The notes under the pieces: generated by a model
The model's input: the letters and a program-made list of their open reading frames with translations, nothing else
What the model was told of the DNA's origin: nothing
Database searches by the model: none
Shown: piece by piece, positions 1 to 64,000 of the stretch
How positions within the stretch are numbered: position 1 is the first letter of the stretch
Layout: every line of letters begins with the position of its first letter
Position numbers and translations under genes: made by a program
NCBI RefSeq assembly: GCF_000243255.1
Contig: NZ_CM001436.1
Location: forward strand, 1,214,077 to 1,278,076
Direction of reading: 5' to 3'
Length of the DNA stretch: 64,000 bases
DNA from: Methanoplanus limicola DSM 2279
GTDB taxonomy: Archaea > Halobacteriota > Methanomicrobia > Methanomicrobiales > Methanomicrobiaceae

Positions 1-996
1 AAGATCATTTTCATGAACTACGTTATTTTTCTTATCTATTTCGGCGTTCTCTGATTTGAGATCAGATAATACCTCAGATGTTATTGACTTAATTCTGTCA
101 ACAGATCTCTGAAATCCTGAGACCTCTTCCTCGCTAATTCTTATAGGCACTGGAAATACACCCTTACGGTTGATCCTTACAGGTACACCTATACAGACAT
201 CACCGATGTCGTTCACTTCACTTCTGATATATGCAGAGACGGACAGTATCCTGTTTTCATTGCCAAGAATTGTTCTTACTATCGTTGCTATAGCTTCACC
301 CGGGCCATAGATTGTAGCACCACATTTGTTTATGATCTCTGACCCTGCAACTTTTACGCATTCGACAAATTCATCCTTTGGAAGACTTGAAAACTCAGGC
401 AGATTCTGAACCTGAATACCTCCTATTGTCGTTGCGGACCACAGAGGGACCATAGTCTCGCCGTGCTCACCGATAATCCTTGTATGAACTTCACTTACGT
501 GCACACTGAAATGGTTTGCAATATACGATTTCAGTCTCATAGAGTCAAGATGCGTGCCAAGCCCGAATACTCTTGAAGGAATAAACCCTGAACACTCAAG
601 GGCAACTGCCGTCATAACATCGACAGGGTTTGAGACTACCATGATTATTGCATCAGGTGCATATCCGGCAATCATTTTAGAATAGTATGCAACCACTCTT
701 GCATTCTGCTTTGCGAGATCCAGCCTGTCCTGTCCCGGTGACCTTGGAACTCCGGATGTGATAATCACAACATCAGAACCTTCGATATCTCCCGGATTTG
801 TCGAAGCAGAGAGCTTTACATCCCGGCCAAGGGCCGAAAATGAGTCAATAAAATCTAATTTTATGCCTTCGAGAAAGTCCTCATTGCCTTCTCTTCCAAA
901 TAAGACGAGGCGCGATACAAAAGGGATCTTGGAAACCGCATACGCAGCAAACTGCCCCACTTTGCCCGATGCTCCGATAATACAAACTTTGGTCAC
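1..996 (-). CDS. mdh: Malate dehydrogenase, LDH-like family (3' end off the window)
   Basis: Interconverts malate and oxaloacetate with NAD(P)H in the cytoplasm. Rossmann loop GASGKVG lies at residues 6-12, SNPVDVMT follows near 120, and the catalytic-histidine motif GEHGETMVP is near 175. The residues after the second beta strand (FGREGNEDFLEG) resemble the archaeal NADP-preferring enzymes of the Methanocaldococcus jannaschii type, so NADPH use is inferred. There are 332 codons in the window without a stop, which is already the usual family length, so only a few residues should be missing at position 1. GTG at 996 is chosen because GGTGA precedes it by 5 nt; an in-frame GTG at 1005 is the alternative. 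The 7S RNA lies directly upstream on the same strand. Confidence 0.9.
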   Translation of the reverse strand, partial: MTKVCIIGASGKVGQFAAYAVSKIPFVSRLVLFGREGNEDFLEGIKLDFIDSFSALGRDVKLSASTNPGDIEGSDVVIITSGVPRSPGQDRLDLAKQNARVVAYYSKMIAGYAPDAIIMVVSNPVDVMTAVALECSGFIPSRVFGLGTHLDSMRLKSYIANHFSVHVSEVHTRIIGEHGETMVPLWSATTIGGIQVQNLPEFSSLPKDEFVECVKVAGSEIINKCGATIYGPGEAIATIVRTILGNENRILSVSAYIRSEVNDIGDVCIGVPVRINRKGVFPVPIRISEEEVSGFQRSVDRIKSITSEVLSDLKSENAEIDKKNNVVHENDL

Positions 997-1011
997 AAAA
1001 TTCACCAAAAA

Positions 1012-1319
1012 GGGACGTGATCGGGGTGGGAATCGCGTGCCTTTCTTTCGCGTGATACCCTTCCTCCACCCTGCAACCCTGTGGGCACCAGATGTCTGCG
1101 GTAAGTCTGCTCCCTTCCGGGCCTGAACCGGTCTCCGCAGCTAAAAGTCTCCATCCCCTCCGGAATTTTGATACTTTTCCACTGATCTCACAGGACAAGG
1201 CTTCGCAGTCAGGGCGGGCACGCTCCGGAAAGATCGCCAAAGCCGCTCCCGACCTATCACCCCCCGCATAACGGCGGTTTCGGGTAACAGGTGACGCCTA
1301 ACCACCCGGGTTAGTCCCC
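1012..1319 (-). ncRNA. Archaeal 7S signal recognition particle RNA
   Basis: RNA scaffold of the signal recognition particle, binding SRP19 and SRP54. On the minus strand the invariant helix-8 core is visible: GGTTCAGG, then CCGGAAGGGAGCAG, then CTTACC at about 1098-1130. The 5' domain carries the GGTTAGGCGTCACC element near 1288-1304. The ends pair (GGGGAC at 1319-1314 with GTCCC at 1016-1012) as helix 1 of archaeal SRP RNAs, giving about 308 nt, the usual size. The region is very GC-rich compared with its surroundings. Exact ends are inferred from helix 1. A weak TATA-like TTTTATT lies about 25 nt upstream, inside the 3' end of the neighbouring gene. Confidence 0.93.
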
Positions 1320-1333
1320 AGATATATTATCAT

Positions 1334-2383
1334 TCAAGGAATAAAAGAGTCACCGCCAGTCTCATCATTCCACCACCGGATAAGCTCATCTGTTCCGGCA
1401 GTATTCTCCTTGTCAAATACATCAATTGCGGCAATAGAAGTCATTTTTTTGTCATCAGGAATCATTTTGAGGATGGATCTGTAATCACCGTGTATGACCT
1501 TTAGACTCCTGCCTGCGCCTGATGCCTCAGCCACCACAGAGGGTGGATCACCAGGGCGCATTACAGGTTTCTCTGAAAGCTTTTCCAGACCTGATCTGAA
1601 TATAACTTCATCTGCCCCAAGAAGAGACCTGTTTGCCAGGATGTTTATAGCTGACCACCATGCAGATGAGTACCATGCATCATTGAGGATGACATTCTGA
1701 GCGCCGGTTATGGAGGCTGCAATACCAAGTGTTCCGCATCCGCAGAAGGCATCCACAAAAATATCGGGCTGATTGCGGAGGACATTCTTCCGGACTGCCT
1801 CTATCTTTGGATCTGAACCTTTGGGATATTCGATATGGCAGAGAGACTGCTGCTTATAGATGATGAATCTCTTCTTCTGAACCTGAAATATATCTCCTCT
1901 CACATCGCAGCCACAAATCAGTTCGTTGCTCCCGGAATATCCATCAGGCCCTATTCCGGGCAGAGCTTCCCTGTCCAGTATGACTCCCTTTATCTCCGGA
2001 ACTTCATGGAATATTCTGTCTGCGGTATGGCGGGTGACAGATTTGGATAAGAGAACCACAGAATCAGGAGAGAGAAACGGCGGCCTGAGCATAAAAATTC
2101 CGGGGGAGAGCAGAGGCATTCCAACGGCAGAGAGGGACATGGATCTGAAATCATCCTCTTCTTCAGAGATGATTCTGTGGCAGTGAGCCATGACATCGTC
2201 TATAAATCTCCTGCCGCATTCGGGGCATGCCAGAGGAAAATCTCCGGATGGCGGAATGCTTTTGTCACGGAAATCTGCACGGCATCTGCTGCACGGCGAA
2301 AATAATTTCCTTGGATTGTCCGGAATTCTGTCGATCTCCGCGATACAGTTTCCGCCGCAGACCGGGCATAATAGTTTATCCAT
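1334..2383 (-). CDS. Zinc-finger protein with a methyltransferase-like fold, substrate unknown
   Basis: A 349-aa protein with two Cys4-type zinc-ribbon motifs in the first 55 residues (CPVCGGNC with CSRC, then CPECGRRF). The C-terminal half has a SAM-methyltransferase-like glycine loop, FVDAFCGCGTLGIAAS near residue 210, as in RNA methylases of the Trm-G10/THUMP class. The NPPY-type catalytic motif expected for N-methylation of a base is not visible; IAAIDVFDKEN sits at the motif IV position instead. This could be an RNA methylase with unusual chemistry or a protein that only kept the fold. It is 22 bp downstream of hxlB on the same strand and probably co-transcribed. Confidence 0.7.
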   Translation of the reverse strand: MDKLLCPVCGGNCIAEIDRIPDNPRKLFSPCSRCRADFRDKSIPPSGDFPLACPECGRRFIDDVMAHCHRIISEEEDDFRSMSLSAVGMPLLSPGIFMLRPPFLSPDSVVLLSKSVTRHTADRIFHEVPEIKGVILDREALPGIGPDGYSGSNELICGCDVRGDIFQVQKKRFIIYKQQSLCHIEYPKGSDPKIEAVRKNVLRNQPDIFVDAFCGCGTLGIAASITGAQNVILNDAWYSSAWWSAINILANRSLLGADEVIFRSGLEKLSEKPVMRPGDPPSVVAEASGAGRSLKVIHGDYRSILKMIPDDKKMTSIAAIDVFDKENTAGTDELIRWWNDETGGDSFIP

Positions 2384-2405
2384 CTCTTTCCCGGGTGAAT
2401 TACAT

Positions 2406-3020
2406 TTACTGTATATTGTTCAGCCTTTCCATCACGTCCTCGATGCCGCAGAGATTGACCTCCATTATTGAGGCTATAACAGCATCTGAAAATATCATGG
2501 CCGATGTTTCAAACAGAGTGCCTATAGAGGCAAGCGGGAGTGATGCAGACTTATAGCCACCTGTAATCTGCCTTATCTCAAAGGTGTTCTCCCATTCATT
2601 TTCAGGAGGTGTGGGGGACGGAAGTTCAACAACACAGTCTGCAATCTTTCCTATTGTGGAGTTTTTATGCGAGGTTATCAGGCAGAGATATCCGCCAAGG
2701 GACTTTGCAGTCTCTGCAATATCAACAACTGAGTTTGTCTCACCTGAGCCTGAGAAGATAACTACTGCATCACCCTCCCTCATTGCCGGCGTTACAGTCT
2801 CACCGACTACATAACTCTCAAGGCCCACATGCATAAGCCTCATTGCATAGGCACGCCCAATAAGACCGGATCTGCCCGCACCGGCAACATATATCCTCCT
2901 CTCCTTAACCATTTCCGAAAGGAAGAGATCGACATTTTCAGGCTCTATTTTATCAATAAGTGCTCTGATCTCCTCTTCCATAATTCTCATATTCTCAAGA
3001 ACATCTCCGCATCCGGTCAT
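2406..3020 (-). CDS. hxlB: 6-phospho-3-hexuloisomerase
   Basis: Isomerises hexulose 6-phosphate and fructose 6-phosphate. In methanogens this is part of the reverse ribulose monophosphate route that makes pentoses. It is a SIS-domain protein with VAGAGRSG near residue 45, AMRLMHVGLESYVVGETVTP and the sugar-phosphate loop IFSGSGET. Start 3020 (204 aa) is chosen because a TATA box (ATATTATATT-like, 3037-3050) sits about 26 nt upstream, implying a leaderless message, and because the N-terminal length then matches the family. The frame is open to 3077, but that would include the promoter. No hexulose-phosphate synthase gene is adjacent. Confidence 0.88.
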   Translation of the reverse strand: MTGCGDVLENMRIMEEEIRALIDKIEPENVDLFLSEMVKERRIYVAGAGRSGLIGRAYAMRLMHVGLESYVVGETVTPAMREGDAVVIFSGSGETNSVVDIAETAKSLGGYLCLITSHKNSTIGKIADCVVELPSPTPPENEWENTFEIRQITGGYKSASLPLASIGTLFETSAMIFSDAVIASIMEVNLCGIEDVMERLNNIQ

Positions 3021-3179
3021 AATCAGATAATTAGTGAATATAATATTTAACAGGAAGCAGAGGAGGGATATTGGCACACCCGGAATTTTGCAGAAATCAC
3101 GGAAATAATAATAACGGCATTAAAGGCACCATGGCGAAAAATATCAGACTTATGGTCAAAAAATAAGAATTAACAAGAT

Positions 3180-3209
3180 ATACACAGACTTTTTACTTTC
3201 ACCCCGCGC
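3180..3209 (+). promoter_or_regulatory. Conserved upstream element shared with the RPA operon promoter
   Basis: The 30-bp sequence ATACACAGA-N-TTTTTACTTTCACCCC-N-CGC recurs at 16355-16384 with 28 of 30 positions identical and in the same orientation. It ends 9 nt before a TATA box (TATTAAAAT, 3219-3227) that should start transcription near 3248, upstream of the gene at 3264. Position and conservation suggest an activator site or an extended BRE/operator. The factor is unknown. Confidence 0.7.
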
Positions 3210-3263
3210 ACGGCGAGTATTAAAATAGTCCCCCATGGATAGGAGAAAGTAGAGGAATAACCA

Positions 3264-3680
3264 ATGATAAACCGTGCAGGTCATGCAGTCCGGGGAAGAA
3301 ACGGCGCAACTGATGAAGACGGCAGGCTCACTGAAATAATAGAGATAAAGGCGGGCAACTGTGTATTAGGTATTAAAACCGGAGATCTGAGGAGGACTTT
3401 CGCGTCCGGAAGACCGGCAGAGATATGGACAGTCAGAAGAGAATGGGGCTGCCGGCTGAGTGAGAGGGAGGGGAAAGGAGTGATCTCACAGAATAAGCGG
3501 GCATTTAATATTGAGACAATTTCCGGGAGGAGATTTACAATCTCACTTGAGAGCCTTAAAAATCTCCTGAAAGGCCATTTGTCATATGTATATGTGGGGG
3601 AGATTATTCCTGCAAAAAGGAAATACAGAAGTCCCACAGGCAGTGATATGGCACCTCCGGCTGCGATGACAGGCGCCTGA
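3264..3680 (+). CDS. Unknown 138-aa protein under an RPA-like promoter
   Basis: I do not recognise the family. The protein is soluble, basic, without signal peptide or membrane segment, and looks mostly beta-strand (EIIEIKAGNCVLGIK, then GRRFTISLESLKNLLKGHLSYVYV), with an Arg/Lys-rich middle. The ATG at 3264 has GAGG 8 nt upstream and a TATA box at 3219-3227. Its promoter carries the 30-bp element otherwise found only before the first RPA gene, so a role in DNA replication, repair or damage response is inferred from regulation alone. The Pro/Ala-rich tail after residue 120 looks disordered. Confidence 0.7.
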   Translation: MINRAGHAVRGRNGATDEDGRLTEIIEIKAGNCVLGIKTGDLRRTFASGRPAEIWTVRREWGCRLSEREGKGVISQNKRAFNIETISGRRFTISLESLKNLLKGHLSYVYVGEIIPAKRKYRSPTGSDMAPPAAMTGA

Positions 3681-3741
3681 TTATCCCGGCCCGCAGATCA
3701 GGCATTATATTCACTTCCTGAAGAGAATATTTCTGTATATT

Positions 3742-4356
3742 ATGATAAAGACGGAGAACCCCTGGGAGAATGCATATAATAAACAGGGGAGCCTCTGGGC
3801 AGGTCACCAGCATCTCCTTCCGGAGATCGAAAAAGGAGACAGGGTTCTTGAGACAGGATGCGGCAACGGGAAGACCGCCGTTCAGTTATGCAGCAGGGAG
3901 ATAATATGCCACGGAATGGACATATCCTTATCTGCCATAAGAATGGCAGCAGGGGCATGCAGGAAAGCTGAGTTTTATGCAGGGGATATAACCGCAATTC
4001 CGGCAAAAGACGAAGTTTATGACACAGTAATCTCATTTCATACGATAAGCCACCTTAATGAGACTGAGAGGTTCAAAGCGGCATCTGAAATATACAGAGT
4101 TCTGAGGAATGAAGGCAGATTTTATTTCAGGGATTTTGGTGCAGGCGATCTCAGATGCGGAAAGGGCGTGGAGACTGAAAGGAATACATTCCGCAAGGGA
4201 AACGGGATATCCACGCATTTCTTTGATATGGCCGGAGTGACTGAACTTTTCCGGGATTTTAAGCCTGTCGATTCAGGATATATCCACTGGAAGATGAGAG
4301 TTAAGGGGCATGAACACCAGAGAGAAGAGATTCATGCAGTATTTCTGAAGGAGTAA
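3742..4356 (+). CDS. SAM-dependent methyltransferase, METTL2/6/8-like
   Basis: A 204-aa class I methyltransferase. SAM motif I is VLETGCGNGKTAVQL (residues 35-50), motif II GMDISLSAI, and motif IV ISFHTISHL. The C-terminal half has RDFGAGD followed by FRKGNGISTHFF, which resembles the RDYG...RFK.G..LS.NFY segment of the METTL2/6/8 and Trm140 enzymes that make 3-methylcytidine in tRNA. That substrate is inference; generic small-molecule methylation is the alternative. There is no clear Shine-Dalgarno sequence, so it may be translated from a very short leader. Confidence 0.75.
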   Translation: MIKTENPWENAYNKQGSLWAGHQHLLPEIEKGDRVLETGCGNGKTAVQLCSREIICHGMDISLSAIRMAAGACRKAEFYAGDITAIPAKDEVYDTVISFHTISHLNETERFKAASEIYRVLRNEGRFYFRDFGAGDLRCGKGVETERNTFRKGNGISTHFFDMAGVTELFRDFKPVDSGYIHWKMRVKGHEHQREEIHAVFLKE

Positions 4357-4421
4357 ATCAGAACAGATTATTGTCAGACAACTGAATAGAGGCTGTCCGG
4401 ATCAGTTATTTTCAGAGCGGC

Positions 4422-4808
4422 TTAATTTTCAGATGATGATACTGCATATTCGGCAGACTTCCTGAAGGCCCTCGATACACCGCCGGGGCCGAGTTTTATT
4501 CCGCCAAAAATCCTTGAGACGACAACTGCATGTGAATCAAGTCCGTTCACCTCCATTATCCTGAGCATCCCCTTCGCCGGATGACCTACCTCACCGTCAT
4601 TTTTGAACTCTTCATGAAAGTTGCCCGATCTGCCAGTAAAGCGGGCAGCAACACAGTGATGGGCAGCTTTTCTGTATTTGGTTCTGTGGACTGCGATGAC
4701 ATCTTCAAGGTCCCTTTCATCAGTGATTCTGTAAAGGTGGGCATAGAACCGTGACTTCTTCTCTTCATATTTTATTGCAGATATCTCCTCCATAAAACCG
4801 GACCCCAT
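4422..4808 (-). CDS. IMPACT/YigZ family protein
   Basis: A single-domain protein of the UPF0029/IMPACT-N family (128 aa). Family signatures are visible: KSRFYAHL near the N-terminus, KAAHHCVAARF, then GEVGHPAKGML and VVVSRIFGGIKLGPGGVSRAF. Bacterial YigZ has an additional C-terminal domain that is absent here. The family is linked to translation regulation (eukaryotic IMPACT binds Gcn1), but the archaeal function is unknown. ATG 4808 has AGGAT 9 nt upstream; an internal ATG at 4793 is possible. It is transcribed convergently with the methyltransferase at 3742. Confidence 0.85.
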   Translation of the reverse strand: MGSGFMEEISAIKYEEKKSRFYAHLYRITDERDLEDVIAVHRTKYRKAAHHCVAARFTGRSGNFHEEFKNDGEVGHPAKGMLRIMEVNGLDSHAVVVSRIFGGIKLGPGGVSRAFRKSAEYAVSSSEN

Positions 4809-5135
4809 GCAGGGTTTATCCTGACGGGTATTGACATCTCCGGAACTGACCTTAAATTTCAGGATTGGCCGGAGATCTATACAGCTCAGAAATGTTACGG
4901 GTAATTGGAATTACTGAAAATCCACATGAATTAATGTGCGCATAAAGAAGTTAAATGTCAGAAACACCGGCTTTGCACCCGGAATCAGGAATATAATCAA
5001 AATTTACTCAAAATGTTTTTAAATCCGGAATTACAAGTTTATTTACGCAAAATAAGATAACCGGCAGGAGTCCGTTATGCACATCCGGCAATGGTTAGGT
5101 TTTTTTGCTAAAAGATACAAATATTATAGTCCACA
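4809..5135. other. Intergenic region before the CAU tRNA
   Basis: About 330 nt without a credible gene. It is AT-rich, with TTTTTTT at 5100-5106 that could end a transcript and a TATA-like GCTAAAAG about 26 nt before the tRNA. I see no repeat or conserved ORF. Confidence 0.6.
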
Positions 5136-5207
5136 GGGCCTGTAGCTTAGTGGTGGAGCGCCCGGCTCATAACCGGGCGGTCATGCGTTCGAATCGCATC
5201 AGGCCCA
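5136..5207 (+). tRNA. tRNA with CAU anticodon (probably Ile2, otherwise elongator Met)
   Basis: Full cloverleaf: acceptor GGGCCTG/CAGGCCC, D stem GCTT/GAGC, anticodon stem CCCGG/CCGGG around CTCATAA (anticodon CAT), T arm ATGCG-TTCGAAT-CGCAT, discriminator A. No intron and no encoded CCA. It is not the initiator, which starts with AGCGGG in archaea. The GGGCC...GGCCCA acceptor is typical of archaeal isoleucine tRNAs rather than elongator Met, so this is probably tRNA-Ile2, whose C34 is converted to agmatidine by TiaS (encoded at 62586-63851). Confidence 0.92.
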
Positions 5208-5538
5208 TCTCCTTTTTGCAAGAAATTCAGAATTCAATTCCAGTTGGACCAATATTTAATCCGGCGTTAATGATAAGTCAGAGTTGAAGACAAAAATCAT
5301 TTTATTTAAACTTTAAATTGCCCTGACAGCTTTTTTCATCAGAACAGAATCTGCATCTGCTTTCAGATAAAAAACATACATAATATGGAGAATAAGAACT
5401 CTTCTCCGCCTTAATCTCCCATATATCGCACCGGACATCCCTGACATTACCAATATTACTTTCAACAGGAGAGGTAGAAATGCCAGAAGAGAAATCTCAT
5501 TAGGTTTCCAAAATAATCAATATCACGGAACAACAGGC
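5208..5538. other. Intergenic region between tRNA and ABC exporter
   Basis: About 330 AT-rich nt. A T-run (CTTTTT, 5211-5216) just after the tRNA is a plausible terminator, and TTTTATTTAAAC near 5300 is TATA-like. A seven-codon ORF with a strong ribosome binding site lies at 5480-5503. No further gene is supported. Confidence 0.55.
5480..5503 (+). CDS. Possible seven-codon leader ORF
   Basis: ATG at 5480 is preceded by AGGAGAGGT (5467-5475), the best ribosome binding site in the neighbourhood, yet encodes only MPEEKSH before TAG at 5501. It sits 36 nt before the ABC exporter start at 5539, which itself has only a weak AGG. This could be a translated leader that controls the exporter, or a decayed start region of an older longer gene. 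It is a pattern call with no family support. Confidence 0.25.
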   Translation: MPEEKSH

Positions 5539-6456
5539 ATGGATGCAGTCAGAGCAGATAACCTCAGGAAAACATTCGGTACAGTCACAGCCGTTGATGA
5601 TGTCAGTATAAAAATTCCGGAAGGGAGCATCTTCGGTTTTTTAGGACCAAACGGTGCCGGAAAAACGACCACAATCAGGATGATAACCGGAGTTTTGATA
5701 CCTGATTCAGGTTCAGTCAGGATATTCGGAACTGATGTCCGCAGAGATCCTCTTACAGCAAAAATGAAGATGGGAGTAATTCCGGAGAACGGGACGGTTT
5801 ACAGTGACCTTACAGCAGTGCAGAATGTCCTCCTGACCGGAAAATTTTACGGCATGGATAAAACCGTCCGGGAGAGACGGGCAGAGGAGATCATCGCACG
5901 CCTCGGCCTCTCAGAGAGGAAAAACGATATTGTGCGGACATTCTCCAAAGGAATGCGCCAGAGAATAAGCATTGCATCTGCCATCATCCATTCGCCGCCG
6001 CTTTTAATTCTCGATGAACCCACAACAGGCCTTGATGTGTACAGCCGCCGCCTTGTAATCGATACAATCCGGCAGATGAACAGTGAAGGCAGCACTGTTC
6101 TTCTCACAACACATAACATCGAAGAGGCAAATGCACTATGTTCAGACATCAGCATAATCAACAGCGGAAAGATAGTCGCAACGGGAAGTCCTGAAAAACT
6201 TAAAAAGACATTTGATACTTCCCGTTATATTGAGATCTCATTTGACAGAACAGTAGGACCTGACATCTTCTCTGCACCCGGCATAAACCGTGCTGAGCCA
6301 TGGGGGGATAAATGGCGTATATATTCAGATGACCCGGACATTGCGGTTAAGCACCTCGTCCATGTTGCAGAACGGGAAAAACTGGCATTTGTCTCAATCA
6401 GGACATCAAATCCCACTCTTGAAGAGGCATTTGTTAAACTGACAGAGGGAGCCTGA
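5539..6456 (+). CDS. ABC exporter ATP-binding protein (DrrA/CcmA type)
   Basis: ATPase of a two-gene ABC-2 exporter (305 aa). Walker A is GPNGAGKTT near residue 37, the signature is FSKGMRQR near 138, Walker B is LLILDEPTTGLD, and the switch histidine is in LLTTHNIEEA. The C-terminal 80 residues are the usual accessory domain of drug and antibiotic exporters of this type. The start has only a weak AGG ribosome binding site. The permease follows after 2 nt, so the two are one operon. The substrate cannot be deduced from sequence. Confidence 0.9.
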   Translation: MDAVRADNLRKTFGTVTAVDDVSIKIPEGSIFGFLGPNGAGKTTTIRMITGVLIPDSGSVRIFGTDVRRDPLTAKMKMGVIPENGTVYSDLTAVQNVLLTGKFYGMDKTVRERRAEEIIARLGLSERKNDIVRTFSKGMRQRISIASAIIHSPPLLILDEPTTGLDVYSRRLVIDTIRQMNSEGSTVLLTTHNIEEANALCSDISIINSGKIVATGSPEKLKKTFDTSRYIEISFDRTVGPDIFSAPGINRAEPWGDKWRIYSDDPDIAVKHLVHVAEREKLAFVSIRTSNPTLEEAFVKLTEGA

Positions 6457-6458
6457 AG

Positions 6459-7205
6459 ATGGACTGGAAGATCTTTTTGAGGAGCATTCTCACAGTTACA
6501 TGGAAGAACATGCGGATATACTACTTCAAAGGGCCGGTTATGATATTCGGCCTTCTCTTTCCGCTGATAATGTTCCTCACCTTCTTCATAGGCAGAAATC
6601 TTAATCTGGTCCTGTTCTTCCCCGGATTTGTCGGGATGATGCTATTCTTCACCTCGTCCTCAGTCGGCCCGCTGATAACCCCCTGGGAGAAGCGTGAGAA
6701 GACCTATGAGCGGCTTGTATCTCTCCCGGTCATTCTTGAGAGCATCATAATAGGAGACATACTTGCAGGTGCATTATTTGGAATTGCAGCAACATCGTTT
6801 GTCTTCTGTGCCTGCATATTACTCCTGCAACTTCCCCTCATGAATGCAGGTCTTGTATTGCTCTCCCTGGTACTCGGAGCAGTAACATTTGCAGCGCTTG
6901 GCACACTTCTTGCCTCACCCACCACAAACAACCCGTCAAATATAATGATGCTCTCAAGCCTCGTCCGGCTCCCGCTCATCTTCATATCAGGCATATTCAT
7001 TCCTCTTGGGGAGCTTACAGGCTGGCTGTATATACTGACATCACTCTCGCCTCTGACATATCTTGTCGATCTCTTCCATGCAGGCCTAAATGGAGATGCA
7101 GTCTATCCTGTCTGGCTTGACGCAATGGTGCTTGTCATGGTTATTTTTCTGTTTGTACTCTCTGCAAAGGTTATCCAGAGGAGAAACCTTGTAAAAGGAC
7201 TATAG
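6459..7205 (+). CDS. ABC-2 type exporter permease
   Basis: Membrane partner of the ATPase at 5539 (248 aa). There are six hydrophobic segments, with the ABC-2 signature near the fourth and fifth helices (VRLPLIFISGIFIPLGEL followed by LSPLTYLVDLF), as in DrrB/NodJ-type permeases. GAPs between helices are short and there is no large external domain. The ATG at 6459 follows the ATPase stop by 2 nt, so translation is probably coupled. It would extrude a hydrophobic or drug-like compound. Confidence 0.88.
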   Translation: MDWKIFLRSILTVTWKNMRIYYFKGPVMIFGLLFPLIMFLTFFIGRNLNLVLFFPGFVGMMLFFTSSSVGPLITPWEKREKTYERLVSLPVILESIIIGDILAGALFGIAATSFVFCACILLLQLPLMNAGLVLLSLVLGAVTFAALGTLLASPTTNNPSNIMMLSSLVRLPLIFISGIFIPLGELTGWLYILTSLSPLTYLVDLFHAGLNGDAVYPVWLDAMVLVMVIFLFVLSAKVIQRRNLVKGL

Positions 7206-7382
7206 GGCACTCCGGTTGCACTGCATAGTACAATACTGCATAACCGGAATAAAGGAGAAGAAGAATTTGTCACAGAATTTCCGGCAATTTAAATTCAGGC
7301 AGTCATAACCGGAGAGAAAAACACAGTTTTTAGCCTGATCCCTGACGGAATTCATAAATAAACGCCCTGTGAATTACAGTTC

Positions 7383-7553
7383 ATGAAATACAACACAAGA
7401 GAGATGATTGTCTTCGCCGGGAGTACTCTTGCAATCATCGCATCCATATTTAATATTGCTTCAGGTGCAGACGGAACAGGACTCTGGGTCTCCGTTTTTG
7501 TAATCCTTATGTTCGCCATAGTAATTGCCGCTACCCTTAGAAAAGAAGAATAA
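7383..7553 (+). CDS. Small two-helix membrane protein (56 aa)
   Basis: Starts MKYNTREMIVFAG and ends AATLRKEE. Two hydrophobic stretches (about residues 8-25 and 34-50) are separated by a short polar loop (SGADGTG), with a charged tail at each end. A TATA-like TCATAAATAAAC lies about 30 nt upstream, so the message may be leaderless. I recognise no family. It lies between the ABC exporter and the MarR gene on the same strand and may belong functionally to either. Confidence 0.6.
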   Translation: MKYNTREMIVFAGSTLAIIASIFNIASGADGTGLWVSVFVILMFAIVIAATLRKEE

Positions 7554-7659
7554 GGCACATACCGGAGGCAGTTTTCCGGAGGACATCAGACTTCCGGGAA
7601 AAATCAGCAGATCTTTACCGGAAATAAAATCAGGACTGAACTGCATAAAATATTAAATA

Positions 7660-7674
7660 GTTAATAAACTTAAC
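7660..7674 (+). promoter_or_regulatory. Candidate MarR operator in front of its own gene
   Basis: GTTAATAAACTTAAC forms an inverted repeat (GTTAA-N5-TTAAC) between the TATA box (7645-7659) and the leaderless ATG at 7679, where a bound repressor would block initiation. A 12/15 match occurs at 8198-8212 before the next gene. Confidence 0.5.
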
Positions 7675-7678
7675 AATA

Positions 7679-8176
7679 ATGAGCAGATCAGCCCAGGACA
7701 AAGATACAATGACAGACAGCAGAGACTTCCTGAAACTATCGGATAAATGGATCAGAATCCTCAATAAAATTGAGGAGCACGAGAAAAGCCCCAGGGATTT
7801 CGGTACAGGAGACCTGCTTCACTGCTCCGAGATCCACACTGTCATGGCAATAGGTAAAAATCCGGGGATAAACATCACCAGCCTCTCAGAACTGCTCGGG
7901 ATATCAAAAAGTGCCATATCACAGATGGTAAACAGGCTTGAGAAGAAGAAACTGGCTGAAAAATACCAAAATTCCGACAATGAAAAGGCAGTCCTCCTGC
8001 GACTCACACCACAGGGTAACATCGCCCACCTCGGACATGAGCAGCATCACGCAAAGATCTACGCCCTGATGCACCGGAAACTCGGTGAGATCACAGAACA
8101 GGAATTTAATCTAATAATGCGCTTTTTATCGGCTATTGAAGAGACCTTTGATGAATGCAGCAGAAAAGAAGACTAA
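7679..8176 (+). CDS. MarR family transcriptional regulator
   Basis: A winged-helix dimer-type regulator (165 aa). The helix-turn-helix is GINITSLSELLGISKSAISQMVNRLEKK split over residues 60-90 (recognition helix around SKSAISQMVNRL), followed by the wing with KAVLLRLTPQG. The TATA box AATATTAAATA centred near 7653 is 26 nt from the ATG, so the transcript is leaderless. It precedes a methyltransferase and a flavodoxin-ferredoxin gene by 51 nt and very likely controls both itself and them through the paired operator-like repeats. Confidence 0.88.
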   Translation: MSRSAQDKDTMTDSRDFLKLSDKWIRILNKIEEHEKSPRDFGTGDLLHCSEIHTVMAIGKNPGINITSLSELLGISKSAISQMVNRLEKKKLAEKYQNSDNEKAVLLRLTPQGNIAHLGHEQHHAKIYALMHRKLGEITEQEFNLIMRFLSAIEETFDECSRKED

Positions 8177-8197
8177 ATTTTTTTCATATTTGAGAAT

Positions 8198-8212
8198 GTA
8201 AACATACTTAAC
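8198..8212 (+). promoter_or_regulatory. Second copy of the candidate MarR operator
   Basis: GTAAACATACTTAAC matches the element at 7660-7674 at 12 of 15 positions. It lies between an AT-rich TATA-like stretch (8174-8191) and the ribosome binding site of the methyltransferase gene (GGAG, 8216-8220), suggesting an internal MarR-controlled promoter. Confidence 0.45.
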
Positions 8213-8227
8213 AAAAAGGAGAGCGAC

Positions 8228-8842
8228 ATGAGAACAATTCAGAAAAACACTAACCCACCGGAGAAACTCTGCCGGTATTCATTCACACATACATTTATGC
8301 TTGATAACAGAATCAGAAAATTCTTCCAGAACCCAAAAAAGATCCTTTCAGAGTACATCACTCAGGGAATGACTATCATAGACCTCGGCTGCGGGCCGGG
8401 AACTTTCACCTGCGCAATGGCAGAGCTGGCGGGCGGGAAAGGAACAGTAATAGGATGCGATCTCCAGTATGAAATGCTGAGATATGCAGAGAAAAGGTGC
8501 AGAAGAACAGGCCCGGAATCACGGATAATCTGGCACAGGAGTTCACCGGAAAGGACAGGAATAGAGAAGAAAGCGGATTTTATCCTCTCGTTTTACATGG
8601 TCCATGAAGTTTCGGACCGGAATTCCTTTCTTGTGGAAGTCTATGATATGCTAAAGCCCAAAGGAAAATACCTCATTGCAGAACCAAAGTTTCATGTTAC
8701 AGAAACTGCATTTCAAAAAACAATAGAATCAGCAGAAGATGCAGGATTTACAGCAGAAGAATACCCACAGATCTCGATGAGCAGGGCCGTCATACTCTCG
8801 AAAAGAGACAATAAGATGAAAATTCCGGATGAAAACCCATGA
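8228..8842 (+). CDS. Class I SAM methyltransferase of a MarR operon
   Basis: A 204-aa methyltransferase with motif I IIDLGCGPGTFTCAMAEL near residue 50, motif II VIGCDLQYEML, and motif IV ILSFYMVHEV. The closest resemblance is to the UbiE/arsenite-methyltransferase group, but the conserved cysteines of ArsM are not evident, so arsenic methylation is not supported. GGAG lies 6 nt before the ATG. The stop overlaps the start of the flavodoxin-ferredoxin gene by ATGA, so the two proteins are probably made together and may act on the same compound. Confidence 0.82.
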   Translation: MRTIQKNTNPPEKLCRYSFTHTFMLDNRIRKFFQNPKKILSEYITQGMTIIDLGCGPGTFTCAMAELAGGKGTVIGCDLQYEMLRYAEKRCRRTGPESRIIWHRSSPERTGIEKKADFILSFYMVHEVSDRNSFLVEVYDMLKPKGKYLIAEPKFHVTETAFQKTIESAEDAGFTAEEYPQISMSRAVILSKRDNKMKIPDENP

Positions 8843-9660
8843 AAATACTTATACTGTACTTTTCAGCAACCGGAAATACAGCCGGAATTGCAGACTTTAT
8901 TGCAGAAAAATTTACTGCATTCGGAGCAGAGACAGAAACAGCCGACATCACACCACATGAGGCAAGACAGAAGGAAACAGATCTTACGCCCTATGATGCC
9001 GTAGTATTCGGATTTCCGGTGCACTCATGGCGTGCCCCACGGGAAGCAAGGGAATGGCTGCACACCCTTAAAGGAATGAATAAGAAGTGTTCAATCTTCT
9101 TCACATACGGTGGTTTCGGCATCCACCCTGCCCACCACTCCACAAAAAAGATACTGGAAGAGCGGAGCTTTACCGTAGTTTCATCTGCCGAATTTCTGTC
9201 ACCGCACACATTCAACACCGGCGGCTGGAAAGCTATGGAAGAGAGGCCGGACCAGTCAGACTATGATATGGCGGAGGAGTATGCAGCTGCAACCTACCGC
9301 AGATTTACAGGAGAGGATGAAGGCGTCCTTGGAGAGATGGAAAAGACAAAACATTCTGAAGAATTCCTCGATGAAATCGAGAGTTTCAGATTCAGAATAC
9401 TGACAAAGCTTCCGACAAGAGAGGGTTCTGAATGCTGCATGTGCAGAATCTGTGAGGAGGCGTGCCCCTCAGGTGCAATGAATGCAGAGGGGGGAGAACC
9501 TGATCCTGAAAGGTGCACAGCCTGCCTTGCCTGCGTGGCAAAATGCCCTGAAGATGCCTTAAAGATCAATGACATGAGCGATAGCTGGCAATTCAAGCTT
9601 AAAAACGAGAATATCTCTGAAGAGGAGATGATGGAGAAAAAGAGCAGAATCTATCTTTAA
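8839..9660 (+). CDS. Flavodoxin-ferredoxin fusion (EFR1-type)
   Basis: Cytoplasmic electron-transfer protein of 273 aa. The N-terminal half is flavodoxin-like, with the FMN phosphate loop YFSATGNTAGIADF at residues 7-20 and GFPVHSWRAP. The C-terminal part has two [4Fe-4S] motifs, CCMCRICEEACP and CTACLACVAKCP (residues 196-235). This architecture is known as the EFR1 family; its partners and reaction are unknown. It overlaps the methyltransferase by 4 nt, so a reductive or radical step associated with methyl transfer is a reasonable inference. Confidence 0.88.
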   Translation: MKILILYFSATGNTAGIADFIAEKFTAFGAETETADITPHEARQKETDLTPYDAVVFGFPVHSWRAPREAREWLHTLKGMNKKCSIFFTYGGFGIHPAHHSTKKILEERSFTVVSSAEFLSPHTFNTGGWKAMEERPDQSDYDMAEEYAAATYRRFTGEDEGVLGEMEKTKHSEEFLDEIESFRFRILTKLPTREGSECCMCRICEEACPSGAMNAEGGEPDPERCTACLACVAKCPEDALKINDMSDSWQFKLKNENISEEEMMEKKSRIYL

Positions 9661-9705
9661 ACCGGAATCTGACCGGAAATAAATGTTAAAGAAGAGAGCC
9701 GGACA

Positions 9706-11361
9706 TCAGTCATCAACATTGCCCCGAGTCATACGATAACTCCCCTTAGGAACAGTTATCTCAAAATTAACCCCTTCACCCGGAACACCCGTCTCCCTGA
9801 TGGAAATACCGGTGATAAGAAGGATCTCTCTGGAGAGAAAGAGGCCAAGACCGGTATTTTTCCCAAGACCTCTCTTAAAAATCTTATTTTTATTATCTTC
9901 TGCAATTCCGGCACCATCATCACTGTACGATATGACCAGACCGTCTTCTGCTTCATAAAAAGAGAAGGTGATCTCAGTAACATTTTCGCCATGCCGGATG
10001 GAATTCTCGATAAGATTGTAAAATACTTTTTCGATAAGCGGATCTGCAAAGATTTCAACCCCTGATATGGCGATATCCAGATTAATATTGCCTAAATTCA
10101 GTATATTTAATACCCGGCCAACAATATCCTCCACATACTGCCATTTCGGTTTTTCAACGCCAATATCCTGGTAGTACTTTGTAAACTCGATCTGGTTCCT
10201 GACCGCATCAACAGCACTCTTCTCCTTCCGAATATATTCCAGTGCTTCAGGACTGGTTATGAGTTCCTCAGAAAACTCGATGTAGGTACGGATTGCCATG
10301 ATAAGATTCAGTATGTCATGCCTTGTGATCGAAGAGAGCATATTCAGTTTGCGATTTGCCTGCTTCAGTGCCTCCTCCATAATTTTCCTCTCCGTAATAT
10401 CGATTACCGAGACAAAAATCCTAGAAAAGGTATCCTCATGTCCGGGGACGACATTTAACTTCATTATGATGTTCTTTCTCTCCCCTTTCATGGTCTGAAG
10501 TGATAGCTCTTCTTCGATTTCTCTTCTGCCACTGGCAAGTGCAATAATAATTCTTCCAAAAATATCATATGAATCTCCTGAAATTATCCCCAGGAGGCTA
10601 CTGAAAGAACTCCTGTAAGAAGGAAGAGCAAAAAGCTCCGCAGTTGCGTTGTTAATATTGTTAATTTTCACCATTGAAAGAAAATTTAAGACTGAATCGG
10701 GGTGTTCCTGAAAATAGACTGAGATATCAAAGAGAGAATCCCTCTGTTTCATGTCAAGCCATGACTTAACCGCAGAAAAATCCTCCTCCCATAATGAGAT
10801 TGGTGAATCCTCAAATAAGGTCCTGTAAAGAGTTTCACTTTCACGGAGGGACAGCTCCGCATTCCTCTGTTCAGTGACATCCTCAAGTGTCTCAAGGGCA
10901 CCAATTACCCTGCCGTCATCATCCCTGATAAGACAGGCGGTAAAATAGAGCCATGCACCGGAAACTTTCATATGCGGAAAAAAATCGGTAGCTTCGTATG
11001 CATCTTCAGCAAGTCCGGATTTGGAGTATTTACCCCGGTACCACTCAGGAATCTGGTCAATACTCTGATCAACCAGAAGGTCCGCCAGACACGGACGCTC
11101 ATCAGGATAAAATGCCCTCCACTGCTGACTTGTGCCGACTACATCCTCAGCTTTAATTCCGCTGTACTTCTCAATAGCTCTGTTCCAGTAGATGATCTTA
11201 TGGTTATTATCAATAATAAACTGAGGAATTGGTGACAGCAGGACAGCTGACTTAAGCCAGACCACATTCTTCCCGGAAGTTTCCCATCCTTCAGATTCCC
11301 CCGATTCGTGATGACATTCCGGAATAATCTCCACCTTATCCATAATTATTCCACAAATCAT
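9706..11361 (-). CDS. Soluble PAS-domain histidine kinase
   Basis: Sensor kinase of 551 aa without membrane segments. A PAS domain lies at about residues 35-155 (IIDNNHKIIYWNRAIEKYSG), a second PAS-like region at 165-325, then the phosphoacceptor segment ITRHDILN (histidine near residue 347) and a HATPase domain (NSIRHGEN N box, then SDDGAGIAE and GLGKNTGLGLFLS). The start at 11361 has GGGAG 7 nt upstream; a second ATG at 11343 is less likely. Its C-terminal half is clearly paralogous to the large kinase at 44691. No cognate response regulator is adjacent. Confidence 0.88.
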   Translation of the reverse strand: MICGIIMDKVEIIPECHHESGESEGWETSGKNVVWLKSAVLLSPIPQFIIDNNHKIIYWNRAIEKYSGIKAEDVVGTSQQWRAFYPDERPCLADLLVDQSIDQIPEWYRGKYSKSGLAEDAYEATDFFPHMKVSGAWLYFTACLIRDDDGRVIGALETLEDVTEQRNAELSLRESETLYRTLFEDSPISLWEEDFSAVKSWLDMKQRDSLFDISVYFQEHPDSVLNFLSMVKINNINNATAELFALPSYRSSFSSLLGIISGDSYDIFGRIIIALASGRREIEEELSLQTMKGERKNIIMKLNVVPGHEDTFSRIFVSVIDITERKIMEEALKQANRKLNMLSSITRHDILNLIMAIRTYIEFSEELITSPEALEYIRKEKSAVDAVRNQIEFTKYYQDIGVEKPKWQYVEDIVGRVLNILNLGNINLDIAISGVEIFADPLIEKVFYNLIENSIRHGENVTEITFSFYEAEDGLVISYSDDGAGIAEDNKNKIFKRGLGKNTGLGLFLSREILLITGISIRETGVPGEGVNFEITVPKGSYRMTRGNVDD

Positions 11362-11508
11362 ATATATTCTCCCGTAGCAGGCAGAAGAGAGAATTACAGG
11401 AATAGACGTTTTAAGAGCGAAAAAATGTAAATATTTCCCATTCCCTCAGTTTAAAGGGATTATGAAGCTTCAGATATCTTCTGAAATAACCGGACTCCCA
11501 CAGAAAAC

Positions 11509-12054
11509 TCAGTCCGCAAGATCCCCTCTGCCAAGCATCCGGACAGCCCTCCTTGCAGAGATCCTCACCTCAGGCTCGGGATCATCAAGAAGTGGTATGA
11601 TACTGTCAACAGCATCCCAGTAACTGATCATCCCTATAGCCTCAGCCGCTGCGGCGCGTATCTCAGGGACATTATCTGACAGCAGCTCAGATACAGGATC
11701 AACTGCCTCACGGTCACCTATCATCCCCAAAGATCTCGCAGCTCCGCGCCTCACCCATTTATCACTGCTTTTAAGTTTAGATATAAGAGGCTGCACTGCT
11801 CTTCTGTCATGCAGTTTACCAAGTGAAGATGCCGCCATATAGACCACCTCAGTCTCAGAGTCATTCATCATGCAGTCAATAAGCGGCATAACGGCTTTTT
11901 CATCACCGGAATTCCCAAGAGCCTCAGCAGCACGTACCCTGTATGAGATGCCTCTGTGCCCTAACTGAACAATATAAAGCTCCAGATTTTCATTGCTGCG
12001 CCTCATCCTCTCCGCGTAAAGGCGTGCCATCGGATCTTCCCTCTCTCTTCTCAT
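11509..12054 (-). CDS. HEAT-repeat protein
   Basis: A 181-aa scaffold of about five HEAT/PBS-lyase-type repeats of 31 residues (for example YRVRAAEALGNSGDEKAVMPLI, then VVYMAASSLGKLHDRRAVQPLI and WVRRGAARSLGMIGDREAVDPV). Such proteins bind partner proteins; no catalytic site is visible. ATG 12054 lies about 40 nt after a TATA-like AATATTTTAAA, whereas ATG 12030 has GGGA upstream and could be the true start. The partner is unknown. Confidence 0.82.
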   Translation of the reverse strand: MRREREDPMARLYAERMRRSNENLELYIVQLGHRGISYRVRAAEALGNSGDEKAVMPLIDCMMNDSETEVVYMAASSLGKLHDRRAVQPLISKLKSSDKWVRRGAARSLGMIGDREAVDPVSELLSDNVPEIRAAAAEAIGMISYWDAVDSIIPLLDDPEPEVRISARRAVRMLGRGDLAD

Positions 12055-12215
12055 TTAATCAGAACAACCTTCTGAAAGATAGAACACAGAACTTTTAAAA
12101 TATTATCCAGCCCGGAATATCTGCTCACATTGACCCGTACATTCGGTTGGATTATTGTTGATCAGAGACAAATATTACATCACATACATTACAATACAGG
12201 AGTAATTTCAATCCC

Positions 12216-13157
12216 ATGACCAGTGATAATTTCTGTGGAACGCCGGTAATTCAGGCAAAAGTAAGAGCTAAAATGACAGTAGGTGAACTTGTCGAGGAGT
12301 TCGGCAAATCCAGGGCATACAATGCAGGTTCACTCTGGCAGGCCGTAAACATATATGAAAAGATGCTTAACGATCCCGAAGTTGTAAAATTCTTCGGTTT
12401 TTCAGGCGCAATGGTGCCCGGAGGAATGGGAGGGATAGTATCAGATCTTATAGATGCCGGACATATAGATGTCTTAGTATCCACAGGTGCAAACCTTACA
12501 CATGATGTCATTGAGGCGATAGGATGCCATCACTACCACGGCACTGAAGTATGTGATGATGTAATGCTCAGGGAAGAGGAAGTCAACAGGATATACGATA
12601 TATTTCTGCCAAATGACGCCTTTGTAAAGTTTGAAGAGTTCCTTCAGGACGTTTTCTCAGGGATAGAATCCGGAAAAAAGATATCAATCAGTGACTTAAC
12701 CCGTCTGATAGGTGAGAACCTGGACAGAGGAATTCTTGCATCGGCTGCAAAAAAAGATATACCAGTCTATTGTCCGGCAATTCAGGACTCAATGATTGGG
12801 CTTCAGTACTGGATGTTTGACCAGGCATCCAGTGTAACTGTCGATGCCTTTAAGGATATGTCTGAACTTATGGACATCTGCTTTGGCGCTAAAAAATCCG
12901 GTGCAATGCTTGTCGGCGGAGGCGTCCCGAAAAACTATATATTCCAGAGCATGCTCATGACTCCTAAAGGCTTTGACTACGCCGTGCAGCTCACCGGTGA
13001 CCGGCCTGACCTTGGAGGGCTTTCCGGTGCTACCCTTGATGAAGCGAAGTCATGGGGCAAGCTTACAGGAGAGGCAACCTCACAGACAGTCTACGGCGAT
13101 GCCACAATAAATCTCCCGCTTATTGTAGCCGCAGTTTTGGAGAGAATTGAGAGATGA
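12216..13157 (+). CDS. dys: Deoxyhypusine synthase
   Basis: Transfers the aminobutyl group of spermidine to a lysine of aIF5A, the first step of hypusine formation. The 313-aa length is normal for archaea. Recognisable features are AGSLWQAV, TGANLTHDVIEAIG (NAD-binding region), the acidic IYDIFLPN segment, and GGGVPKNYIFQ near residue 235, whose lysine corresponds to the catalytic lysine of the family. The stop overlaps the pyrF start (ATGA). GGAG lies about 12 nt before the ATG, slightly further than usual. Confidence 0.95.
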   Translation: MTSDNFCGTPVIQAKVRAKMTVGELVEEFGKSRAYNAGSLWQAVNIYEKMLNDPEVVKFFGFSGAMVPGGMGGIVSDLIDAGHIDVLVSTGANLTHDVIEAIGCHHYHGTEVCDDVMLREEEVNRIYDIFLPNDAFVKFEEFLQDVFSGIESGKKISISDLTRLIGENLDRGILASAAKKDIPVYCPAIQDSMIGLQYWMFDQASSVTVDAFKDMSELMDICFGAKKSGAMLVGGGVPKNYIFQSMLMTPKGFDYAVQLTGDRPDLGGLSGATLDEAKSWGKLTGEATSQTVYGDATINLPLIVAAVLERIER

Positions 13158-13792
13158 CAGAACTTATGCTTGCACTCGATGTCCTGACAAGGGCAGAGGC
13201 GATGGATATTGCAGAGAAGACATACCCGTATATTGACGCAATAAAGATAGGATATCCGCTTGTACTTGGGTCAGGGCTTTCAGTTGCGAGGGACCTGGCT
13301 GAGTTTGACCTGCCCCTTATCGCGGACTTCAAGGTTGCCGACATTCCGAATACCAACAGGCTGATTGCCGAGCATGTCTTTGAAGCCGGATTTTCAGGCA
13401 TTATTACACAGGGATTTACAGGCCGGGATTCTGTATCCGCCTGTGTGGATGTTGCACACAATGCCGGGGGGAAGTGTTATGTCGTCACCGAGATGAGCCA
13501 CCCCGGAGCACTTGACTTCATGGGGGAAGGAGTTGCAGAAAGACTTGCAGAGCTTGCCGTTGAATGCAATGCAGACGGCATTATAGCACCTGCAACGAGG
13601 CCTGAGAGGGTTAAGGCACTCAGGCAGATAATCGGGTCAAAGAAGATACTCTCACCCGGAGTGGGTGCACAGGGCGGCAGTGCAGAGGAGATTGCACCAC
13701 TGATAGATTCTATGATTGTCGGACGCTCGATATACAACAGTGAGGACCCGGCGAAGGCTGCACAGTCATACTCGTGTGTCCGGGACTTATAA
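13154..13792 (+). CDS. pyrF: Orotidine 5'-phosphate decarboxylase
   Basis: Last step of UMP synthesis: OMP to UMP plus CO2. The 212-aa TIM barrel has the substrate aspartate in LALDV (residues 6-10), the lysine in DAIKIGYPL, and the catalytic D-x-K-x-x-D array in ADFKVADIPNTN near residue 58. The phosphate loops are LSPGVGAQGG and IVGRSIY. The ATG overlaps the deoxyhypusine synthase stop, so both are in one operon. Confidence 0.94.
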   Translation: MTELMLALDVLTRAEAMDIAEKTYPYIDAIKIGYPLVLGSGLSVARDLAEFDLPLIADFKVADIPNTNRLIAEHVFEAGFSGIITQGFTGRDSVSACVDVAHNAGGKCYVVTEMSHPGALDFMGEGVAERLAELAVECNADGIIAPATRPERVKALRQIIGSKKILSPGVGAQGGSAEEIAPLIDSMIVGRSIYNSEDPAKAAQSYSCVRDL

Positions 13793-13855
13793 CACGGAAA
13801 AGTTTCGGGGCAGGCCAAATTAAACCTCACCTCCACCTTCCCATCCCGTTCGCCG

Positions 13856-14074
13856 ATGATGAGTGAAACCGATCTGACCTTAAAGGAAGCGATTCCAAAG
13901 AGGAATGAAGAGCCCTATGAGTCACCTGAGGCGAACCTGATAATATACCGTTTTGCACATATACAGCAGAAATTCAACAGGATAAAAGATCTCTCCCGGC
14001 AAGACATCACAGGTAAATCTGACATTAAATTCTGTTTAGGGAACAGCAACTTTTTTTTGACCAGCATTAATTAA
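13856..14074 (+). CDS. Doubtful 72-aa ORF
   Basis: Starts MMSETDLTLKEAIPKRNEE. The first 48 residues are charged and look protein-like, while the tail is low-quality (FCLGNSNFFLTSIN). A TATA-like AAATTAAAC lies about 33 nt upstream, compatible with a leaderless message. I recognise no family. It could be a real small protein, or the 5' remnant of a gene whose rest was lost before the adjacent MerR pseudogene. Confidence 0.3.
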   Translation: MMSETDLTLKEAIPKRNEEPYESPEANLIIYRFAHIQQKFNRIKDLSRQDITGKSDIKFCLGNSNFFLTSIN

Positions 14075-14267
14075 GTCATAATATCTTACGGAATTACAAT
14101 TAGCTTCCGGAAATTTTAAAAAAATGATGATATTCAGGAACATTGCAGTGCTGATAATGGAAAAAACAGAGAAAAAATATATGAACACTGAAAGGAATCC
14201 ATCTCAGATAACATTTAATCTCCCGGGATAAGGTATTAATTTTTTATTTTTGGAAATCTGAAACACC

Positions 14268-14462
14268 TCAGCCCTTCCTTACCGGAATCATAACCCCGGT
14301 CAAAAGCTCCTCCTCCGGAACCTCTGCCGGGTCATTGATGTATAACTCCCTTGTCGGCCCTGCCGGAACAGGAAGTCCCTTCTCATCATAAATCCTCAGC
14401 GCTTTCTGCGGGATATGAGCGATATACGAAAATGTCCCTATCGGAATTTTATCTCCTTTCAC
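14268..14462 (-). pseudogene. Collapsed MerR-family regulator: HTH start joined to GyrI-domain end
   Basis: The 64-residue frame joins two recognisable ends of one protein type. Residues 7-32 (IGTFSYIAHIPQKALRIYDE and on) match the first half of a MerR winged helix, IGEFSK...SKALRYYDE.GLL.P. Residues 34-64 (GPTRELYINDPAEVPEEELL) match the very end of the GyrI/AraC effector-binding domain that such regulators carry about 200 residues later. The middle (rest of the HTH, linker, most of the sensor domain) is gone, in frame, at KGLPVPAGP. The likely start is GTG 14462. A functional 64-aa product seems unlikely. Confidence 0.72.
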
Positions 14463-14598
14463 CTCCTTTCATCGTTTGTAAAATAATCTCTCCTGCCAGG
14501 ATATATCTGATCAGAGTCTGACACGGGTTAAGGAGATCAGATTTCCGCAACCTTATCGCAACAATAATCCTTATCTGCTGAGTGGTATATTCTTCTTT

Positions 14599-14961
14599 AT
14601 GATCTGGACTGAGGAACAGTTAAAACTGTCAAAAAAATACAGAAATCTCGAGGAAATACCAACGGAAGAGCGGAGGTACAAGTGCCACACCTGCCACCAT
14701 GTGGTCACCGAAAACCCCTGTCCGTGCTGCGGCGAGACAAACCTTGAGATCATGTGCCCTCTTGATCACTGCAACTGCCACCACAACATAATTGAGAAGA
14801 TCGAGTACTGCCCGCTCTGCGGCCAGCCCGTCTGCCCGGAATGCGGGAGCCATGATGTATCACAGGTGTCAAGAGTTACAGGATATCTTGCAGATGTTTC
14901 CGGATGGAACAAAGGGAAACAGCAGGAATTAAAAGACAGAGCGAGATACTCTGTTGCATGA
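14599..14961 (+). CDS. Free-standing C-terminal domain of anaerobic ribonucleotide reductase (NrdD-like)
   Basis: A 120-aa protein with an N-terminal zinc-ribbon-like part (CHTCHH, CPCC), then CPLCG..CPECG, the zinc site that precedes the glycyl-radical loop in NrdD, and then RVTGYLADVSGWNKGKQQEL, matching the C-terminal RV.GY....W..GK..E loop with the radical glycine. The ten-stranded catalytic barrel is absent. By analogy with YfiD, it could donate a glycyl-radical domain to a larger enzyme; regulation of NrdD is another option. It overlaps cbiZ by ATGA, linking it to cobamide metabolism. Confidence 0.75.
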   Translation: MIWTEEQLKLSKKYRNLEEIPTEERRYKCHTCHHVVTENPCPCCGETNLEIMCPLDHCNCHHNIIEKIEYCPLCGQPVCPECGSHDVSQVSRVTGYLADVSGWNKGKQQELKDRARYSVA

Positions 14962-15878
14962 AGTATTATATAAAAAATAAGACTCTTTTTTTACGCGGAA
15001 ATTTCAGGGCTGTCAGTTCAGGCGCAGGCGGCGGGCTTTCTGACGTCTCAACAATAATCAACCGGACGGTTGAGAAGAATTTCGTGCATGACAGTCCTGA
15101 AAAATTTATTGAGGGGATTGTCAGGGAAGAAGGGTGCACAGGGGATTTTTATGGGCTTTTGACAGCCGTTGATATGAAGACACTCTGTGTCCTGATAAAC
15201 CGTACAGTTACCGTATTCATCACAGCCGGAGTGAGCAACCCAAACCCAAAAAACCCGAAACTTCCCGGTACAATAAACATAATTGTGCACAGCAGAGACG
15301 GACTCTTTGACGAGGCAATGGCAGGGCTTATAATCACTGCAACGGAGGCAAAAACCGAGGCACTCTTCTCAATGGGCTATGACTTCGCCGGAACCACAAC
15401 CGATGCAGTGGTCGCATGCTGCAGTAAAGATAACGAGAAGATACACAGGTATGCCGGAAGAATGACCGACATCGGCAGGTGGACCGCCGAGGCTGTCCTC
15501 TTCGGTGTTCAGGAGGCCATTGCAAGGCACGATGGCAAAAAACCGGCAGAAAAGCCCGCCCTGTATGTACTCAGCACAATCGGAGGAGACCACTGGATTG
15601 AATGGTCACCGGAGGGATGCCCTTATTACCCGTGCCATTTCAGAGGACAGGCATGCAACTACTGTTACTGCCCGTTTTACCCTTGCAATGACGAAGAACT
15701 TGGATATTTTATTGAGACATCCGCAGGGGGCACAGTCTGGGCATGCACAACCTGCATACTTATGCACCATCCTGAGATCGTGGACCACATGAAAAAATAT
15801 CCTATGGCCACCATCAGTGAACTGAAAAAAGTTGCAGAAGTGAAGAACCTGAAGATAAATGCTGAAACAGAGACATAA
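14958..15878 (+). CDS. cbiZ: Adenosylcobinamide amidohydrolase with a Cys-rich C-terminal domain
   Basis: Residues 1-200 are CbiZ, which removes the aminopropanol arm of salvaged cobinamide to give adenosylcobyric acid: AVSSGAGGGLSDVSTIINRT, VFITAGVSNP, IIVHSRDGLFDEAM, TATEAKTEAL and TTTDAVV are visible. Residues 215-295 form a Cys-rich small domain (CPYYPCHFRGQACNYCYCPFYPC, then WACTTCILMH), probably metal-binding, known as a separate gene or fusion in methanogens. The ATG at 14958 overlaps the preceding stop; a GTG/ATG further upstream would run through that gene and is rejected. Total 306 aa. Confidence 0.9.
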   Translation: MKYYIKNKTLFLRGNFRAVSSGAGGGLSDVSTIINRTVEKNFVHDSPEKFIEGIVREEGCTGDFYGLLTAVDMKTLCVLINRTVTVFITAGVSNPNPKNPKLPGTINIIVHSRDGLFDEAMAGLIITATEAKTEALFSMGYDFAGTTTDAVVACCSKDNEKIHRYAGRMTDIGRWTAEAVLFGVQEAIARHDGKKPAEKPALYVLSTIGGDHWIEWSPEGCPYYPCHFRGQACNYCYCPFYPCNDEELGYFIETSAGGTVWACTTCILMHHPEIVDHMKKYPMATISELKKVAEVKNLKINAETET

Positions 15879-16008
15879 AATACCGGAATAAAACCATAAA
15901 CCGGCTGACTGTGAAAAATAAACCTGATCTCTCAGAGAGATCAGGAGTAAAAAAATAAATACTGATACAATAATAATTCCGGATTTCTAATCCGGATATT
16001 CACCAAAA

Positions 16009-16200
16009 TTACTCTTCTATGCCAAGCGCATCAAGAAGTTCCGCAAGAGGAATACCATGACCTTCTGCGGCCTGCCTGATGTTCTCTCCGCTTGCGAGGG
16101 CGCAGCCAACACAACCCATTCCAAAGCGCATAAGAATCTCTGCTGCTTCAGGTTTCTCCTGAAGAAGTTCTGACAGTAAACTGTCTGCTGTTAAAACCAT
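16009..16200 (-). CDS. DUF1858 redox-disulfide-type small protein
   Basis: A 63-aa single DUF1858 domain, with the usual pattern of a hydrophobic helix (LLSELLQEKPEAAEILMRFG) followed by GMGCVGCALASGENIRQAA. The CVGC pair is characteristic and may form a disulfide or bind metal or Fe-S. Such domains accompany hybrid-cluster proteins and other redox enzymes, but no partner is encoded next to it. The leader is short, with AT-rich promoter sequence upstream. Confidence 0.85.
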   Translation of the reverse strand: MVLTADSLLSELLQEKPEAAEILMRFGMGCVGCALASGENIRQAAEGHGIPLAELLDALGIEE

Positions 16201-16354
16201 ACATATTACTTTGAATTTTTTTGTAATATATATTCTGGTGTTGCCCTGCCTGTCAGAGAAAAAAATGCTTCAAAAAATGCATGAAGCAACCGGGCTGAAA
16301 AAAGACTCCACTAAAAAAACCACAATAATGCCCATATACCAGATATAAATGGAA

Positions 16355-16384
16355 ATACACAGAGTTTTTACTTTCACCCCACGC
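16355..16384 (+). promoter_or_regulatory. Conserved upstream element of the first RPA operon
   Basis: Identical in 28 of 30 positions to 3180-3209 (ATACACAGA-N-TTTTTACTTTCACCCC-N-CGC). It ends about 7 nt before the TATA box (GATTATATAG, 16392-16401). It is absent upstream of the second RPA cassette at 18716. Confidence 0.7.
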
Positions 16385-16428
16385 GGCAACAGATTATATA
16401 GAAAGAGGTTGCTGATACTTAACCGGAG

Positions 16429-17691
16429 ATGTTTGAAATGGACATTGATCCTGTTATTACAGAAAGAATCTCCCTTAAGATTAAGGAAAAAGGCATTGAT
16501 GCCAGAGATGAAGAGATAGCCGCAAAACTTCGCGTTCTTATCGAGGATTTCCATATCCCGCCTGAAGAAGCGGAAAAGACAGTCACTGACGAAATTCTGA
16601 AGGAAAATAAGGTTAAGGATTTTTCCGGAAAAGATACCTCCGAGGTAACTCCCATTGCAGACATATGCCCGGGAGAGTGGGTAACAGTTGAGGGAAAAAT
16701 TGTTTCAGTATCAGAGCCTCCCTCAGAATCGATAGCCCAGTCAGGTATTATCGCTGACAGAACAGGTGCAGTGAAATTTGTCGTCTGGAAAAAAGCCGGC
16801 GCAGAAGAACTTGAGGAACTGGAATGGTACAGAATTGAATCTGCCGTGGTGGACGAATACCGCGGTGCACCGAGCATGAAGATACATTCCGGAACAAAAA
16901 TTACAAAAACTGAACAGGAGACACCCCTGGTTCCAAAAGCGGTCAAAATTTCCGGGCTGAAACCCGGAATAGCAACCATCCGTGCAAAGTTTGTCAGAAA
17001 CTTTGATGCCGGACATGAAAGAATGCTTCAGGCCGGATTATTAGGGGATGAAACAGGAACTGTCAGATTCGTAACATGGAAAGACGGCAACAGTGAGGTC
17101 CTCGAAGAAGATAAGAACTACATGATATACTACGCAGAGGTCAGCGAATATCAGGGAAAAATCTCTCTTGACATCACCAGTGCAATGATCCTTGAAGATG
17201 AAGATACCGAGATAGAGGTATATGAAGGAGATACTGAAATTTCAGGGGTATTCATACATATGGGCAATGGATCAGGTCTGATTAAGAGATGCCCGGTAGA
17301 GGGATGCGGCAAAACCCTTTCAAGGCAGAATTTCTGTCCTGTACATGAGGTTCAGAATGATTTCCGGTATGACATGAGGATAACCGGAGCCATTGACAAC
17401 GGAAAGTCCACAAAAAACATCCTTATCCAGAGGGCAGAGGCGGAAAGAATCACCGGGATAACACTTAATGAAGCAATTGAAACCGCAACAGTCAGCCCCC
17501 TTGGTTACGACGACATTGTAATGAAGATGAAGAATGCCATCCTCGGCAGATATTTCACCTGTAAAGGAAATGAGATGGACGGAACAGTTCTTGTAAAATC
17601 CTGCACTTCCAAAAAGTACGACTCATCATTCCATGCCGGACTTTTAAACCGGACGGCGGAGATGCTTAAGGAGAAGGGAGGTGACTGCTGA
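16429..17691 (+). CDS. Replication protein A (RPA-like ssDNA-binding protein), copy 1
   Basis: Binds single-stranded DNA in replication, repair and recombination. The 420 aa comprise an N-terminal helical region (residues 1-65), OB folds at about 70-165 and 175-270, a zinc finger (CPVEGCGKTLSRQNFCPVH, near 287-305) and a C-terminal OB fold. SD GGAG directly touches ATG 16429 but is well spaced for the in-frame ATG 16438; both RPA copies have this same arrangement, so the start may really be 16438. Its stop overlaps the next gene (TGATG). It is about two-thirds identical to the copy at 18716 by eye. Confidence 0.9.
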   Translation: MFEMDIDPVITERISLKIKEKGIDARDEEIAAKLRVLIEDFHIPPEEAEKTVTDEILKENKVKDFSGKDTSEVTPIADICPGEWVTVEGKIVSVSEPPSESIAQSGIIADRTGAVKFVVWKKAGAEELEELEWYRIESAVVDEYRGAPSMKIHSGTKITKTEQETPLVPKAVKISGLKPGIATIRAKFVRNFDAGHERMLQAGLLGDETGTVRFVTWKDGNSEVLEEDKNYMIYYAEVSEYQGKISLDITSAMILEDEDTEIEVYEGDTEISGVFIHMGNGSGLIKRCPVEGCGKTLSRQNFCPVHEVQNDFRYDMRITGAIDNGKSTKNILIQRAEAERITGITLNEAIETATVSPLGYDDIVMKMKNAILGRYFTCKGNEMDGTVLVKSCTSKKYDSSFHAGLLNRTAEMLKEKGGDC

Positions 17692-18269
17692 TGGCAGAAA
17701 AGGAAAGCTCAGGGAAAACATTTGAGAGAGAACCTGCAAAGAGAGTCTTTGCATCTGAACTCAGGGAGGCCAGGGTTCAGTTTAAGGAAGGTTCGGAAGA
17801 GATGAGTCCATCATATATCATGCTCCCGACCGGTGAGCGCTGCAACAGAATCTTCTTCTGTGGAGAGCTTAAGAACAAGGAGAAACGCGGGGATCAGAAT
17901 ATCTTCTACACCGCGAGAGTGAAAGATGCAACCGGACTGTTCTTCATAAACGCAGGAAGCTATCAGCAGGATGCAATGCTTCAGATGGCGTCCCTGGAAA
18001 ACGATTCATATGTGGCAGTAACCGGAAAACCGATCATAAGAGAGATGCAGGACGGTGGATTCTTCGTATCGGTCAGAGTGGAGAGCATTTCAGAAGTAGA
18101 TGACGGGACATACAGGCTATGGCTTGATGATACAGCAAAAGCCACACTTGACAGGATAGAAGTATTCGGTGAGACAGAGGACTCGGCAAAGGCAGGTGAG
18201 TTCTACAGCACTGACCCCGAAAAGTACTTAAAAATTATCTACAGCGCCCTTGCAGGTGAAAATTACTGA
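17691..18269 (+). CDS. RPA-associated protein, copy 1
   Basis: The 192-aa partner usually encoded next to archaeal RPA (COG3390 type), containing an OB fold. Key segments are REPAKRVFASELREA at the N-terminus, SYIMLPTGERCNRIFFCGEL, and TGLFFINAGSY. The C-terminal helical part (LWLDDTAKATLDRIEVFGETEDS) is nearly the same in copy 2. Overlap of its ATG with the RPA stop suggests stoichiometric synthesis. In haloarchaea such proteins form complexes with their cognate RPA; specific pairing here is inferred. Confidence 0.87.
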   Translation: MAEKESSGKTFEREPAKRVFASELREARVQFKEGSEEMSPSYIMLPTGERCNRIFFCGELKNKEKRGDQNIFYTARVKDATGLFFINAGSYQQDAMLQMASLENDSYVAVTGKPIIREMQDGGFFVSVRVESISEVDDGTYRLWLDDTAKATLDRIEVFGETEDSAKAGEFYSTDPEKYLKIIYSALAGENY

Positions 18270-18715
18270 ATCAAAGGGCACAGCCACATTCCAGAAAATA
18301 TGGGATATAAAGCGCAAAACACGAAAATGACTTATTAAAATTGCGCATTGTAACCCTTAAAACATATAATACATAAGTAAACCTCCGGAAACATACACTG
18401 AACCTCCACAGAGGTTCTCCAGACGATTATCTTTTTTTACCTGTAACACTGGCGAAAAACCAGGCCGGCAGAGAGGAAAAACCGCCGCACCCCGACAATA
18501 AAAAAACTATAAAATGCAGAGACGGATTTTTCCGCATCACAACAAACAAAAAAATAAGTAACTTCCAAAGCCAGAATAAATAACGGTTTTTTACAGGCTT
18601 TAAAATCCAGAGAAGAAGAAACGGTGTAAATTGAGGCAATAATGCCATATTAAAACCGGAATAAGCTGTTATTCCGGGCGCCGGGAAAATTTAAAAATTT
18701 AATGATTAACAGGAG
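18270..18715. other. Intergenic region between the two RPA cassettes
   Basis: About 450 nt with no credible gene. It contains a 7-bp hairpin (GAACCTC-CACA-GAGGTTC, 18400-18417), several A/T runs around 18500-18600, and a perfect 9-bp inverted repeat at 18656-18677 just before the second promoter. A hydrophobic 73-codon frame on the minus strand (18427-18648) comes from the poly-A runs and is not accepted. Confidence 0.6.
18656..18677 (+). promoter_or_regulatory. Perfect inverted repeat upstream of RPA cassette 2
   Basis: CCGGAATAA-GCTG-TTATTCCGG: 9-bp arms, 4-nt loop, immediately upstream of a TATA-like AAATTTAAAAATTT (18688-18701) and 39 nt before the ATG. It may be an operator or an RNA hairpin ending upstream transcription. 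CCGGAA is very common in this DNA, which lowers its weight. Confidence 0.45.
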
Positions 18716-19999
18716 ATGTTTGGTGTGGATGAATATCCGGAAATAATAGAAAGAATCTCCCAGAAGATTGCAGAAAAAGGCATTAATGCCGAAGAGGACA
18801 GAATTGCTTCCAAATTAAGGTTACTTATAGAGGATTTCCATATCCCCCCTGAGGAAGCAGAAAAAACAGTCACAAATGAGATACTAAGAGAGAACAACGT
18901 CTCTTCCGTATCCAGGGAACCTTCATCCGAAACAATAGGGATTGCAGATGCAAACCCCGGAGACTGGGTCACTATTGAGGGAAAGGTCGTATCGGTATCT
19001 GTTCACCCCCACGAAGCCATAGCCCAGACCGGGATAATTGCTGACGAATCAGGAGCAATAAGATTCGTCATATGGGAAAAAGCCGGTGCAGAACCTCTTG
19101 AGGAACTCAGATGGTACAGGATAGAATCAGCAGTTGTTGACGAGTACCGCGGTGCACCGAGCATGAAGATACATTCCGGAACAACCATCACAAAGTCTGA
19201 ACAGGAAAAACCGCTTATGCCGAACCCGGTCAGAATTTCGGATTTGAAACCCGGAGTTGCGACAGTCAGGGTAAAAATGATCCAGAACTGGGAACCGCGT
19301 CATGAAAATATGCTCCAGTCCGGACTTTTAGGCGATGAGACAGGGACTGTCAAATTCATCACATGGAAGGAGAGAAACAATGAGTTTCTCGGAGAGAGCC
19401 ATGACAAATTACTCGAGGAGAATAAAGTATATTCAATATACTACGCCGTTGTGGACGAGTATAACGGAAATATCTCACTGAATATAAGTGATTCTATGGC
19501 ACTTGAAGAAGAGGGCGCCGATATCGAAGTTGTATCAGGTGAAACCGAAATAACAGGTGCATTCGTGAACTTCTCACCAAATTCAGGCCTTATAAAGAGG
19601 TGTCCTGTCGAAGGGTGCAACAGAGCACTGTCAAGGCAGAATTACTGTCCGGTACATGAAATTCAGAACAACTCTAAATATGACCTGAGAATTATCGGCG
19701 TTATAGATGACGGGAAAAAGGCATACAATACCATCATTCAGAGAGATGAAACGGAAAAGATAACCGGTATAACACTTGAAAAGGCGATGGAGATGGCAGA
19801 GAACAACCCTCTTGGCCTTGATGACGTAATTCTGAAGATGAAGGAGGTCCTTACCGGAAGATACTATACATGCAGAGGCAGTGATATTGACGGATCGGTT
19901 CTGGTTTCCTCATGCACCCCAAAGAGATTTGATTCAATGGAACATGCAGAACTGTTAAACCGTGCTGCACCTGAAGAGAAGGAAGGAGGCGAATTCTAA
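18716..19999 (+). CDS. Replication protein A (RPA-like ssDNA-binding protein), copy 2
   Basis: Paralogue of the gene at 16429 with the same order of helical region, two OB folds, zinc finger (CPVEGCNRALSRQNYCPVH) and C-terminal OB fold, 427 aa. The length difference is mainly an insertion in the second OB fold (FLGESHDKLLEE, near residue 220), which looks like a local duplication of the FLGE/LLEE stretch. AGGAG touches ATG 18716; GTG 18725, at the position equivalent to ATG 16438 of copy 1, is the better-spaced start. It lies 446 nt after copy 1 of the cassette. Confidence 0.9.
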   Translation: MFGVDEYPEIIERISQKIAEKGINAEEDRIASKLRLLIEDFHIPPEEAEKTVTNEILRENNVSSVSREPSSETIGIADANPGDWVTIEGKVVSVSVHPHEAIAQTGIIADESGAIRFVIWEKAGAEPLEELRWYRIESAVVDEYRGAPSMKIHSGTTITKSEQEKPLMPNPVRISDLKPGVATVRVKMIQNWEPRHENMLQSGLLGDETGTVKFITWKERNNEFLGESHDKLLEENKVYSIYYAVVDEYNGNISLNISDSMALEEEGADIEVVSGETEITGAFVNFSPNSGLIKRCPVEGCNRALSRQNYCPVHEIQNNSKYDLRIIGVIDDGKKAYNTIIQRDETEKITGITLEKAMEMAENNPLGLDDVILKMKEVLTGRYYTCRGSDIDGSVLVSSCTPKRFDSMEHAELLNRAAPEEKEGGEF

Positions 20000-20000
20000 A

Positions 20001-20585
20001 ATGGCAGACGAAACCAGCAGCTCAGAAAGAAGAAGATATTTAAGGGAACCGGCAAAGCGTGTATTAGCTTCAGAACTGCGTGAGACAAGACTTCAGTTCA
20101 AAGGCGGCGAGGAGGAATACAGTCCGACATACATAATGCTTCCAACAGGAGAGAGGTGCAACAGGATCTTCTTCTGCGGAACACTCACCAATAAGGAAAG
20201 GCGCGGCGAGGATAATAATTTTATAATTGCAAGAGTGAGGGATCCTACAGGCCTTTTCTTTATAAATGCCGGAAGTTACAATGAGAATGCATCGCATGAA
20301 CTCTCATCGGTTGAAAACGATGCCTATGTCGCAGTAGTTGGAAAACCTGCCATTAGACAGACACCTGACGGTGCTGTTATGACAAATATAAGAGTCGAGA
20401 CTATAGCCGAGGTTGATGAAGAGACATGCAGAACCTGGCTTGATGACACGGCAAAGGCGACACTTGAAAGGATAGAACTCTTTGGAGAGACAGAAGATTC
20501 AATAAAGGCTTCAGAATTCTATAATACAGATCTGTCGGTGTACAGAAAGATGGTCTACGATGCACTGGCAGGCCAGAAACTTTAA
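20001..20585 (+). CDS. RPA-associated protein, copy 2
   Basis: A 194-aa paralogue of the protein at 17691 (YLREPAKRVLASELRE, TYIMLPTGERCNRIFFCG, TGLFFINAGSY, TWLDDTAKATLERIELFG). The true start is ATG 20001, one nt after the RPA stop; the frame is open upstream into the RPA gene, but that part shows no family similarity. In copy 1 the two genes overlap, whereas here they abut. Divergence is greatest in the middle (residues 90-135), probably the surface that distinguishes the two complexes. Confidence 0.87.
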   Translation: MADETSSSERRRYLREPAKRVLASELRETRLQFKGGEEEYSPTYIMLPTGERCNRIFFCGTLTNKERRGEDNNFIIARVRDPTGLFFINAGSYNENASHELSSVENDAYVAVVGKPAIRQTPDGAVMTNIRVETIAEVDEETCRTWLDDTAKATLERIELFGETEDSIKASEFYNTDLSVYRKMVYDALAGQKL

Positions 20586-20720
20586 AAAAAAGGGAAAACA
20601 CCCTTAATTAAATAATTATTATCTTACATTCAGAAAATATACAGCAGTTCCGCAGGATCAGTAAATGGTTACATCACCTGATTATAACTGCCTGAAGGGA
20701 ATATCAGGGTGTACTGAAAT

Positions 20721-21170
20721 ATGAGTCACAGAAGAGGCATACAGGATAAAATAAAGGCTCTCTCGGAATACCTCAATGTAAACCCAGCCAAAATTACTGA
20801 ATCTGAAGGGACGCTCTACTCTTTTAAGGCCCTGTATTACGGGACAAATACGGCATATCTTGTGCTTACCGATATTGAGGCAAATGTCGCCGCAAGACGC
20901 GCAATAAAAAGCAGACTATGGGTGATCACACTGGAGGCCGCATTTGAATATTTCGGGATAGAATCATATCCCGCAGATGCACTGGAAAGACTGAATCACC
21001 AGGAGATCCGCGAGATAAATGCCGGAATATACAGGCTTGTCGAGGCCACCTGCGGGTCGGAGATCCTCTCTGAAAAGATGCTCTCACTTGGTAACCGGGC
21101 AAACATCCTTGCAGATTACGACCAGACTGAGAGATCATTTGGGGAATACTACATATACAGACTTTTTTGA
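20721..21170 (+). CDS. Unknown protein resembling a phage/plasmid family
   Basis: A soluble protein of 149 aa. Residues 10-80 have the pattern helix - Y-L-N-V-N-P - short strand LYSFKALYYG - AYLVLTDIEANVAARRAIKS - LWVITLEAAFEY. This resembles an uncharacterised family frequent in phage and plasmid genomes, whose consensus contains YLVLTDEEA followed by LWAF. No function is known. It lies 135 nt after the second RPA cassette on the same strand and could be read from the same promoter, which would suit a DNA-related or mobile origin. Confidence 0.65.
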   Translation: MSHRRGIQDKIKALSEYLNVNPAKITESEGTLYSFKALYYGTNTAYLVLTDIEANVAARRAIKSRLWVITLEAAFEYFGIESYPADALERLNHQEIREINAGIYRLVEATCGSEILSEKMLSLGNRANILADYDQTERSFGEYYIYRLF

Positions 21171-21442
21171 TTGCTGCCGGAAGGAAAAACCGGTTAAAAG
21201 ATCACCCATGCAGCGGCAATTCTGCCTGCACACAGATAATAAATGAGAGATCATATGCCTGATACAGATATTTGATGAGAGTCGCAGGACAACTAAAAAT
21301 AATAAAATACAATAGAAAATAAATTAAAATCAATTAACAAAAATATACCATAAGAAATGATTTTTATTCTGGCAGTGCAATGGTTCAGATTAAAGAAAAT
21401 CCATAAGATCCGATTATCTGTAAATTATACCGGGTGTATCCA

Positions 21443-23452
21443 ATGAGCATAAGCTTAATCACAAAAATTCTTAACAGGGCAATAGAAGGAGATTACTCAG
21501 AAAGAGTTGATGAAAATCTCTTTGACGGTGAAGAGAAGGAACTTGCAGAGTCTGTAAATACAGCAATTGAATTCATCATTGACAGCAGAAAAACCTGTAA
21601 CAATGTAATGATGCTGATAGAGCAGAATCCCAAGCCCATGATTATTGTCGATCGCAATTTTAATCCGGTTGACATGAACCAGGCATATACTAAGCTCATG
21701 GGAGCATCCAAACCGGAACTTATGCAGCAGGACACAGCACAATATTCAATAAAATTTATCAGAGGTGAATCTGCTGAAAAACTTTTTTCTGATAAAAAAG
21801 AGACGGAATGTGAACTTGAATTTACGTTAAAAAACGGAACAAAAAAAATTCTGAGGCAGTTTGGCGCACCACTTAAGGATGAAAGGGGCAGTGTTGAGAT
21901 CGGAATTTTTGTATATGACGATATTACTCTCCAGAGAGAGGAGGAGGAAGAGATAGAGAAGCAGATCCAGACCATCAAAACCCTCCAGGAGAGGTCTGAA
22001 ACAATAGTTCAGCAAAACCCCATGCCGATTATTCTCTGTGATAAGCAGTTTAACATCCGTGTTGTCAATGACGCCTATTCACAGTTAAGCGGAATAAAAT
22101 CTGATAAACTAAGAAAGATGACGCTCCGGGATTTCTCAGTTCTTAAAACCGAAGGGGATGGGATAAAATACGTCCTTGAGGAGAAAAAGCGGAGTTATGG
22201 TGAAGTTACCGTTGAGTTCCCAACCGGAAAAAAGATTCTTGAACAGTACGGAATTCCGGTGCTGAATTCGGAAGGGGAGATTGCAAGCATACTGATAGTC
22301 TATAATGACATCACCGAAATAAGGGAGAGGCAACAGGAAGTCCTCAGGATGATGGAGGAGGAGAGGGCCAGAGCCAGGGTACTGAATAAGAGTATCGGTG
22401 AAGTCGGAGAGGGTATGGAGTTCCTCAGGAAGGGCGACTTTACCAGCGAGATGAAGATAATAGAGGAAGACCCGCTGATACAGATTAAAAAGGACTATAA
22501 TGAGACCATAAGCGAACTCAGAAATCTCTTCTCGGGTGTGGTGGCAGCCATGACTGAAGTCGGGCTACATATGAAGGATGCTGACGGAAGTTCTGAAGAG
22601 GTTGCAAAAGCTGCTGAACAGGTCGCAGTCGGAAGCCAGAAGTGTGCCGAACTTACAAGAGTCCTCCTGGAGCAGATCGATGGAATCAACAGGGATATAG
22701 CAGATCTCTCAGCTTCAAATGAGGAGATTGCAGGCACATCGCAGGAAGTTCTTTCAGAGGCCGACAGGCTTTCTGAGATGGGACAGAGTGCTGAAACGCT
22801 TGGAAAATCTGCAAATGAAAAGATGGGGGCAGTTATGGAGATCACCCGTAATACTGTCAGGGAGATGGAAGATCTGAATGCCGAGATGCTTGAGATCAAC
22901 AATGTCCTCAGGATGATCAATGAGATCACAAACCAGATCAATATGCTTGCTCTTAATGCTGCAATAGAGGCCGCAAGGGCAGGTGAGCATGGAAGAGGTT
23001 TTGCTGTAGTGGCTGGTGAGGTTAAAAATCTTGCAACAGACGCTAAAGAGGCCACATCAAAGATAGATAAAGTTATAGTCAATATTCAGAAGAGCAGTTC
23101 AGAAACAGTCAGTTCAATAAAATCAGCAAATTCTGAAGTAGAATCCGGAGTGGCTATCGTAAACGAGACAATCATATCCCTGAATAATATCGTTAAAGGT
23201 GCAGATCATGTCACAAAGGATATGGGTGAGATTGTAAGAGCCATTGAAGCACAGGCAAATATCACAAACGAGATCGTACATGAGACTGAAAAGAGTAATC
23301 AGGTTACAAAAGAAACACAAAGAGAGATAGAAGAGCTTGCAGCATTCTCAGAGGAGACAAGTGCATCCGTAGAGGAGATCTCGGGCGCAATCAGTGAAGT
23401 CAGCGGCCTTGCTGAAAGCATTAAAAACAATCTTAACAGGCTCAGAGTATAA
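21443..23452 (+). CDS. Soluble methyl-accepting chemotaxis protein with two PAS domains
   Basis: Cytoplasmic chemoreceptor of 669 aa; no transmembrane helix is visible. PAS domains lie at about residues 50-165 and 185-295 (both with QNP.P-I...D..F...N.AY), a HAMP-like linker at 300-370, and the signalling domain follows, with the conserved tip [19 protein letters not shown] at about 490-510 and [13 protein letters not shown] sensing of redox, light or a small ligand is likely. ATG 21443 (GGGTG 7 nt upstream) is preferred over GTG 21434. CheW follows after 13 nt. Confidence 0.9.
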
Positions 23453-23465
23453 GTGGCGAAACAAT

Positions 23466-23939
23466 ATGGCAATAATAAATGTGGTAGAATTTGAAATTAA
23501 CGGCGAGAGATATGCGCTCGATATAGGCCTTTCAAGAGAAATTGTCGAGATGATGCCCATCACACCAGTACCAAGGGCACCGTATCATATCGCAGGAATA
23601 ATTAATCTCAGGGGTGAGATTACAAACATCATCAACCTGAACAGAATACTTGCCATTCCGGATAAGGAAAACCGTGAAGAGCAGAAGATAATTGTCCTGA
23701 TACCTGAAGCAGCGGAAGGATCAAATGTCGGAATTATTGTTGACAATGTCCATTCTGTTCTCCAGGTAAGTGAGGATCATATAGAGGAGATCTCAAAATC
23801 AGTCTCAAATGAAGCATATATAAAAAATATAATCAAGATTGGCGAGGATAAAGAGGACGGAAGCGACAAAAAAAGGCTGATTATGTGGCTTGATGTCGCC
23901 CAGATACTGCGGGATATCCTTGAGGCAAACCGGGCCTGA
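23466..23939 (+). CDS. cheW: CheW adaptor protein
   Basis: Couples receptors to the CheA kinase. The 157-aa CheW fold starts VVEFEINGERYALDI and includes ITPVPRAPYHIAGIINLRGE, the typical receptor/kinase contact, and IGIIVDNV. The start is ATG 23466; an open frame reaching 23394 overlaps the receptor and is rejected. It forms one transcription unit with the receptor. CheA, CheB and CheR are not in this window. Confidence 0.92.
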   Translation: MAIINVVEFEINGERYALDIGLSREIVEMMPITPVPRAPYHIAGIINLRGEITNIINLNRILAIPDKENREEQKIIVLIPEAAEGSNVGIIVDNVHSVLQVSEDHIEEISKSVSNEAYIKNIIKIGEDKEDGSDKKRLIMWLDVAQILRDILEANRA

Positions 23940-24063
23940 ATAGAGAAATACTCCATTCAGAATGTTATTCCGACAATAAATGCCTAAAATACAGGCAGAC
24001 AACCGGTAAAAATCACTGCGATAAAAAAATATATTTTAACCTGAAACCGGAGACAATACCGGT

Positions 24064-25200
24064 TCAGGCGGATAATATATCCTGTTTAGCCCTTCTTTTT
24101 TCCCGGAAAAATCTTTTTATCCGGTATGAATACCGCCCCATAAATCCACCTGTAAAAGATGTAATCAGGACGATCATTGCCACAGTTGTTGTAATAAGCG
24201 GTGTGCCGTACATCGAGGCTATGGCAAGTGAGAACTCACCCCGGGCTGTTGTCTCAGACCAGACCTCAATTCCTGAATATGGATTCTTATGGACAAACAT
24301 TCCTATTGCCATGGAAGATAAGAGTTTTGAGGCTATTGCAAGCAATGCAAGGATCACAACCGGAATTACAGGGAAACCATCGGTGAGGTCCACTGAAATT
24401 CCGAAGAAGACAAAGAATAATATAAGAAATACATCCCTGAAAGGTTTGGCATGCTTCTCAAGCATTTCAGGATTTGTGGATGAAAGGGCAGAGCCAAGTG
24501 CAATTGCCGTCAGGGTGTCAGGAATCCCCAGTATTCCGGATATTCCCGCAGCAGCGATTACTGCTGTGAATGTAAAGAGGAGAGGTATGTCGTCATCCCT
24601 CTCAAGCAGAACCCTGATTTTAGAACCAAGCAGTCTGACTGCAATAAAGAAGAAGGCAATCACAAAAGCGGCACTCAGAAGGATCTTTGCAGGATTTGCT
24701 GAAGCGGCAGAGAAGGCAACTATGATGAAGAGCAGCATAATATCCTCAAATACCATCAGCCAGAGTATAGTCTCGGACTCAGGGGAGGAAAGTTTTCTGT
24801 TCTCTATAAGGGATGATACTGCCATCGCCGAACTGCTTATGTAAAAGGCAGCGGCGATAACAAAAGCCTCATAGAGAGGAAATCCGAGAAGAACTGAGGC
24901 CGCGAACCCTATTAGGATATTTACGCCCAAATCGGTCAGACCAGAGAAGAATAAGTTGCGTTTCTTCCCGGAAAATCCAGAAGGGTTCAGTTCAAGCCCC
25001 ATCATGAAGAGCAGAAATAAAAGGCCAAGATGAGTCAGGAAATTAGATACGCCGGACTCATGGACAATATTTAACCCGCTCACCCCGATCGCAATCCCGC
25101 CAAGCATATACATTGGAACAGGCGGAAAATTAAATTTCTTAGAGAATAAAGCAAAGCTCAGACAGAGCAGAAGTGCAAATGCTATATCACCTTCTATCAT
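24064..25200 (-). CDS. Cation/proton antiporter, CPA2 (KhtU/KefB-like)
   Basis: Membrane antiporter of 378 aa with about 12 hydrophobic helices. Motifs of the Na+/H+ exchanger domain are visible: PVPMYMLGGIAIG, LGLLFLLFMMGLEL, the ion-binding helix region around SSSAMAVSSL and LLFTFTAVIAAAG. It has no attached RCK domain; instead a separate KhtT-like regulator is encoded 3 nt upstream. Together they resemble KhtTU-type K+/H+ antiporters controlling cytoplasmic K+ and pH. Confidence 0.87.
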   Translation of the reverse strand: MIEGDIAFALLLCLSFALFSKKFNFPPVPMYMLGGIAIGVSGLNIVHESGVSNFLTHLGLLFLLFMMGLELNPSGFSGKKRNLFFSGLTDLGVNILIGFAASVLLGFPLYEAFVIAAAFYISSSAMAVSSLIENRKLSSPESETILWLMVFEDIMLLFIIVAFSAASANPAKILLSAAFVIAFFFIAVRLLGSKIRVLLERDDDIPLLFTFTAVIAAAGISGILGIPDTLTAIALGSALSSTNPEMLEKHAKPFRDVFLILFFVFFGISVDLTDGFPVIPVVILALLAIASKLLSSMAIGMFVHKNPYSGIEVWSETTARGEFSLAIASMYGTPLITTTVAMIVLITSFTGGFMGRYSYRIKRFFREKRRAKQDILSA

Positions 25201-25203
25201 AAA

Positions 25204-25680
25204 TCAGAGGAACCTTTTTTTAAAAGCTGCAATCTGTTCTTCCTCCCCGATTACAAGCACTGAATCACCCTCTCTGAACCTGAAATCAGGGGAGGGATTT
25301 AAGATGCTGCCGCCTGAACTTCTTACAGCAACAACCGTAGCTCCGGTAATACTCCGTATACTCAGATCAGCTATGCATTTTCCGGCAGTCTTTGAACCAA
25401 GGGTGTAGGAATGAAGTTCTATCGGAAGGTCGGAGAGGGATGAGAAGACCATTGAAACACCCTCATCCTCTGCCTTAAGCACAGGTCCGGCAAGGACATT
25501 TGAGACCCTTACAGCCTCTGAAAGGGTTAATTCAGCAGAACCGGATTCACCGTTTTTTGAGGAGACATACAGTTGTGCACCGCCGCTTTCAAGCTGTATC
25601 ACTGAGACTCTGTCGCCAAAGTCGGTGTCAAGTTCATATTTTTTCCCTATGCCGGGCATATCACGTGATCTTATGCTCAT
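25204..25680 (-). CDS. KhtT-like regulatory subunit with TrkA-C domain
   Basis: A 158-aa cytoplasmic regulator (COG0490 type). The N-terminal half (SIRSRDMPGIGKKYELDT) matches KhtT/AmhT proteins, and residues 75-158 form an RCK-C (TrkA-C) ligand-binding domain (GKCIADLSIRSITGATVVAVR, FREGDSVLVIG). It would gate the antiporter encoded 3 nt downstream in response to a nucleotide or pH. First gene of the two-gene operon. Confidence 0.88.
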   Translation of the reverse strand: MSIRSRDMPGIGKKYELDTDFGDRVSVIQLESGGAQLYVSSKNGESGSAELTLSEAVRVSNVLAGPVLKAEDEGVSMVFSSLSDLPIELHSYTLGSKTAGKCIADLSIRSITGATVVAVRSSGGSILNPSPDFRFREGDSVLVIGEEEQIAAFKKRFL

Positions 25681-25815
25681 TGATGACCTATTCTGAGATG
25701 AAAGGTTAATTAAATTGCGATCTGTTTTTAATTCTGCCGGGTTTTTATCCTGTGAGATTTCATAGTAAAAAAGAGAGGAATTATCTTTTCTCTCTTTAAA
25801 TCACTGGTAGTTCAC

Positions 25816-26607
25816 ATGAAGGAGAAACAATTAAAGGCGGCAGATATTGCAAAGTTATCCGGACTGACCGAGAATGAGATTAGAACAGTTACTGAGGAGT
25901 TCCACGATATTGTTCCCTGCCGGAAATTGGGGAGAGTTAATCTGTATGAACAGAATGCAGTTTCAAAGATCTCCGATATTGTCAGGATGAGAAATCAGGG
26001 GCTTTCAAAGGACGGGATATATGAAAAATTTGGTAAGAAGCCGGATAAGAAGAGCACACATGAGAAGGTCAGGGAGAGAGTCAGGAAAGAGGGGAGCGGA
26101 CTGCCTAAAAAATCCAGGCAGCCGGATAATCCAGAAAAACCTCCAAAAATATCACCAGGTGCTGAAAATTATACAAAGACCAATTCTGACAGATTCAGGA
26201 GACTGGCAGAATCCGGAAGAGAGAGAATGTCCGGCAATAATACTGACCAGATCGCCGCACAGGCTCTCAGGACTGACAGGGTAATTCTCCGGATAGAGAA
26301 ACTGGAATCGGATATTTCCGGTCTGAAAGCCAGAATGGAAGATGACAGGAGGATAATTCGGTCCCATTTTGAGGCGATAGAGAAGAAATTTGATATAGTG
26401 TCGGAGTGGATTGAGTTCTTTGACGGTGATAGGGAGAAGATAAGAGACGGAATCGAGGGGAGCCATTTAAGCCGGAAATATGAGTTTGAGAGAGTGAGAA
26501 AGATGACTGATGAGAGCCTGTTAAATCATGAAGATGAACTGAAGAAGGTGAAAAAAGAGATTGAGATTCTTAAACTTCCCTGGCTGAAGAGAAGAAAATA
26601 TCTTTAA
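25816..26607 (+). CDS. MerR-like HTH protein with long coiled coil
   Basis: A 263-aa protein with a MerR-like winged helix at residues 1-70 (KAADIAKLSGLTENEIRTVT, then GRVNLYEQNAVSKISDI and MRNQGLSKDGI), a disordered basic Pro/Lys/Ser-rich linker (75-135), and a C-terminal helical/coiled-coil region (145-260) with regular charged heptads. No effector-binding domain is present. The order HTH, basic linker, coiled coil resembles nucleoid-anchoring proteins such as RacA, so a role in chromosome organisation is as plausible as transcription control. Confidence 0.65.
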   Translation: MKEKQLKAADIAKLSGLTENEIRTVTEEFHDIVPCRKLGRVNLYEQNAVSKISDIVRMRNQGLSKDGIYEKFGKKPDKKSTHEKVRERVRKEGSGLPKKSRQPDNPEKPPKISPGAENYTKTNSDRFRRLAESGRERMSGNNTDQIAAQALRTDRVILRIEKLESDISGLKARMEDDRRIIRSHFEAIEKKFDIVSEWIEFFDGDREKIRDGIEGSHLSRKYEFERVRKMTDESLLNHEDELKKVKKEIEILKLPWLKRRKYL

Positions 26608-26765
26608 GATATATATGATAGTTAAACGGTAACTTCCGGATTTTTGGAAGTTATAAGAGGATTTAAACAGTATTATGCTCTATATTTAGTTAAGAGGCAC
26701 AGATTAAAACCGGATATAATCCGGCGGCTTACAGTGCCAAAGAATTGCAAAGGTGATGAGAAATT

Positions 26766-27155
26766 ATGAAAATAACAGTAATAATGGTCACAGGTATTGC
26801 ACTGGCCCTTGCACTTGTTGCCGGCTGCACAGGCACATCCATCCAGTGGCTTTATGAAGAGGATAACGGAAAGACAGTAGAAGTTCCGTCAGGTACAGAA
26901 ATCATATTATCACTGCCGGAAAACCCGACAACAGGGTATTCATGGGAGATGAACGGTGGCGGACTTACAGCAGTCGGGGATGAATATTATCCTGACAAAG
27001 TTCCGGAGGGAACTGTCGGCAGCGGCGGCACTCATGAGTGGAAGTTTAAGGCCGAAAAAACCGGTACATACACAATAAGCGGCATCTACAAGAGAGCCTG
27101 GGAAGAGACTGCCACAGATGACAAACGCTGGCAGGCAACTGTCGAAGTGAAATAA
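26766..27155 (+). CDS. Chagasin-like (I42) protease inhibitor lipoprotein
   Basis: Secreted, probably lipid-anchored inhibitor of papain-type cysteine proteases (129 aa). A signal peptide ends in the lipobox LVAGC (Cys 22). The three chagasin loops are present: NPTTGYSWE, G-SGGTHEWKF and the variant KRAWEE of the RPWE loop. The leader has GGTGATGAG about 9 nt before the ATG. It stands alone. Its target protease could be external, or a host enzyme exported to the cell surface. Confidence 0.9.
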   Translation: MKITVIMVTGIALALALVAGCTGTSIQWLYEEDNGKTVEVPSGTEIILSLPENPTTGYSWEMNGGGLTAVGDEYYPDKVPEGTVGSGGTHEWKFKAEKTGTYTISGIYKRAWEETATDDKRWQATVEVK

Positions 27156-27436
27156 TTTATTTTCAGTATAGGGGTAACTGATCTTTTCTGCCCCTTTTCT
27201 TACCGTATGGGAGTTACCGGCTCAGGTAGTGCCCACGGCTCTCATTGCAGTGTTTAAAGGAAGTAATTCTGCCGCCTTTATGCTCAAAAGCCTCTTTCTT
27301 ATCAGATGATTCATAATCACCATCAGCTCTGACGGGGTAGGAATGATAAGGAAGATAACTTCAGAAAACAGAGATATATGATCTATTTTCAGACGGAATT
27401 TCCGGCTGAAATGGCAGATAATGCGGGGATTTTATT

Positions 27437-28855
27437 TTGAAGGAGAGAGAACAGGGAAGCTGGGAGAACGGCAGGTATTATACTGTTGCACTGGCTCTCT
27501 TCTCTCTTTGTATTCTCATACCCATGATGAGCGAGACTATGCTCATCGCGGCTCTTCCGGTAATTGAGCATGAGTTCTCAGTCTCAGGCATACTTGGCGC
27601 ATGGATTCTTCCGGTTGTCCTTCTTGTGGGTGCGGCTTTTGCACCGTTTGCAGGGACACTCGGTGATTGTTTCGGCCGGAAGAAGGTGCTCTGCATATTT
27701 CTCTCATTTTATGTTGCAGGAACTTTTATGGGTGGTTTTGCGTGGGACATCTGGTCCCTGCTCTTCTTCCGTTTCCTGCAGGGTATAGGAATTGCAGCGT
27801 CACCTATCGCCTATGCACTGGTGTCGGAGCAGTTTCCGCTGCACAAAATTCCGATGGGGATTGGCTTTCTTGCGGCCTCTTATGGTGCCGGGTCCCTGAC
27901 AGGCGTGCTCTTTGGAGCTTATATTATAGACTTTTTCGGCTGGAGGGCTACATATTACATATTATCTCCGGTCGTTGCGGTACATCTTATTGCAGTACTG
28001 TGGCTCATCAGACCGTCATACGAGACAAATGCCAGCGGTATAGACTGGAAAGGGACATTATGCCTCTTTGTCTCCCTTCTGTCGCTTATGATCTCGATAA
28101 CTCTTCTCTATGACAGTAGCGGGGCTTTTCTGTGGGCACTTCCTGCAATGGCCATCTGTATAATCTCCGGACTGCTCTTCTTTTACATTGAAAGAAGAGC
28201 AGATTTCCCCGCAATAGACCTCTCAATGCTGAAAAAGCCGGTGGTAATTGTAATTTCTGCAACTGCCATTCTTGTAAGCCTGATCACGTACCTGCTGATT
28301 CAGACTATGCCGTTTATTATTCAGAGTCCGACAGGACTTATGCTTGATGCACGGTTTGTCGGGCTTGTGATGATGCCCGGAGCTGTTGCCGATATGACTG
28401 CAAGCCCTCTTGCCGGGAGGTGGATGCGAAGAAGGTCTGCAAAGGTTCCGGTTTATCTTGGGGCGTTTATGATGCTGGCCGGATGTATGCTCTACTTTGT
28501 GCTGCCGCAGTCAGTAATCTCACTTGCTATCATCTGGGTTCTCTTCTCCGGAGGTATGGGCATTGTTGCAACGTGCTATATGATAATTATGATAAATTCA
28601 GTCCCTAAGGAGAGAACAGCCGGGGCTACCGGGCTTTTGCACAGTTCAATCAATATAGGGGGAATGGCAGGGCCGATGGTTGCCGGAGTTTTCCTTGCGG
28701 CTTATAATGCCAGCTTCACAATCGGCGGCGAGAAATGGGTTTTACCGACAGAGGAGGCATTTGACCTCTCGTTCGGATTCGGAATTTTCCTGACACTTCT
28801 GATACTTCTGCTGGTATATCTGATCTGCCGTTATTCTGAGGGTAAACCAACGTGA
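27437..28855 (+). CDS. MFS multidrug exporter, DHA2-like
   Basis: Major facilitator protein of 472 aa with 12-14 hydrophobic helices. Signature segments are GTLGDCFGRKKVL (loop 2-3), FRFLQGIGIAASPIAYALV and the motif C region GFLAASYGAGSLTGVLFGAYI. It belongs to the EmrB/QacA group. The start seems to be TTG 27437, with GGGG about 9 nt upstream, because the first ATG of the frame would remove helix 1. The 280 nt upstream hold no supported gene. Confidence 0.87.
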   Translation: MKEREQGSWENGRYYTVALALFSLCILIPMMSETMLIAALPVIEHEFSVSGILGAWILPVVLLVGAAFAPFAGTLGDCFGRKKVLCIFLSFYVAGTFMGGFAWDIWSLLFFRFLQGIGIAASPIAYALVSEQFPLHKIPMGIGFLAASYGAGSLTGVLFGAYIIDFFGWRATYYILSPVVAVHLIAVLWLIRPSYETNASGIDWKGTLCLFVSLLSLMISITLLYDSSGAFLWALPAMAICIISGLLFFYIERRADFPAIDLSMLKKPVVIVISATAILVSLITYLLIQTMPFIIQSPTGLMLDARFVGLVMMPGAVADMTASPLAGRWMRRRSAKVPVYLGAFMMLAGCMLYFVLPQSVISLAIIWVLFSGGMGIVATCYMIIMINSVPKERTAGATGLLHSSINIGGMAGPMVAGVFLAAYNASFTIGGEKWVLPTEEAFDLSFGFGIFLTLLILLLVYLICRYSEGKPT

Positions 28856-29051
28856 ACTAAAACCATATACACTCCTGAATTACCAGACATTACGGGTTTT
28901 TGCCCGCATGGATATATTTTATGAAAATATACTTATTTAATCCCGATATTTCCGGTAAGTTAATGTCGGAGAGACTCAAATTTTTAAAACAGTAGTTTAC
29001 CATAAATGTCACTATATAATTATAATTCTTCAGCATGGAGATTCATAAGAG

Positions 29052-29858
29052 ATGTTTGAGAGAACACTTATTCCGGTTGCAAAAGGAGAAAAAACTGAGG
29101 AAATTATTAAAATTACAGATACACTCGCAAACCTCGGCATGAATTCAGCAGTTCTTTTCAATGTACATGAACCTGAATCAATATTCAGTAAAAACAGTTA
29201 TTCCTGGTTTGACAATATGATGGAGGAACTTGAAGGAGCCGGGTTACCCGTTGAGGCAAAAACAGGGACAGGGCATACCGCATCTGCAATTGCAGAGGCT
29301 GCAATGTTTGAAAATGCAGATGCAGTCTATATGAAAACCAGGCGGAAGTGGCATATCGAAACTATGCTTCTTGGAAGTGTTTCAAGGGATTTGCTTCGTA
29401 TGACTGAGATACCTACATTTGTACATAAAGTCCGCCCAAACCTTCCGGAAGAGAGAGCGGGTATAAATAAGGAGGAACTCACTGTTCTTTATGCAACTGA
29501 TCTTGGAAAGGCATCTTACCGTCCTCTCCCTTACGTTAAAGAATTTAAAGGTGCATTATGCTATATTCTTCATATAAGGGACAGAAGGGCAGATCCGTAC
29601 TCTGAGAGAAGATGGAAGGAAAAAACCGACAGCGAACTCAGAATAATTGAGGAAGAGCTAAGGCCATATTACAGAGAAGTTGTATCTGAACAGAGAATCG
29701 GTAATCCTGCAACTGAAGTCATAAACACTTCTGAACGGATAAATGCTGACATAGTAATTATGGGGAGAAAACCACCCACATTCTTCTCGGCACCTATGGG
29801 GAGTACGGCTGAGAGAATAGTGAATGAGCTAAAGGCATCCATTTTCCTTGTTCCCTGA
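29052..29858 (+). CDS. Tandem universal stress protein
   Basis: A 268-aa protein with two Usp domains (residues 1-140 and 145-268). The first starts MFERTLIPVAKGEKTEEI; the second has VLYATDLGKASYRPLPYV and ends with the ATP-loop motif GRKPPTFFSAPMGSTAERIV, close to the G-x2-G-x9-GS signature. The first domain has GSVSRDLLR in the same position. It lies 12 nt before a BCCT transporter and is probably its regulatory partner, as in other transporter-Usp pairs; ATP or AMP sensing is inferred. Confidence 0.88.
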   Translation: MFERTLIPVAKGEKTEEIIKITDTLANLGMNSAVLFNVHEPESIFSKNSYSWFDNMMEELEGAGLPVEAKTGTGHTASAIAEAAMFENADAVYMKTRRKWHIETMLLGSVSRDLLRMTEIPTFVHKVRPNLPEERAGINKEELTVLYATDLGKASYRPLPYVKEFKGALCYILHIRDRRADPYSERRWKEKTDSELRIIEEELRPYYREVVSEQRIGNPATEVINTSERINADIVIMGRKPPTFFSAPMGSTAERIVNELKASIFLVP

Positions 29859-29870
29859 AGGTTAAAATTT

Positions 29871-31376
29871 ATGATAGCTGAAAAACTGAAAGAAGAGACT
29901 GTATTTATTATCTCAGCCGGATTAATTTTAACATTTATTGTTCTGGGGATATTATACCCAGAAACACTTGATACGCTCTCATCAGGAGTTAATACTGTAA
30001 TTCTGGATAATTTCAGCTGGCTTTACCTGATGTCAGCATTTTTCTTTCTGATTTTCTCTCTGGCTCTTGCACTGTCAAAGTTCGGGACAATAAAACTTGG
30101 AAATGAAGGCGACAGGCCGCATTACAGTTTCTTTGGATGGGTTGCAATGTTGTTTGCAGCCGGAATGGGTATAGGGCTGATATTCTGGGGAGTATCTGAA
30201 CCAATAATACATTTCATTCATCCACCGCCGTTTCTGGAATCGGCAACTCCCGGTTCGGCAGAATTTGCTATGAGGTACTCTTTTTTTCACTGGGGAATAC
30301 ACCCATGGGCAATATACACGATAGTCAGCATATCCATCGCCTATTTTTCCTTTAGAAGGGGTATGCCTGCACTTATAAGCTCATGTTTCTACCCTCTGCT
30401 CGGAGAGAGGATATATGGAATTTCAGGAAAATTAGTAGATGTTCTGGCAGTTTTTGCAACGATATTCGGCACAGCAACATCACTTGGTTTTGGAGCACTT
30501 CAGATTCAAAGCGGTCTGACTCACCTTTATGGGATCTCATCTGCTATATCAGTGACAATCGGGATAATTATTATAGCTACAGCACTTTTTATGGCGTCTG
30601 CAATCATAGGTATTGAGAAAGGAGTCCAGACGCTTTCAAAGATAAATATCTCCCTTGCAGCAGGGCTTTTGGTATTTATTCTTCTCCTTGGTCCGGCGCC
30701 GGAAGTTCTGAATATATTCTCCTCTTCAATGGGGGGATATATCAACAATATAGTAGATATGAGCCTTCAGTCGTATCCTTTTGAAGGTGATCTCTGGAGC
30801 AGGGAGTGGACTATATTTTACTGGGCATGGTGGATATCCTGGTCGCCGTTTGTCGGACTGTTTATTGCTCAGATCTCACGTGGAAGGACAATACGTGAGT
30901 TTGTACTTACTGTTCTTACAGTTCCGCCGCTTTTTACATTCTTCTGGTTCTCGGTTTTTGGAGGTTCTGCCCTTCTTTTTGAGAGAGACTCAGGGATTTC
31001 ACTGGCAGATACGGCGGGCGGGAATATCTCAACTGCACTATTTTTGTTCCTTGAAAATTATCCGTTTTCGTCTCTTCTGGCACTTCTGACGATTTTTCTT
31101 CTGATGGTTTTTTTCATTACTTCCGCAGATTCTGCGACCGTTGTCTTAAGTTCACTTACATCCGGAGGAGGCAATTATATTCCGGTTTACAAAAAAATTA
31201 TCTGGGGCCTCTCGTTATCAGCGGTTGCAATAATCCTGCTTTTCACAGGCGGACTTTCGTCCCTGCAGACTATGGCAATAACTGCGGCATTTCCTTTTCT
31301 CTTTGTGATGTTGCTACTCTGCTATAACCTGTATGTAGGTCTTTCACAGGAGATGAAAATGAGGGAAGAGGAGTGA
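29871..31376 (+). CDS. BCCT-family transporter (betaine/choline/carnitine type)
   Basis: Secondary transporter of 501 aa with 12 transmembrane helices, probably bringing in glycine betaine or another trimethylammonium compound for osmoprotection. Family motifs are GMGIGLIFWGVSEPI (helix 3), FFHWGIHPWAIY, and the tryptophan-rich WAWWISWSPFVGLFIAQISRGRTIREF segment of helix 8. AAGGTT precedes the ATG by 8 nt. The long C-terminal regulatory tail of BetP is absent; the Usp protein upstream may take over regulation. Confidence 0.92.
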   Translation: MIAEKLKEETVFIISAGLILTFIVLGILYPETLDTLSSGVNTVILDNFSWLYLMSAFFFLIFSLALALSKFGTIKLGNEGDRPHYSFFGWVAMLFAAGMGIGLIFWGVSEPIIHFIHPPPFLESATPGSAEFAMRYSFFHWGIHPWAIYTIVSISIAYFSFRRGMPALISSCFYPLLGERIYGISGKLVDVLAVFATIFGTATSLGFGALQIQSGLTHLYGISSAISVTIGIIIIATALFMASAIIGIEKGVQTLSKINISLAAGLLVFILLLGPAPEVLNIFSSSMGGYINNIVDMSLQSYPFEGDLWSREWTIFYWAWWISWSPFVGLFIAQISRGRTIREFVLTVLTVPPLFTFFWFSVFGGSALLFERDSGISLADTAGGNISTALFLFLENYPFSSLLALLTIFLLMVFFITSADSATVVLSSLTSGGGNYIPVYKKIIWGLSLSAVAIILLFTGGLSSLQTMAITAAFPFLFVMLLLCYNLYVGLSQEMKMREEE

Positions 31377-31401
31377 GAGGAGCAGGAATCAAAAGTCCGT
31401 C

Positions 31402-31557
31402 TTATTTTAAGCCTTCAGTATGAAACGCAATCGCCCCGTGCATATTTTCCTCTGCCTCCTCACAGGTTTTTCCGTTTGCGACACGTCCCAAAAGACCAGG
31501 TGAATATGGAAAATATTTGTCATCCCCCTTCTCAGCAATGATCAAAAATCCGGACAT
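31402..31557 (-). CDS. hicB: HicB-family antitoxin-like protein (51 aa)
   Basis: Starts MSGFLIIAEKGDDKYFPYSP and continues with LLGRVANGKTCEEAEENM, HGAIAFHTEGL. This matches the partial RNase H-like fold of HicB antitoxins (YFAYSPDLPG...G.T.EEA..N..EAI). No DNA-binding extension follows, as in the short HicB subgroup. GGAG lies just upstream (31563-31566). The hicA gene that should precede it is decayed, so this is an orphan antitoxin, perhaps acting on HicA from elsewhere. Confidence 0.72.
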   Translation of the reverse strand: MSGFLIIAEKGDDKYFPYSPGLLGRVANGKTCEEAEENMHGAIAFHTEGLK

Positions 31558-31560
31558 CTA

Positions 31561-31700
31561 TTAACTCTCCTTAATTCCTGCCTGTTTTATAGTGCATTTC
31601 ATTATGTTTTGGGATTATCGAAGTGTAACGGAGATTATTCTAAATCATGCACTCATACCACACTTCATAGTGATCCATCTTCTGTCACATTGAAAAAAAG
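31561..31700 (-). pseudogene. hicA: Decayed HicA toxin gene
   Basis: Reading the minus strand through three frames gives, in order, FNVTEDGS, then HYEVWYECMI-stop-NNLRYTSIIPKHNEM, then CTIKQAGIKES-stop. This follows the HicA consensus F.V.RQ.GSH-EIWY-...-RRVTIP.H-...-GTL..I.KQAGI in the right order. There are two frame changes and one internal stop, the N-terminal part is missing, and the catalytic-loop G-S-H is broken across the first shift. It directly precedes the hicB-like gene, as in intact hicAB operons. Confidence 0.6.
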
Positions 31701-31723
31701 TTTAAAATCGCTAAAAAATGTAA

Positions 31724-32722
31724 TCAAAGGTCTTTTAAGACCTCTTCAAGAAGTATATCATATGCAGTCGTTGTAGAGTCAACCTCTTTTTCAAAGGCAT
31801 CTCCGGTAGATTTGGAGACTTTACCGGTATCCTCAAACTCTGCAAACATAACATAGGCTGCATCAACCATCCTCTCCTTTGCACTCATCACTGATGTGTA
31901 AGCCGCAAGTTTGGCCTTGTTCTCCGACTCTCCAAGATAGTCATCGTTAACCAGGGCCGCTCCGGCTTCATTGAATTTCTGAATATTAGCTGTGAACTCT
32001 TCCTTTTCAATGGACTCATTTAAAAGCACGTAACCAAAGACCTCCTCAATACCTTCCATCAGGGTACGGTGCATTGTAAGAATATCAAGTGCCACACGGG
32101 CATGATCATTGTCTTTTAAATCCTCCTCACTGACCACTGCAAAGTAGCTCTCTGTAAAAGGCCCGAATTCTGATGTGAAACCATCAATGGACTCCTCAAG
32201 AACTACCACATCTCCGTCAGTTACCATTCCTTTCTTCTCATATACGGCAAAGAAATTCTCAGCATCTGTCACAAGTGCCTTCTTTTTTGATAGTATGGAG
32301 TCATATGACGCCTTAATATCAGCATTTTCAGGTCTGTCAAGACCTGCCTGCTTCTCAAACATGACAGCAAGAAGGTCGAACTCTTTTACTTTACCTTCAA
32401 AATCTTCCTTCTCTTCAGGCTCAGCGAGGACAGGATACGCAAGCGCTTCTTCAATCGCCTCCATCATAACACCATGCATCCTGCCAAGAGTGACAGCAGA
32501 ATCCACAGAGTAAGCAACCTTTCCCGGCATCTGAACAGGAGCCGGAGTCATCGCCTGAGAAGGAGCCTCAGTCGCCTGAGGTGTCGGTATAGGTGTTGCT
32601 GCCGGAGTAGGTGCCGCTGTCACCGCCGGAGTTTTCTGTACTTCAGGTGTGGTTCCCGTACATCCTGCAATTAAAACCAGACCTGCCAAAACCAGAGAAA
32701 TAAATAAAATAAGTGAACGCAT
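31724..32722 (-). CDS. Lipoprotein with two copies of an unknown helical domain
   Basis: Surface lipoprotein of 332 aa: signal peptide with lipobox LIAGC (Cys 21), Thr/Pro/Ala-rich linker (25-65) as in exported archaeal proteins, then two related helical domains. Copy 1 has LGRMHGVMMEAIEEALAYPV with KVKEFD (residues 78-115); copy 2 has LTMHRTLMEGIEEVFGYVLL with NIQKFN (about 220-255). The M-H...EAIEE...Y pattern with acidic residues recalls four-helix bundles that hold a metal or haem. I do not recognise the family. Confidence 0.75.
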   Translation of the reverse strand: MRSLILFISLVLAGLVLIAGCTGTTPEVQKTPAVTAAPTPAATPIPTPQATEAPSQAMTPAPVQMPGKVAYSVDSAVTLGRMHGVMMEAIEEALAYPVLAEPEEKEDFEGKVKEFDLLAVMFEKQAGLDRPENADIKASYDSILSKKKALVTDAENFFAVYEKKGMVTDGDVVVLEESIDGFTSEFGPFTESYFAVVSEEDLKDNDHARVALDILTMHRTLMEGIEEVFGYVLLNESIEKEEFTANIQKFNEAGAALVNDDYLGESENKAKLAAYTSVMSAKERMVDAAYVMFAEFEDTGKVSKSTGDAFEKEVDSTTTAYDILLEEVLKDL

Positions 32723-32848
32723 CTGAACATCCCCTATGAAAGATACTATACAACCAGACCAGATAATAATTCCGGCAGTGAATTGGCAGGATGAATAAAA
32801 ATTACAGATATATTCTAAATTATGCTGTCCGTTAAATGATATGAACTA

Positions 32849-33457
32849 TTATCGCATATCTCCGGCACAGGCACAGACACCTTCACAGAATGCCTGAAAA
32901 CTAAGAGAGTTATTTCTTTCTGCAACCATGTGACGTGAAATCCTGCCTGCAACCTCCATTTTTGGCAGTCTTCCGGAGTACTCTTTTCTTAAAAGATGAG
33001 CCAGTTATTCTGCGGGATCATGAATCTTATCCGGAAATTCATAACCTCTTCTTCCGGAAAGACTCTTTGGAACAGATGAATATGCAGAAGATAATGCCTG
33101 CACATCTCCAAAAAACCACGCTTCAAGCTCTTCAACAACGATGCGGTTAACGACACGGAAAGATTCGCAGCCGGAAGTTTTTGTAGGGAGGCCTGCTTTG
33201 GCTGCAATCTGCTCCAGTTCTGATTTAAGCTCAATGCAATCCTGGTGATCACTATCTATCAGGACCACAACCTTACGAAAAGCGAGAGGGGTATGGTGAT
33301 ATGCCCTTAGACGGAATAGCAGCTTTCCAAGCATGTCCTTTTTCCCACGAAACGAATAAACATTCCATTCAATATCATGAGGCAGGATCTGAGGCAGGAT
33401 CTCATCCAGAATAATTTTTGCAGACTCCTCCTCTGTAAAAAAATCAATGCATGCCAC
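32849..33457 (-). pseudogene. DUF4276 (Toprim-like) partner of the OLD-like ATPase, interrupted by one stop
   Basis: Residues 1-150 are a DUF4276 protein: FFTEEESAKIILDEIL at the N-terminus (acidic motif), VVVLIDSDHQD (Toprim-like D-x-D) and VEELEAWFFGD. A TAA at 33005-33007 follows HDPAE. The same frame then continues for 51 codons with LAHLLRKEYSGRLPKMEVAG and RNNSLSFQAFCEG, the normal family C-terminus, and stops at 32849. A single nonsense mutation therefore splits an otherwise intact 202-residue protein. Ochre is not a recoding signal in methanogens. It lies 5 nt after the ATPase gene. Confidence 0.8.
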
Positions 33458-33462
33458 AAATA

Positions 33463-34710
33463 TTACTCCGTATTGAGATGAGTTTGAATTGATCTTTTAG
33501 GCATTCCCTGATTTTCCATTGGGTCCCCTGCCGTTAACACCCCTTCCATCCACAAGGAGCCAATAAGGCCACCCTCCTCATAAAATGCCATTGCAGCCTC
33601 CATATCAGAAACACGAATTACACGGGTAAAACCGTCTTCATCGCGGTATAATACCCGGACCTCATCGGGATGCAGTGAATCCACAAAATACGGAGAATGG
33701 GTTGTCACAAATATCTGCGTACGGGCTGATGCAATTCTGAATTCTTCTGCAAGACCGGGAAGAAGACGCGGGTGCAGCTGATTTTCCGGTTCTTCAATAC
33801 CAATCATCTGAGGAGGATCAGGAGTGTACAGAAGAACCAGATATGCCAGTAATCTGAGAGTTCCGTCTGATGCAAATTTGGACAGGACAGGATCCTTAAA
33901 GGGTGCATCTTTAATCATAAGACAGAGTCTTCCATCCGCCAGAAACTCCGACTTTACAGACTCCAGACGCGGAACGCGTACTGAAAGTTTCTGAAGGATA
34001 TCATTTAAAATCCCAGGTTCACTCTCGGAAAGATACTGAATAACATTCGGCAGATTGTCACCCGAGGCAGACAAACGCTCCTCAGGCCCTGCATCAGGAG
34101 TACCCCTTATATCATTCACTGAGAGATAAGAGAGATTCCAGTCAGTAATGAATTTCCGGAGAGCACTCACACGTGGATGCTTCGCAAACTGGCCAAGAGT
34201 ACTTACAGCAAGCATATCCTGATTTGATAATATCTCCTTTACACGCTCGGCAGACTTATCGGGATTATCACCACTAAGTACGTAACCTTCGCAGTTGTGA
34301 AAATCCAAAAATCTGAACGGCTTTCCCTGCGAACCACGCCTCCACTGAAGCCACTCATCGCTGACAACCGGAAATCCTTTCTTATCCTCTGCAATTTCCA
34401 GATGATAAGTAATTAAAGGCAGATTCTTTGCTTCCCGGTATTTTAGCTCAATTACAATTTTTTCATCTTTACCAACACCCCTTGACCTAAGCTCTTTGAA
34501 TCTTCCCCGCTTATTCCATGCACCTTTTAAACCAGACTGAAAACATTCCGACAAAAAAGCAAAAACATCAAAGATTGTTGATTTGCCGCTCCCGTTCGGA
34601 CCAAGAAAAACCGTAAATAGAGTGAGTGATTTCAGTTCAAGATCACGCAAAGCACGATAATTTTTTACGGTAAGTTCCTCAATTCGTGGAACGGATAATT
34701 CCATTATCAT
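33463..34710 (-). CDS. OLD-like AAA ATPase
   Basis: SMC/RecF-type ATPase of 415 aa (COG4637-like). Walker A is [14 protein letters not shown] near residue 30, the signature-like region follows [11 protein letters not shown], Walker B is [13 protein letters not shown], and the H-loop is [12 protein letters not shown]. With the separately encoded Toprim-like DUF4276 protein it looks like a split OLD-type nuclease of the kind found in defence islands. The start is ATG 34710 (GGGA 6 nt upstream), about 25 nt after the expected transcription start. The frame extends to 34860, but that part contains the promoter and is rejected. Confidence 0.83.
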
Positions 34711-34739
34711 TACAATTCCCTTATTTATTTGATAGGTCT

Positions 34740-34753
34740 CAGACAATTGTCTG
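34740..34753 (-). promoter_or_regulatory. Perfect 14-bp palindrome in the ATPase promoter
   Basis: CAGACAATTGTCTG is its own reverse complement. It lies between the TATA box (TTTATATAAATG on the minus strand, 34754-34765) and the ATPase start at 34710, around the expected transcription start, where a bound dimeric repressor would block initiation. No regulator gene is adjacent. Confidence 0.6.
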
Positions 34754-34900
34754 CATTTATATAAATAAACTATTGGTTTTAAAAGATTACTTTGCATTAA
34801 GCAAAAAATACAGCTATAAAAGTAGCAGCATAAATGCACCATATTTGAAGGTACTGACAATAATTAACATAGAGCAGCAATCAACAGACATAAGGTGACA

Positions 34901-34918
34901 ATAATATAATATAATATA
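34901..34918 (+). repeat. Short ATAAT tandem repeat
   Basis: Nearly four copies of the 5-bp unit ATAAT (ATAAT ATAAT ATAAT ATA) close to the 3' end of tRNA-Val. Read on either strand it is TATA-like and may simply be AT-rich promoter or terminator sequence. Confidence 0.5.
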
Positions 34919-34929
34919 AATAGTTATAA

Positions 34930-35003
34930 TGGACTCGTCGAGATTCGAACTCGAGACCTCCGCCGTGTGAAGGCGACGTCATGACCAGCTAGACCACGAG
35001 TCC
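34930..35003 (-). tRNA. tRNA-Val (CAC)
   Basis: On the minus strand: acceptor GGACTCG/CGAGTCC, D arm GGTCTAGCTGGTCATGACG, anticodon stem CGCC/GGCG around TTCACAC (anticodon CAC), T arm CTCGAG-TTCGAAT-CTCGA region, discriminator A. No intron and no encoded CCA. It borders the accessory stretch at 31.4-34.9 kb, although no attachment-site duplication is seen. Confidence 0.92.
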
Positions 35004-35222
35004 AGAGAATTAATCTAACACTTAATTTTGCATTTATCTGCATCTAATTGCTTCTGACGGGATTATTCACATATCCTTTTGGAACCGTAAATATCCAGAT
35101 AATATTACCTTTCATAAAATATTAAGGCTTCTCAATCTTCCGCCCCAAAAGAGACAGTTATATGCCGGATAAACTCCGCTCCAGAAAGACCATTTATATA
35201 AAATCCGGATTCAATCCTTATC

Positions 35223-36608
35223 ATGAATTGTGAGCAGAGGACGATAAACAGAAATATAATTCTCCTTGTGGCCTCACTCGGATCATTCCTTACACCCTTT
35301 ATGGGTTCATCAATAAATATTGCCATACCTGAAATCGGAGCAGAATTCCTCTCCGATGCAGTCCTCCTCTCATGGGTGCCAACGGCATATCTCCTGGCAT
35401 CCGCCATAATGATAGTCCCCATGGGAAGGCTTGCGGACATCAGGGGCAGGACAAAAATATTCCTTGCCGGAATTGTGATCTACACCCTCGGCTCCCTTCT
35501 CTCAACCATGGTGCCGTCAATAGAGGTTCTGATAATGTTTAGGGTACTGCAGGGAATAGGCGGCGCCATGATATTCGGGACATCTGTCGCAATAGTCACA
35601 AGTGTATTTCCCGCTAACCTGAGGGGGCGGGCACTTGGCATCAATGTCGCATTTGTATATTCCGGACTTGCAGTAGGTCCTGTAGTCGGCGGGATACTGA
35701 CAGAGTTCTTCGGCTGGAGGAGTATATTTTATGCAAATGTCGCAATAGGCCTCTTCATATTCATAGCCGGACTAAAATACCTGAAGATAAATGAAATTAC
35801 CGAGAAGAAGACCAGATTTGACTACCAGGGGTCCCTGCTATACGCAGTGACAATATTTTTCGTAATGCTGGGTTTTCAGGAGCTTTCAGAACCGCAGGGA
35901 TTACTGCTCATGCTCGCAGGAGTATTTACCGGCGCCTTCTTCTTCATATGGGAGAAGCGAACAGAGCATCCGGTATTCAACATAACCCTCCTCACAGAAA
36001 ACAGGGTATTTGCCCTCTCAAGCCTTGCTGCGTTTATAAACTACAGTGCAACCTTCGCAATCGGATTCCTGCTCTCGATATATCTCCAGATGATAAAGGG
36101 ATTCTCACCACTCAATGCCGGACTTATCCTGATAGCTCAGCCGGTAATGCAGGTAATCCTCTCGCCATCAGCAGGAAAACTCTCCGACAGAATTGAATCA
36201 AGAATCCCTGCTACCGCAGGAATGGCTATGATAACAGCAGGACTCCTGCTCTTCTCATTTTTAACAGATGAAACTCCGGTTATAATAATCATAGCAAATC
36301 TTGCCTTCCTGGGGATTGGTTATGCACTCTTCTCATCCCCGAATACCCATGCTGTCATGAGCAGTGTTAGCGAGAGATATTACGGGGTTGCATCCGGAAT
36401 GCTCGGCACGACAAGACTCTGCGGGATGATGGCATCCATGGGAATATCAATGATGATCTTTGCAATAATCATGCAGGAAATTCCGCTTGCGGAAGTCCCC
36501 CCCGGAATGATAACCGAATCTGTAAACCTTGCATTTATGGTATTTGTAATCCTCTGTGCCATAGGAACGGTTGCGTCCTACATCAGAAACCCGAAAAAAC
36601 CAGATTAA
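35223..36608 (+). CDS. MFS exporter, EmrB/QacA-like (14 helices)
   Basis: A 461-aa drug-exporter-type permease. Motif A is GRLADIRGRTKIFL, the preceding LSWVPTAYLLASAIMIVP is typical of DHA2 proteins, and GLAVGPVVGGILTEFFGWR is motif C. About 14 hydrophobic segments are present. TATA (ATTTATATAAAA) centred near 35197 is 26 nt from the ATG, so the message is leaderless. It is related in type, but not closely in sequence, to the MFS protein at 27437. Confidence 0.89.
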   Translation: MNCEQRTINRNIILLVASLGSFLTPFMGSSINIAIPEIGAEFLSDAVLLSWVPTAYLLASAIMIVPMGRLADIRGRTKIFLAGIVIYTLGSLLSTMVPSIEVLIMFRVLQGIGGAMIFGTSVAIVTSVFPANLRGRALGINVAFVYSGLAVGPVVGGILTEFFGWRSIFYANVAIGLFIFIAGLKYLKINEITEKKTRFDYQGSLLYAVTIFFVMLGFQELSEPQGLLLMLAGVFTGAFFFIWEKRTEHPVFNITLLTENRVFALSSLAAFINYSATFAIGFLLSIYLQMIKGFSPLNAGLILIAQPVMQVILSPSAGKLSDRIESRIPATAGMAMITAGLLLFSFLTDETPVIIIIANLAFLGIGYALFSSPNTHAVMSSVSERYYGVASGMLGTTRLCGMMASMGISMMIFAIIMQEIPLAEVPPGMITESVNLAFMVFVILCAIGTVASYIRNPKKPD

Positions 36609-36735
36609 CATCTGCATAACCATAATCAACAGGGAATAAGGCAACACCGAATAGAGGTTCGAAATTTTTTTCCCGGGAAAATCCCGGCAGTTACATTAAA
36701 TAAATTTAAAATTCAATTTTCAAAAGCTGATTATT

Positions 36736-37617
36736 ATGAAAACCAGACATCTTACCTTAAAAGACGGAAGAACACTTGCATACTGTGAATACGGAGATCC
36801 GGACGGCACACCCGTATTTCATGCACACGGAGGGCCCGGTTCAAGATTCGAGGGCAGTATATTTGATTCTGCTGCAAAGGAGAGGGGATACAGGATAATT
36901 GCAACCGACAGACCGGGAATGGGTGAGTCCACATATCTTGAGGGACGAAAGCTTCTGGACTATCCGAAGGATATTGCAGAACTTGCAGATGCCTTAAAGA
37001 TTGATAAATTCGGAGTGACCGGATGGTCAGGCGGGGGTGCACATACAACAGTCTGCGCCTTTGCAATCCCGGAAAGGCTCTTATTCAACATGAGCTTTGC
37101 AGGCTATACAAATTTTGCAGAGTTGCCGGGTGCAGAGAAGTACCTCAGATCAAAGATGGACCAGACATCTGTCGCACTTTCAAAAAGCCATCCTAAAATG
37201 TTCAGATTCTTCTTTGACATTATGGGCGCCGGTGAAAAGTATATGCCTGAAACATTCTACAAAGCCATGATGAAAGAACTCTGTGAATCAGATAAAGAGA
37301 TCTCAGCAGACCCCGCGTTCAAAGAAATCTTCATGGAGGAGGGAAACGAGGCATTCCGGCAGGGAGGCCGGGGCGTCACCACCGATGCAGCAGTACATTA
37401 TGTGGACTGGGGATTCAGGCTGAAAGAGATAAAATGTAAAGTCCATGTATTCCACGGCACAGAAGACCATCTGGTTCCGTTTGAATACGGAAAGCATCTC
37501 GGGGAAAACATCCCCGAATGCAGACTTCATGTCCTCGAAGGAGAAGGGCATCTCTTCCCGTACAAATACCAGGACCTCATCTTTGACACTGCCGATGAGG
37601 AGACCGGAAAAAGATAA
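36736..37617 (+). CDS. Alpha/beta-fold hydrolase
   Basis: A 293-aa hydrolase. The oxyanion loop is HAHGGPGSRFEG (residues 30-40), the nucleophile elbow GWSGGG near residue 97, the acid HGTEDHLVP near 243, and the catalytic histidine GEGHLFP near 273. HGGPGS is typical of proline iminopeptidase-like and general esterase members, so the substrate is open. There is no signal peptide, so it is cytoplasmic. The promoter region upstream is AT-rich (TTAAATAAATTTAAAA). Confidence 0.88.
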   Translation: MKTRHLTLKDGRTLAYCEYGDPDGTPVFHAHGGPGSRFEGSIFDSAAKERGYRIIATDRPGMGESTYLEGRKLLDYPKDIAELADALKIDKFGVTGWSGGGAHTTVCAFAIPERLLFNMSFAGYTNFAELPGAEKYLRSKMDQTSVALSKSHPKMFRFFFDIMGAGEKYMPETFYKAMMKELCESDKEISADPAFKEIFMEEGNEAFRQGGRGVTTDAAVHYVDWGFRLKEIKCKVHVFHGTEDHLVPFEYGKHLGENIPECRLHVLEGEGHLFPYKYQDLIFDTADEETGKR

Positions 37618-37681
37618 GAGACACTTCAGGACCTGATAACCTGAACAGTCAAAAGAAACCAATATTTATTTTACGGGCCGG

Positions 37682-38644
37682 TCAGTCCCATAGCCCTTTG
37701 TAATCCCTGTACCACAGCGGAACTTCTGAATCAAATCCGTCGTGATCCCAAAACACTCTCCTTACCCTCTCTTCTGACAACTCAGCCTGTTCAGGGGAAC
37801 CAACCTGATGTGAATACCAGCATGACCAGACCAGATCAGGTACAATCATCATGGCTGCATACAGCGAATACTTACCCCAGAATTCGGAAGAGACCTCATC
37901 TCCGTTATAACCATCAATCTGGCCCACGGAAAAGGGAATACTGACAGCACTTGAGAAATACGCAGTTTTTACAAAATCATGCACAGGATCACCCCAGTCA
38001 TACCTGTTAAAATCAATTATACCGCAGAGCTTTTTTTTATCCACAATGAGGTTTCCCGGGTGATAATCATCATGGAGAAATGACTGCCTTTCACATCCCA
38101 TATTGGAGTTACTGGCCCGGATAAACCGGGAGACTTTCTCCATGTCAACAATACCGGATTTTATATTATATTCATCAAAAACAGAGCATTTCCGTTTATA
38201 TTTTGATGAGTACCTCTCATGCCATTCTTCCATATCCTCCGGCGCATCAAGCCTGTGAAGCTTTAACAGTTCCTTTCCGGCATCAAACCCAAGGCTGTAC
38301 TGGTCATCAGAAGAAAGTTCCACAAGGGCATCTTCACAGTCCCTTCCCGGGATATAATCAAGTAGCATGTAACAGAGACTATCGTCATCTGAAACGCCAA
38401 AATAATGCGCCTTTGGAACAAGTTCAGAATATTGCCCGGCCCGCCCAATAACCTCAAACTCAGCTTTTTTTCCGGCCGCAGACTGACCTTTTGGGATCTC
38501 TGCAATCCGGAGGAGATATTTCTGATCACAACTGCCGGACAGGATGTACTTCTTTTCAAAAGAGTAGCCCTTCTCTATCCTTTTCACATCTGTAAAACCG
38601 GTCAGATCAGAAAGATAATCCCTGATTTTACTGAAAGAATCCAT
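37682..38644 (-). CDS. APH-family phosphotransferase
   Basis: A 320-aa kinase-like fold of the aminoglycoside/macrolide phosphotransferase family. The nucleotide-binding lobe has EKGYSFEKKYIL and KYLLRIAE; the catalytic loop is FLHDDYHPGNLIV (H-x-D-x4-N), followed by metal-binding IDFNRYDWGDP. The substrate may be an antibiotic, a sugar, or an amino alcohol such as choline or homoserine. No resistance context is visible, so annotation as a drug-resistance gene is not justified. Confidence 0.85.
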   Translation of the reverse strand: MDSFSKIRDYLSDLTGFTDVKRIEKGYSFEKKYILSGSCDQKYLLRIAEIPKGQSAAGKKAEFEVIGRAGQYSELVPKAHYFGVSDDDSLCYMLLDYIPGRDCEDALVELSSDDQYSLGFDAGKELLKLHRLDAPEDMEEWHERYSSKYKRKCSVFDEYNIKSGIVDMEKVSRFIRASNSNMGCERQSFLHDDYHPGNLIVDKKKLCGIIDFNRYDWGDPVHDFVKTAYFSSAVSIPFSVGQIDGYNGDEVSSEFWGKYSLYAAMMIVPDLVWSCWYSHQVGSPEQAELSEERVRRVFWDHDGFDSEVPLWYRDYKGLWD

Positions 38645-38755
38645 AATATTTCAGACCCCGAATGAACTTAAAAGTCAGAAGTAATAATCAGTACCGGAGA
38701 TATTGCTCCAGGTCCATCAGATTAAAATATTAAGAACAATACCTGAAAAAACGAG

Positions 38756-38826
38756 TGCACCGACCGGGAATTGAACCCGGGCTATTGGCTTGGAAGGCCA
38801 AAGTCATACCACTAGACCATCGGTGC
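38756..38826 (-). tRNA. tRNA-Gly (TCC)
   Basis: On the minus strand: acceptor GCACCGA/TCGGTGC, D arm GGTCTAGTGGTATGACT, anticodon stem TTGGC/GCCAA around CTTCCAA (anticodon TCC), T arm CCGGG-TTCAATT-CCCGG, discriminator A. No intron and no encoded CCA. Confidence 0.93.
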
Positions 38827-38991
38827 AGGACACATAGTCGTGCTATATTAGATTAACACTGATCCTTATTAAGAATAGTGATTTTGATCTAAGGTCAGAC
38901 TTCCTCCTGCCATCATATGGCCCCTTACAGGAAAAACCGGCATTGCCCTGATAAAAAAATGTGAAAAGAAAAATAAAATTTTAAAGAGGTG

Positions 38992-39879
38992 TTAATAACC
39001 CCTTAATTCACTCTGAATTTTCTCAAGGGCCGCAATTCTCTTCTCAAGAGGAGGATGCGTTGCAAGAAGCTCAGTAATGCTCTTACCTGAAATTGCCGGA
39101 ATGATATAGAATGCATTTGCACCCTCAATCTCCTGCTTCTTCTTCGGATTTACGTACTCCATCTTCCCGCTGATCTTCTTTAAAGCAGAAATTAAAGCTT
39201 CAGGCCTGCCTGTGATCATGGCAGCACCACGGTCAGCCGCAAACTCACGATATCTTGAGAGCATAAGCATCAGGAGAGTTGCCGCAATCCATACGACAAT
39301 TGAAACAATCCAGATGATAATCCATGCACCATTGTTCTCCCTTCCGTCAAAGAGATTCATGAAGAGTGCATTCTGCATAATCATGGACGCAAGCATTGCA
39401 ATAAAGCTCGCAACAGTCATCGTGAGAATATCCCTGTTCTTCACATGCGAAAGTTCGTGTGCAAGAACAGCCTCAAGCTCTTCCTTATTCAGCGTACTGA
39501 CGATAGAGTCAGTCACAGCAACGACTGCATGGTTAGGGCTTCTTCCGGTTGCGAAAGCATTAGGAACAGGTGAAGGCATAACAGCAATCCTTGGCTTTGG
39601 CAGATTTGCCTCTGCACAGAGCTTTTCTATCATTGCATGGAGTTCAGGTTCTTCATCCTCGGCAACGATTCTTGATCTTGTGGTCGCAAGAACCAGCCTG
39701 TCAGAGAAGAAATACTGACCAAAGGCGAACAGAAATGCTATACCCACAAGCATATAGAAATATCCGGGGAAAAAGAAATTGAGGACTCCGATAAATACGA
39801 GATAAACCGCAAGGAGTAGTGCCCAGGTAACAAATACCCTGGCAGTAAGACCCCAGTCTCTCTTCCATTTTGTGATCAT
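38992..39879 (-). CDS. htpX: Membrane zinc protease HtpX
   Basis: M48 metalloprotease involved in membrane protein quality control (295 aa). Two hydrophobic segments precede the active site (residues 15-55). The zinc motif is VLAHELSHVKNRD, two further helices follow (150-205), and the third ligand is in REFAADRGAAMI. The PSPVPNAFATGR stretch before it is characteristic of HtpX. A TATA-like ATTTTTATCC lies about 28 nt before the ATG. Confidence 0.93.
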   Translation of the reverse strand: MITKWKRDWGLTARVFVTWALLLAVYLVFIGVLNFFFPGYFYMLVGIAFLFAFGQYFFSDRLVLATTRSRIVAEDEEPELHAMIEKLCAEANLPKPRIAVMPSPVPNAFATGRSPNHAVVAVTDSIVSTLNKEELEAVLAHELSHVKNRDILTMTVASFIAMLASMIMQNALFMNLFDGRENNGAWIIIWIVSIVVWIAATLLMLMLSRYREFAADRGAAMITGRPEALISALKKISGKMEYVNPKKKQEIEGANAFYIIPAISGKSITELLATHPPLEKRIAALEKIQSELRGY

Positions 39880-39986
39880 TAACTCATATAATACGCATCA
39901 TAGGGATAAAAATATCGCGCATCCGGAAAGTTTCACAGTATAACTTTCCGGTTACACGGAAATTTTTAAAGACCTGTATAATAGAG

Positions 39987-40784
39987 ATGAAAACAAAAGT
40001 GTATGAGAGTGAAAATAAGATGAAACTCGATGAAGTTGCTATATCAAGGGCTATAGTCTCAGAACAGAGCAAAGTCATGCTTGACTATTATGACCTTGAC
40101 TGCGCCATAGTCGGAGCAGGACCGTCAGGGCTCACCTGCGCTGCAATGCTTGGAGAAGAAGGCCTTAAAGTAGGGGTAATCGAGAAGAAACTCTCTGTCG
40201 GCGGGGGTATGTGGGGCGGAGGAATGACATTTCCAAGAATTGTCGTCCAGGAAGAGGCACGCCGCCTTCTCGACCACTTTGGGATAAAATACAGGGAATA
40301 TGAATCAGGCTATTTCGTCTCATCGTCCGTAGAGGCTGTCGCAAAGATAACATCAGCCGCATGTGACGCCGGCGCAGAATTCTTCAACCTGACCTATGTC
40401 GAAGATGTTGTGATAAAGGGCGATAACAGGATAAGCGGACTTGTAATCAACCAGACACCCATCCAGATGACCGGACTGCATATAGACCCCCTCACACTCG
40501 CCACAAAGGTAACAATAGACGCAACCGGACATGACTCGGTGGTTGCACACCTTGTAAGAGATAAAGGCGGCAGCGTAGAGATAAAGGGTGAAGGCTTCAT
40601 GTGGGCCGACCGTGCAGAATCCAACATCCTCAGTCATACAAAAGAGATCTTCCCCGGACTCATCGTAACCGGAATGGCGGCAAACGCAGTCGGAGGAGAG
40701 ACAAGAATGGGGCCGGTATTTGGCGGAATGCTACTTTCCGGAGAGAAAGCCGCGAAACTTGCAAAATCAGCGCTGAAAAAATAA
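39987..40784 (+). CDS. thi4: Sulfide-dependent thiazole synthase (Thi4-like)
   Basis: Makes the thiazole phosphate precursor of thiamine from NAD and glycine. FAD/NAD loop DCAIVGAGPSGLTCAAML is at residues 31-48, followed by VIEKKLSVGGGMWGGGM. The yeast suicide cysteine is replaced by histidine in GLHIDPLT, which in methanogen homologues means that sulfide is taken from solution and the enzyme turns over repeatedly. The start is either ATG 39987 or ATG 40020. A TATA-like ATTTTTAAAG at 39961-39970 would start transcription just after 39987, favouring 40020. Confidence 0.92.
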   Translation: MKTKVYESENKMKLDEVAISRAIVSEQSKVMLDYYDLDCAIVGAGPSGLTCAAMLGEEGLKVGVIEKKLSVGGGMWGGGMTFPRIVVQEEARRLLDHFGIKYREYESGYFVSSSVEAVAKITSAACDAGAEFFNLTYVEDVVIKGDNRISGLVINQTPIQMTGLHIDPLTLATKVTIDATGHDSVVAHLVRDKGGSVEIKGEGFMWADRAESNILSHTKEIFPGLIVTGMAANAVGGETRMGPVFGGMLLSGEKAAKLAKSALKK

Positions 40785-40901
40785 GAGAGAAATCAAAATT
40801 TCTGAAACCTTTTTTTTTACCCGGAATAATCCAAAAAGCCTTTAGAGAATTCCGGTGACAAATAATAAATTTTTATTGTAATATCCGTGAATAAAGATAT
40901 T

Positions 40902-41558
40902 ATGACTGAAGAAGATGCCCCTGCAGACGCACTCAGGGAAGCCGCATATGGTATCTTTGAGATAATCCTGAATAAAGAGCTTAAGAGAAGAGGGAGTTAT
41001 CTCTTTGACAGGGTCGAAAACGGAGAGGATTTTTCAGAGGACTTCAGGGAGATATTCTCAGATTTTTCAGCAGACTATCCAGACCTTGCCGGAGCGTTGA
41101 ATAATGACCCGGCAGTTATAGACGGCATATACACAAAGATCTGCGAAGGTGAAGGGGTTCTTCCGACAAAGACAGAATTAATGTACTGGATAGTACAGGA
41201 CAGGACAGGATACATACCCGCACCTGACGAAGACGAGAAGGCCGGAAAATGGCTCATATTCCTGGATAAAGATGAAACAGACGAAATGTGGGTGAAAATA
41301 CGCAACGCAACATTAAAAGGTCTTCTTGGATTCTCAGCAAAGGTCAGCACAGCAAAGGAGAACCCGGATTCACGGGACGAACGGTTCGTGATATATGTCT
41401 ATACACATGACTGGAGCAATGAAGAAGAGGTCATGAATATCCGGGAAGAACTGAAAAAACTTGGTGTAGAACAGCGCATTGGCTATAAAAGAAATATTGA
41501 AACATACCACGGCGAGTACAGCACTCCCGGGAAAAAAGTCACTTATTACAGCATTTAA
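40902..41558 (+). CDS. DUF1917-like protein
   Basis: A 218-aa protein. The C-terminal half (GKWLIFLDKDETDEMWVKIR, LLGFSAKVST, FVIYVYTHDWSNEEEV and GYKRNIETYHGEY) matches the Bles03/DUF1917 family, a fold sometimes described as phosphothreonine-lyase-like. The N-terminal 100 residues are helical and acidic and not recognised. Start ATG 40902 is about 30 nt after AATAAATTTTTAT and would be leaderless; GTG 40887 is the alternative. The function is unknown. Confidence 0.7.
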   Translation: MTEEDAPADALREAAYGIFEIILNKELKRRGSYLFDRVENGEDFSEDFREIFSDFSADYPDLAGALNNDPAVIDGIYTKICEGEGVLPTKTELMYWIVQDRTGYIPAPDEDEKAGKWLIFLDKDETDEMWVKIRNATLKGLLGFSAKVSTAKENPDSRDERFVIYVYTHDWSNEEEVMNIREELKKLGVEQRIGYKRNIETYHGEYSTPGKKVTYYSI

Positions 41559-41628
41559 CCGGAATTCCAGCACAAAATATTCAGTTTTTTCTGAATATTA
41601 AAGCGTGCATAAAGCACGAAAAGAAATA

Positions 41629-41775
41629 TTATCCTTTTCTTTCCTTTGATTTTGGTCTTAACTGAGACGAACCGCATTTGCGGCACTTGCTTGCGCGTAT
41701 AGCGTTCCTAGCATTGCATGACATGCAAATTTTAACATTGAGGTTTCTTGCTTCTGCCTCTGCGAATCTTGCCAT
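41629..41775 (-). CDS. rpl40e: Ribosomal protein L40e
   Basis: A 48-aa zinc-binding protein of the large ribosomal subunit: [20 protein letters not shown], then [20 protein letters not shown]. The C-x2-C and C-x2-C pairs bind zinc. The start is ATG 41775 with GGGGT upstream; the frame is open to 41844, but the extra part contains a TATA box (CGTATATAG) and is noncoding. It lies downstream of the XTP diphosphatase gene on the same strand. Confidence 0.93.
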
Positions 41776-41853
41776 TTTGTAATACCCCTGAATATCAGTT
41801 CTATATACGTTGATGTCTGCAATATTAACATTTTGGATTATCACCCGTCAGGA

Positions 41854-42414
41854 TCAGAAACCATATTCATACCTGAACCACTCAGAAAAAGCGAGAAGCG
41901 CCAGTCCCCTGTGAGAGATCTCCGACTTCTCCTCAAGCGGAATCTCAGCAAAAGTCCGGCCATCAACTTCAAATATCGGGTCATAGCCAAATCCGTCCTC
42001 ACCCCTGCTGCATTCGGTAATTACTCCGTCAACACGCCCTCTAAAGAGCCTCTCAACATCCCCGTCCTTATAGGCAATGGCAGTCTCAAAATATGCACTT
42101 CTCTCAGATATACCGTCAAGAAGTTTAAGAACCCCCTCCATTCCGATCGTATCAAGAACATATGCAGCATATGCACCCGGAAAACCGTTCAGGGCAGAAA
42201 TATAAAACCCGGTATCATCTACAATAACAGGTCCGCCCACCGCCTCATAAGCAGCCTCTGCCTTCAGGGCCGCAATCTTCCCGACATCATTGTCTCTGTA
42301 CTCCGGAAGATCAAGTTTTACATGGGCAACATGCACCTGATCCCCGAAGAATGCTGCAACTTCCCTTGCCTTACCCGGATTTCCGGTGACCACCGTCAGA
42401 TCAGCCTCAGTCAT
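41854..42414 (-). CDS. XTP/dITP diphosphatase (RdgB/HAM1 family)
   Basis: Hydrolyses non-canonical purine NTPs such as XTP and dITP to monophosphates, cleaning the nucleotide pool. The 186 aa include the N-terminal VVTGNPGKAREVAAFF, PVIVDDTGFYISALNGFPGAY, ECSRGEDGFGYDPIFEV and EKSEISHRGLAL, all conserved substrate or metal contacts in the family. It is upstream of L40e on the same strand with 78 nt between them. Confidence 0.93.
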   Translation of the reverse strand: MTEADLTVVTGNPGKAREVAAFFGDQVHVAHVKLDLPEYRDNDVGKIAALKAEAAYEAVGGPVIVDDTGFYISALNGFPGAYAAYVLDTIGMEGVLKLLDGISERSAYFETAIAYKDGDVERLFRGRVDGVITECSRGEDGFGYDPIFEVDGRTFAEIPLEEKSEISHRGLALLAFSEWFRYEYGF

Positions 42415-42520
42415 AATAACAGTAATTATTCAGTCTGAGTTATATTAGAGATACCCCTGCAGAATATCAGGTCAGAAAGAAGAGAGCAGGGAGAGGATGA
42501 GCAAAAAAATAACTCATAAC

Positions 42521-43114
42521 CTACCCTGACCACTTTTCCGCGAGATAAACGAGATATCCGTCATCCAGAGAATCTTTTAACAGACCATATAGCACCTGGT
42601 CATAAAAGCCACCGCGTGCATGCCAGTAATTCTTTCTGCGCCCCTCAAATACAAAACCGCACCTCTCCATGATCTTCCATGAACGAAAATTCTCATAGAC
42701 AGTGTCCCCGTTTAAGCGGTAAGCGCCGGCATATCTAAACGCATAATAAACCAGAAATTCACATGCCTCAGTGCCAAAACCCAGTCCCTGAAAGCCCTCG
42801 TCAATCTGGTACCCTATGAGATATGCACCCGGACTGAAGTCCACCGGAAGAATGGCACACTGTCCGGCAAATTCACCACTCTCCTTTGAACGGACTGTGA
42901 AAACCGGAGATTCAGGCACCCTGCCGTCAGAAAGGCTCAGAATTACTGATTCAATCAGGGGCGTAAAATAAGACTCTGTCACCTCATAACTGTTCGGACC
43001 AAAAAAAAGCCACCTGCATACCGACTCCTTTTCAAGCATCCGGCATATATCTCCGAGATCCTCAATAGCAATATATGAGACTGCTATCCTCTCACCAGAC
43101 CATTCCTTCTTCAT
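42521..43114 (-). CDS. GNAT acetyltransferase, RimJ/RimL type
   Basis: A 197-aa acetyl-CoA-dependent N-acetyltransferase. Acetyl-CoA-binding motif A is seen in YQIDEGFQGLGFGTEACEFL (Q-x2-G-x-G), followed by LNGDTVYENFRSWKIMERCGF, as in the RimJ/RimL group. The substrate, whether a protein N-terminus or a small molecule, is unknown. It stands alone between XTPase and an amino-acid permease, all on the minus strand. Confidence 0.87.
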   Translation of the reverse strand: MKKEWSGERIAVSYIAIEDLGDICRMLEKESVCRWLFFGPNSYEVTESYFTPLIESVILSLSDGRVPESPVFTVRSKESGEFAGQCAILPVDFSPGAYLIGYQIDEGFQGLGFGTEACEFLVYYAFRYAGAYRLNGDTVYENFRSWKIMERCGFVFEGRRKNYWHARGGFYDQVLYGLLKDSLDDGYLVYLAEKWSG

Positions 43115-43190
43115 ATCTCCGACTCCGGATAACCATTCAACAGTTAATAGTCAGAAAGGATAAAAATTACGGAGAAGGGAGAGATCCCGG

Positions 43191-44474
43191 TCACTCCACC
43201 CCGAAATATTTCGCACCCGCAAACGCACAAGCGGTGAGAAAAACCCCGGTTAAAAGGATGATGAAGTCCATCTGGAAGAGGAAAAAAAGGCACGCCGCAA
43301 TACCCATAACAGGCATAAGGGGAAGTCTGCCAAAACTCAGAGGTACCTTAAAAGGTCTCCTTTTCTCCGGCATACTGAATCTTAATACAATAACTGAGGC
43401 ATTGATGGCCGTAAATGTGAAATAAAGCGTAAAATTTGTAACAGAAGCAACATCCCTTATATTTCCGAATGACAGAAACAGAAGAGAGAGCGTCCCCGAT
43501 ACAAAAACAGCATAAGCAGGAGTCCTCGTCCTCTTATGCACGCGGGCAAGAAAACCCGGCAGGCGTCCTTCTTTCGCCATCCCGTAGATAATCCTCGATG
43601 ATGAGAGAAGCATCAGAAGGACGGTATTTGCGGTTGCGAAAAGGGCAATGAGAGTAAAGACCTGATGGCCGCCGTCAAACACCTCACCGGCTATCATGGC
43701 AAAGGGGTTCTCTGAACCGGCAACTGCCTCCCAGCCGGAGATGCTCACAACCGTGACTGAGACAAGAACATAGAGCAGAATTGTCACAGAGAGCGCAATA
43801 ATAAGACCTAAGGGTATAGTCCTCTCAGGGTCCTTCGTCTCCTCCGATAATTTAACAATCTCCTCAAAACCCTGGTACGCAAAAAATATCAGCGCCGCCG
43901 CCTGAAAGACACCGGCCATTCCAAGCGGCATATAGAAATAATCAACAGAACCGATATAGGGCAGACCTATCAGTATAATCCCGACAAGGCCGCCTGCCTC
44001 AATGAGAGTAAATACAATTGCAACCATGGCAGACTGCCTTATCCCGGCAAAGAGAAGCAGGGATAGAAGCAGAAGCAGAACAGATGAGATAAGGAGAACA
44101 GGCAGGTCAAAAATACCACGGAAATACCCGGAAAAACCAAGTGCAACGGTTGACGCACCGATAATTCCGGAGAGAATGACCATAATTCCGGTCATAAATG
44201 CAAGATTGCTGCCGAAAGAATGCTTAGTATATTCATATTCCGCACTTGCCCGCGGAAACATTGACGACAGTTCCATATATGAAAATCCGGTAAACGAGGC
44301 AATCAGGGCAGAGAATACAAAAGAGAGCCATAGTGCATTTCCGGCAGTAGCCGCCGCCTCACCGATAAGGGCATAAATACCTGCTCCAAGAATTACCCCG
44401 ATTCCGGAAAGGACAACCTCCGGCAGTGAAAGTGTCCTCATAAGCTTCGTATCCCTCCTGCCATCACCTGTCAT
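43191..44474 (-). CDS. APC-family amino-acid permease
   Basis: A 427-aa permease with 12 hydrophobic helices. The unwound substrate-binding part of helix 1 is GIGVILGAGIYALIG, and helix 6 shows FFAYQGFEEIVKLSEE, both typical of the APC superfamily (cationic amino-acid and Glu/GABA type). Uptake or exchange of an amino acid is expected; the specific substrate is not deducible. Short C-terminal tail. Confidence 0.89.
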   Translation of the reverse strand: MTGDGRRDTKLMRTLSLPEVVLSGIGVILGAGIYALIGEAAATAGNALWLSFVFSALIASFTGFSYMELSSMFPRASAEYEYTKHSFGSNLAFMTGIMVILSGIIGASTVALGFSGYFRGIFDLPVLLISSVLLLLLSLLLFAGIRQSAMVAIVFTLIEAGGLVGIILIGLPYIGSVDYFYMPLGMAGVFQAAALIFFAYQGFEEIVKLSEETKDPERTIPLGLIIALSVTILLYVLVSVTVVSISGWEAVAGSENPFAMIAGEVFDGGHQVFTLIALFATANTVLLMLLSSSRIIYGMAKEGRLPGFLARVHKRTRTPAYAVFVSGTLSLLFLSFGNIRDVASVTNFTLYFTFTAINASVIVLRFSMPEKRRPFKVPLSFGRLPLMPVMGIAACLFFLFQMDFIILLTGVFLTACAFAGAKYFGVE

Positions 44475-44638
44475 TTTAAAGAATCCACGCGTTAAAGATG
44501 ATATAACCTTCCAGAGTTAAAAAATAGCGTGAAGCAGAGCAATGCCGGAAAAATAACGGACAAAAAATTCTTATTTTCAGCAGAACGAGATTTGGGTTTT
44601 CCGCTCAGGATGACTGCACATAACTGAACAGCGCAAAA

Positions 44639-44694
44639 ACATGCGTTAAACTGACTTAATAATCAAACATGCGTTAAACTGACATAATAATCAA
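44639..44694 (+). repeat. 28-bp tandem duplication at a gene end
   Basis: Two adjacent copies of a 28-bp unit (44639-44666 and 44667-44694) beginning ACATGCGTTAAACTGAC and differing at one position (T/A at unit base 18). The second copy contains the stop codon of the large kinase at 44691-44693. There are only two copies and no spacers, so this is a local duplication rather than an array. Confidence 0.85.
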
Positions 44695-47600
44695 TATTCT
44701 TCCGAATATCTCCATTTACCTTTGGGAACAGAGAACTCAAACCTTGCACCCTCACCATAAATGCCATTCTCCTCAACCAAAATTCCGGTAATATCCAGAA
44801 TTTCCTTAGCCAGAAAAAGGCCAAGCCCTGTATTGCTGCCAACTCCTTTGTAAAAGATCTTACCTTTCATATCAGAAGGAACGCCGCAGCCGTCATCAGT
44901 ATATATCACCTTACAGACCTCACCATCATCAGTACACCGGACTGAGACTTTTGAGACATTACCCCCGTGCCTCAGGGAATTGTCAAGGAGATTGAAGAAT
45001 ATCTTCTCAAACATAGGATCTGCCAGAACTTCCAGACGGCAGCAGAGATCAGAACTCACAACAGAGACAGAAGATATTCCGGCATTTAAACCCGCATTAT
45101 CCAGCACAGTGCCGATATTCTGCCACTGCGGACTTTTAAGCCCCAGATCCTGATAGTCCTTCGTAAAGGATATCTGAGTTGTGACATCATTCACTGATTT
45201 TTCCATGAAATTCAGGTACTCAGTTACCTTCTCATCACCTTCGCACAATCCCTTAGCCATCTCAAGATAGATCAGCGTAGGAGTTATCCGGTTTAAGATA
45301 TCATGCCTCGTTATGCTTGAGAGAAGATTCAGCTTTTTATTGGCCATCATAAGGGCAAGCTCACCCTCCTTTGATTCAGTGACGTCCTGGATAACACCTG
45401 CAAGATGTGTCGCAAAACCCTCATCATCCCTCTTTTTTGCCTTACCAAGAACCCTTATCCATCTCCATTCGCCACCGGCAGACAGAATCCTGTATTCACC
45501 GGAATAATAATCCTCACTGCCGTCAATAGTCAGCCTTAATTTATTTCTCCTCTCCTCCCGGTCTTCCGGATGAATAAGGGATTCCCACCAGGATAAATCA
45601 ACAGTATTGCCGCAGGAGTATCCAAGTCCTGTAAGCAGGTTATGGTCCCAGACAACTTTATTTTCCCCGACCATATATTCCCAGACAAACAGTTCAGCGC
45701 TCTTCAGTGCAATGTCAAGCCTCTCCCCTGATTCACGCAGTTCCTCCTCGGCAATAATTCTTGAGAGTGTATTTCCGATGAGATCATTTACCGATTCGAG
45801 AATATCCTTTGAAAAGAGTGTGACTTCCGGTTCATCGCGTGAAAAGAGGAAATAGGCCCCGATAATTTCCGCACCGGCAACAATAGGAAGATAAGCGAAG
45901 GATTTAATACCCTCACGCCGGGAAACATCCTTCAGGTTCGGACTGATATCATCAAAAACACCATATACCGGTTTTTTATGTGCCAGACGACAAAAGCACG
46001 GACTTTCAGGGCAGATATAACTTACAGCTGATTTATATTCCCCGGAGATGCCTCTGTGCAGGGTCAGTGACAGTCCGCCGTTCAGCCTGTCACTCAGATA
46101 GAGCATACCCGAGTTCATCCCTGAATTACCCGTCAGACTCTCAAATATCATCTTCAGGGCATCCTGCAGGGAGGACGTTGCACTTAACTTCTCAGCAAGA
46201 TTATGCTGAAACACCGTCCTTCTTTCTGACTGCCTGCTGCTGGTAACATTTCTGGTCATCTCAACGACTGATGAATATCCCCCTGAAGAATCCTTTATCG
46301 GGACAGACGTCTTATCCCAGTAACTGTCACCAACACCCGCAACACCCCTGTGAAAAATGGTCTTGTGTTTAATCTCACCGGAAACCATGGCTTTTAAGGC
46401 ATTGCACTCATCGCAGACATTATCACAGCCCAGAAATGCTTCATAGCAGGTCTTACCGATAATATCCGGACTCAGCTTTTTTGCGGCAGCATTTGCCCAC
46501 AATATCCTGAGTTCAGGATCTTTATGGACAACTACATCAGGAAGACTGTCGAGTATTGCCTTTAATTTATTCTCGCTCTCAAAGAGTTCCCTCTGAACCC
46601 TCTTCTGGGCGGTGATATCAATTAAATTGCAGACAACATTGCTGCTTCCCACAATACGTTCAAAAATTAAAAGAATGTCATGAATTCTGCCGGAGCGGTC
46701 CACAAACCTGAACTCGTAGGAATCATGGTAAAATTCCCCTCCTTTCGGCCTCCGGGAATATTTATCAAGCATAAGCCTGAGATCGTCCTCATGAACAAAA
46801 TCAGTCCATCTCATCCTGCCTTCAACTTCAGCCCTGCTGTATCCGGATAATTTTTCATATCCGGAATTTACAAGGAGGAGGATATTATCAGGGCCGTAAA
46901 TCACAGTTGCAGCCCCTGTGGAGTTAAACAGTGCCCGGTATCTGGCTTCAGAGTCCTTCAGAAGCTTTTCAGATTTCTTTCTCTCCGAAATCTCCCGGAA
47001 TACAATTACGGCACCATTAATGGCCCCGTCAAAACCGATGAGAGGAGCACCGCTGTCATCAATAGGCCAGATCTCACCATTTTTCCCGGTGAGAACAGTA
47101 TGATTTGCAAGTCCGACAACACGGCCTTCCCTGATCACCTTCTCAGCAGGACTTTCAACGACTTCCCCGGTATATTCATTGGTTATCCTGAAAATTTCAC
47201 TTAGTGGCCTGTTCTTTGCTTCTTTAAGGGTCCATCCGGTCAGGTGCTCAGAGACCGGATTCATGTATGTTACATTGCAGTTGCGGTCAGTTGCAATAAT
47301 CGCATCGCCAATGCTCTTTAAGACAGTCGAATTCCACTCATAACTCTCCTTAAGCTTCTTCCCCGACTTAATAATATCACTGATATCCCGGGATATAGTT
47401 GAAATACCGGTTATTTCACCGTCATCATCAGCAATCGGAGACATTGTGAGGGAAATATCAATAATAAGGCCGTCTTTCTTCCTCCTGCGGGCCGTATGGT
47501 GTTTTATTTTTTCCCCACGGCAGACACAGCCCATAACGGAGTCCAGGTCATCCTTATCCTCTTCCAAAACCAGTATACCGATATTCTTTCCAATAACTTC

Positions 47601-48881
47601 CTCTTCAGAATAGCCGAATATCTCTTCCGCACCTTTATTCCAGCTTGTTATGGTGCCGTCAGTGTTCTTGCTGATTATTGCATCATCTGCCGAATCAATT
47701 ATCGAAGCAAGCCTCAGGCGGTAATCCTGTGCCTCTTTCTCTCTGGTGATGTCACGGAAGACGATCACTGAACCCCTGATATCTGAATTATTATCCCTGA
47801 TTGGTGCTGCACTGTCCCCTATAATGTATTTTAAGCCGTCTTTTGATTCCAGCTGAATATTATCAGAGAGGTTCACTGTTTTACCGGAGTGAATCGCCTC
47901 ACCTGCCGGATTAACAACCATATTGTTGTCTGAAAGGTCTGAAAGGCAGAATACGTCCGATATATGCATGCCCTTTGCATCCTCTTCCCTCCAGCCCGTA
48001 AGTTTCTCTGCAACACGGTTTATTGCAGTAATATTCTCATTCTCATCTGTAACTATCACACCGTCTCCGATCGATTTAAGGGTGACATCCAGATGCTCCT
48101 TTGCTGTTGCAAGAGAAGACTCTGCGTTCAGTTTAGCAGTAAGATCTTTTGAGAAGACAGCATATGAGGCAACATCACCGTATGAATCTGAGAGAGAACT
48201 GATTGTATTATTATAATATCTTTCGCCGGAGGATTCTTCATAGAAATACTGCCCGGAATCCTCCGGAAGAGAAGACAGAATTATCTCTTTCAGATTTTTA
48301 AGGCCGCAGGGCAGAGAGTCAAAGGCACTGGCGCCAAGAAGGGATTTCGGGTCTCTCCCAAACCTCTCTGCCATAAGCCTGTTTATTGCAAGTATCTCTC
48401 CTTCCGGAGAGATCAGCATCTCGGCCTCACTTGCAGCATTCAGGAGTGCAATCATCTGTTTCTTTCCGGCTTCGATCTCAGATTCAGCTTTCTTTCTTCT
48501 GACTGCCTGGCTTATTTTACTGGTAAGCTCGGCAAACTGGGCTTTCGGCTGACCACCCTTCTGGAGGTAAAAATCCGCACCATTGTTCAGGGCATCTATA
48601 ACAACCTCTTCACGCCCTCTTCCGGTGAAGATAATAAACGGAATATCATTGCCTGTGGACCTGACTCTGCTTAAAAATTCAACACCGTTCATCTCAGGCA
48701 TCTCATAGTCGGAGACAACTGCATCATAACTGTTGCCATATATTTTGTTCAGCCCCTCATCTGCTGAAGATGCTGTGTCAACCAGAAACTCTCCGGAATT
48801 TTCCAGATATATCTTAGTTGCCGTAAGGAGAATCTCTTCATCATCAACATAGAGAATATTAAACATATTATTTGCAGCCAT
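44691..48881 (-). CDS. Large soluble histidine kinase: REC, seven PAS, GAF, kinase core
   Basis: A 1396-aa cytoplasmic sensor. A receiver domain (residues 5-120; ILYVDDEE, phospho-aspartate in VVSDYEMPEMNG, lysine in LQKGG) is followed by PAS domains starting near 140, 265, 390, 515, 635, 760 and 1040, with a GAF domain at about 890-1030 between the last two. The core has ITRHDILN (His near 1192) and a HATPase domain (NSLRHGGN, TDDGCGVP, GLGLFLA). The sixth PAS has CDNVCDECNAL cysteines that could hold a cofactor. Start ATG 48881 has CAGGT upstream; the frame extends to 49154 but runs through promoter-like sequence. Confidence 0.87.
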   Translation of the reverse strand: MAANNMFNILYVDDEEILLTATKIYLENSGEFLVDTASSADEGLNKIYGNSYDAVVSDYEMPEMNGVEFLSRVRSTGNDIPFIIFTGRGREEVVIDALNNGADFYLQKGGQPKAQFAELTSKISQAVRRKKAESEIEAGKKQMIALLNAASEAEMLISPEGEILAINRLMAERFGRDPKSLLGASAFDSLPCGLKNLKEIILSSLPEDSGQYFYEESSGERYYNNTISSLSDSYGDVASYAVFSKDLTAKLNAESSLATAKEHLDVTLKSIGDGVIVTDENENITAINRVAEKLTGWREEDAKGMHISDVFCLSDLSDNNMVVNPAGEAIHSGKTVNLSDNIQLESKDGLKYIIGDSAAPIRDNNSDIRGSVIVFRDITREKEAQDYRLRLASIIDSADDAIISKNTDGTITSWNKGAEEIFGYSEEEVIGKNIGILVLEEDKDDLDSVMGCVCRGEKIKHHTARRRKKDGLIIDISLTMSPIADDDGEITGISTISRDISDIIKSGKKLKESYEWNSTVLKSIGDAIIATDRNCNVTYMNPVSEHLTGWTLKEAKNRPLSEIFRITNEYTGEVVESPAEKVIREGRVVGLANHTVLTGKNGEIWPIDDSGAPLIGFDGAINGAVIVFREISERKKSEKLLKDSEARYRALFNSTGAATVIYGPDNILLLVNSGYEKLSGYSRAEVEGRMRWTDFVHEDDLRLMLDKYSRRPKGGEFYHDSYEFRFVDRSGRIHDILLIFERIVGSSNVVCNLIDITAQKRVQRELFESENKLKAILDSLPDVVVHKDPELRILWANAAAKKLSPDIIGKTCYEAFLGCDNVCDECNALKAMVSGEIKHKTIFHRGVAGVGDSYWDKTSVPIKDSSGGYSSVVEMTRNVTSSRQSERRTVFQHNLAEKLSATSSLQDALKMIFESLTGNSGMNSGMLYLSDRLNGGLSLTLHRGISGEYKSAVSYICPESPCFCRLAHKKPVYGVFDDISPNLKDVSRREGIKSFAYLPIVAGAEIIGAYFLFSRDEPEVTLFSKDILESVNDLIGNTLSRIIAEEELRESGERLDIALKSAELFVWEYMVGENKVVWDHNLLTGLGYSCGNTVDLSWWESLIHPEDREERRNKLRLTIDGSEDYYSGEYRILSAGGEWRWIRVLGKAKKRDDEGFATHLAGVIQDVTESKEGELALMMANKKLNLLSSITRHDILNRITPTLIYLEMAKGLCEGDEKVTEYLNFMEKSVNDVTTQISFTKDYQDLGLKSPQWQNIGTVLDNAGLNAGISSVSVVSSDLCCRLEVLADPMFEKIFFNLLDNSLRHGGNVSKVSVRCTDDGEVCKVIYTDDGCGVPSDMKGKIFYKGVGSNTGLGLFLAKEILDITGILVEENGIYGEGARFEFSVPKGKWRYSEEY

Positions 48882-49243
48882 CCGAATACCTGATATACAT
48901 TTTAAAATCCGGAACATATATATATGGCGACACAGGACAAAAAAATAAAATAAATCCACAAATGAGAATTTAAAGATAATTTGAAATGAATGACGGGCAT
49001 TTACTAACAGACGTGTACATTGGGCACAACAAATCAGCACAACATACCGGCATATTGATATCAACACTCTAAGCACGAAGAAATGTTTCTCACAATAAAT
49101 CCCACATTCATCCGGACCGGTGAAACAGGCAGACTGGATAATACACCTGCACAAATAAACCCGTGTTAAGGCGGGTGCAGTAAGATATGAGAAAAACGGT
49201 ATATAACTTAAAAATATATTGAGATAAGGAGAAGAGATGAACT
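48882..49243. other. Intergenic region between kinase and kae1
   Basis: About 360 AT-rich nt. It holds a run of ATATATATAT (48917-48926), usable as TATA for the kinase, and a nested stem at 49146-49180 (CTGCA and CCCG pairing with CGGG and TGCAG) that could end the kae1 transcript. No gene is supported. Confidence 0.55.
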
Positions 49244-50836
49244 TCAGTGGAGATAACGGCCCCGGAGCCTGATCTCCTCAACCCTCTCCAGAACTTCAGC
49301 AGCCTCTGCAAAACTCTCTTTATATCCGGTGCAGAAGGCATCCCTGAGTTCATTATGGTCAGGTGCAGTGCTCTCAAGTGTCTGGAAGAATACATGAAGA
49401 TCAACCCCCCTTGACTCAATCTCTGATGATATAAACGCAAGACCAAAATCAATCAGAACACACCTTCCGTCATATTCCCGGACTATGATATTGGAAGTTG
49501 TCAGATCACCATGAATGATTCCGGCATTGTGGAGCCTGCCGACAATTCTTCCGGCATCCATGACATCTTCAACAGTAAGCGATTGCTTCAGCATGAGGCC
49601 GTTTATCTTCTCCATTACGATGGAGTCATGAGTGATGTCATAGATTACAGGTGTAGGGACACCTGACCTCCGGGAGAGCGAGATTAACCTGGCCTCTGCC
49701 TTTGTCCTCTCAGATATGAGCCTCTGATCAAGTGAAGGAGAGCGGTATCTCTTGGAGAGGCGCTTCTTAATCACATAATCACCCCTCTCACTGACAAGTG
49801 CCTCCGCACCCCGTGCAAAACCGTCAGAGAGCATATTGGCAGACCTGTATGGCAGATCCCCGGTATCCTTCCGCCATAAAACCTCCACCTCATCGGAGCG
49901 GAAGGACGGGTTTACAGCAGAATCTCTGACAGAAACAGTCTGGCCTGCCTCAAGCATGATCTTTCCGGTCAGAGCGATCATAGCACCGTTGTCCCCGATA
50001 TACCGCCTCTCAGGGACAAAAAATTCAGCACCCCTCTCCTCACACATGGACTTTAACATCTCCCGGAGCCTTGTATTCGCACCCACACCTCCGACAAGCA
50101 AAACCTCATTCTTGCCGGCATGTGCAAGCGCCCTCTCGGTCACCTCAACGCACATTGCAAAGGCGCTCTCCTGAAAACCGGCACAGACATCCTCAATCGG
50201 GGCATTACAGCTTTTTGCGGCAGACATCAGGCCGGAAAAAGCAAGGTCCATACCCTTCACTGTATAGGGCAGATCAACAGGAGACCCTTCAAGTGCATAT
50301 TTCTCAATTAACGGCCCTCCGGGGTGTGGCAGCCCTTTACTGCGTGCAAACTTGTCAAGGGCATTGCCAAGGCCGATATCAAGGGTCTCTCCAAATATCC
50401 TGTATCGTGATTTTAAAAAACCAAGTACCTGTGTATTCGCTCCGCTGGCATAGAGCACTATAGGGTCATCACAGCCGCACTGCCACCTGCCAATCTCAAC
50501 ATGCGCAACACAGTGATTGACACCGATCAGAGGCACACCAAGAGAGAGAGACAATGCCCTCGCAGCAGTACCGACTGTCCTCAGGCACGGACCAAGCCCT
50601 GGCCCCTGCGAGAAGGCAATACCGGAAATATCAGCCGGATTATGGCCCTCAAGGACTTTTGATATAACGTCCTTTAAAGCAGATGCGTGGTGCTGTGCAG
50701 CCTCGCGCGGATGAATACCACCGGTCGGCGGGCTGTATGGTTTTGAATGCAGAGAGAGTACATCCTCTCCAAAAATTGCGGCACTAAGGTTCCAGGCAGT
50801 CCCCTCAATACCCAGTATAAGCCCCGGTTCAGGCAT
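49244..50836 (-). CDS. Kae1-Bud32 fusion for tRNA t6A synthesis
   Basis: Fusion of the threonylcarbamoyl transferase and its kinase/ATPase partner in the KEOPS complex, which makes t6A at position 37 of ANN-decoding tRNAs (530 aa). Kae1 occupies residues 1-325 with the metal-binding H-x3-H in GVNHCVAHVEIG and GGVGANTRLREML. Bud32 occupies 335-530 with IVMEKINGLMLK, GIIHGDLTTSNIIV and VLIDFGLAF. The fusion is known in several methanogens. It is the last gene of the ribosomal/translation operon, 5 nt after S27Ae. Confidence 0.95.
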   Translation of the reverse strand: MPEPGLILGIEGTAWNLSAAIFGEDVLSLHSKPYSPPTGGIHPREAAQHHASALKDVISKVLEGHNPADISGIAFSQGPGLGPCLRTVGTAARALSLSLGVPLIGVNHCVAHVEIGRWQCGCDDPIVLYASGANTQVLGFLKSRYRIFGETLDIGLGNALDKFARSKGLPHPGGPLIEKYALEGSPVDLPYTVKGMDLAFSGLMSAAKSCNAPIEDVCAGFQESAFAMCVEVTERALAHAGKNEVLLVGGVGANTRLREMLKSMCEERGAEFFVPERRYIGDNGAMIALTGKIMLEAGQTVSVRDSAVNPSFRSDEVEVLWRKDTGDLPYRSANMLSDGFARGAEALVSERGDYVIKKRLSKRYRSPSLDQRLISERTKAEARLISLSRRSGVPTPVIYDITHDSIVMEKINGLMLKQSLTVEDVMDAGRIVGRLHNAGIIHGDLTTSNIIVREYDGRCVLIDFGLAFISSEIESRGVDLHVFFQTLESTAPDHNELRDAFCTGYKESFAEAAEVLERVEEIRLRGRYLH

Positions 50837-50841
50837 TATTC

Positions 50842-50994
50842 TTATTTATTGAATTCTGTATATCCGCACTTGCCACAGGAGACACGGTCCCCGTGCTCAG
50901 CCATATAGACTCCGGGTCCGCAGCGCGGGCAGTTCTTCTTCTGCACCTCTGCCCTGTCACCCTCAACATTATAATATTTATAGCGGCTCACCAT
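50842..50994 (-). CDS. rps27ae: Ribosomal protein S27Ae
   Basis: A 50-aa zinc-finger protein of the small subunit: [20 protein letters not shown], then [19 protein letters not shown] and [10 protein letters not shown]. Two C-x2-C pairs bind zinc. It sits between S24e (5 nt) and Kae1-Bud32 (5 nt), the classic archaeal order. Confidence 0.95.
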
Positions 50995-50999
50995 GATAT

Positions 51000-51305
51000 T
51001 CAGGCCTCCTCTTCTGCCTCTGCCTCAGGTGCAGCGCTGTTGCGGCTGACCAGATAATCAAGCTCAGTTGACTTAAGAGCCTCTGCATCTGTATAAATAC
51101 GTGCTTTTGCAATGATCTCCTGCTTACCGAATTCACTCTTAAGTGAATCAACGACACAGTTCGTCACCGGCACATTGCGCATTGCACAGAGTTTGCCGAG
51201 AATTTCTTTCCTTGAAGGTGTAGCGCCTTCATAATTAATTACAAAATCAAGCTCAGTGCGGTTAAGAAGCTTGTTTTCCTCTTCTTTTACGAATACAAAG
51301 TCCAT
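51000..51305 (-). CDS. rps24e: Ribosomal protein S24e
   Basis: A 101-aa small-subunit protein. [20 protein letters not shown] and [16 protein letters not shown] are the typical N-terminal half, followed by [20 protein letters not shown]. The C-terminus ends in an acidic EAEAEEEA tail. Gene order with S27Ae and Kae1-Bud32 is conserved in euryarchaea. Confidence 0.95.
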
Positions 51306-51346
51306 CGATATCCCTCAGATATTGTCCGCAGATTTATTTAAACATA

Positions 51347-51853
51347 TCAACCGGAAGAATCAGGAATATCCTTCTTAACAAACAGTGAAAAAAGCTCTTC
51401 TGCTACTTTTTTGGATTCGGAATCAACAACCCTGACAACAACCCCTTCACCAGGCTGACCATAAAAGACTGCCGAGCCTAAAGGTGCATACATCACCATC
51501 GGAATAACTGCAAGATCCTCCTCGCCAATAACATAGACAAGAACGGGAGGATTCTTTAGAGCTGAAAGAAGCACATTGATAAGCTCCTGTGTGATCGTCC
51601 CCGCAGGATTCTCAACCTCAACCAGTTCTGCCGGCAGAACCGGAGTTTTGGTGCAGATCTTTCTCATGGTTATGCCGTCAATAACTGCCACTTCAGGCAC
51701 AACACCGTTTTTGGCGAGATTGTACGTTACAACATCCCCAACGGCATAGACCGGAGATTCACCTGAAAAATTCAGAGCCGAGACTATATCAGTAAAAAGC
51801 TCTCCAAAGGGCTCTTTAAACCTGCTGCGATGCTCTTCTGGAAGATACCACAT
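51347..51853 (-). CDS. GTP-dependent dephospho-CoA kinase (DUF359)
   Basis: Last step of archaeal CoA synthesis, using GTP rather than ATP to phosphorylate dephospho-CoA. The 168-aa protein shows the family pattern YAVGDVVTYNLAKNGVVPEVAVIDG (substrate/metal aspartate), ENPAGTITQELI, VYVIGEEDLAVIPMVMYAPLGSAVFYGQPGEG. It follows spt4 by 2 nt in the operon; this neighbourhood is common in euryarchaea. Confidence 0.93.
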   Translation of the reverse strand: MWYLPEEHRSRFKEPFGELFTDIVSALNFSGESPVYAVGDVVTYNLAKNGVVPEVAVIDGITMRKICTKTPVLPAELVEVENPAGTITQELINVLLSALKNPPVLVYVIGEEDLAVIPMVMYAPLGSAVFYGQPGEGVVVRVVDSESKKVAEELFSLFVKKDIPDSSG

Positions 51854-51855
51854 AT

Positions 51856-52059
51856 TCAGCGAACTTTAAGGGCATACCTTCCGGGCATGTCAATATTCAT
51901 CTTTTTTGCAATGTCTGAGTTTTTGGGATCCACAATATACAGATAGCCCCCCCAGTCATCGCTGAGATTTGAACTGCCGCAGGTCACGCATGACTCACCG
52001 TCAACAACGTGGTGACAGTTGCGGCATACTTTAATGGATTTCTTATTGCGAGGAGCCAT
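51856..52059 (-). CDS. spt4: Transcription elongation factor Spt4 (RpoE'')
   Basis: A 67-aa partner of Spt5, which keeps RNA polymerase processive. Zinc finger: CRNCHHVVDGESCVTCGSSN, then WGGYLYIVDP..SDIAKKM. It overlaps the rpo7 stop by 17 nt and precedes the CoA kinase gene by 2 nt. Confidence 0.95.
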   Translation of the reverse strand: MAPRNKKSIKVCRNCHHVVDGESCVTCGSSNLSDDWGGYLYIVDPKNSDIAKKMNIDMPGRYALKVR

Positions 52060-52615
52060 CCGCTATCTCTCCCTCAACCTCTTCCTTTAACCAGGCCTCA
52101 GTTCCAAGTCCCGCCTGCCTCATAGTGAGACCGATTTTGCTCTCCCTTGGGTCCCTTTCTGAGAGTGAGAGCGAGACTACACGTGCACGCAGACCGTCTC
52201 CGACTGCAATCTGCCTGCGGCTCTCCTGACAGACGAGCCTTCCGTTCTTCTCGTCATAATTTATGTACTCATCGGAAATCTGGCTGACATGGAGCATTGC
52301 ATCAATCGGACCAAGAGAGACGAAAGCGCCAAAACTTGTGGTTTCAACAACCTCACCCTCAATTATCTCCTGCATTGAAAGCCTCATGACAACTGAATCA
52401 AATATTACAGAGTAGTAAACAGCGCCGTCACTGGGAATTATATCTCCCTCTCCGATCTCCTTAATCTCAGTTACTGCAATAAATATTCCAATATCCTTGT
52501 CTATACTGCCCTCAAGCTGTTTCTGAAGTTCATCCATAACAACAATTTCAAGGTCCTCACCAAGGCGGTCAGGGGGCACACGCACCTTATCCTCAAGCGT
52601 CATTCTAAAATACAT
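52043..52615 (-). CDS. rpo7: RNA polymerase subunit Rpo7 (RpoE')
   Basis: Stalk subunit of archaeal RNA polymerase (190 aa). N-terminal RNP-like domain (MYFRMTLEDKVRVPPDRLG) and C-terminal S1/OB domain (IIEGEVVETTSFGAFVSLGPIDAMLHVSQISDEYI), which binds nascent RNA. It is downstream of the PIN gene by 20 nt. Confidence 0.95.
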   Translation of the reverse strand: MYFRMTLEDKVRVPPDRLGEDLEIVVMDELQKQLEGSIDKDIGIFIAVTEIKEIGEGDIIPSDGAVYYSVIFDSVVMRLSMQEIIEGEVVETTSFGAFVSLGPIDAMLHVSQISDEYINYDEKNGRLVCQESRRQIAVGDGLRARVVSLSLSERDPRESKIGLTMRQAGLGTEAWLKEEVEGEIADGSSQ

Positions 52616-52635
52616 ATTTAATCTCCGGTGATTTT

Positions 52636-53049
52636 TCAGGCCTTAATAATCTCAAATGTCTTCTGTTTTCTTAAGGTTATTACATCTATATTTTTATCCA
52701 GGAGGCGCTCTTTCAGTCCCCGGTCGTTTGTTGCGACAATCCCGCCGCAGAATTCTGCATACGAGATTATTCTGTCATCAACAGTTAAGCCGGAATAAGG
52801 GCCGCTAACGACTCTGCACCTTTTAGAGAGCATTATTCCGACACGTGCCGCAGACGAATCACGCCCCTTTCCGGTCGAAATTCCCTTCAGTTCAGATAGG
52901 ACATCCTCAAGGGTCAGGGGTTCATATGAACCTAAAACACCCTCTATCTCAGAGAAGATATCCACACCAAACTGCCCCGGAATCATAAGGGCATTGGCAT
53001 CAAAGATTACCTTTATTCTACCAGGGTTCCCATTCCGATCAGGCGCCAC
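52636..53049 (-). CDS. PIN-domain protein (Fcf1/Nob1-like)
   Basis: A 137-aa PIN nuclease fold: [23 protein letters not shown] at residues 14-37, acidic residues at [21 protein letters not shown] and [15 protein letters not shown]. The acidic tetrad D-E-D-D is intact, so it may be active. This position between aIF2-gamma and rpo7 is conserved, suggesting rRNA processing or translation quality control. The start GTG 53049 overlaps the aIF2-gamma end by 37 nt. Confidence 0.87.
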
Positions 53050-54248
53050 CTGCCACCGACCTGCCTGCTTATTGCAATCCTTGAACCAACAGCTACACAG
53101 ACCGGCCTTTTGAGAACAACTTCCACTACATCCTTTTTGGTATTAGTAACAACACCAACTGTAACCGCTGTCCCGACAGAGAGCATCAGTGGTTCCTTGT
53201 GCTTCAGTGGATCAATAGTAAACTCATCATCCGCCCCGACAACACGATCCATTAGCGACACTTTAAACGAGAGTTTGTTCCAGACAGGAGGTAGTTTGCC
53301 AACATGCCCTGCAACCTGTCCGGAAAGTGCATCACTCTTTGTGATTGCAGGATCAAGTTTTGTTCCTATACCAAGCAGTCCGCCCGGAGTTGCCTCAGCA
53401 ACCTTTCTTGAACCGGAATTCATGGTCGTCACCTTTGTCTGAATCGGCTCCCACCGGATCTGGTTTTCTGCCTCAACCTTTCTTCCGGGCCGAATCTCAA
53501 TATCGTCGCCTTCATTTAAGACACCCTGTGTAAGGGAACCTCCGATGACACCGCCCCTGACATCCCGCCAGCTGCATCCCGGTTTGTTAATATCAAAAGA
53601 ACGGGCGACGAGCATCAGAGGGTCATCTTCGGGGTCTCTTACAGGTACAGGGATATGGGCATTGATCGCCTCAATAAGCGCGCCCATATTGATACCCTTC
53701 TGTGCTGAAACAGGAATTACCGGGGCATCCTCAGCAATGGTGCCCTTTACAAATTTTTTAATCTGCTGGTAGTGAGCAAGTGCTGCTTCCTGGGAAACAA
53801 CATCTATCTTATTCTGAACAATTACAATATTTTCAATTCCGACAAGCTCAAGGGCCATCAGATGCTCTTTTGTCTGCGGCTGGGGGCACTTCTCATTGGC
53901 TGCAATAATAAGCATTGCGCCGTCCATGAGTGCAGAGCCTGAGAGCATCGTTGCCATAAGAGTCTCGTGCCCCGGCGCATCTACAAATGAAATTGTTCTG
54001 AAAGGTTCGGTTTTACTGCCGCATACCTGACACACCTTATCTGTCGAATATGATTCAGGACCTTCACATTCAGGACATTCATAAAATGTTGCATCGGCAT
54101 AGCCAAGCCTGATTGATATTCCGCGTTTTATCTCTTCACTGTGACGGTCTGTCCACTGGCCGGTCAGATGTGACACCAGGGTTGTCTTTCCATGGTCAAC
54201 ATGACCAACAAGACCGATATTTACACTTGGGATTAATGGATCGCTCAC
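53013..54248 (-). CDS. eif2g: Translation initiation factor aIF2, gamma subunit
   Basis: GTPase subunit that carries initiator Met-tRNA to the ribosome (411 aa). G1 is [12 protein letters not shown]2 is in [13 protein letters not shown]3 [10 protein letters not shown]4 NKID. A zinc knuckle ([16 protein letters not shown]) interrupts the G domain, as in all aIF2-gamma proteins. It is the first gene of a seven-to-eight-gene operon of translation and transcription genes. Confidence 0.96.
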
Positions 54249-54583
54249 TACTACTCAAACCTCCTTATAAATATATGACAATATTACTTATACCTGATCT
54301 GTGGGAAATGAAAACTCATTAAAGTGATGATAGCAACACAAATACGGCAAAAAAACAGACAGATTATGAATTAAAGAGCTGATTCGATATATAACCGGAC
54401 ACACCCCGCAATTATTACCCCTTATCCCGGTTTACGGGATACGATAAAAATACACAATTTTTTCTTATCGAAATACTTTGTCAGAACATAATAAGTAAGA
54501 AATTTTTTTAATAATTCACTCAAATAGTAAAACGTCCGAAATAAATTATTTCTAATAGACACAATAACTAAACGGTGAGTAAA
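54249..54583. other. Divergent promoter region between aIF2-gamma and nikR
   Basis: About 335 AT-rich nt serving two divergent genes. It contains the inverted repeat at 54423-54441 and, at 54538-54552, the 7-1-7 repeat GAAATAA-A-TTATTTC, which overlaps the probable nikR TATA region. No ORF is supported. Confidence 0.6.
54423..54441 (+). promoter_or_regulatory. Inverted repeat upstream of nikR
   Basis: TATCCCG-GTTTA-CGGGATA: 7-bp perfect arms with a 5-nt spacer, about 140 nt before the nikR start and 175 nt before aIF2-gamma. It could be a regulator site or a transcript-ending hairpin. It does not match the classic NikR operator with widely spaced half-sites. Confidence 0.4.
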
Positions 54584-55006
54584 ATGTCACAGGAATCAGA
54601 TCTTTCAAGAATAGGAATATCGCTCCCAAAAAACCTTCTGGATAAATTCGATGAAATTCTGGAATACAGAGGATATTCATCCCGTTCAGAGGGAATCCGC
54701 GATGCAATCAGAAATTACATCACTTACTACAGGTGGATGTCTGATGTTACAGGAGAAAGACAGGGAGTAATTACAATGGTTTATGACCATGAACACCGGG
54801 GACTTCTTCAGACACTTACCGAGATACAGCATGAGCATACAGACATAATCCAGTCATCCCTGCACAGCCATGTCTCACATGACAAATGCCTGGAGATCAT
54901 TCTTGTACGCGGAGATGCGGGTGACATTAAAAAGATCGCTGAGAGCCTGATGGCGCAGAAGGGCGTGGAGTCGGTAAAACTCACAACAATTGCGATTGAA
55001 GAGTGA
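54584..55006 (+). CDS. nikR: Nickel-responsive regulator NikR
   Basis: Ribbon-helix-helix repressor with a C-terminal ACT-like nickel domain (140 aa), controlling nickel uptake. RHH: RIGISLPKNLLDKFDEILEY and SSRSEGIRDAIRNYI. Nickel ligands are the histidines in IQHEHTD and LHSHVSH and the cysteine in DKCLEI, matching E. coli H76, H87, H89 and C95. ATG 54584 has GGTGA 5 nt upstream; GTG 54575 is rejected because it overlaps that site. Nickel is needed for MCR, hydrogenases and CODH in methanogens. Confidence 0.95.
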   Translation: MSQESDLSRIGISLPKNLLDKFDEILEYRGYSSRSEGIRDAIRNYITYYRWMSDVTGERQGVITMVYDHEHRGLLQTLTEIQHEHTDIIQSSLHSHVSHDKCLEIILVRGDAGDIKKIAESLMAQKGVESVKLTTIAIEE

Positions 55007-55066
55007 TATTTTCAGGCGCAGACAGATAAACTGTGCCAGGACAACAAAAATAATATTTTCCAGTTA

Positions 55067-55345
55067 TTACCCCGCACCAACACCATCCACTTTATCAAAC
55101 GCATCTTTGATTCCGTCAGAATCAAGACTTTTTTCATATTTCAGCCCTTCAATGCCGGAATGTTCACCACGCTCAGCTCTCTTCTCATATTTATCCGTGA
55201 GTATCAGAGTATCCGTCCGGTAGTACAGACCGGTCTCTTCAATTCTCGCAAACTCCTCTCCGTCAAAGAATTCAACTGAATCAACCCTGCCTGAAGTACC
55301 GGTTCTCGGATACCTGACAAACGAACCTACAGCAACTGATTCCAT
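55067..55345 (-). CDS. DUF2098 protein beside methanogenesis marker 1
   Basis: A 92-aa methanogen protein: VAVGSFVRYPRTGTSGRVDS, then EFFDGEEFARIEETGLYYRTDTLILTD, matching DUF2098, a small beta-barrel-like family. Start 55345 (ATG, AGG just upstream) lies about 30 nt after a TATA box (CATATATTATAG). The frame stays open to 55600, but that region is the start of the divergent YcaO gene. It is divergent from the YcaO gene and convergent with nikR. Confidence 0.8.
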   Translation of the reverse strand: MESVAVGSFVRYPRTGTSGRVDSVEFFDGEEFARIEETGLYYRTDTLILTDKYEKRAERGEHSGIEGLKYEKSLDSDGIKDAFDKVDGVGAG

Positions 55346-55460
55346 ACCTGTAATGAATTTTGTGTCGGCTATAATATATGGTTGTTTTTCCAATTTTTCA
55401 GTAATGTACAGTGCCGAACCAATAGCTATCGGAAATGTTAAAAAAACTGGCCATAGCATA

Positions 55461-56585
55461 ATGCAGAGGTCAGAAGATCCTGAAGAGACCTTAAAGCTCT
55501 TAAAATCAGTTCTTATGGACATAGGAGTCACTGAAGTAAGGGATTTAACAACCTCTGACAGGGTAAAAATCCCGGTTTTTTCCGCAAAAACACCTGACAC
55601 CAGGCCCGGCGCACCAAAGGAACATACAGGAAAGGGCCTGACACCAAACGATGCTGAAATTGCGGCGATAATGAATGCGGTGGAGAGTTACTGCGCGGAA
55701 TATCGCGGCGAGAGGCTCATCACCGGAAGTTACGAGAATTTCGGGCCGGCAAGGGCTGTTGATCCAAGAGAGCTGATTCTGCCGGAGGAGCCTGAAAACA
55801 ACCAGCTGCTTTACTGGAGTCCGGTGTGGGATTTACTGAACGAAGAAGAGGTCCTTATTCCCTCAAATGCTGTATATCACCCGTATGACCCTCCGGGAAT
55901 GGCCAACCAGCTGTTTAAAAGCAGCACAACCGGACTTGCAGCCGGAAACAATATGGAAGAGGCCATACTGCATGCCATGTATCAGATAATAGAAAAGGAC
56001 GCCATAAGCATTGCCGAAAGCAAAAGAATGCTTGGCAGAAGAGTTGTGATCGATACAGAGGGCCCTGCAAAAGATCTCCTGGGTAAATTTGTGGAAAACG
56101 GGATAGATATTCACCTGTGGCTTCTTGACGGAAAAACTTCCGTGCCTGTGGTAGCTGCGGCAGCGGACGATACAGAGACAAAAGATCCTGCAATGCTTGT
56201 AATGGGGACAGGTGCGCACCTTAACCCAGAGATTGCAGTTATAAGGGCACTCACCGGAATTGCAAAAAGCCGCGCGTCACTCCTGGCAGGAGAGAACGAA
56301 AATGCCGCTAAAAATCTTATGATTCAGAAAGCCGGATATGAGAGACTTAAAAAGATCAACAGAATGTGGTTCAGGGAGAATGAAGATACAGTAAAACTAT
56401 CTGTTATTCCTGACAGAAGCACCGATTCGGTTGACGGTGATATTAAGCGGGTGACAGAAGAGGTTGAGATGCATGCCGACCGGATATGCGCCTGCATCCT
56501 CAGTAAGACAGATATCCCGGTGGTAAGGATAATTATACCGGGATTTGAGGTCACCCATATGGACCCCACAAGGATTAAAAAATAA
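55461..56585 (+). CDS. YcaO-type methanogenesis marker protein 1
   Basis: YcaO proteins activate a peptide backbone amide with ATP; the methanogen version is needed for the thioglycine of methyl-coenzyme M reductase. The 374-aa protein shows the YcaO core: GKGLTPNDAEIAAIMNAVESYCAEYRG (ATP/Mg residues), ANQLFKSSTTGLAAGNNMEEAILHAMYQIIEKDA and AVIRALTGIAKSRAS. The start is ATG 55461 (family-like MQRSEDPEETL), not the upstream frame that overlaps DUF2098. A TfuA partner is not seen nearby. Confidence 0.88.
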   Translation: MQRSEDPEETLKLLKSVLMDIGVTEVRDLTTSDRVKIPVFSAKTPDTRPGAPKEHTGKGLTPNDAEIAAIMNAVESYCAEYRGERLITGSYENFGPARAVDPRELILPEEPENNQLLYWSPVWDLLNEEEVLIPSNAVYHPYDPPGMANQLFKSSTTGLAAGNNMEEAILHAMYQIIEKDAISIAESKRMLGRRVVIDTEGPAKDLLGKFVENGIDIHLWLLDGKTSVPVVAAAADDTETKDPAMLVMGTGAHLNPEIAVIRALTGIAKSRASLLAGENENAAKNLMIQKAGYERLKKINRMWFRENEDTVKLSVIPDRSTDSVDGDIKRVTEEVEMHADRICACILSKTDIPVVRIIIPGFEVTHMDPTRIKK

Positions 56586-56966
56586 TCCATTCTTTTTTTC
56601 GTAGAGTCAGATTTCCGGATTATTCTTCCGCTCCACCAAGTGAACTACCTCTGGGCTAAAGGCCCAGAGGCTTCCTGCTTCATACCCCAAACCATTGTTC
56701 GTAAGTCCACAGGCTCTACCCCTCGTCCCAAGGGTGTAACATATCGAATACTTGGTTATCGTAATCGATATATTTCCCACATTATAATGGCCAATATTTA
56801 TATGTGTCGCTTACATCCCCTTGGCTAAAGACCAGGGGGATTTACACTAAAATTTTAAAATTATGGCACCGCAGCCGTTTGTCATCCGCAGAGGTGATTA
56901 AGAAAGAATTCAGTCTTCTTTTAAGGGCAGTATCAAAAAAAGTATAATTTGAGATATATTTAAGCT
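56586..56966. other. Intergenic region holding a relic IS element
   Basis: About 380 nt between the YcaO gene and aglB with no ORF. Its middle is the hairpin-bounded relic element at 56640-56845. The rest is AT-rich; AATTTTAAAATT at 56851-56862 is TATA-like but leads to only a 12-codon frame. Confidence 0.7.
56640..56845 (+). mobile_element. Relic IS200/IS605-type element (hairpins only)
   Basis: Left hairpin CCTCTGGGC-TAAAG-GCCCAGAGG (56648-56670, 9-bp stem) is followed by CTTCCTGCTTCAT, the typical left-end sequence of IS200/IS605 elements. Right hairpin ATCCCCTTGG-N7-CCAGGGGGAT (56815-56841, 10 pairs with one G-T) follows GCTTAC, as at the right ends of such elements. Between them are only 144 nt without tnpA or tnpB. 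It would be moved, if at all, by a transposase in trans, like a MITE/PATE. Confidence 0.7.
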
Positions 56967-59537
56967 TCAGTTGACATAAAGGCCGTTTAACACAGCATCC
57001 TCTGAAACCTTAAATGTCTCTTTGGTATCTATGACTGTATAATCAGAGAGAACTTTCGTCCCGTAATTGTCACCGCCGGTAGAATAAGGAACTGTAAATT
57101 CACCGTTTACGCTCTCCTGCATATATGTAAACTTCCTGCCCTGATCTGACTCAAGGTTTATTGCAATAATACCGTTACCACGGATCTTTGCACCGGGCAC
57201 GTACTCAAATGTCTTGACGTACTTGAGATCAGCACTACCCTGTCCCTGAAGGAGGTTTGTCGGGGATTCATGCACAAGCCTGTAATGCTGAAGCGCCGGC
57301 ACCTTTGTAGAAGGCTGAACAACTGAAGGACTCAGGAGGGCAGCGCCTGCTTTCGTATTCTTACCGTTAAACTCTGCAACCGCAGACTCAGCAGTTTCGT
57401 AAGGCATATACTCAGCTTTTGATATTATTGGCAGCGGTGCGCCGTACATATCCCCGCTGACATATTCGACATACAGCACCTCAGACGGTATGACAAGCGA
57501 ACCGTCAAAGTTGTGCAGTTTTGAGATCATCGTCCGGAAATATTTGTCATTGTACAGTGTGGCAGGAGTCAGAGAACCGTCCTCCTGGTGCTGATAGAGA
57601 TTCATTACATACGGGGACTGCTGAAGTTCCGGATTGAACCACGTTGCCATTGCCCAGAATTTGGCGGTATCCATCTCAATATCGGTTATGACAAACCTTG
57701 TATCAAGATTGTCAAGCACGCGGTCTGAAGCGCTCTCATCGGTCTGAACAAAAAATGCAGCAGCACCGTTCTCGCCGGCAACTCCCTCCTGGAACGGGTT
57801 TGCATTAGGCATTCTCTTGGCATTGAAAGTTATCCAGTGGCCGTAATCCCACCAGGACATAACACCGTAGGCCCCCTCAGGATATTCAAAGGATTCTTTT
57901 TCATATAGTTTGTAATAATCAACTCCGGTTTCTGGGGTATTCGCACCCATCCACTCAAGCGACTCCATCCAGTCTCCGTTTATGCCATCAACATTATTTG
58001 AGACAGCGAGATCGACATTTAGTGAGAAATAGCTGAAGAGAAGCAGAAATATTACACCAACAACGGTGATTCCGGCCGGGACTGTTTTTGGTTTTGAAAC
58101 ATGAACCTTCTTTGCCGGCTTTTTCTTCTTTTTCCCGGAATTCTCTTCTTCAGCCACCTCATCGGTAACTTTCTCCTGAGGCTTTATTCCGGCAAATCCG
58201 AGTATATCCTTCAGGCCGTAATCAAGCGTCCACGCTATGAAGAAAGCTGACATCAATGCAATGTTTGCGCCGAGATAGTACTCATATCTCAGCTGAACGG
58301 TTGTCGCATAAAGAATAACAAGCGACCAGACAATGGTGAAGATAAGTTCCGGTTTGTGCTCGCGGATAAACTGATAGACCATCACAAAGAATGCAAGGAC
58401 TATCATTATCAGGCCGAAGTTAAATGCATTCCATGCCTGTCCCAGGCTCCAGTGGTTTGCCTCCTGGATTGTTGAAAGTGTCGTCTGATATCCAAAAAAA
58501 CTCCACAGGCCATTCACTATTATTGTGTACAGGTCAGGCAGGACGACCATAAGAGCAAGCAGACCTGCTATTGCAAGCCCGAATATCGCCCCGATATAAT
58601 AGTATGACGGTTTATCCGAGAGTTTATTTGAAAGGGCATATAATACCACCGTTCCGGCGATCAGAGCCAGATATGCAAAAATATGACCGACAGAATATCT
58701 TGCCATATCAAAGCCCTCAAACCTGATGCCGATGAGTGCAACATAGAGGACTATGGCTGTCAGAAATGCAACCACATTGAACAGAAGAAGAAAATCTGAC
58801 GGTTTACTCTTGATATGATCATAGATGAACTGAATTCCGGTATATACAGCCATAATGAATGCAAAGAGAAGCATTGTCGGCATTACGGCAAGACCCAGGA
58901 AATAGGCAAATCCTGCCCCTGCGGCTATCATTGCCGGAACTTTAAGTGATTCCGTATCCTTCAGATTTACAGGATTATCCCTGACATATGAGAGATAGAA
59001 GAGAATCACAAGGCAGAAGAGAGTACTGAAGAAGACCTCTGCCACGTGGTGATCCACAAACCCGAAGAGAGACCTGTAAAAGAACTGTCCGGACACTATT
59101 GCTGCCAGAAAGGCTGCAATAAGTCCGGTTTTATACCCGGAAAGGCGCTCACCTGTGAAGTACATCAGAGGCACCATTGCAGCACCCATAAGGGCAGGCA
59201 GCCAGGAAGAGACGTACATGATGTCGGTGCGTGTTGCCGCACCGGTAACAATACACATAACTGCTGCAATGAGGGGATAGAGCGGCCCCCAGAAGTTGTT
59301 AGTCCCAATAGGGTATTTTGTCATCGGGTCATACCACGGGTACTGCAGCGAGTCCGATATCAGGAGCTCAATCTGCCTCAGGTTATACCACGGATCATTG
59401 CCAAGCAGATTTACCCCGTCCACAGCAACTAAATTTCCGGCAGGGATAAGCCGGATCATTAAGGAGAGAAGTGTAAATACAGCAACAAGTCCCGCAATAA
59501 TTAATATTCTCTTATTTTTAAACTGGTTAAAATCCAT
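56967..59537 (-). CDS. aglB: Oligosaccharyltransferase AglB (STT3)
   Basis: Membrane enzyme that transfers the lipid-linked glycan to Asn of exported proteins (856 aa). The N-terminal 480 residues hold about 13 transmembrane helices with the first-loop D in NLLGNDPWYNLRQIE. The catalytic signature WWDYGHW is near residue 575 in the extracellular C-domain. A very Lys-rich cytoplasmic loop (GKKKKKPAKKVHVSKPK) lies near residue 480, before the last helix. ATG 59537 has AAGGAG 5-6 nt upstream and is preferred over ATG 59558. Confidence 0.94.
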   Translation of the reverse strand: MDFNQFKNKRILIIAGLVAVFTLLSLMIRLIPAGNLVAVDGVNLLGNDPWYNLRQIELLISDSLQYPWYDPMTKYPIGTNNFWGPLYPLIAAVMCIVTGAATRTDIMYVSSWLPALMGAAMVPLMYFTGERLSGYKTGLIAAFLAAIVSGQFFYRSLFGFVDHHVAEVFFSTLFCLVILFYLSYVRDNPVNLKDTESLKVPAMIAAGAGFAYFLGLAVMPTMLLFAFIMAVYTGIQFIYDHIKSKPSDFLLLFNVVAFLTAIVLYVALIGIRFEGFDMARYSVGHIFAYLALIAGTVVLYALSNKLSDKPSYYYIGAIFGLAIAGLLALMVVLPDLYTIIVNGLWSFFGYQTTLSTIQEANHWSLGQAWNAFNFGLIMIVLAFFVMVYQFIREHKPELIFTIVWSLVILYATTVQLRYEYYLGANIALMSAFFIAWTLDYGLKDILGFAGIKPQEKVTDEVAEEENSGKKKKKPAKKVHVSKPKTVPAGITVVGVIFLLLFSYFSLNVDLAVSNNVDGINGDWMESLEWMGANTPETGVDYYKLYEKESFEYPEGAYGVMSWWDYGHWITFNAKRMPNANPFQEGVAGENGAAAFFVQTDESASDRVLDNLDTRFVITDIEMDTAKFWAMATWFNPELQQSPYVMNLYQHQEDGSLTPATLYNDKYFRTMISKLHNFDGSLVIPSEVLYVEYVSGDMYGAPLPIISKAEYMPYETAESAVAEFNGKNTKAGAALLSPSVVQPSTKVPALQHYRLVHESPTNLLQGQGSADLKYVKTFEYVPGAKIRGNGIIAINLESDQGRKFTYMQESVNGEFTVPYSTGGDNYGTKVLSDYTVIDTKETFKVSEDAVLNGLYVN

Positions 59538-59648
59538 AAAATCTCCTTTGTTTAACATTTAGCTTATGATATTAAAATTATTATTGAATCAGAAACAATT
59601 CCCCAGAGGAAGAATAGTTATTGGAATAAATAAAAAATATCTATTACA

Positions 59649-61469
59649 ATGTGTGGGATTGCAGGACATTATAACTTATCAGGAGAAAATATCAATAAAA
59701 ACCAATTAATGCTAATGTCAGAAACCCTGTCGCACAGAGGTCCGGACGATTCGGGTATCTTCATCGAAAACGAGATCGGACTTGCACACCGCCGCCTTTC
59801 AATAATTGATCTCTCAGATGAAGGGCGACAGCCAATGACAAATGAAGATGAAACACTCTGGATGACATTCAATGGTGAAATATATAATTTCCAGGAGATA
59901 CGAACAGAACTCATAGAAAAAGGCCATATTTTCAGATCCAGAACTGATAGTGAAGTAATTATCCACAGTTATGAAGAATGGGGACCGGAATGCCTCTTAA
60001 GATTTAACGGTATGTGGGCTTTTTCAATATGGGATAAAAATAAAAAAGAACTATTTTGTGCGCGTGACAGATATGGAATCAAACCATTATATTATACAGT
60101 AAAAAATAACAATTTCATATTCGCCTCAGAGATAAAAGCACTCTGCTGCTGCCCGGATGTCGGTAAAAAGCCAAATGACAGGCAGGTAATAAATTTCCTT
60201 AAATGGGGTCTCTCAGATCATACAAATGAAACCATGTTTGAAGGAGTTCTACAGTTGCCGGCTGGCCATTTCATGAAAATACATATGAACAGCCAACCTG
60301 AAATAACAAAATATTATTCTCCCGGAAAAAGCAATGATATAATATCCAACGATAAAACAGATAAAAAAGACGCAGAAAAATTATTTGAGCTGTTAAAAGA
60401 CTCAACAAGACTACATCTGAGAAGTGATGTCCCGACAGGGACATGCCTGAGCGGCGGGCTTGATTCATCAACAATTACAGTACTAATCAATAAAATACTT
60501 AAAGAAAATAACCCTGATGCCCCAAAGCAGAAGACTTTTTCAGCAGTTTTCAATGAAAAAAAGTTTGATGAAAGTGACTATATCAAAATCGTTGTCAATT
60601 CTACGGATGTAAATGCCCACTATATCAGCCCAAACCCCAAAGATTTATGGAACGATCTTGATCACCTGATATATTCAAATGATGAACCATTCATGCAGCT
60701 TACTCTTTACTCACAGTACTGCATAATGAGATATTTATCAAAAAATGTAAAAGTTGTACTTGACGGACAGGGGGCAGATGAGATATTTGCAGGTTATATT
60801 GCTTATTTATACAGTCATATCTCCAGCCTTATCCATAATAGATATTATCTTAAAGCCTGCAAAGAACTGGCAGGGATGTTAAAATACCATTCAGGATTCC
60901 TAAAATACGCATTGAAGCAATTCTTTGTCCGTAAAGACAGAAGAGACCTGATAAACGGATATGAAGAACCACTGGTCAGATATCAGGGTAATCTGAATGA
61001 AGCCCTTTTGACAGACCTGACAAGTGCCAATCTGCCATACCTGCTTCACTGGGAAGACAGGATGTCAATGGCTTTCTCAGTTGAAGCCAGAGTGCCTTTT
61101 TTAGATTACCGGATAATTGAATATGTCAATAAACTGCCTGCTGATAAGAAGATCAGAAACGGAATTACAAAATATATCCTCCGAAAATCAGTTAAAGGAA
61201 TTATCCCTGAAGAGATCAGGTGCAGGATGGATAAAAAAGGCTTTTCCACCCCCGAAGAAGTCTGGATGAAAGAAGAATTAAAGGAAAATATCCTTGAAGT
61301 AATGAGGTCTGATTCATTTGCTTCAAGGAAATACTGGAATTCTGAAATGGTCTGTTCAGACTATTGTGATTTTATTGACGGTAAAAAAGAGTATTCTTCA
61401 GAAATCTGGAGAATAGTATGTACTGAATTGTGGCTTAGAAAATTTTTCCCTGCCAACCGAATAACTTAG
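59649..61469 (+). CDS. asnB: Asparagine synthase (glutamine-hydrolysing)
   Basis: Class B enzyme or an AsnB-like amidotransferase for surface sugars (606 aa). N-terminal Cys (MCGIAGHYN) is the glutaminase nucleophile; SHRGPDDSG and FNGEIYNF are the usual substrate loops. The synthase half has the PP-loop LSGGLDSSTITVL near residue 268 and DGQGADEIFAGY. Between AglB and a glycosyltransferase, an amidated sugar in the surface glycan is a possible product, as AsnB-like enzymes often occur in polysaccharide clusters. Its end overlaps the convergent glycosyltransferase gene by 4 nt. Confidence 0.9.
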   Translation: MCGIAGHYNLSGENINKNQLMLMSETLSHRGPDDSGIFIENEIGLAHRRLSIIDLSDEGRQPMTNEDETLWMTFNGEIYNFQEIRTELIEKGHIFRSRTDSEVIIHSYEEWGPECLLRFNGMWAFSIWDKNKKELFCARDRYGIKPLYYTVKNNNFIFASEIKALCCCPDVGKKPNDRQVINFLKWGLSDHTNETMFEGVLQLPAGHFMKIHMNSQPEITKYYSPGKSNDIISNDKTDKKDAEKLFELLKDSTRLHLRSDVPTGTCLSGGLDSSTITVLINKILKENNPDAPKQKTFSAVFNEKKFDESDYIKIVVNSTDVNAHYISPNPKDLWNDLDHLIYSNDEPFMQLTLYSQYCIMRYLSKNVKVVLDGQGADEIFAGYIAYLYSHISSLIHNRYYLKACKELAGMLKYHSGFLKYALKQFFVRKDRRDLINGYEEPLVRYQGNLNEALLTDLTSANLPYLLHWEDRMSMAFSVEARVPFLDYRIIEYVNKLPADKKIRNGITKYILRKSVKGIIPEEIRCRMDKKGFSTPEEVWMKEELKENILEVMRSDSFASRKYWNSEMVCSDYCDFIDGKKEYSSEIWRIVCTELWLRKFFPANRIT

Positions 61470-62578
61470 ACAGAAGTACTTTCCCACAAAGTCATATTCT
61501 CATTAATTTTAAATAACCCTGCCAGCAGATATATCTGATTCAGTGTGAATGAAGAGATAAATGAGGACCCATTCAACCTGATGAAAAGTATGAATAAAAC
61601 AATAATTATCGCCCCGGCTAGAACATTATAAAATAACACTGATAGTATAAACAAGGCTAAACCAACAAGGAAAAATGCCGGAGACAAAACATACATCATT
61701 ATTCTAAAAGGATAGAATCTTCTCGAGAAGGTCCTCTTCTCTTTAAGTAAGTCCAGATTGAATAATGTTGCCTCAATAAGTCTCTTTGCCCTACGAACTT
61801 TCTGCCTGTACTGTTTATTTATTCCGGATGGTATTTTTTCATATATTACTGACTCAATGACATAGACGGCTCTGTACCCGTTCCTTATTGCTTCAAAAGC
61901 AGTATTTGCGTCATCTGCACCTCTGTTTTCCTTTATTGAAGATATTATTTCCTTTTTAAAGGCAACCAGAGCACCATTGAAGTTATATGTTGAGTCATTC
62001 GCAGACTCCCAGTCACACATTCTTCCATAAAAATTTCTGTATATATTCTCCATTCCCCCCAGTTTCTCAATTTTGGACTCTTCAAAAGGTCTGACATCAG
62101 CACATACCGCCGCAATAGAATCATCAGAAACCAAGCGTGAGATTAAAATTTCCAGGGTATTTTTTTCAAAAAATTTATTTGCGTCAGTTGTAACAATAAT
62201 ATTGTTTCTGGTTTTAGTCAAAGCAAAATTATATGACTTGTTTGTTCCCTTTCTTTCAGCATTTGAAAATATTTTGTAATTTACTCCAGAACTATTTAGT
62301 TTAGATTCTGCAAGAATTCTGGTGTTATCATCAGAATGATCATCTATGAAAATAAGTTCAAACTTATCTTTGGGATATCCGCTTTCTGCCAGATTATCAA
62401 TTCTTTCTGAAATAATTTTCTCCTCATTGTATGCAGAAATAATTATAGATATTTCAGGAAATTCCTTCAATAATTTCACAGGGCGAGTTTTTTTTCCAAA
62501 TTTCATCCCAAATAAATAATATATGTATGGAAATGCTGAAATTGAAATTAACATGACAGAAGCTACAAAAATAAACAT
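61466..62578 (-). CDS. Membrane glycosyltransferase family 2
   Basis: A 370-aa GT-A enzyme: one N-terminal transmembrane helix, catalytic domain with SIIISAYNEEKIISERIDNL, DDHSDDNT, VVTTDANKFFE (metal-binding D-x-N/D) and GADDANTAFEAI, then three or four C-terminal membrane helices. RQKVRRAKRLI takes the place of the Q-x2-RW acceptor motif. It likely builds a lipid-linked or exported glycan on the cytoplasmic face and may feed AglB. GAGGG precedes the ATG; it follows tiaS by 7 nt. Confidence 0.87.
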   Translation of the reverse strand: MFIFVASVMLISISAFPYIYYLFGMKFGKKTRPVKLLKEFPEISIIISAYNEEKIISERIDNLAESGYPKDKFELIFIDDHSDDNTRILAESKLNSSGVNYKIFSNAERKGTNKSYNFALTKTRNNIIVTTDANKFFEKNTLEILISRLVSDDSIAAVCADVRPFEESKIEKLGGMENIYRNFYGRMCDWESANDSTYNFNGALVAFKKEIISSIKENRGADDANTAFEAIRNGYRAVYVIESVIYEKIPSGINKQYRQKVRRAKRLIEATLFNLDLLKEKRTFSRRFYPFRIMMYVLSPAFFLVGLALFILSVLFYNVLAGAIIIVLFILFIRLNGSSFISSFTLNQIYLLAGLFKINENMTLWESTSV

Positions 62579-62585
62579 ATTTCCC

Positions 62586-63851
62586 TCAAAAATTAGTATG
62601 ATTTAATTCTGAAATCTTAACAATATCCCGGACAAGAGGTTTTGACAGATGCCTCCTGGCAACCGGCGGAACTTCGTACCACCCCGGACTGAGATCTCTT
62701 TTAAGGTCCGAAATTTCGGGTACCATACTCTTCCCCGAACATCTCCGGCATTTATACCCCTTGCCTGAACCTGCGCTTGTCATCCTCTTCCCGCATACGC
62801 ATACCGGAGGCTTTTCCTCAGTCAGCACCGCAGTTTCCATGACCTGAATCTTCTCAAGGTTTATGCTGCCACCCTTATAACTGCCGCATACAATGATCAG
62901 GTCTCCCGGGATAAGCGCCCGGACAGTGTTTCTGAAATTCTTTGTCGGCTCGTACGCCATACACCTGACCGGAGAGCCACCCATTCCCTCAAGCATAAAG
63001 GAGACATGCCCGCCATGCCCTGATTCCGGAACTGAGAGGACTCTGCCGGGAACCCTGTAGGACTTTCCATCCTCAATGCTACCGGCATCTGCATCTGTGA
63101 GATGTGCATCAGTGCCCTGGTTTGTCCTGAAAACCGATCTTCTCTCAGGGACCTGGGATATAATATATGAATCAGCCCTCCTCACCCATTCCGGAGACTC
63201 GCCCCTGATTCCGTAAAGCACAGGGTCAGGAGTATGCGGCACACACACAACTGCGTTATTGACCATATCAACCGAATCCCAGGTATGGGGATATGTCTTT
63301 TCCTCGGCCTCAAAGAGACTCTCCCTGTCAACATACCGCAGACCCTTATCTTCCGGGTTCCTGTACACAAGAAGCTCATATGTGCAGTCGTCAGGTTCTG
63401 CTGAAACTGACGCGGCAGCACCGATCAGACCTCTTTTATTCTTCCATCCCCTGTACCTCACTTTCCCGTCCGGAATACTGTCCAGAAGCCTGACAGCTTC
63501 GTCAATTGTACAGAAGTCCCTGAGCGCCCGGAGATAGAACCCGGAATCAGGTCTTGCATCCTCTGCAACTACAACAACACCGGGATTTGTATTTTCACAG
63601 TCAAAATCTGAATATCTCTCAACCAGTACACAGGCTGTATCAAAGGCTGAATCCATATCCCCCACGCATATCAGGCAGGCAGCAGCATTGCCCCTTGTCT
63701 TAAATTTCACATTGGGATTTAGCCTGAGAAGAAGCATTTCATTAACAGCTATACCTTCACTTATGAGCTTATCAGAGATTACTGAGGCGAGATAAGTTGT
63801 ACACATCCCGTCAGGAGAATCAGTATCATCAAGTCCGAGTCTGAATATCAT
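62586..63851 (-). CDS. tiaS: tRNA(Ile2) 2-agmatinylcytidine synthetase TiaS
   Basis: Attaches agmatine to C34 of tRNA-Ile2 so that it reads AUA (421 aa). GLDDTDSPDGMCTTYLA at the N-terminus is the kinase-like signature of the family; FKTRGNAAACL follows. An OB fold (GRVLSVPESGHGGHVSF) and a C-terminal zinc ribbon (CVCGKRM, CRRCSG) bind the tRNA. Start ATG 63851: TATA (ATATATATTAATA) about 26 nt upstream implies a leaderless message; the frame to 63893 would include it. A likely substrate is the CAU tRNA at 5136. Confidence 0.93.
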   Translation of the reverse strand: MIFRLGLDDTDSPDGMCTTYLASVISDKLISEGIAVNEMLLLRLNPNVKFKTRGNAAACLICVGDMDSAFDTACVLVERYSDFDCENTNPGVVVVAEDARPDSGFYLRALRDFCTIDEAVRLLDSIPDGKVRYRGWKNKRGLIGAAASVSAEPDDCTYELLVYRNPEDKGLRYVDRESLFEAEEKTYPHTWDSVDMVNNAVVCVPHTPDPVLYGIRGESPEWVRRADSYIISQVPERRSVFRTNQGTDAHLTDADAGSIEDGKSYRVPGRVLSVPESGHGGHVSFMLEGMGGSPVRCMAYEPTKNFRNTVRALIPGDLIIVCGSYKGGSINLEKIQVMETAVLTEEKPPVCVCGKRMTSAGSGKGYKCRRCSGKSMVPEISDLKRDLSPGWYEVPPVARRHLSKPLVRDIVKISELNHTNF

Positions 63852-63906
63852 GGCAAATACAGTATTAATATATATCCTCCGGATACTAATCAAACTGTAT
63901 AGTGCA

Positions 63907-64000
63907 ATGACGCATGAGAGACTGCTTCAGACTGTAATCAGTATCCTTCTTATGGCGGGCTACAATATCTCGGAGAGATGTGGCATACGCCCCAGAAGCT
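63907..64000 (+). CDS. Archaeal HTH-type regulator, N-terminus only
   Basis: The first 31 codons are in the window: MTHERLLQTVISILLMAGYN followed by ISERCGIRPRS. This matches the start of a conserved archaeal protein annotated as putative HTH-type transcriptional regulator (pattern LL..VI.IL.MAGY.VSE.C.IRPRSFD). The gene is divergent from tiaS, and the two starts are only 55 nt apart, so their promoters overlap. The rest lies beyond the window. Confidence 0.75.
   Translation, partial: MTHERLLQTVISILLMAGYNISERCGIRPRS

Follow-up and report, generated by a model that had tools for sequence, protein, structure and literature searches.

Why should a gene for a 138-aa protein of unknown function and the gene for the single-stranded DNA-binding protein RPA carry almost the same stretch of noncoding DNA in front of their TATA boxes? 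The question is raised by a 64,000-nucleotide stretch of the Methanoplanus limicola DSM 2279 genome (hereafter the window), for which the original prediction was a 30-bp promoter element shared by the two genes, read by a common factor and perhaps marking a replication-linked or DNA-damage regulon. DNA-damage sensing and response are largely open in euryarchaea, in which no LexA-type SOS system is known; among archaeal damage regulons, that of the Sulfolobales is described best. The element described below supplies a precise operator, a ranked set of targets and a negative control for the whole order Methanomicrobiales.

Both copies of the repeat are real. Positions 3180-3209 and 16355-16384 of the window are identical at 28 of 30 positions on the same strand, and the 16-mer TTTTTACTTTCACCCC is exact in both; with up to three mismatches allowed, this 16-mer has five matches in the window against 0.64 expected from shuffles. 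The predicted distance of 7-9 nt to the TATA box is correct if counted from the end of the 30-mer. The limits of the 30-mer itself need revision, in that its core is kept, its leading ATACACAGA is not general, and the real element runs on in the 3' direction into an RCGC or RCRCGG tail (Table 1). The leading ATACACAGA was rejected as part of the element, being present or near-matched at few own-genome sites only, and positions 5' of TTT are not conserved across the order. RPA orthologues match the NCBIfam replication factor A models, and we infer that the 192-aa gene behind RPA is presumably co-transcribed with it. We further note that 16429-18269 and 18716-20585 of the window are tandem paralogous RPA operons, of which only the first has the element, and that a related genome (G001) also has two nearby RPA copies with the element at the first.

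Table 1. Coordinates of the promoter elements, TATA boxes and associated genes in the window, and of two further transcription units of the same genome (L122 and L123).
Feature	Position	Strand	Remarks
Promoter element copy 1, TTTTTACTTTCACCCCGCGCACGG	3190..3213	+	ACTTTC core at 3195-3200; matrix score 32.0, top of the window
TATA box TATTAAAATA	3218..3227	+	17 bp after ACTTTC; read from sequence
138-aa protein gene, function unknown	3264..3680	+	Predicted to be a core member of the regulon
Promoter element copy 2, TTTTTACTTTCACCCCACGCGG	16365..16386	+	ACTTTC core at 16370-16375; matrix score 29.6, second only to copy 1 within the window
TATA box TTATATA	16394..16400	+	18 bp after ACTTTC; read from sequence
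RPA (replication factor A / single-stranded DNA-binding protein)	16429..17691	+	ORF; first of two paralogous RPA operons
Second gene of the RPA operon, 192 aa	17691..18269	+	ORF overlaps the RPA stop codon
827-aa and 1038-aa ORFs	L122:962-3442 and L123:485-3598		Transcription units headed by the element

The 3,200,946-base genome contains four exact, four one-mismatch and four two-mismatch copies of TTTTTACTTTCACCCC, and the pattern TTTACTTTCACYCY has ten matches in it against none for the reversed pattern. Had these copies been a dispersed repeat unrelated to promoters, the original prediction would have fallen; they stand in front of repair and replication genes, and their spacing to a TATA box is fixed. 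With a TATA-like box in between, the element stands upstream of uvrA, the 138-aa gene, RPA and radA. Its other targets in this genome are a 289-aa gene with a PD-(D/E)XK Rpn-type nuclease behind it, a 60-aa protein with a GIIICV end, a 94-aa protein with a winged-helix protein in the same stretch, a 63-aa gene ahead of one for a 445-aa protein that has a metallophosphoesterase domain, and two mutually similar ORFs of 827 and 1038 aa. By eye, the last two perhaps resemble primase/helicase proteins of integrated elements, with no firm family assignment; with the element heading their transcription units, mobile DNA may be using the host damage signal. Two of the two-mismatch matches lack the element-TATA-gene arrangement and probably arose by chance. 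At the locus of the 445-aa protein and at its counterpart (L121 and L131), a leader of ~400 nt separates the element from a 63-65-aa ORF, and the metallophosphoesterase domain is C-terminal; this arrangement of element, leader, small ORF and 445-aa gene is kept in both species of the genus.

Across the Methanomicrobiales the element follows the consensus TTYACTTTCRCMCYNCRC(RCGG) and lies 17-19 bp 5' of the TATA box. The relaxed pattern TYACTTTCRCNCNNCRC has 136 sites in 37 Methanomicrobiales genomes and none when reversed. A profile of 141 distinct sites, chosen by the core motif, reads T-T-Y-ACTTTC-R-C-M-C-Y-N-C-R-C followed by a C/G-rich, RCGG-like tail, and most sites with a recognisable box have an AT-rich, TTTATA-like sequence 17-19 bp after ACTTTC. 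Because this box was absent from the search pattern, its fixed register is independent evidence that the sites belong to promoters. The element is asymmetric, roughly 20 bp long and wholly upstream of TATA, and the 6-8 positions between its tail and the TATA box carry under 0.1 bit each, an unconserved stretch that suggests a putative weak BRE, as in Sulfolobus UV promoters. A chance similarity or a dispersed repeat, for which nothing speaks beyond the two copies first observed, is refuted by the reversed-pattern controls; four exact 16-mers in 3.2 Mb, and orthologous promoters that keep the element across six families while their flanks diverge, leave practically no room for it.

When 84,980 species were searched for the stricter pattern TYACTTTCRCMCYRCRCRCGG, 79 stretches were returned, of which 60 are titled Methanomicrobiales or its genera, two are from Methanotrichaceae, three are from unclassified Euryarchaeota with a Methanoculleus-type small gene and 14 are bacterial. 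One UvrA match, on an Ignavibacteria contig (L321), was discarded, as it appears to be due to chance within a coding sequence.

Choosing loci by gene avoids the motif-based selection of sites, and here too, as in the pattern-selected sites, a TATA-like box lies downstream of ACTTTC. Upstream of radA, ACTTTC is present at 46 of 49 Methanomicrobiales loci (30/30 from several families plus 16/19 further loci). Conservation at RPA orthologues, on whose absence the original prediction would have failed, is found in 26 of 30 upstream regions at a matrix score of at least 5, against one on the reverse strand. The corresponding figures for uvrA are 9/30 and none in the control; with uvrA targeted in only about a third of genomes, membership of the regulon evidently drifts. 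The negative control orc1-A has the element in none of 30 upstream regions. Since the training sites of the matrix came from these same genomes, scores of orthologues in the training set are not independent; this overlap is answered by the strand control and the orc1-A control. Members of the 138-aa family were found by a profile search, the rows of which had been gathered via the motif, with some genomes recurring and many matches new; all 29 true members have the element, which lies 57-89 bp upstream of the point where the match begins, and none has it on the control strand. In other families of the phylum, YACTTTCR lies upstream of radA in 20 of 30 cases against none in the control, and outside the order TTTAT commonly follows it at a similar distance. 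We conclude with high confidence that the element controls a common set of repair and replication promoters. The three radA genes without ACTTTC come from three genomes of one genus (g20), where a decayed ATTATC copy, GGCATTATCGCACCGCGCGG, retains its tail and TATA box, which suggests an ongoing loss of control.

The genes downstream of the element include repair and replication families, as the original prediction had expected of a search through the whole genome and the related Methanomicrobiales. Scanned with Pfam and NCBIfam, 100 downstream proteins include RPA (10), Orc1/Cdc6 (8), RNase_H_2 of the YprB/RecB-like type (7), the radical-SAM DNA repair family TIGR03916 (5), RadA (4), the Rpn recombination-promoting nuclease (4), Cdd1 helix-hairpin-helix proteins (4) and Mre11-type phosphoesterases (3); by eye, a RecQ-like protein and UvrA occur once each as targets. 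The element, its position, its conservation and this list of targets are direct observations. A replication or cell-cycle-phase regulon, in which a factor raises RadA, RPA and Orc1 at chromosome replication and damage is one trigger among others, would account for RPA and Orc1/Cdc6, both replication proteins, and for the haloarchaeal pattern matches that by eye precede topoisomerase VI B, MCM and RPA elsewhere in the phylum. We consider it unlikely without dismissing it, given that uvrA, mre11, RecQ, the nuclease Rpn, the repair family TIGR03916 and genes of mobile elements are targets typical of a damage response, that the core-bearing Halobacterium genes were discovered via UV-B induction, and that the initiator gene orc1-A lacks the element in all 30 cases.

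The core of the element has a precedent in Halobacterium, where Boubriak et al. (2008) described TTTCACTTTCA upstream of TATA in the UV-B-induced radA1, top6B, vng17 and vng280, together with TTTTACTTTCA as a near match at npa; radA genes of other haloarchaea and of Methanospirillum hungatei had similar sequences (PMC2556686). The two motifs have the ACTTTCA core in common, upstream of TATA and at radA in both, and its spacing to TATA (17-19 bp in methanogens) is about the same in haloarchaea-like radA loci; the 141 profile sites have YACTTTCR, in keeping with the Halobacterium-type core. The methanogen element differs in its conserved 3' extension (CYCY-NCRC-RCGG) and in targets that are order-wide and far more numerous (RPA, mre11, uvrA, recQ, nucleases and small proteins), and the Methanoplanus genus has TTTTACTTTCA where Halobacterium has TTTCACTTTCA. 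The idea as such is not new, since the 2008 paper placed the core motif at UV-B-induced haloarchaeal genes and at one methanogen radA promoter (PMC2556686); what is new is a greatly enlarged version of an archaeal UV-response motif that was already known, with an order-wide set of methanogen targets. Our literature searches, which left subscription papers mostly outside their coverage, found no earlier description of the regulon in methanogens and no paper joining the Halobacterium UV-B motif with the Sulfolobus Orc1-2 element, two literatures that are linked here.

In Sulfolobus, the motif A(N)TTTC, which is ACTTTC in several promoters, lies at -44 to -39 and is essential in the ups promoters (Le et al., 2017; PMC5817253), and Orc1-2 interacts with it via its winged helix (Liu et al., 2022; PMC9738581). 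The hexamer is identical to that of the methanogens and has the same orientation, and in the UV-inducible promoters of Sulfolobus it is likewise upstream of a weak BRE and TATA. It ends, however, ~8 bp from TATA in Sulfolobus as against 17-19 bp in methanogens (about 10 bp further). In Sulfolobus only 6 bp are conserved and the described targets are pili, DNA transfer and TFB3 genes; TFB3 has no counterpart in the M. limicola genome.

With the bacterial LexA/SOS system the methanogen regulon has in common a recombinase, uvrA, a single-strand binding protein and small proteins as targets, as well as use by mobile elements, whereas the site is asymmetric, without a palindrome, upstream of TATA and unrelated in sequence. 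It is this SOS-like target list, together with a mobile-element use that de-repression would fit, that could point to a LexA-like repressor sitting on the site and released by damage. Such a repressor seems to us distinctly improbable, as the non-palindromic site is wholly upstream, clear of both the TATA box and the start site, and the corresponding Sulfolobus motif is needed for promoter activity (PMC5817253). That the factor is an activator is our inference by analogy, from the position upstream of TATA, the putative weak BRE and the Sulfolobus precedent.

The reading that we favour and hold to be probable is that the element is an activator site at shared promoters of repair, replication and damage-accessory genes, to which an activator binds after damage or replication stress. 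The role of damage as the signal is inferred, with moderate confidence and without methanogen expression data, from the UV-induced Halobacterium genes with the same core and from the target list. The common factor and the replication or DNA-damage regulon first proposed for this locus are supported to this extent, though neither induction of these genes by damage in methanogens nor the factor's identity has been proven. Once DNA is damaged or replication is under stress, a sequence-specific activator would most likely bind the element at about -60 to -38, and the bound activator would recruit TBP and the single TFB to promoters with an unconserved B-recognition region. Together with RPA and radA, the 138-aa family would form the core of this regulon, which in some lineages would also take in uvrA, mre11, recQ, nucleases and small proteins, and the site would be borrowed by mobile elements.

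The candidate for this factor is a non-initiator Orc1/Cdc6 paralogue, Orc1-B, proposed by analogy with Sulfolobus Orc1-2; it is leading but unproven. Orc1-B, encoded at G000:C1:1312223-1313275, is divergent and distinct from Orc1-A, and 35 of 37 genomes have it at a comparable score; the orthologue of the initiator is Orc1-A, which matches S. solfataricus Cdc6-1 with E 9e-105. No solved structure allowed the placement of Orc1-B, and its orthology to Sulfolobus Orc1-2 is thus unsupported here. Autoregulation of Orc1-B was rejected as proof of the regulator, since the element was not found at the Orc1-B genes examined. A TFB3-like factor is unlikely because the M. limicola genome has one TFB gene only. 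The binding of the related Sulfolobus hexamer by Orc1-2 could also mean that the element is an origin-recognition box or a parking site for Orc1 with no direct role in transcription, and its opposite-strand GAAA and G-string may resemble parts of archaeal ORBs. This is very doubtful in view of the orientation and TATA spacing, both fixed at many scattered promoters, and of the 30 element-free orc1-A upstream regions. The activator site that we favour offers, in the element, a bait for the missing regulator. More speculatively, ACTTTC(AC) upstream of TATA may be an ancient damage box that methanogens have in common with haloarchaea and Sulfolobales, with Orc1/Cdc6 paralogues as its readers in all of them, which would amount to an archaeal equivalent of SOS; we offer this only as a tentative possibility. 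If true, a relative of the replication initiator became a damage-response activator, with the 138-aa family among its most constant targets. The extra Orc1 genes that carry the element (Orc1-C) may be mobile-element initiators.

The regulon also names unstudied families, the 138-aa family foremost, as likely damage-response proteins. The 138-aa protein has no match in Pfam or NCBIfam. Its gene is single-copy in about half of the genomes searched and has varying neighbours, by eye including methyltransferase, isocitrate-dehydrogenase-like and PAS genes. In the family alignment G70 and S75 are invariant, a SGKALNI stretch is conserved, and in many members the C-terminus is a short hydrophobic tail. 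An AlphaFold model from 24 sequences (pLDDT 86.9, pTM 0.74) predicts the fold EEE-H-EEEE-H-E, in which the final 20 residues are less certain. Foldseek found nothing significant for this model (best E 0.33). With VIA-align, SsgB (6suj) ranked first (Z 6.6, 3.1 A, 84 residues) and the Whirly protein PBF-2 (1l3a) fourth (Z 5.0, 3.8 A, 88 residues), both with Z within the range of unrelated models. A Whirly-like ssDNA-binding or an SsgB-like division function is only a lead from these model comparisons, and the protein appears to be a core target whose fold is confidently predicted and unplaced. We would predict a damage-induced accessory protein acting on DNA or on the division machinery. Weak relatives of the family adjoin extra Orc1/Cdc6 genes in three genomes (G004:C1:1043323-1045292, G016:C9 and G028:C11), and in G004 the Orc1 gene beside the relative carries the element.

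The archaeal targets of TYACTTTCRCMCYRCRCRCGG are for the most part small proteins: 20 belong to a family of 45-64 aa with the core LAERAARYPTVVRRSQMRK, 16 to the 138-aa family and about 16 to an MVKNT family of 123-133 aa. The 45-64-aa family (TFxxLAERAARYPTVVRRSQMRK) has the strictest form of the element (L126:428-607 and at least six other loci), and some of its members end in IIICV; Pfam gave no match for the M. limicola member. The MVKNT family, found with a strict element in Methanoregula-type genomes (six loci among others), is similar in its C-terminal part to the 138-aa family, and several of its genes are followed by an ORF with MKAADVKAQINERIIKSL, ArdC-like by eye. Several unrelated small targets share a short hydrophobic C-terminal tail (ISAVV, LTAWV, IIICV); it might serve as a signal for turnover.
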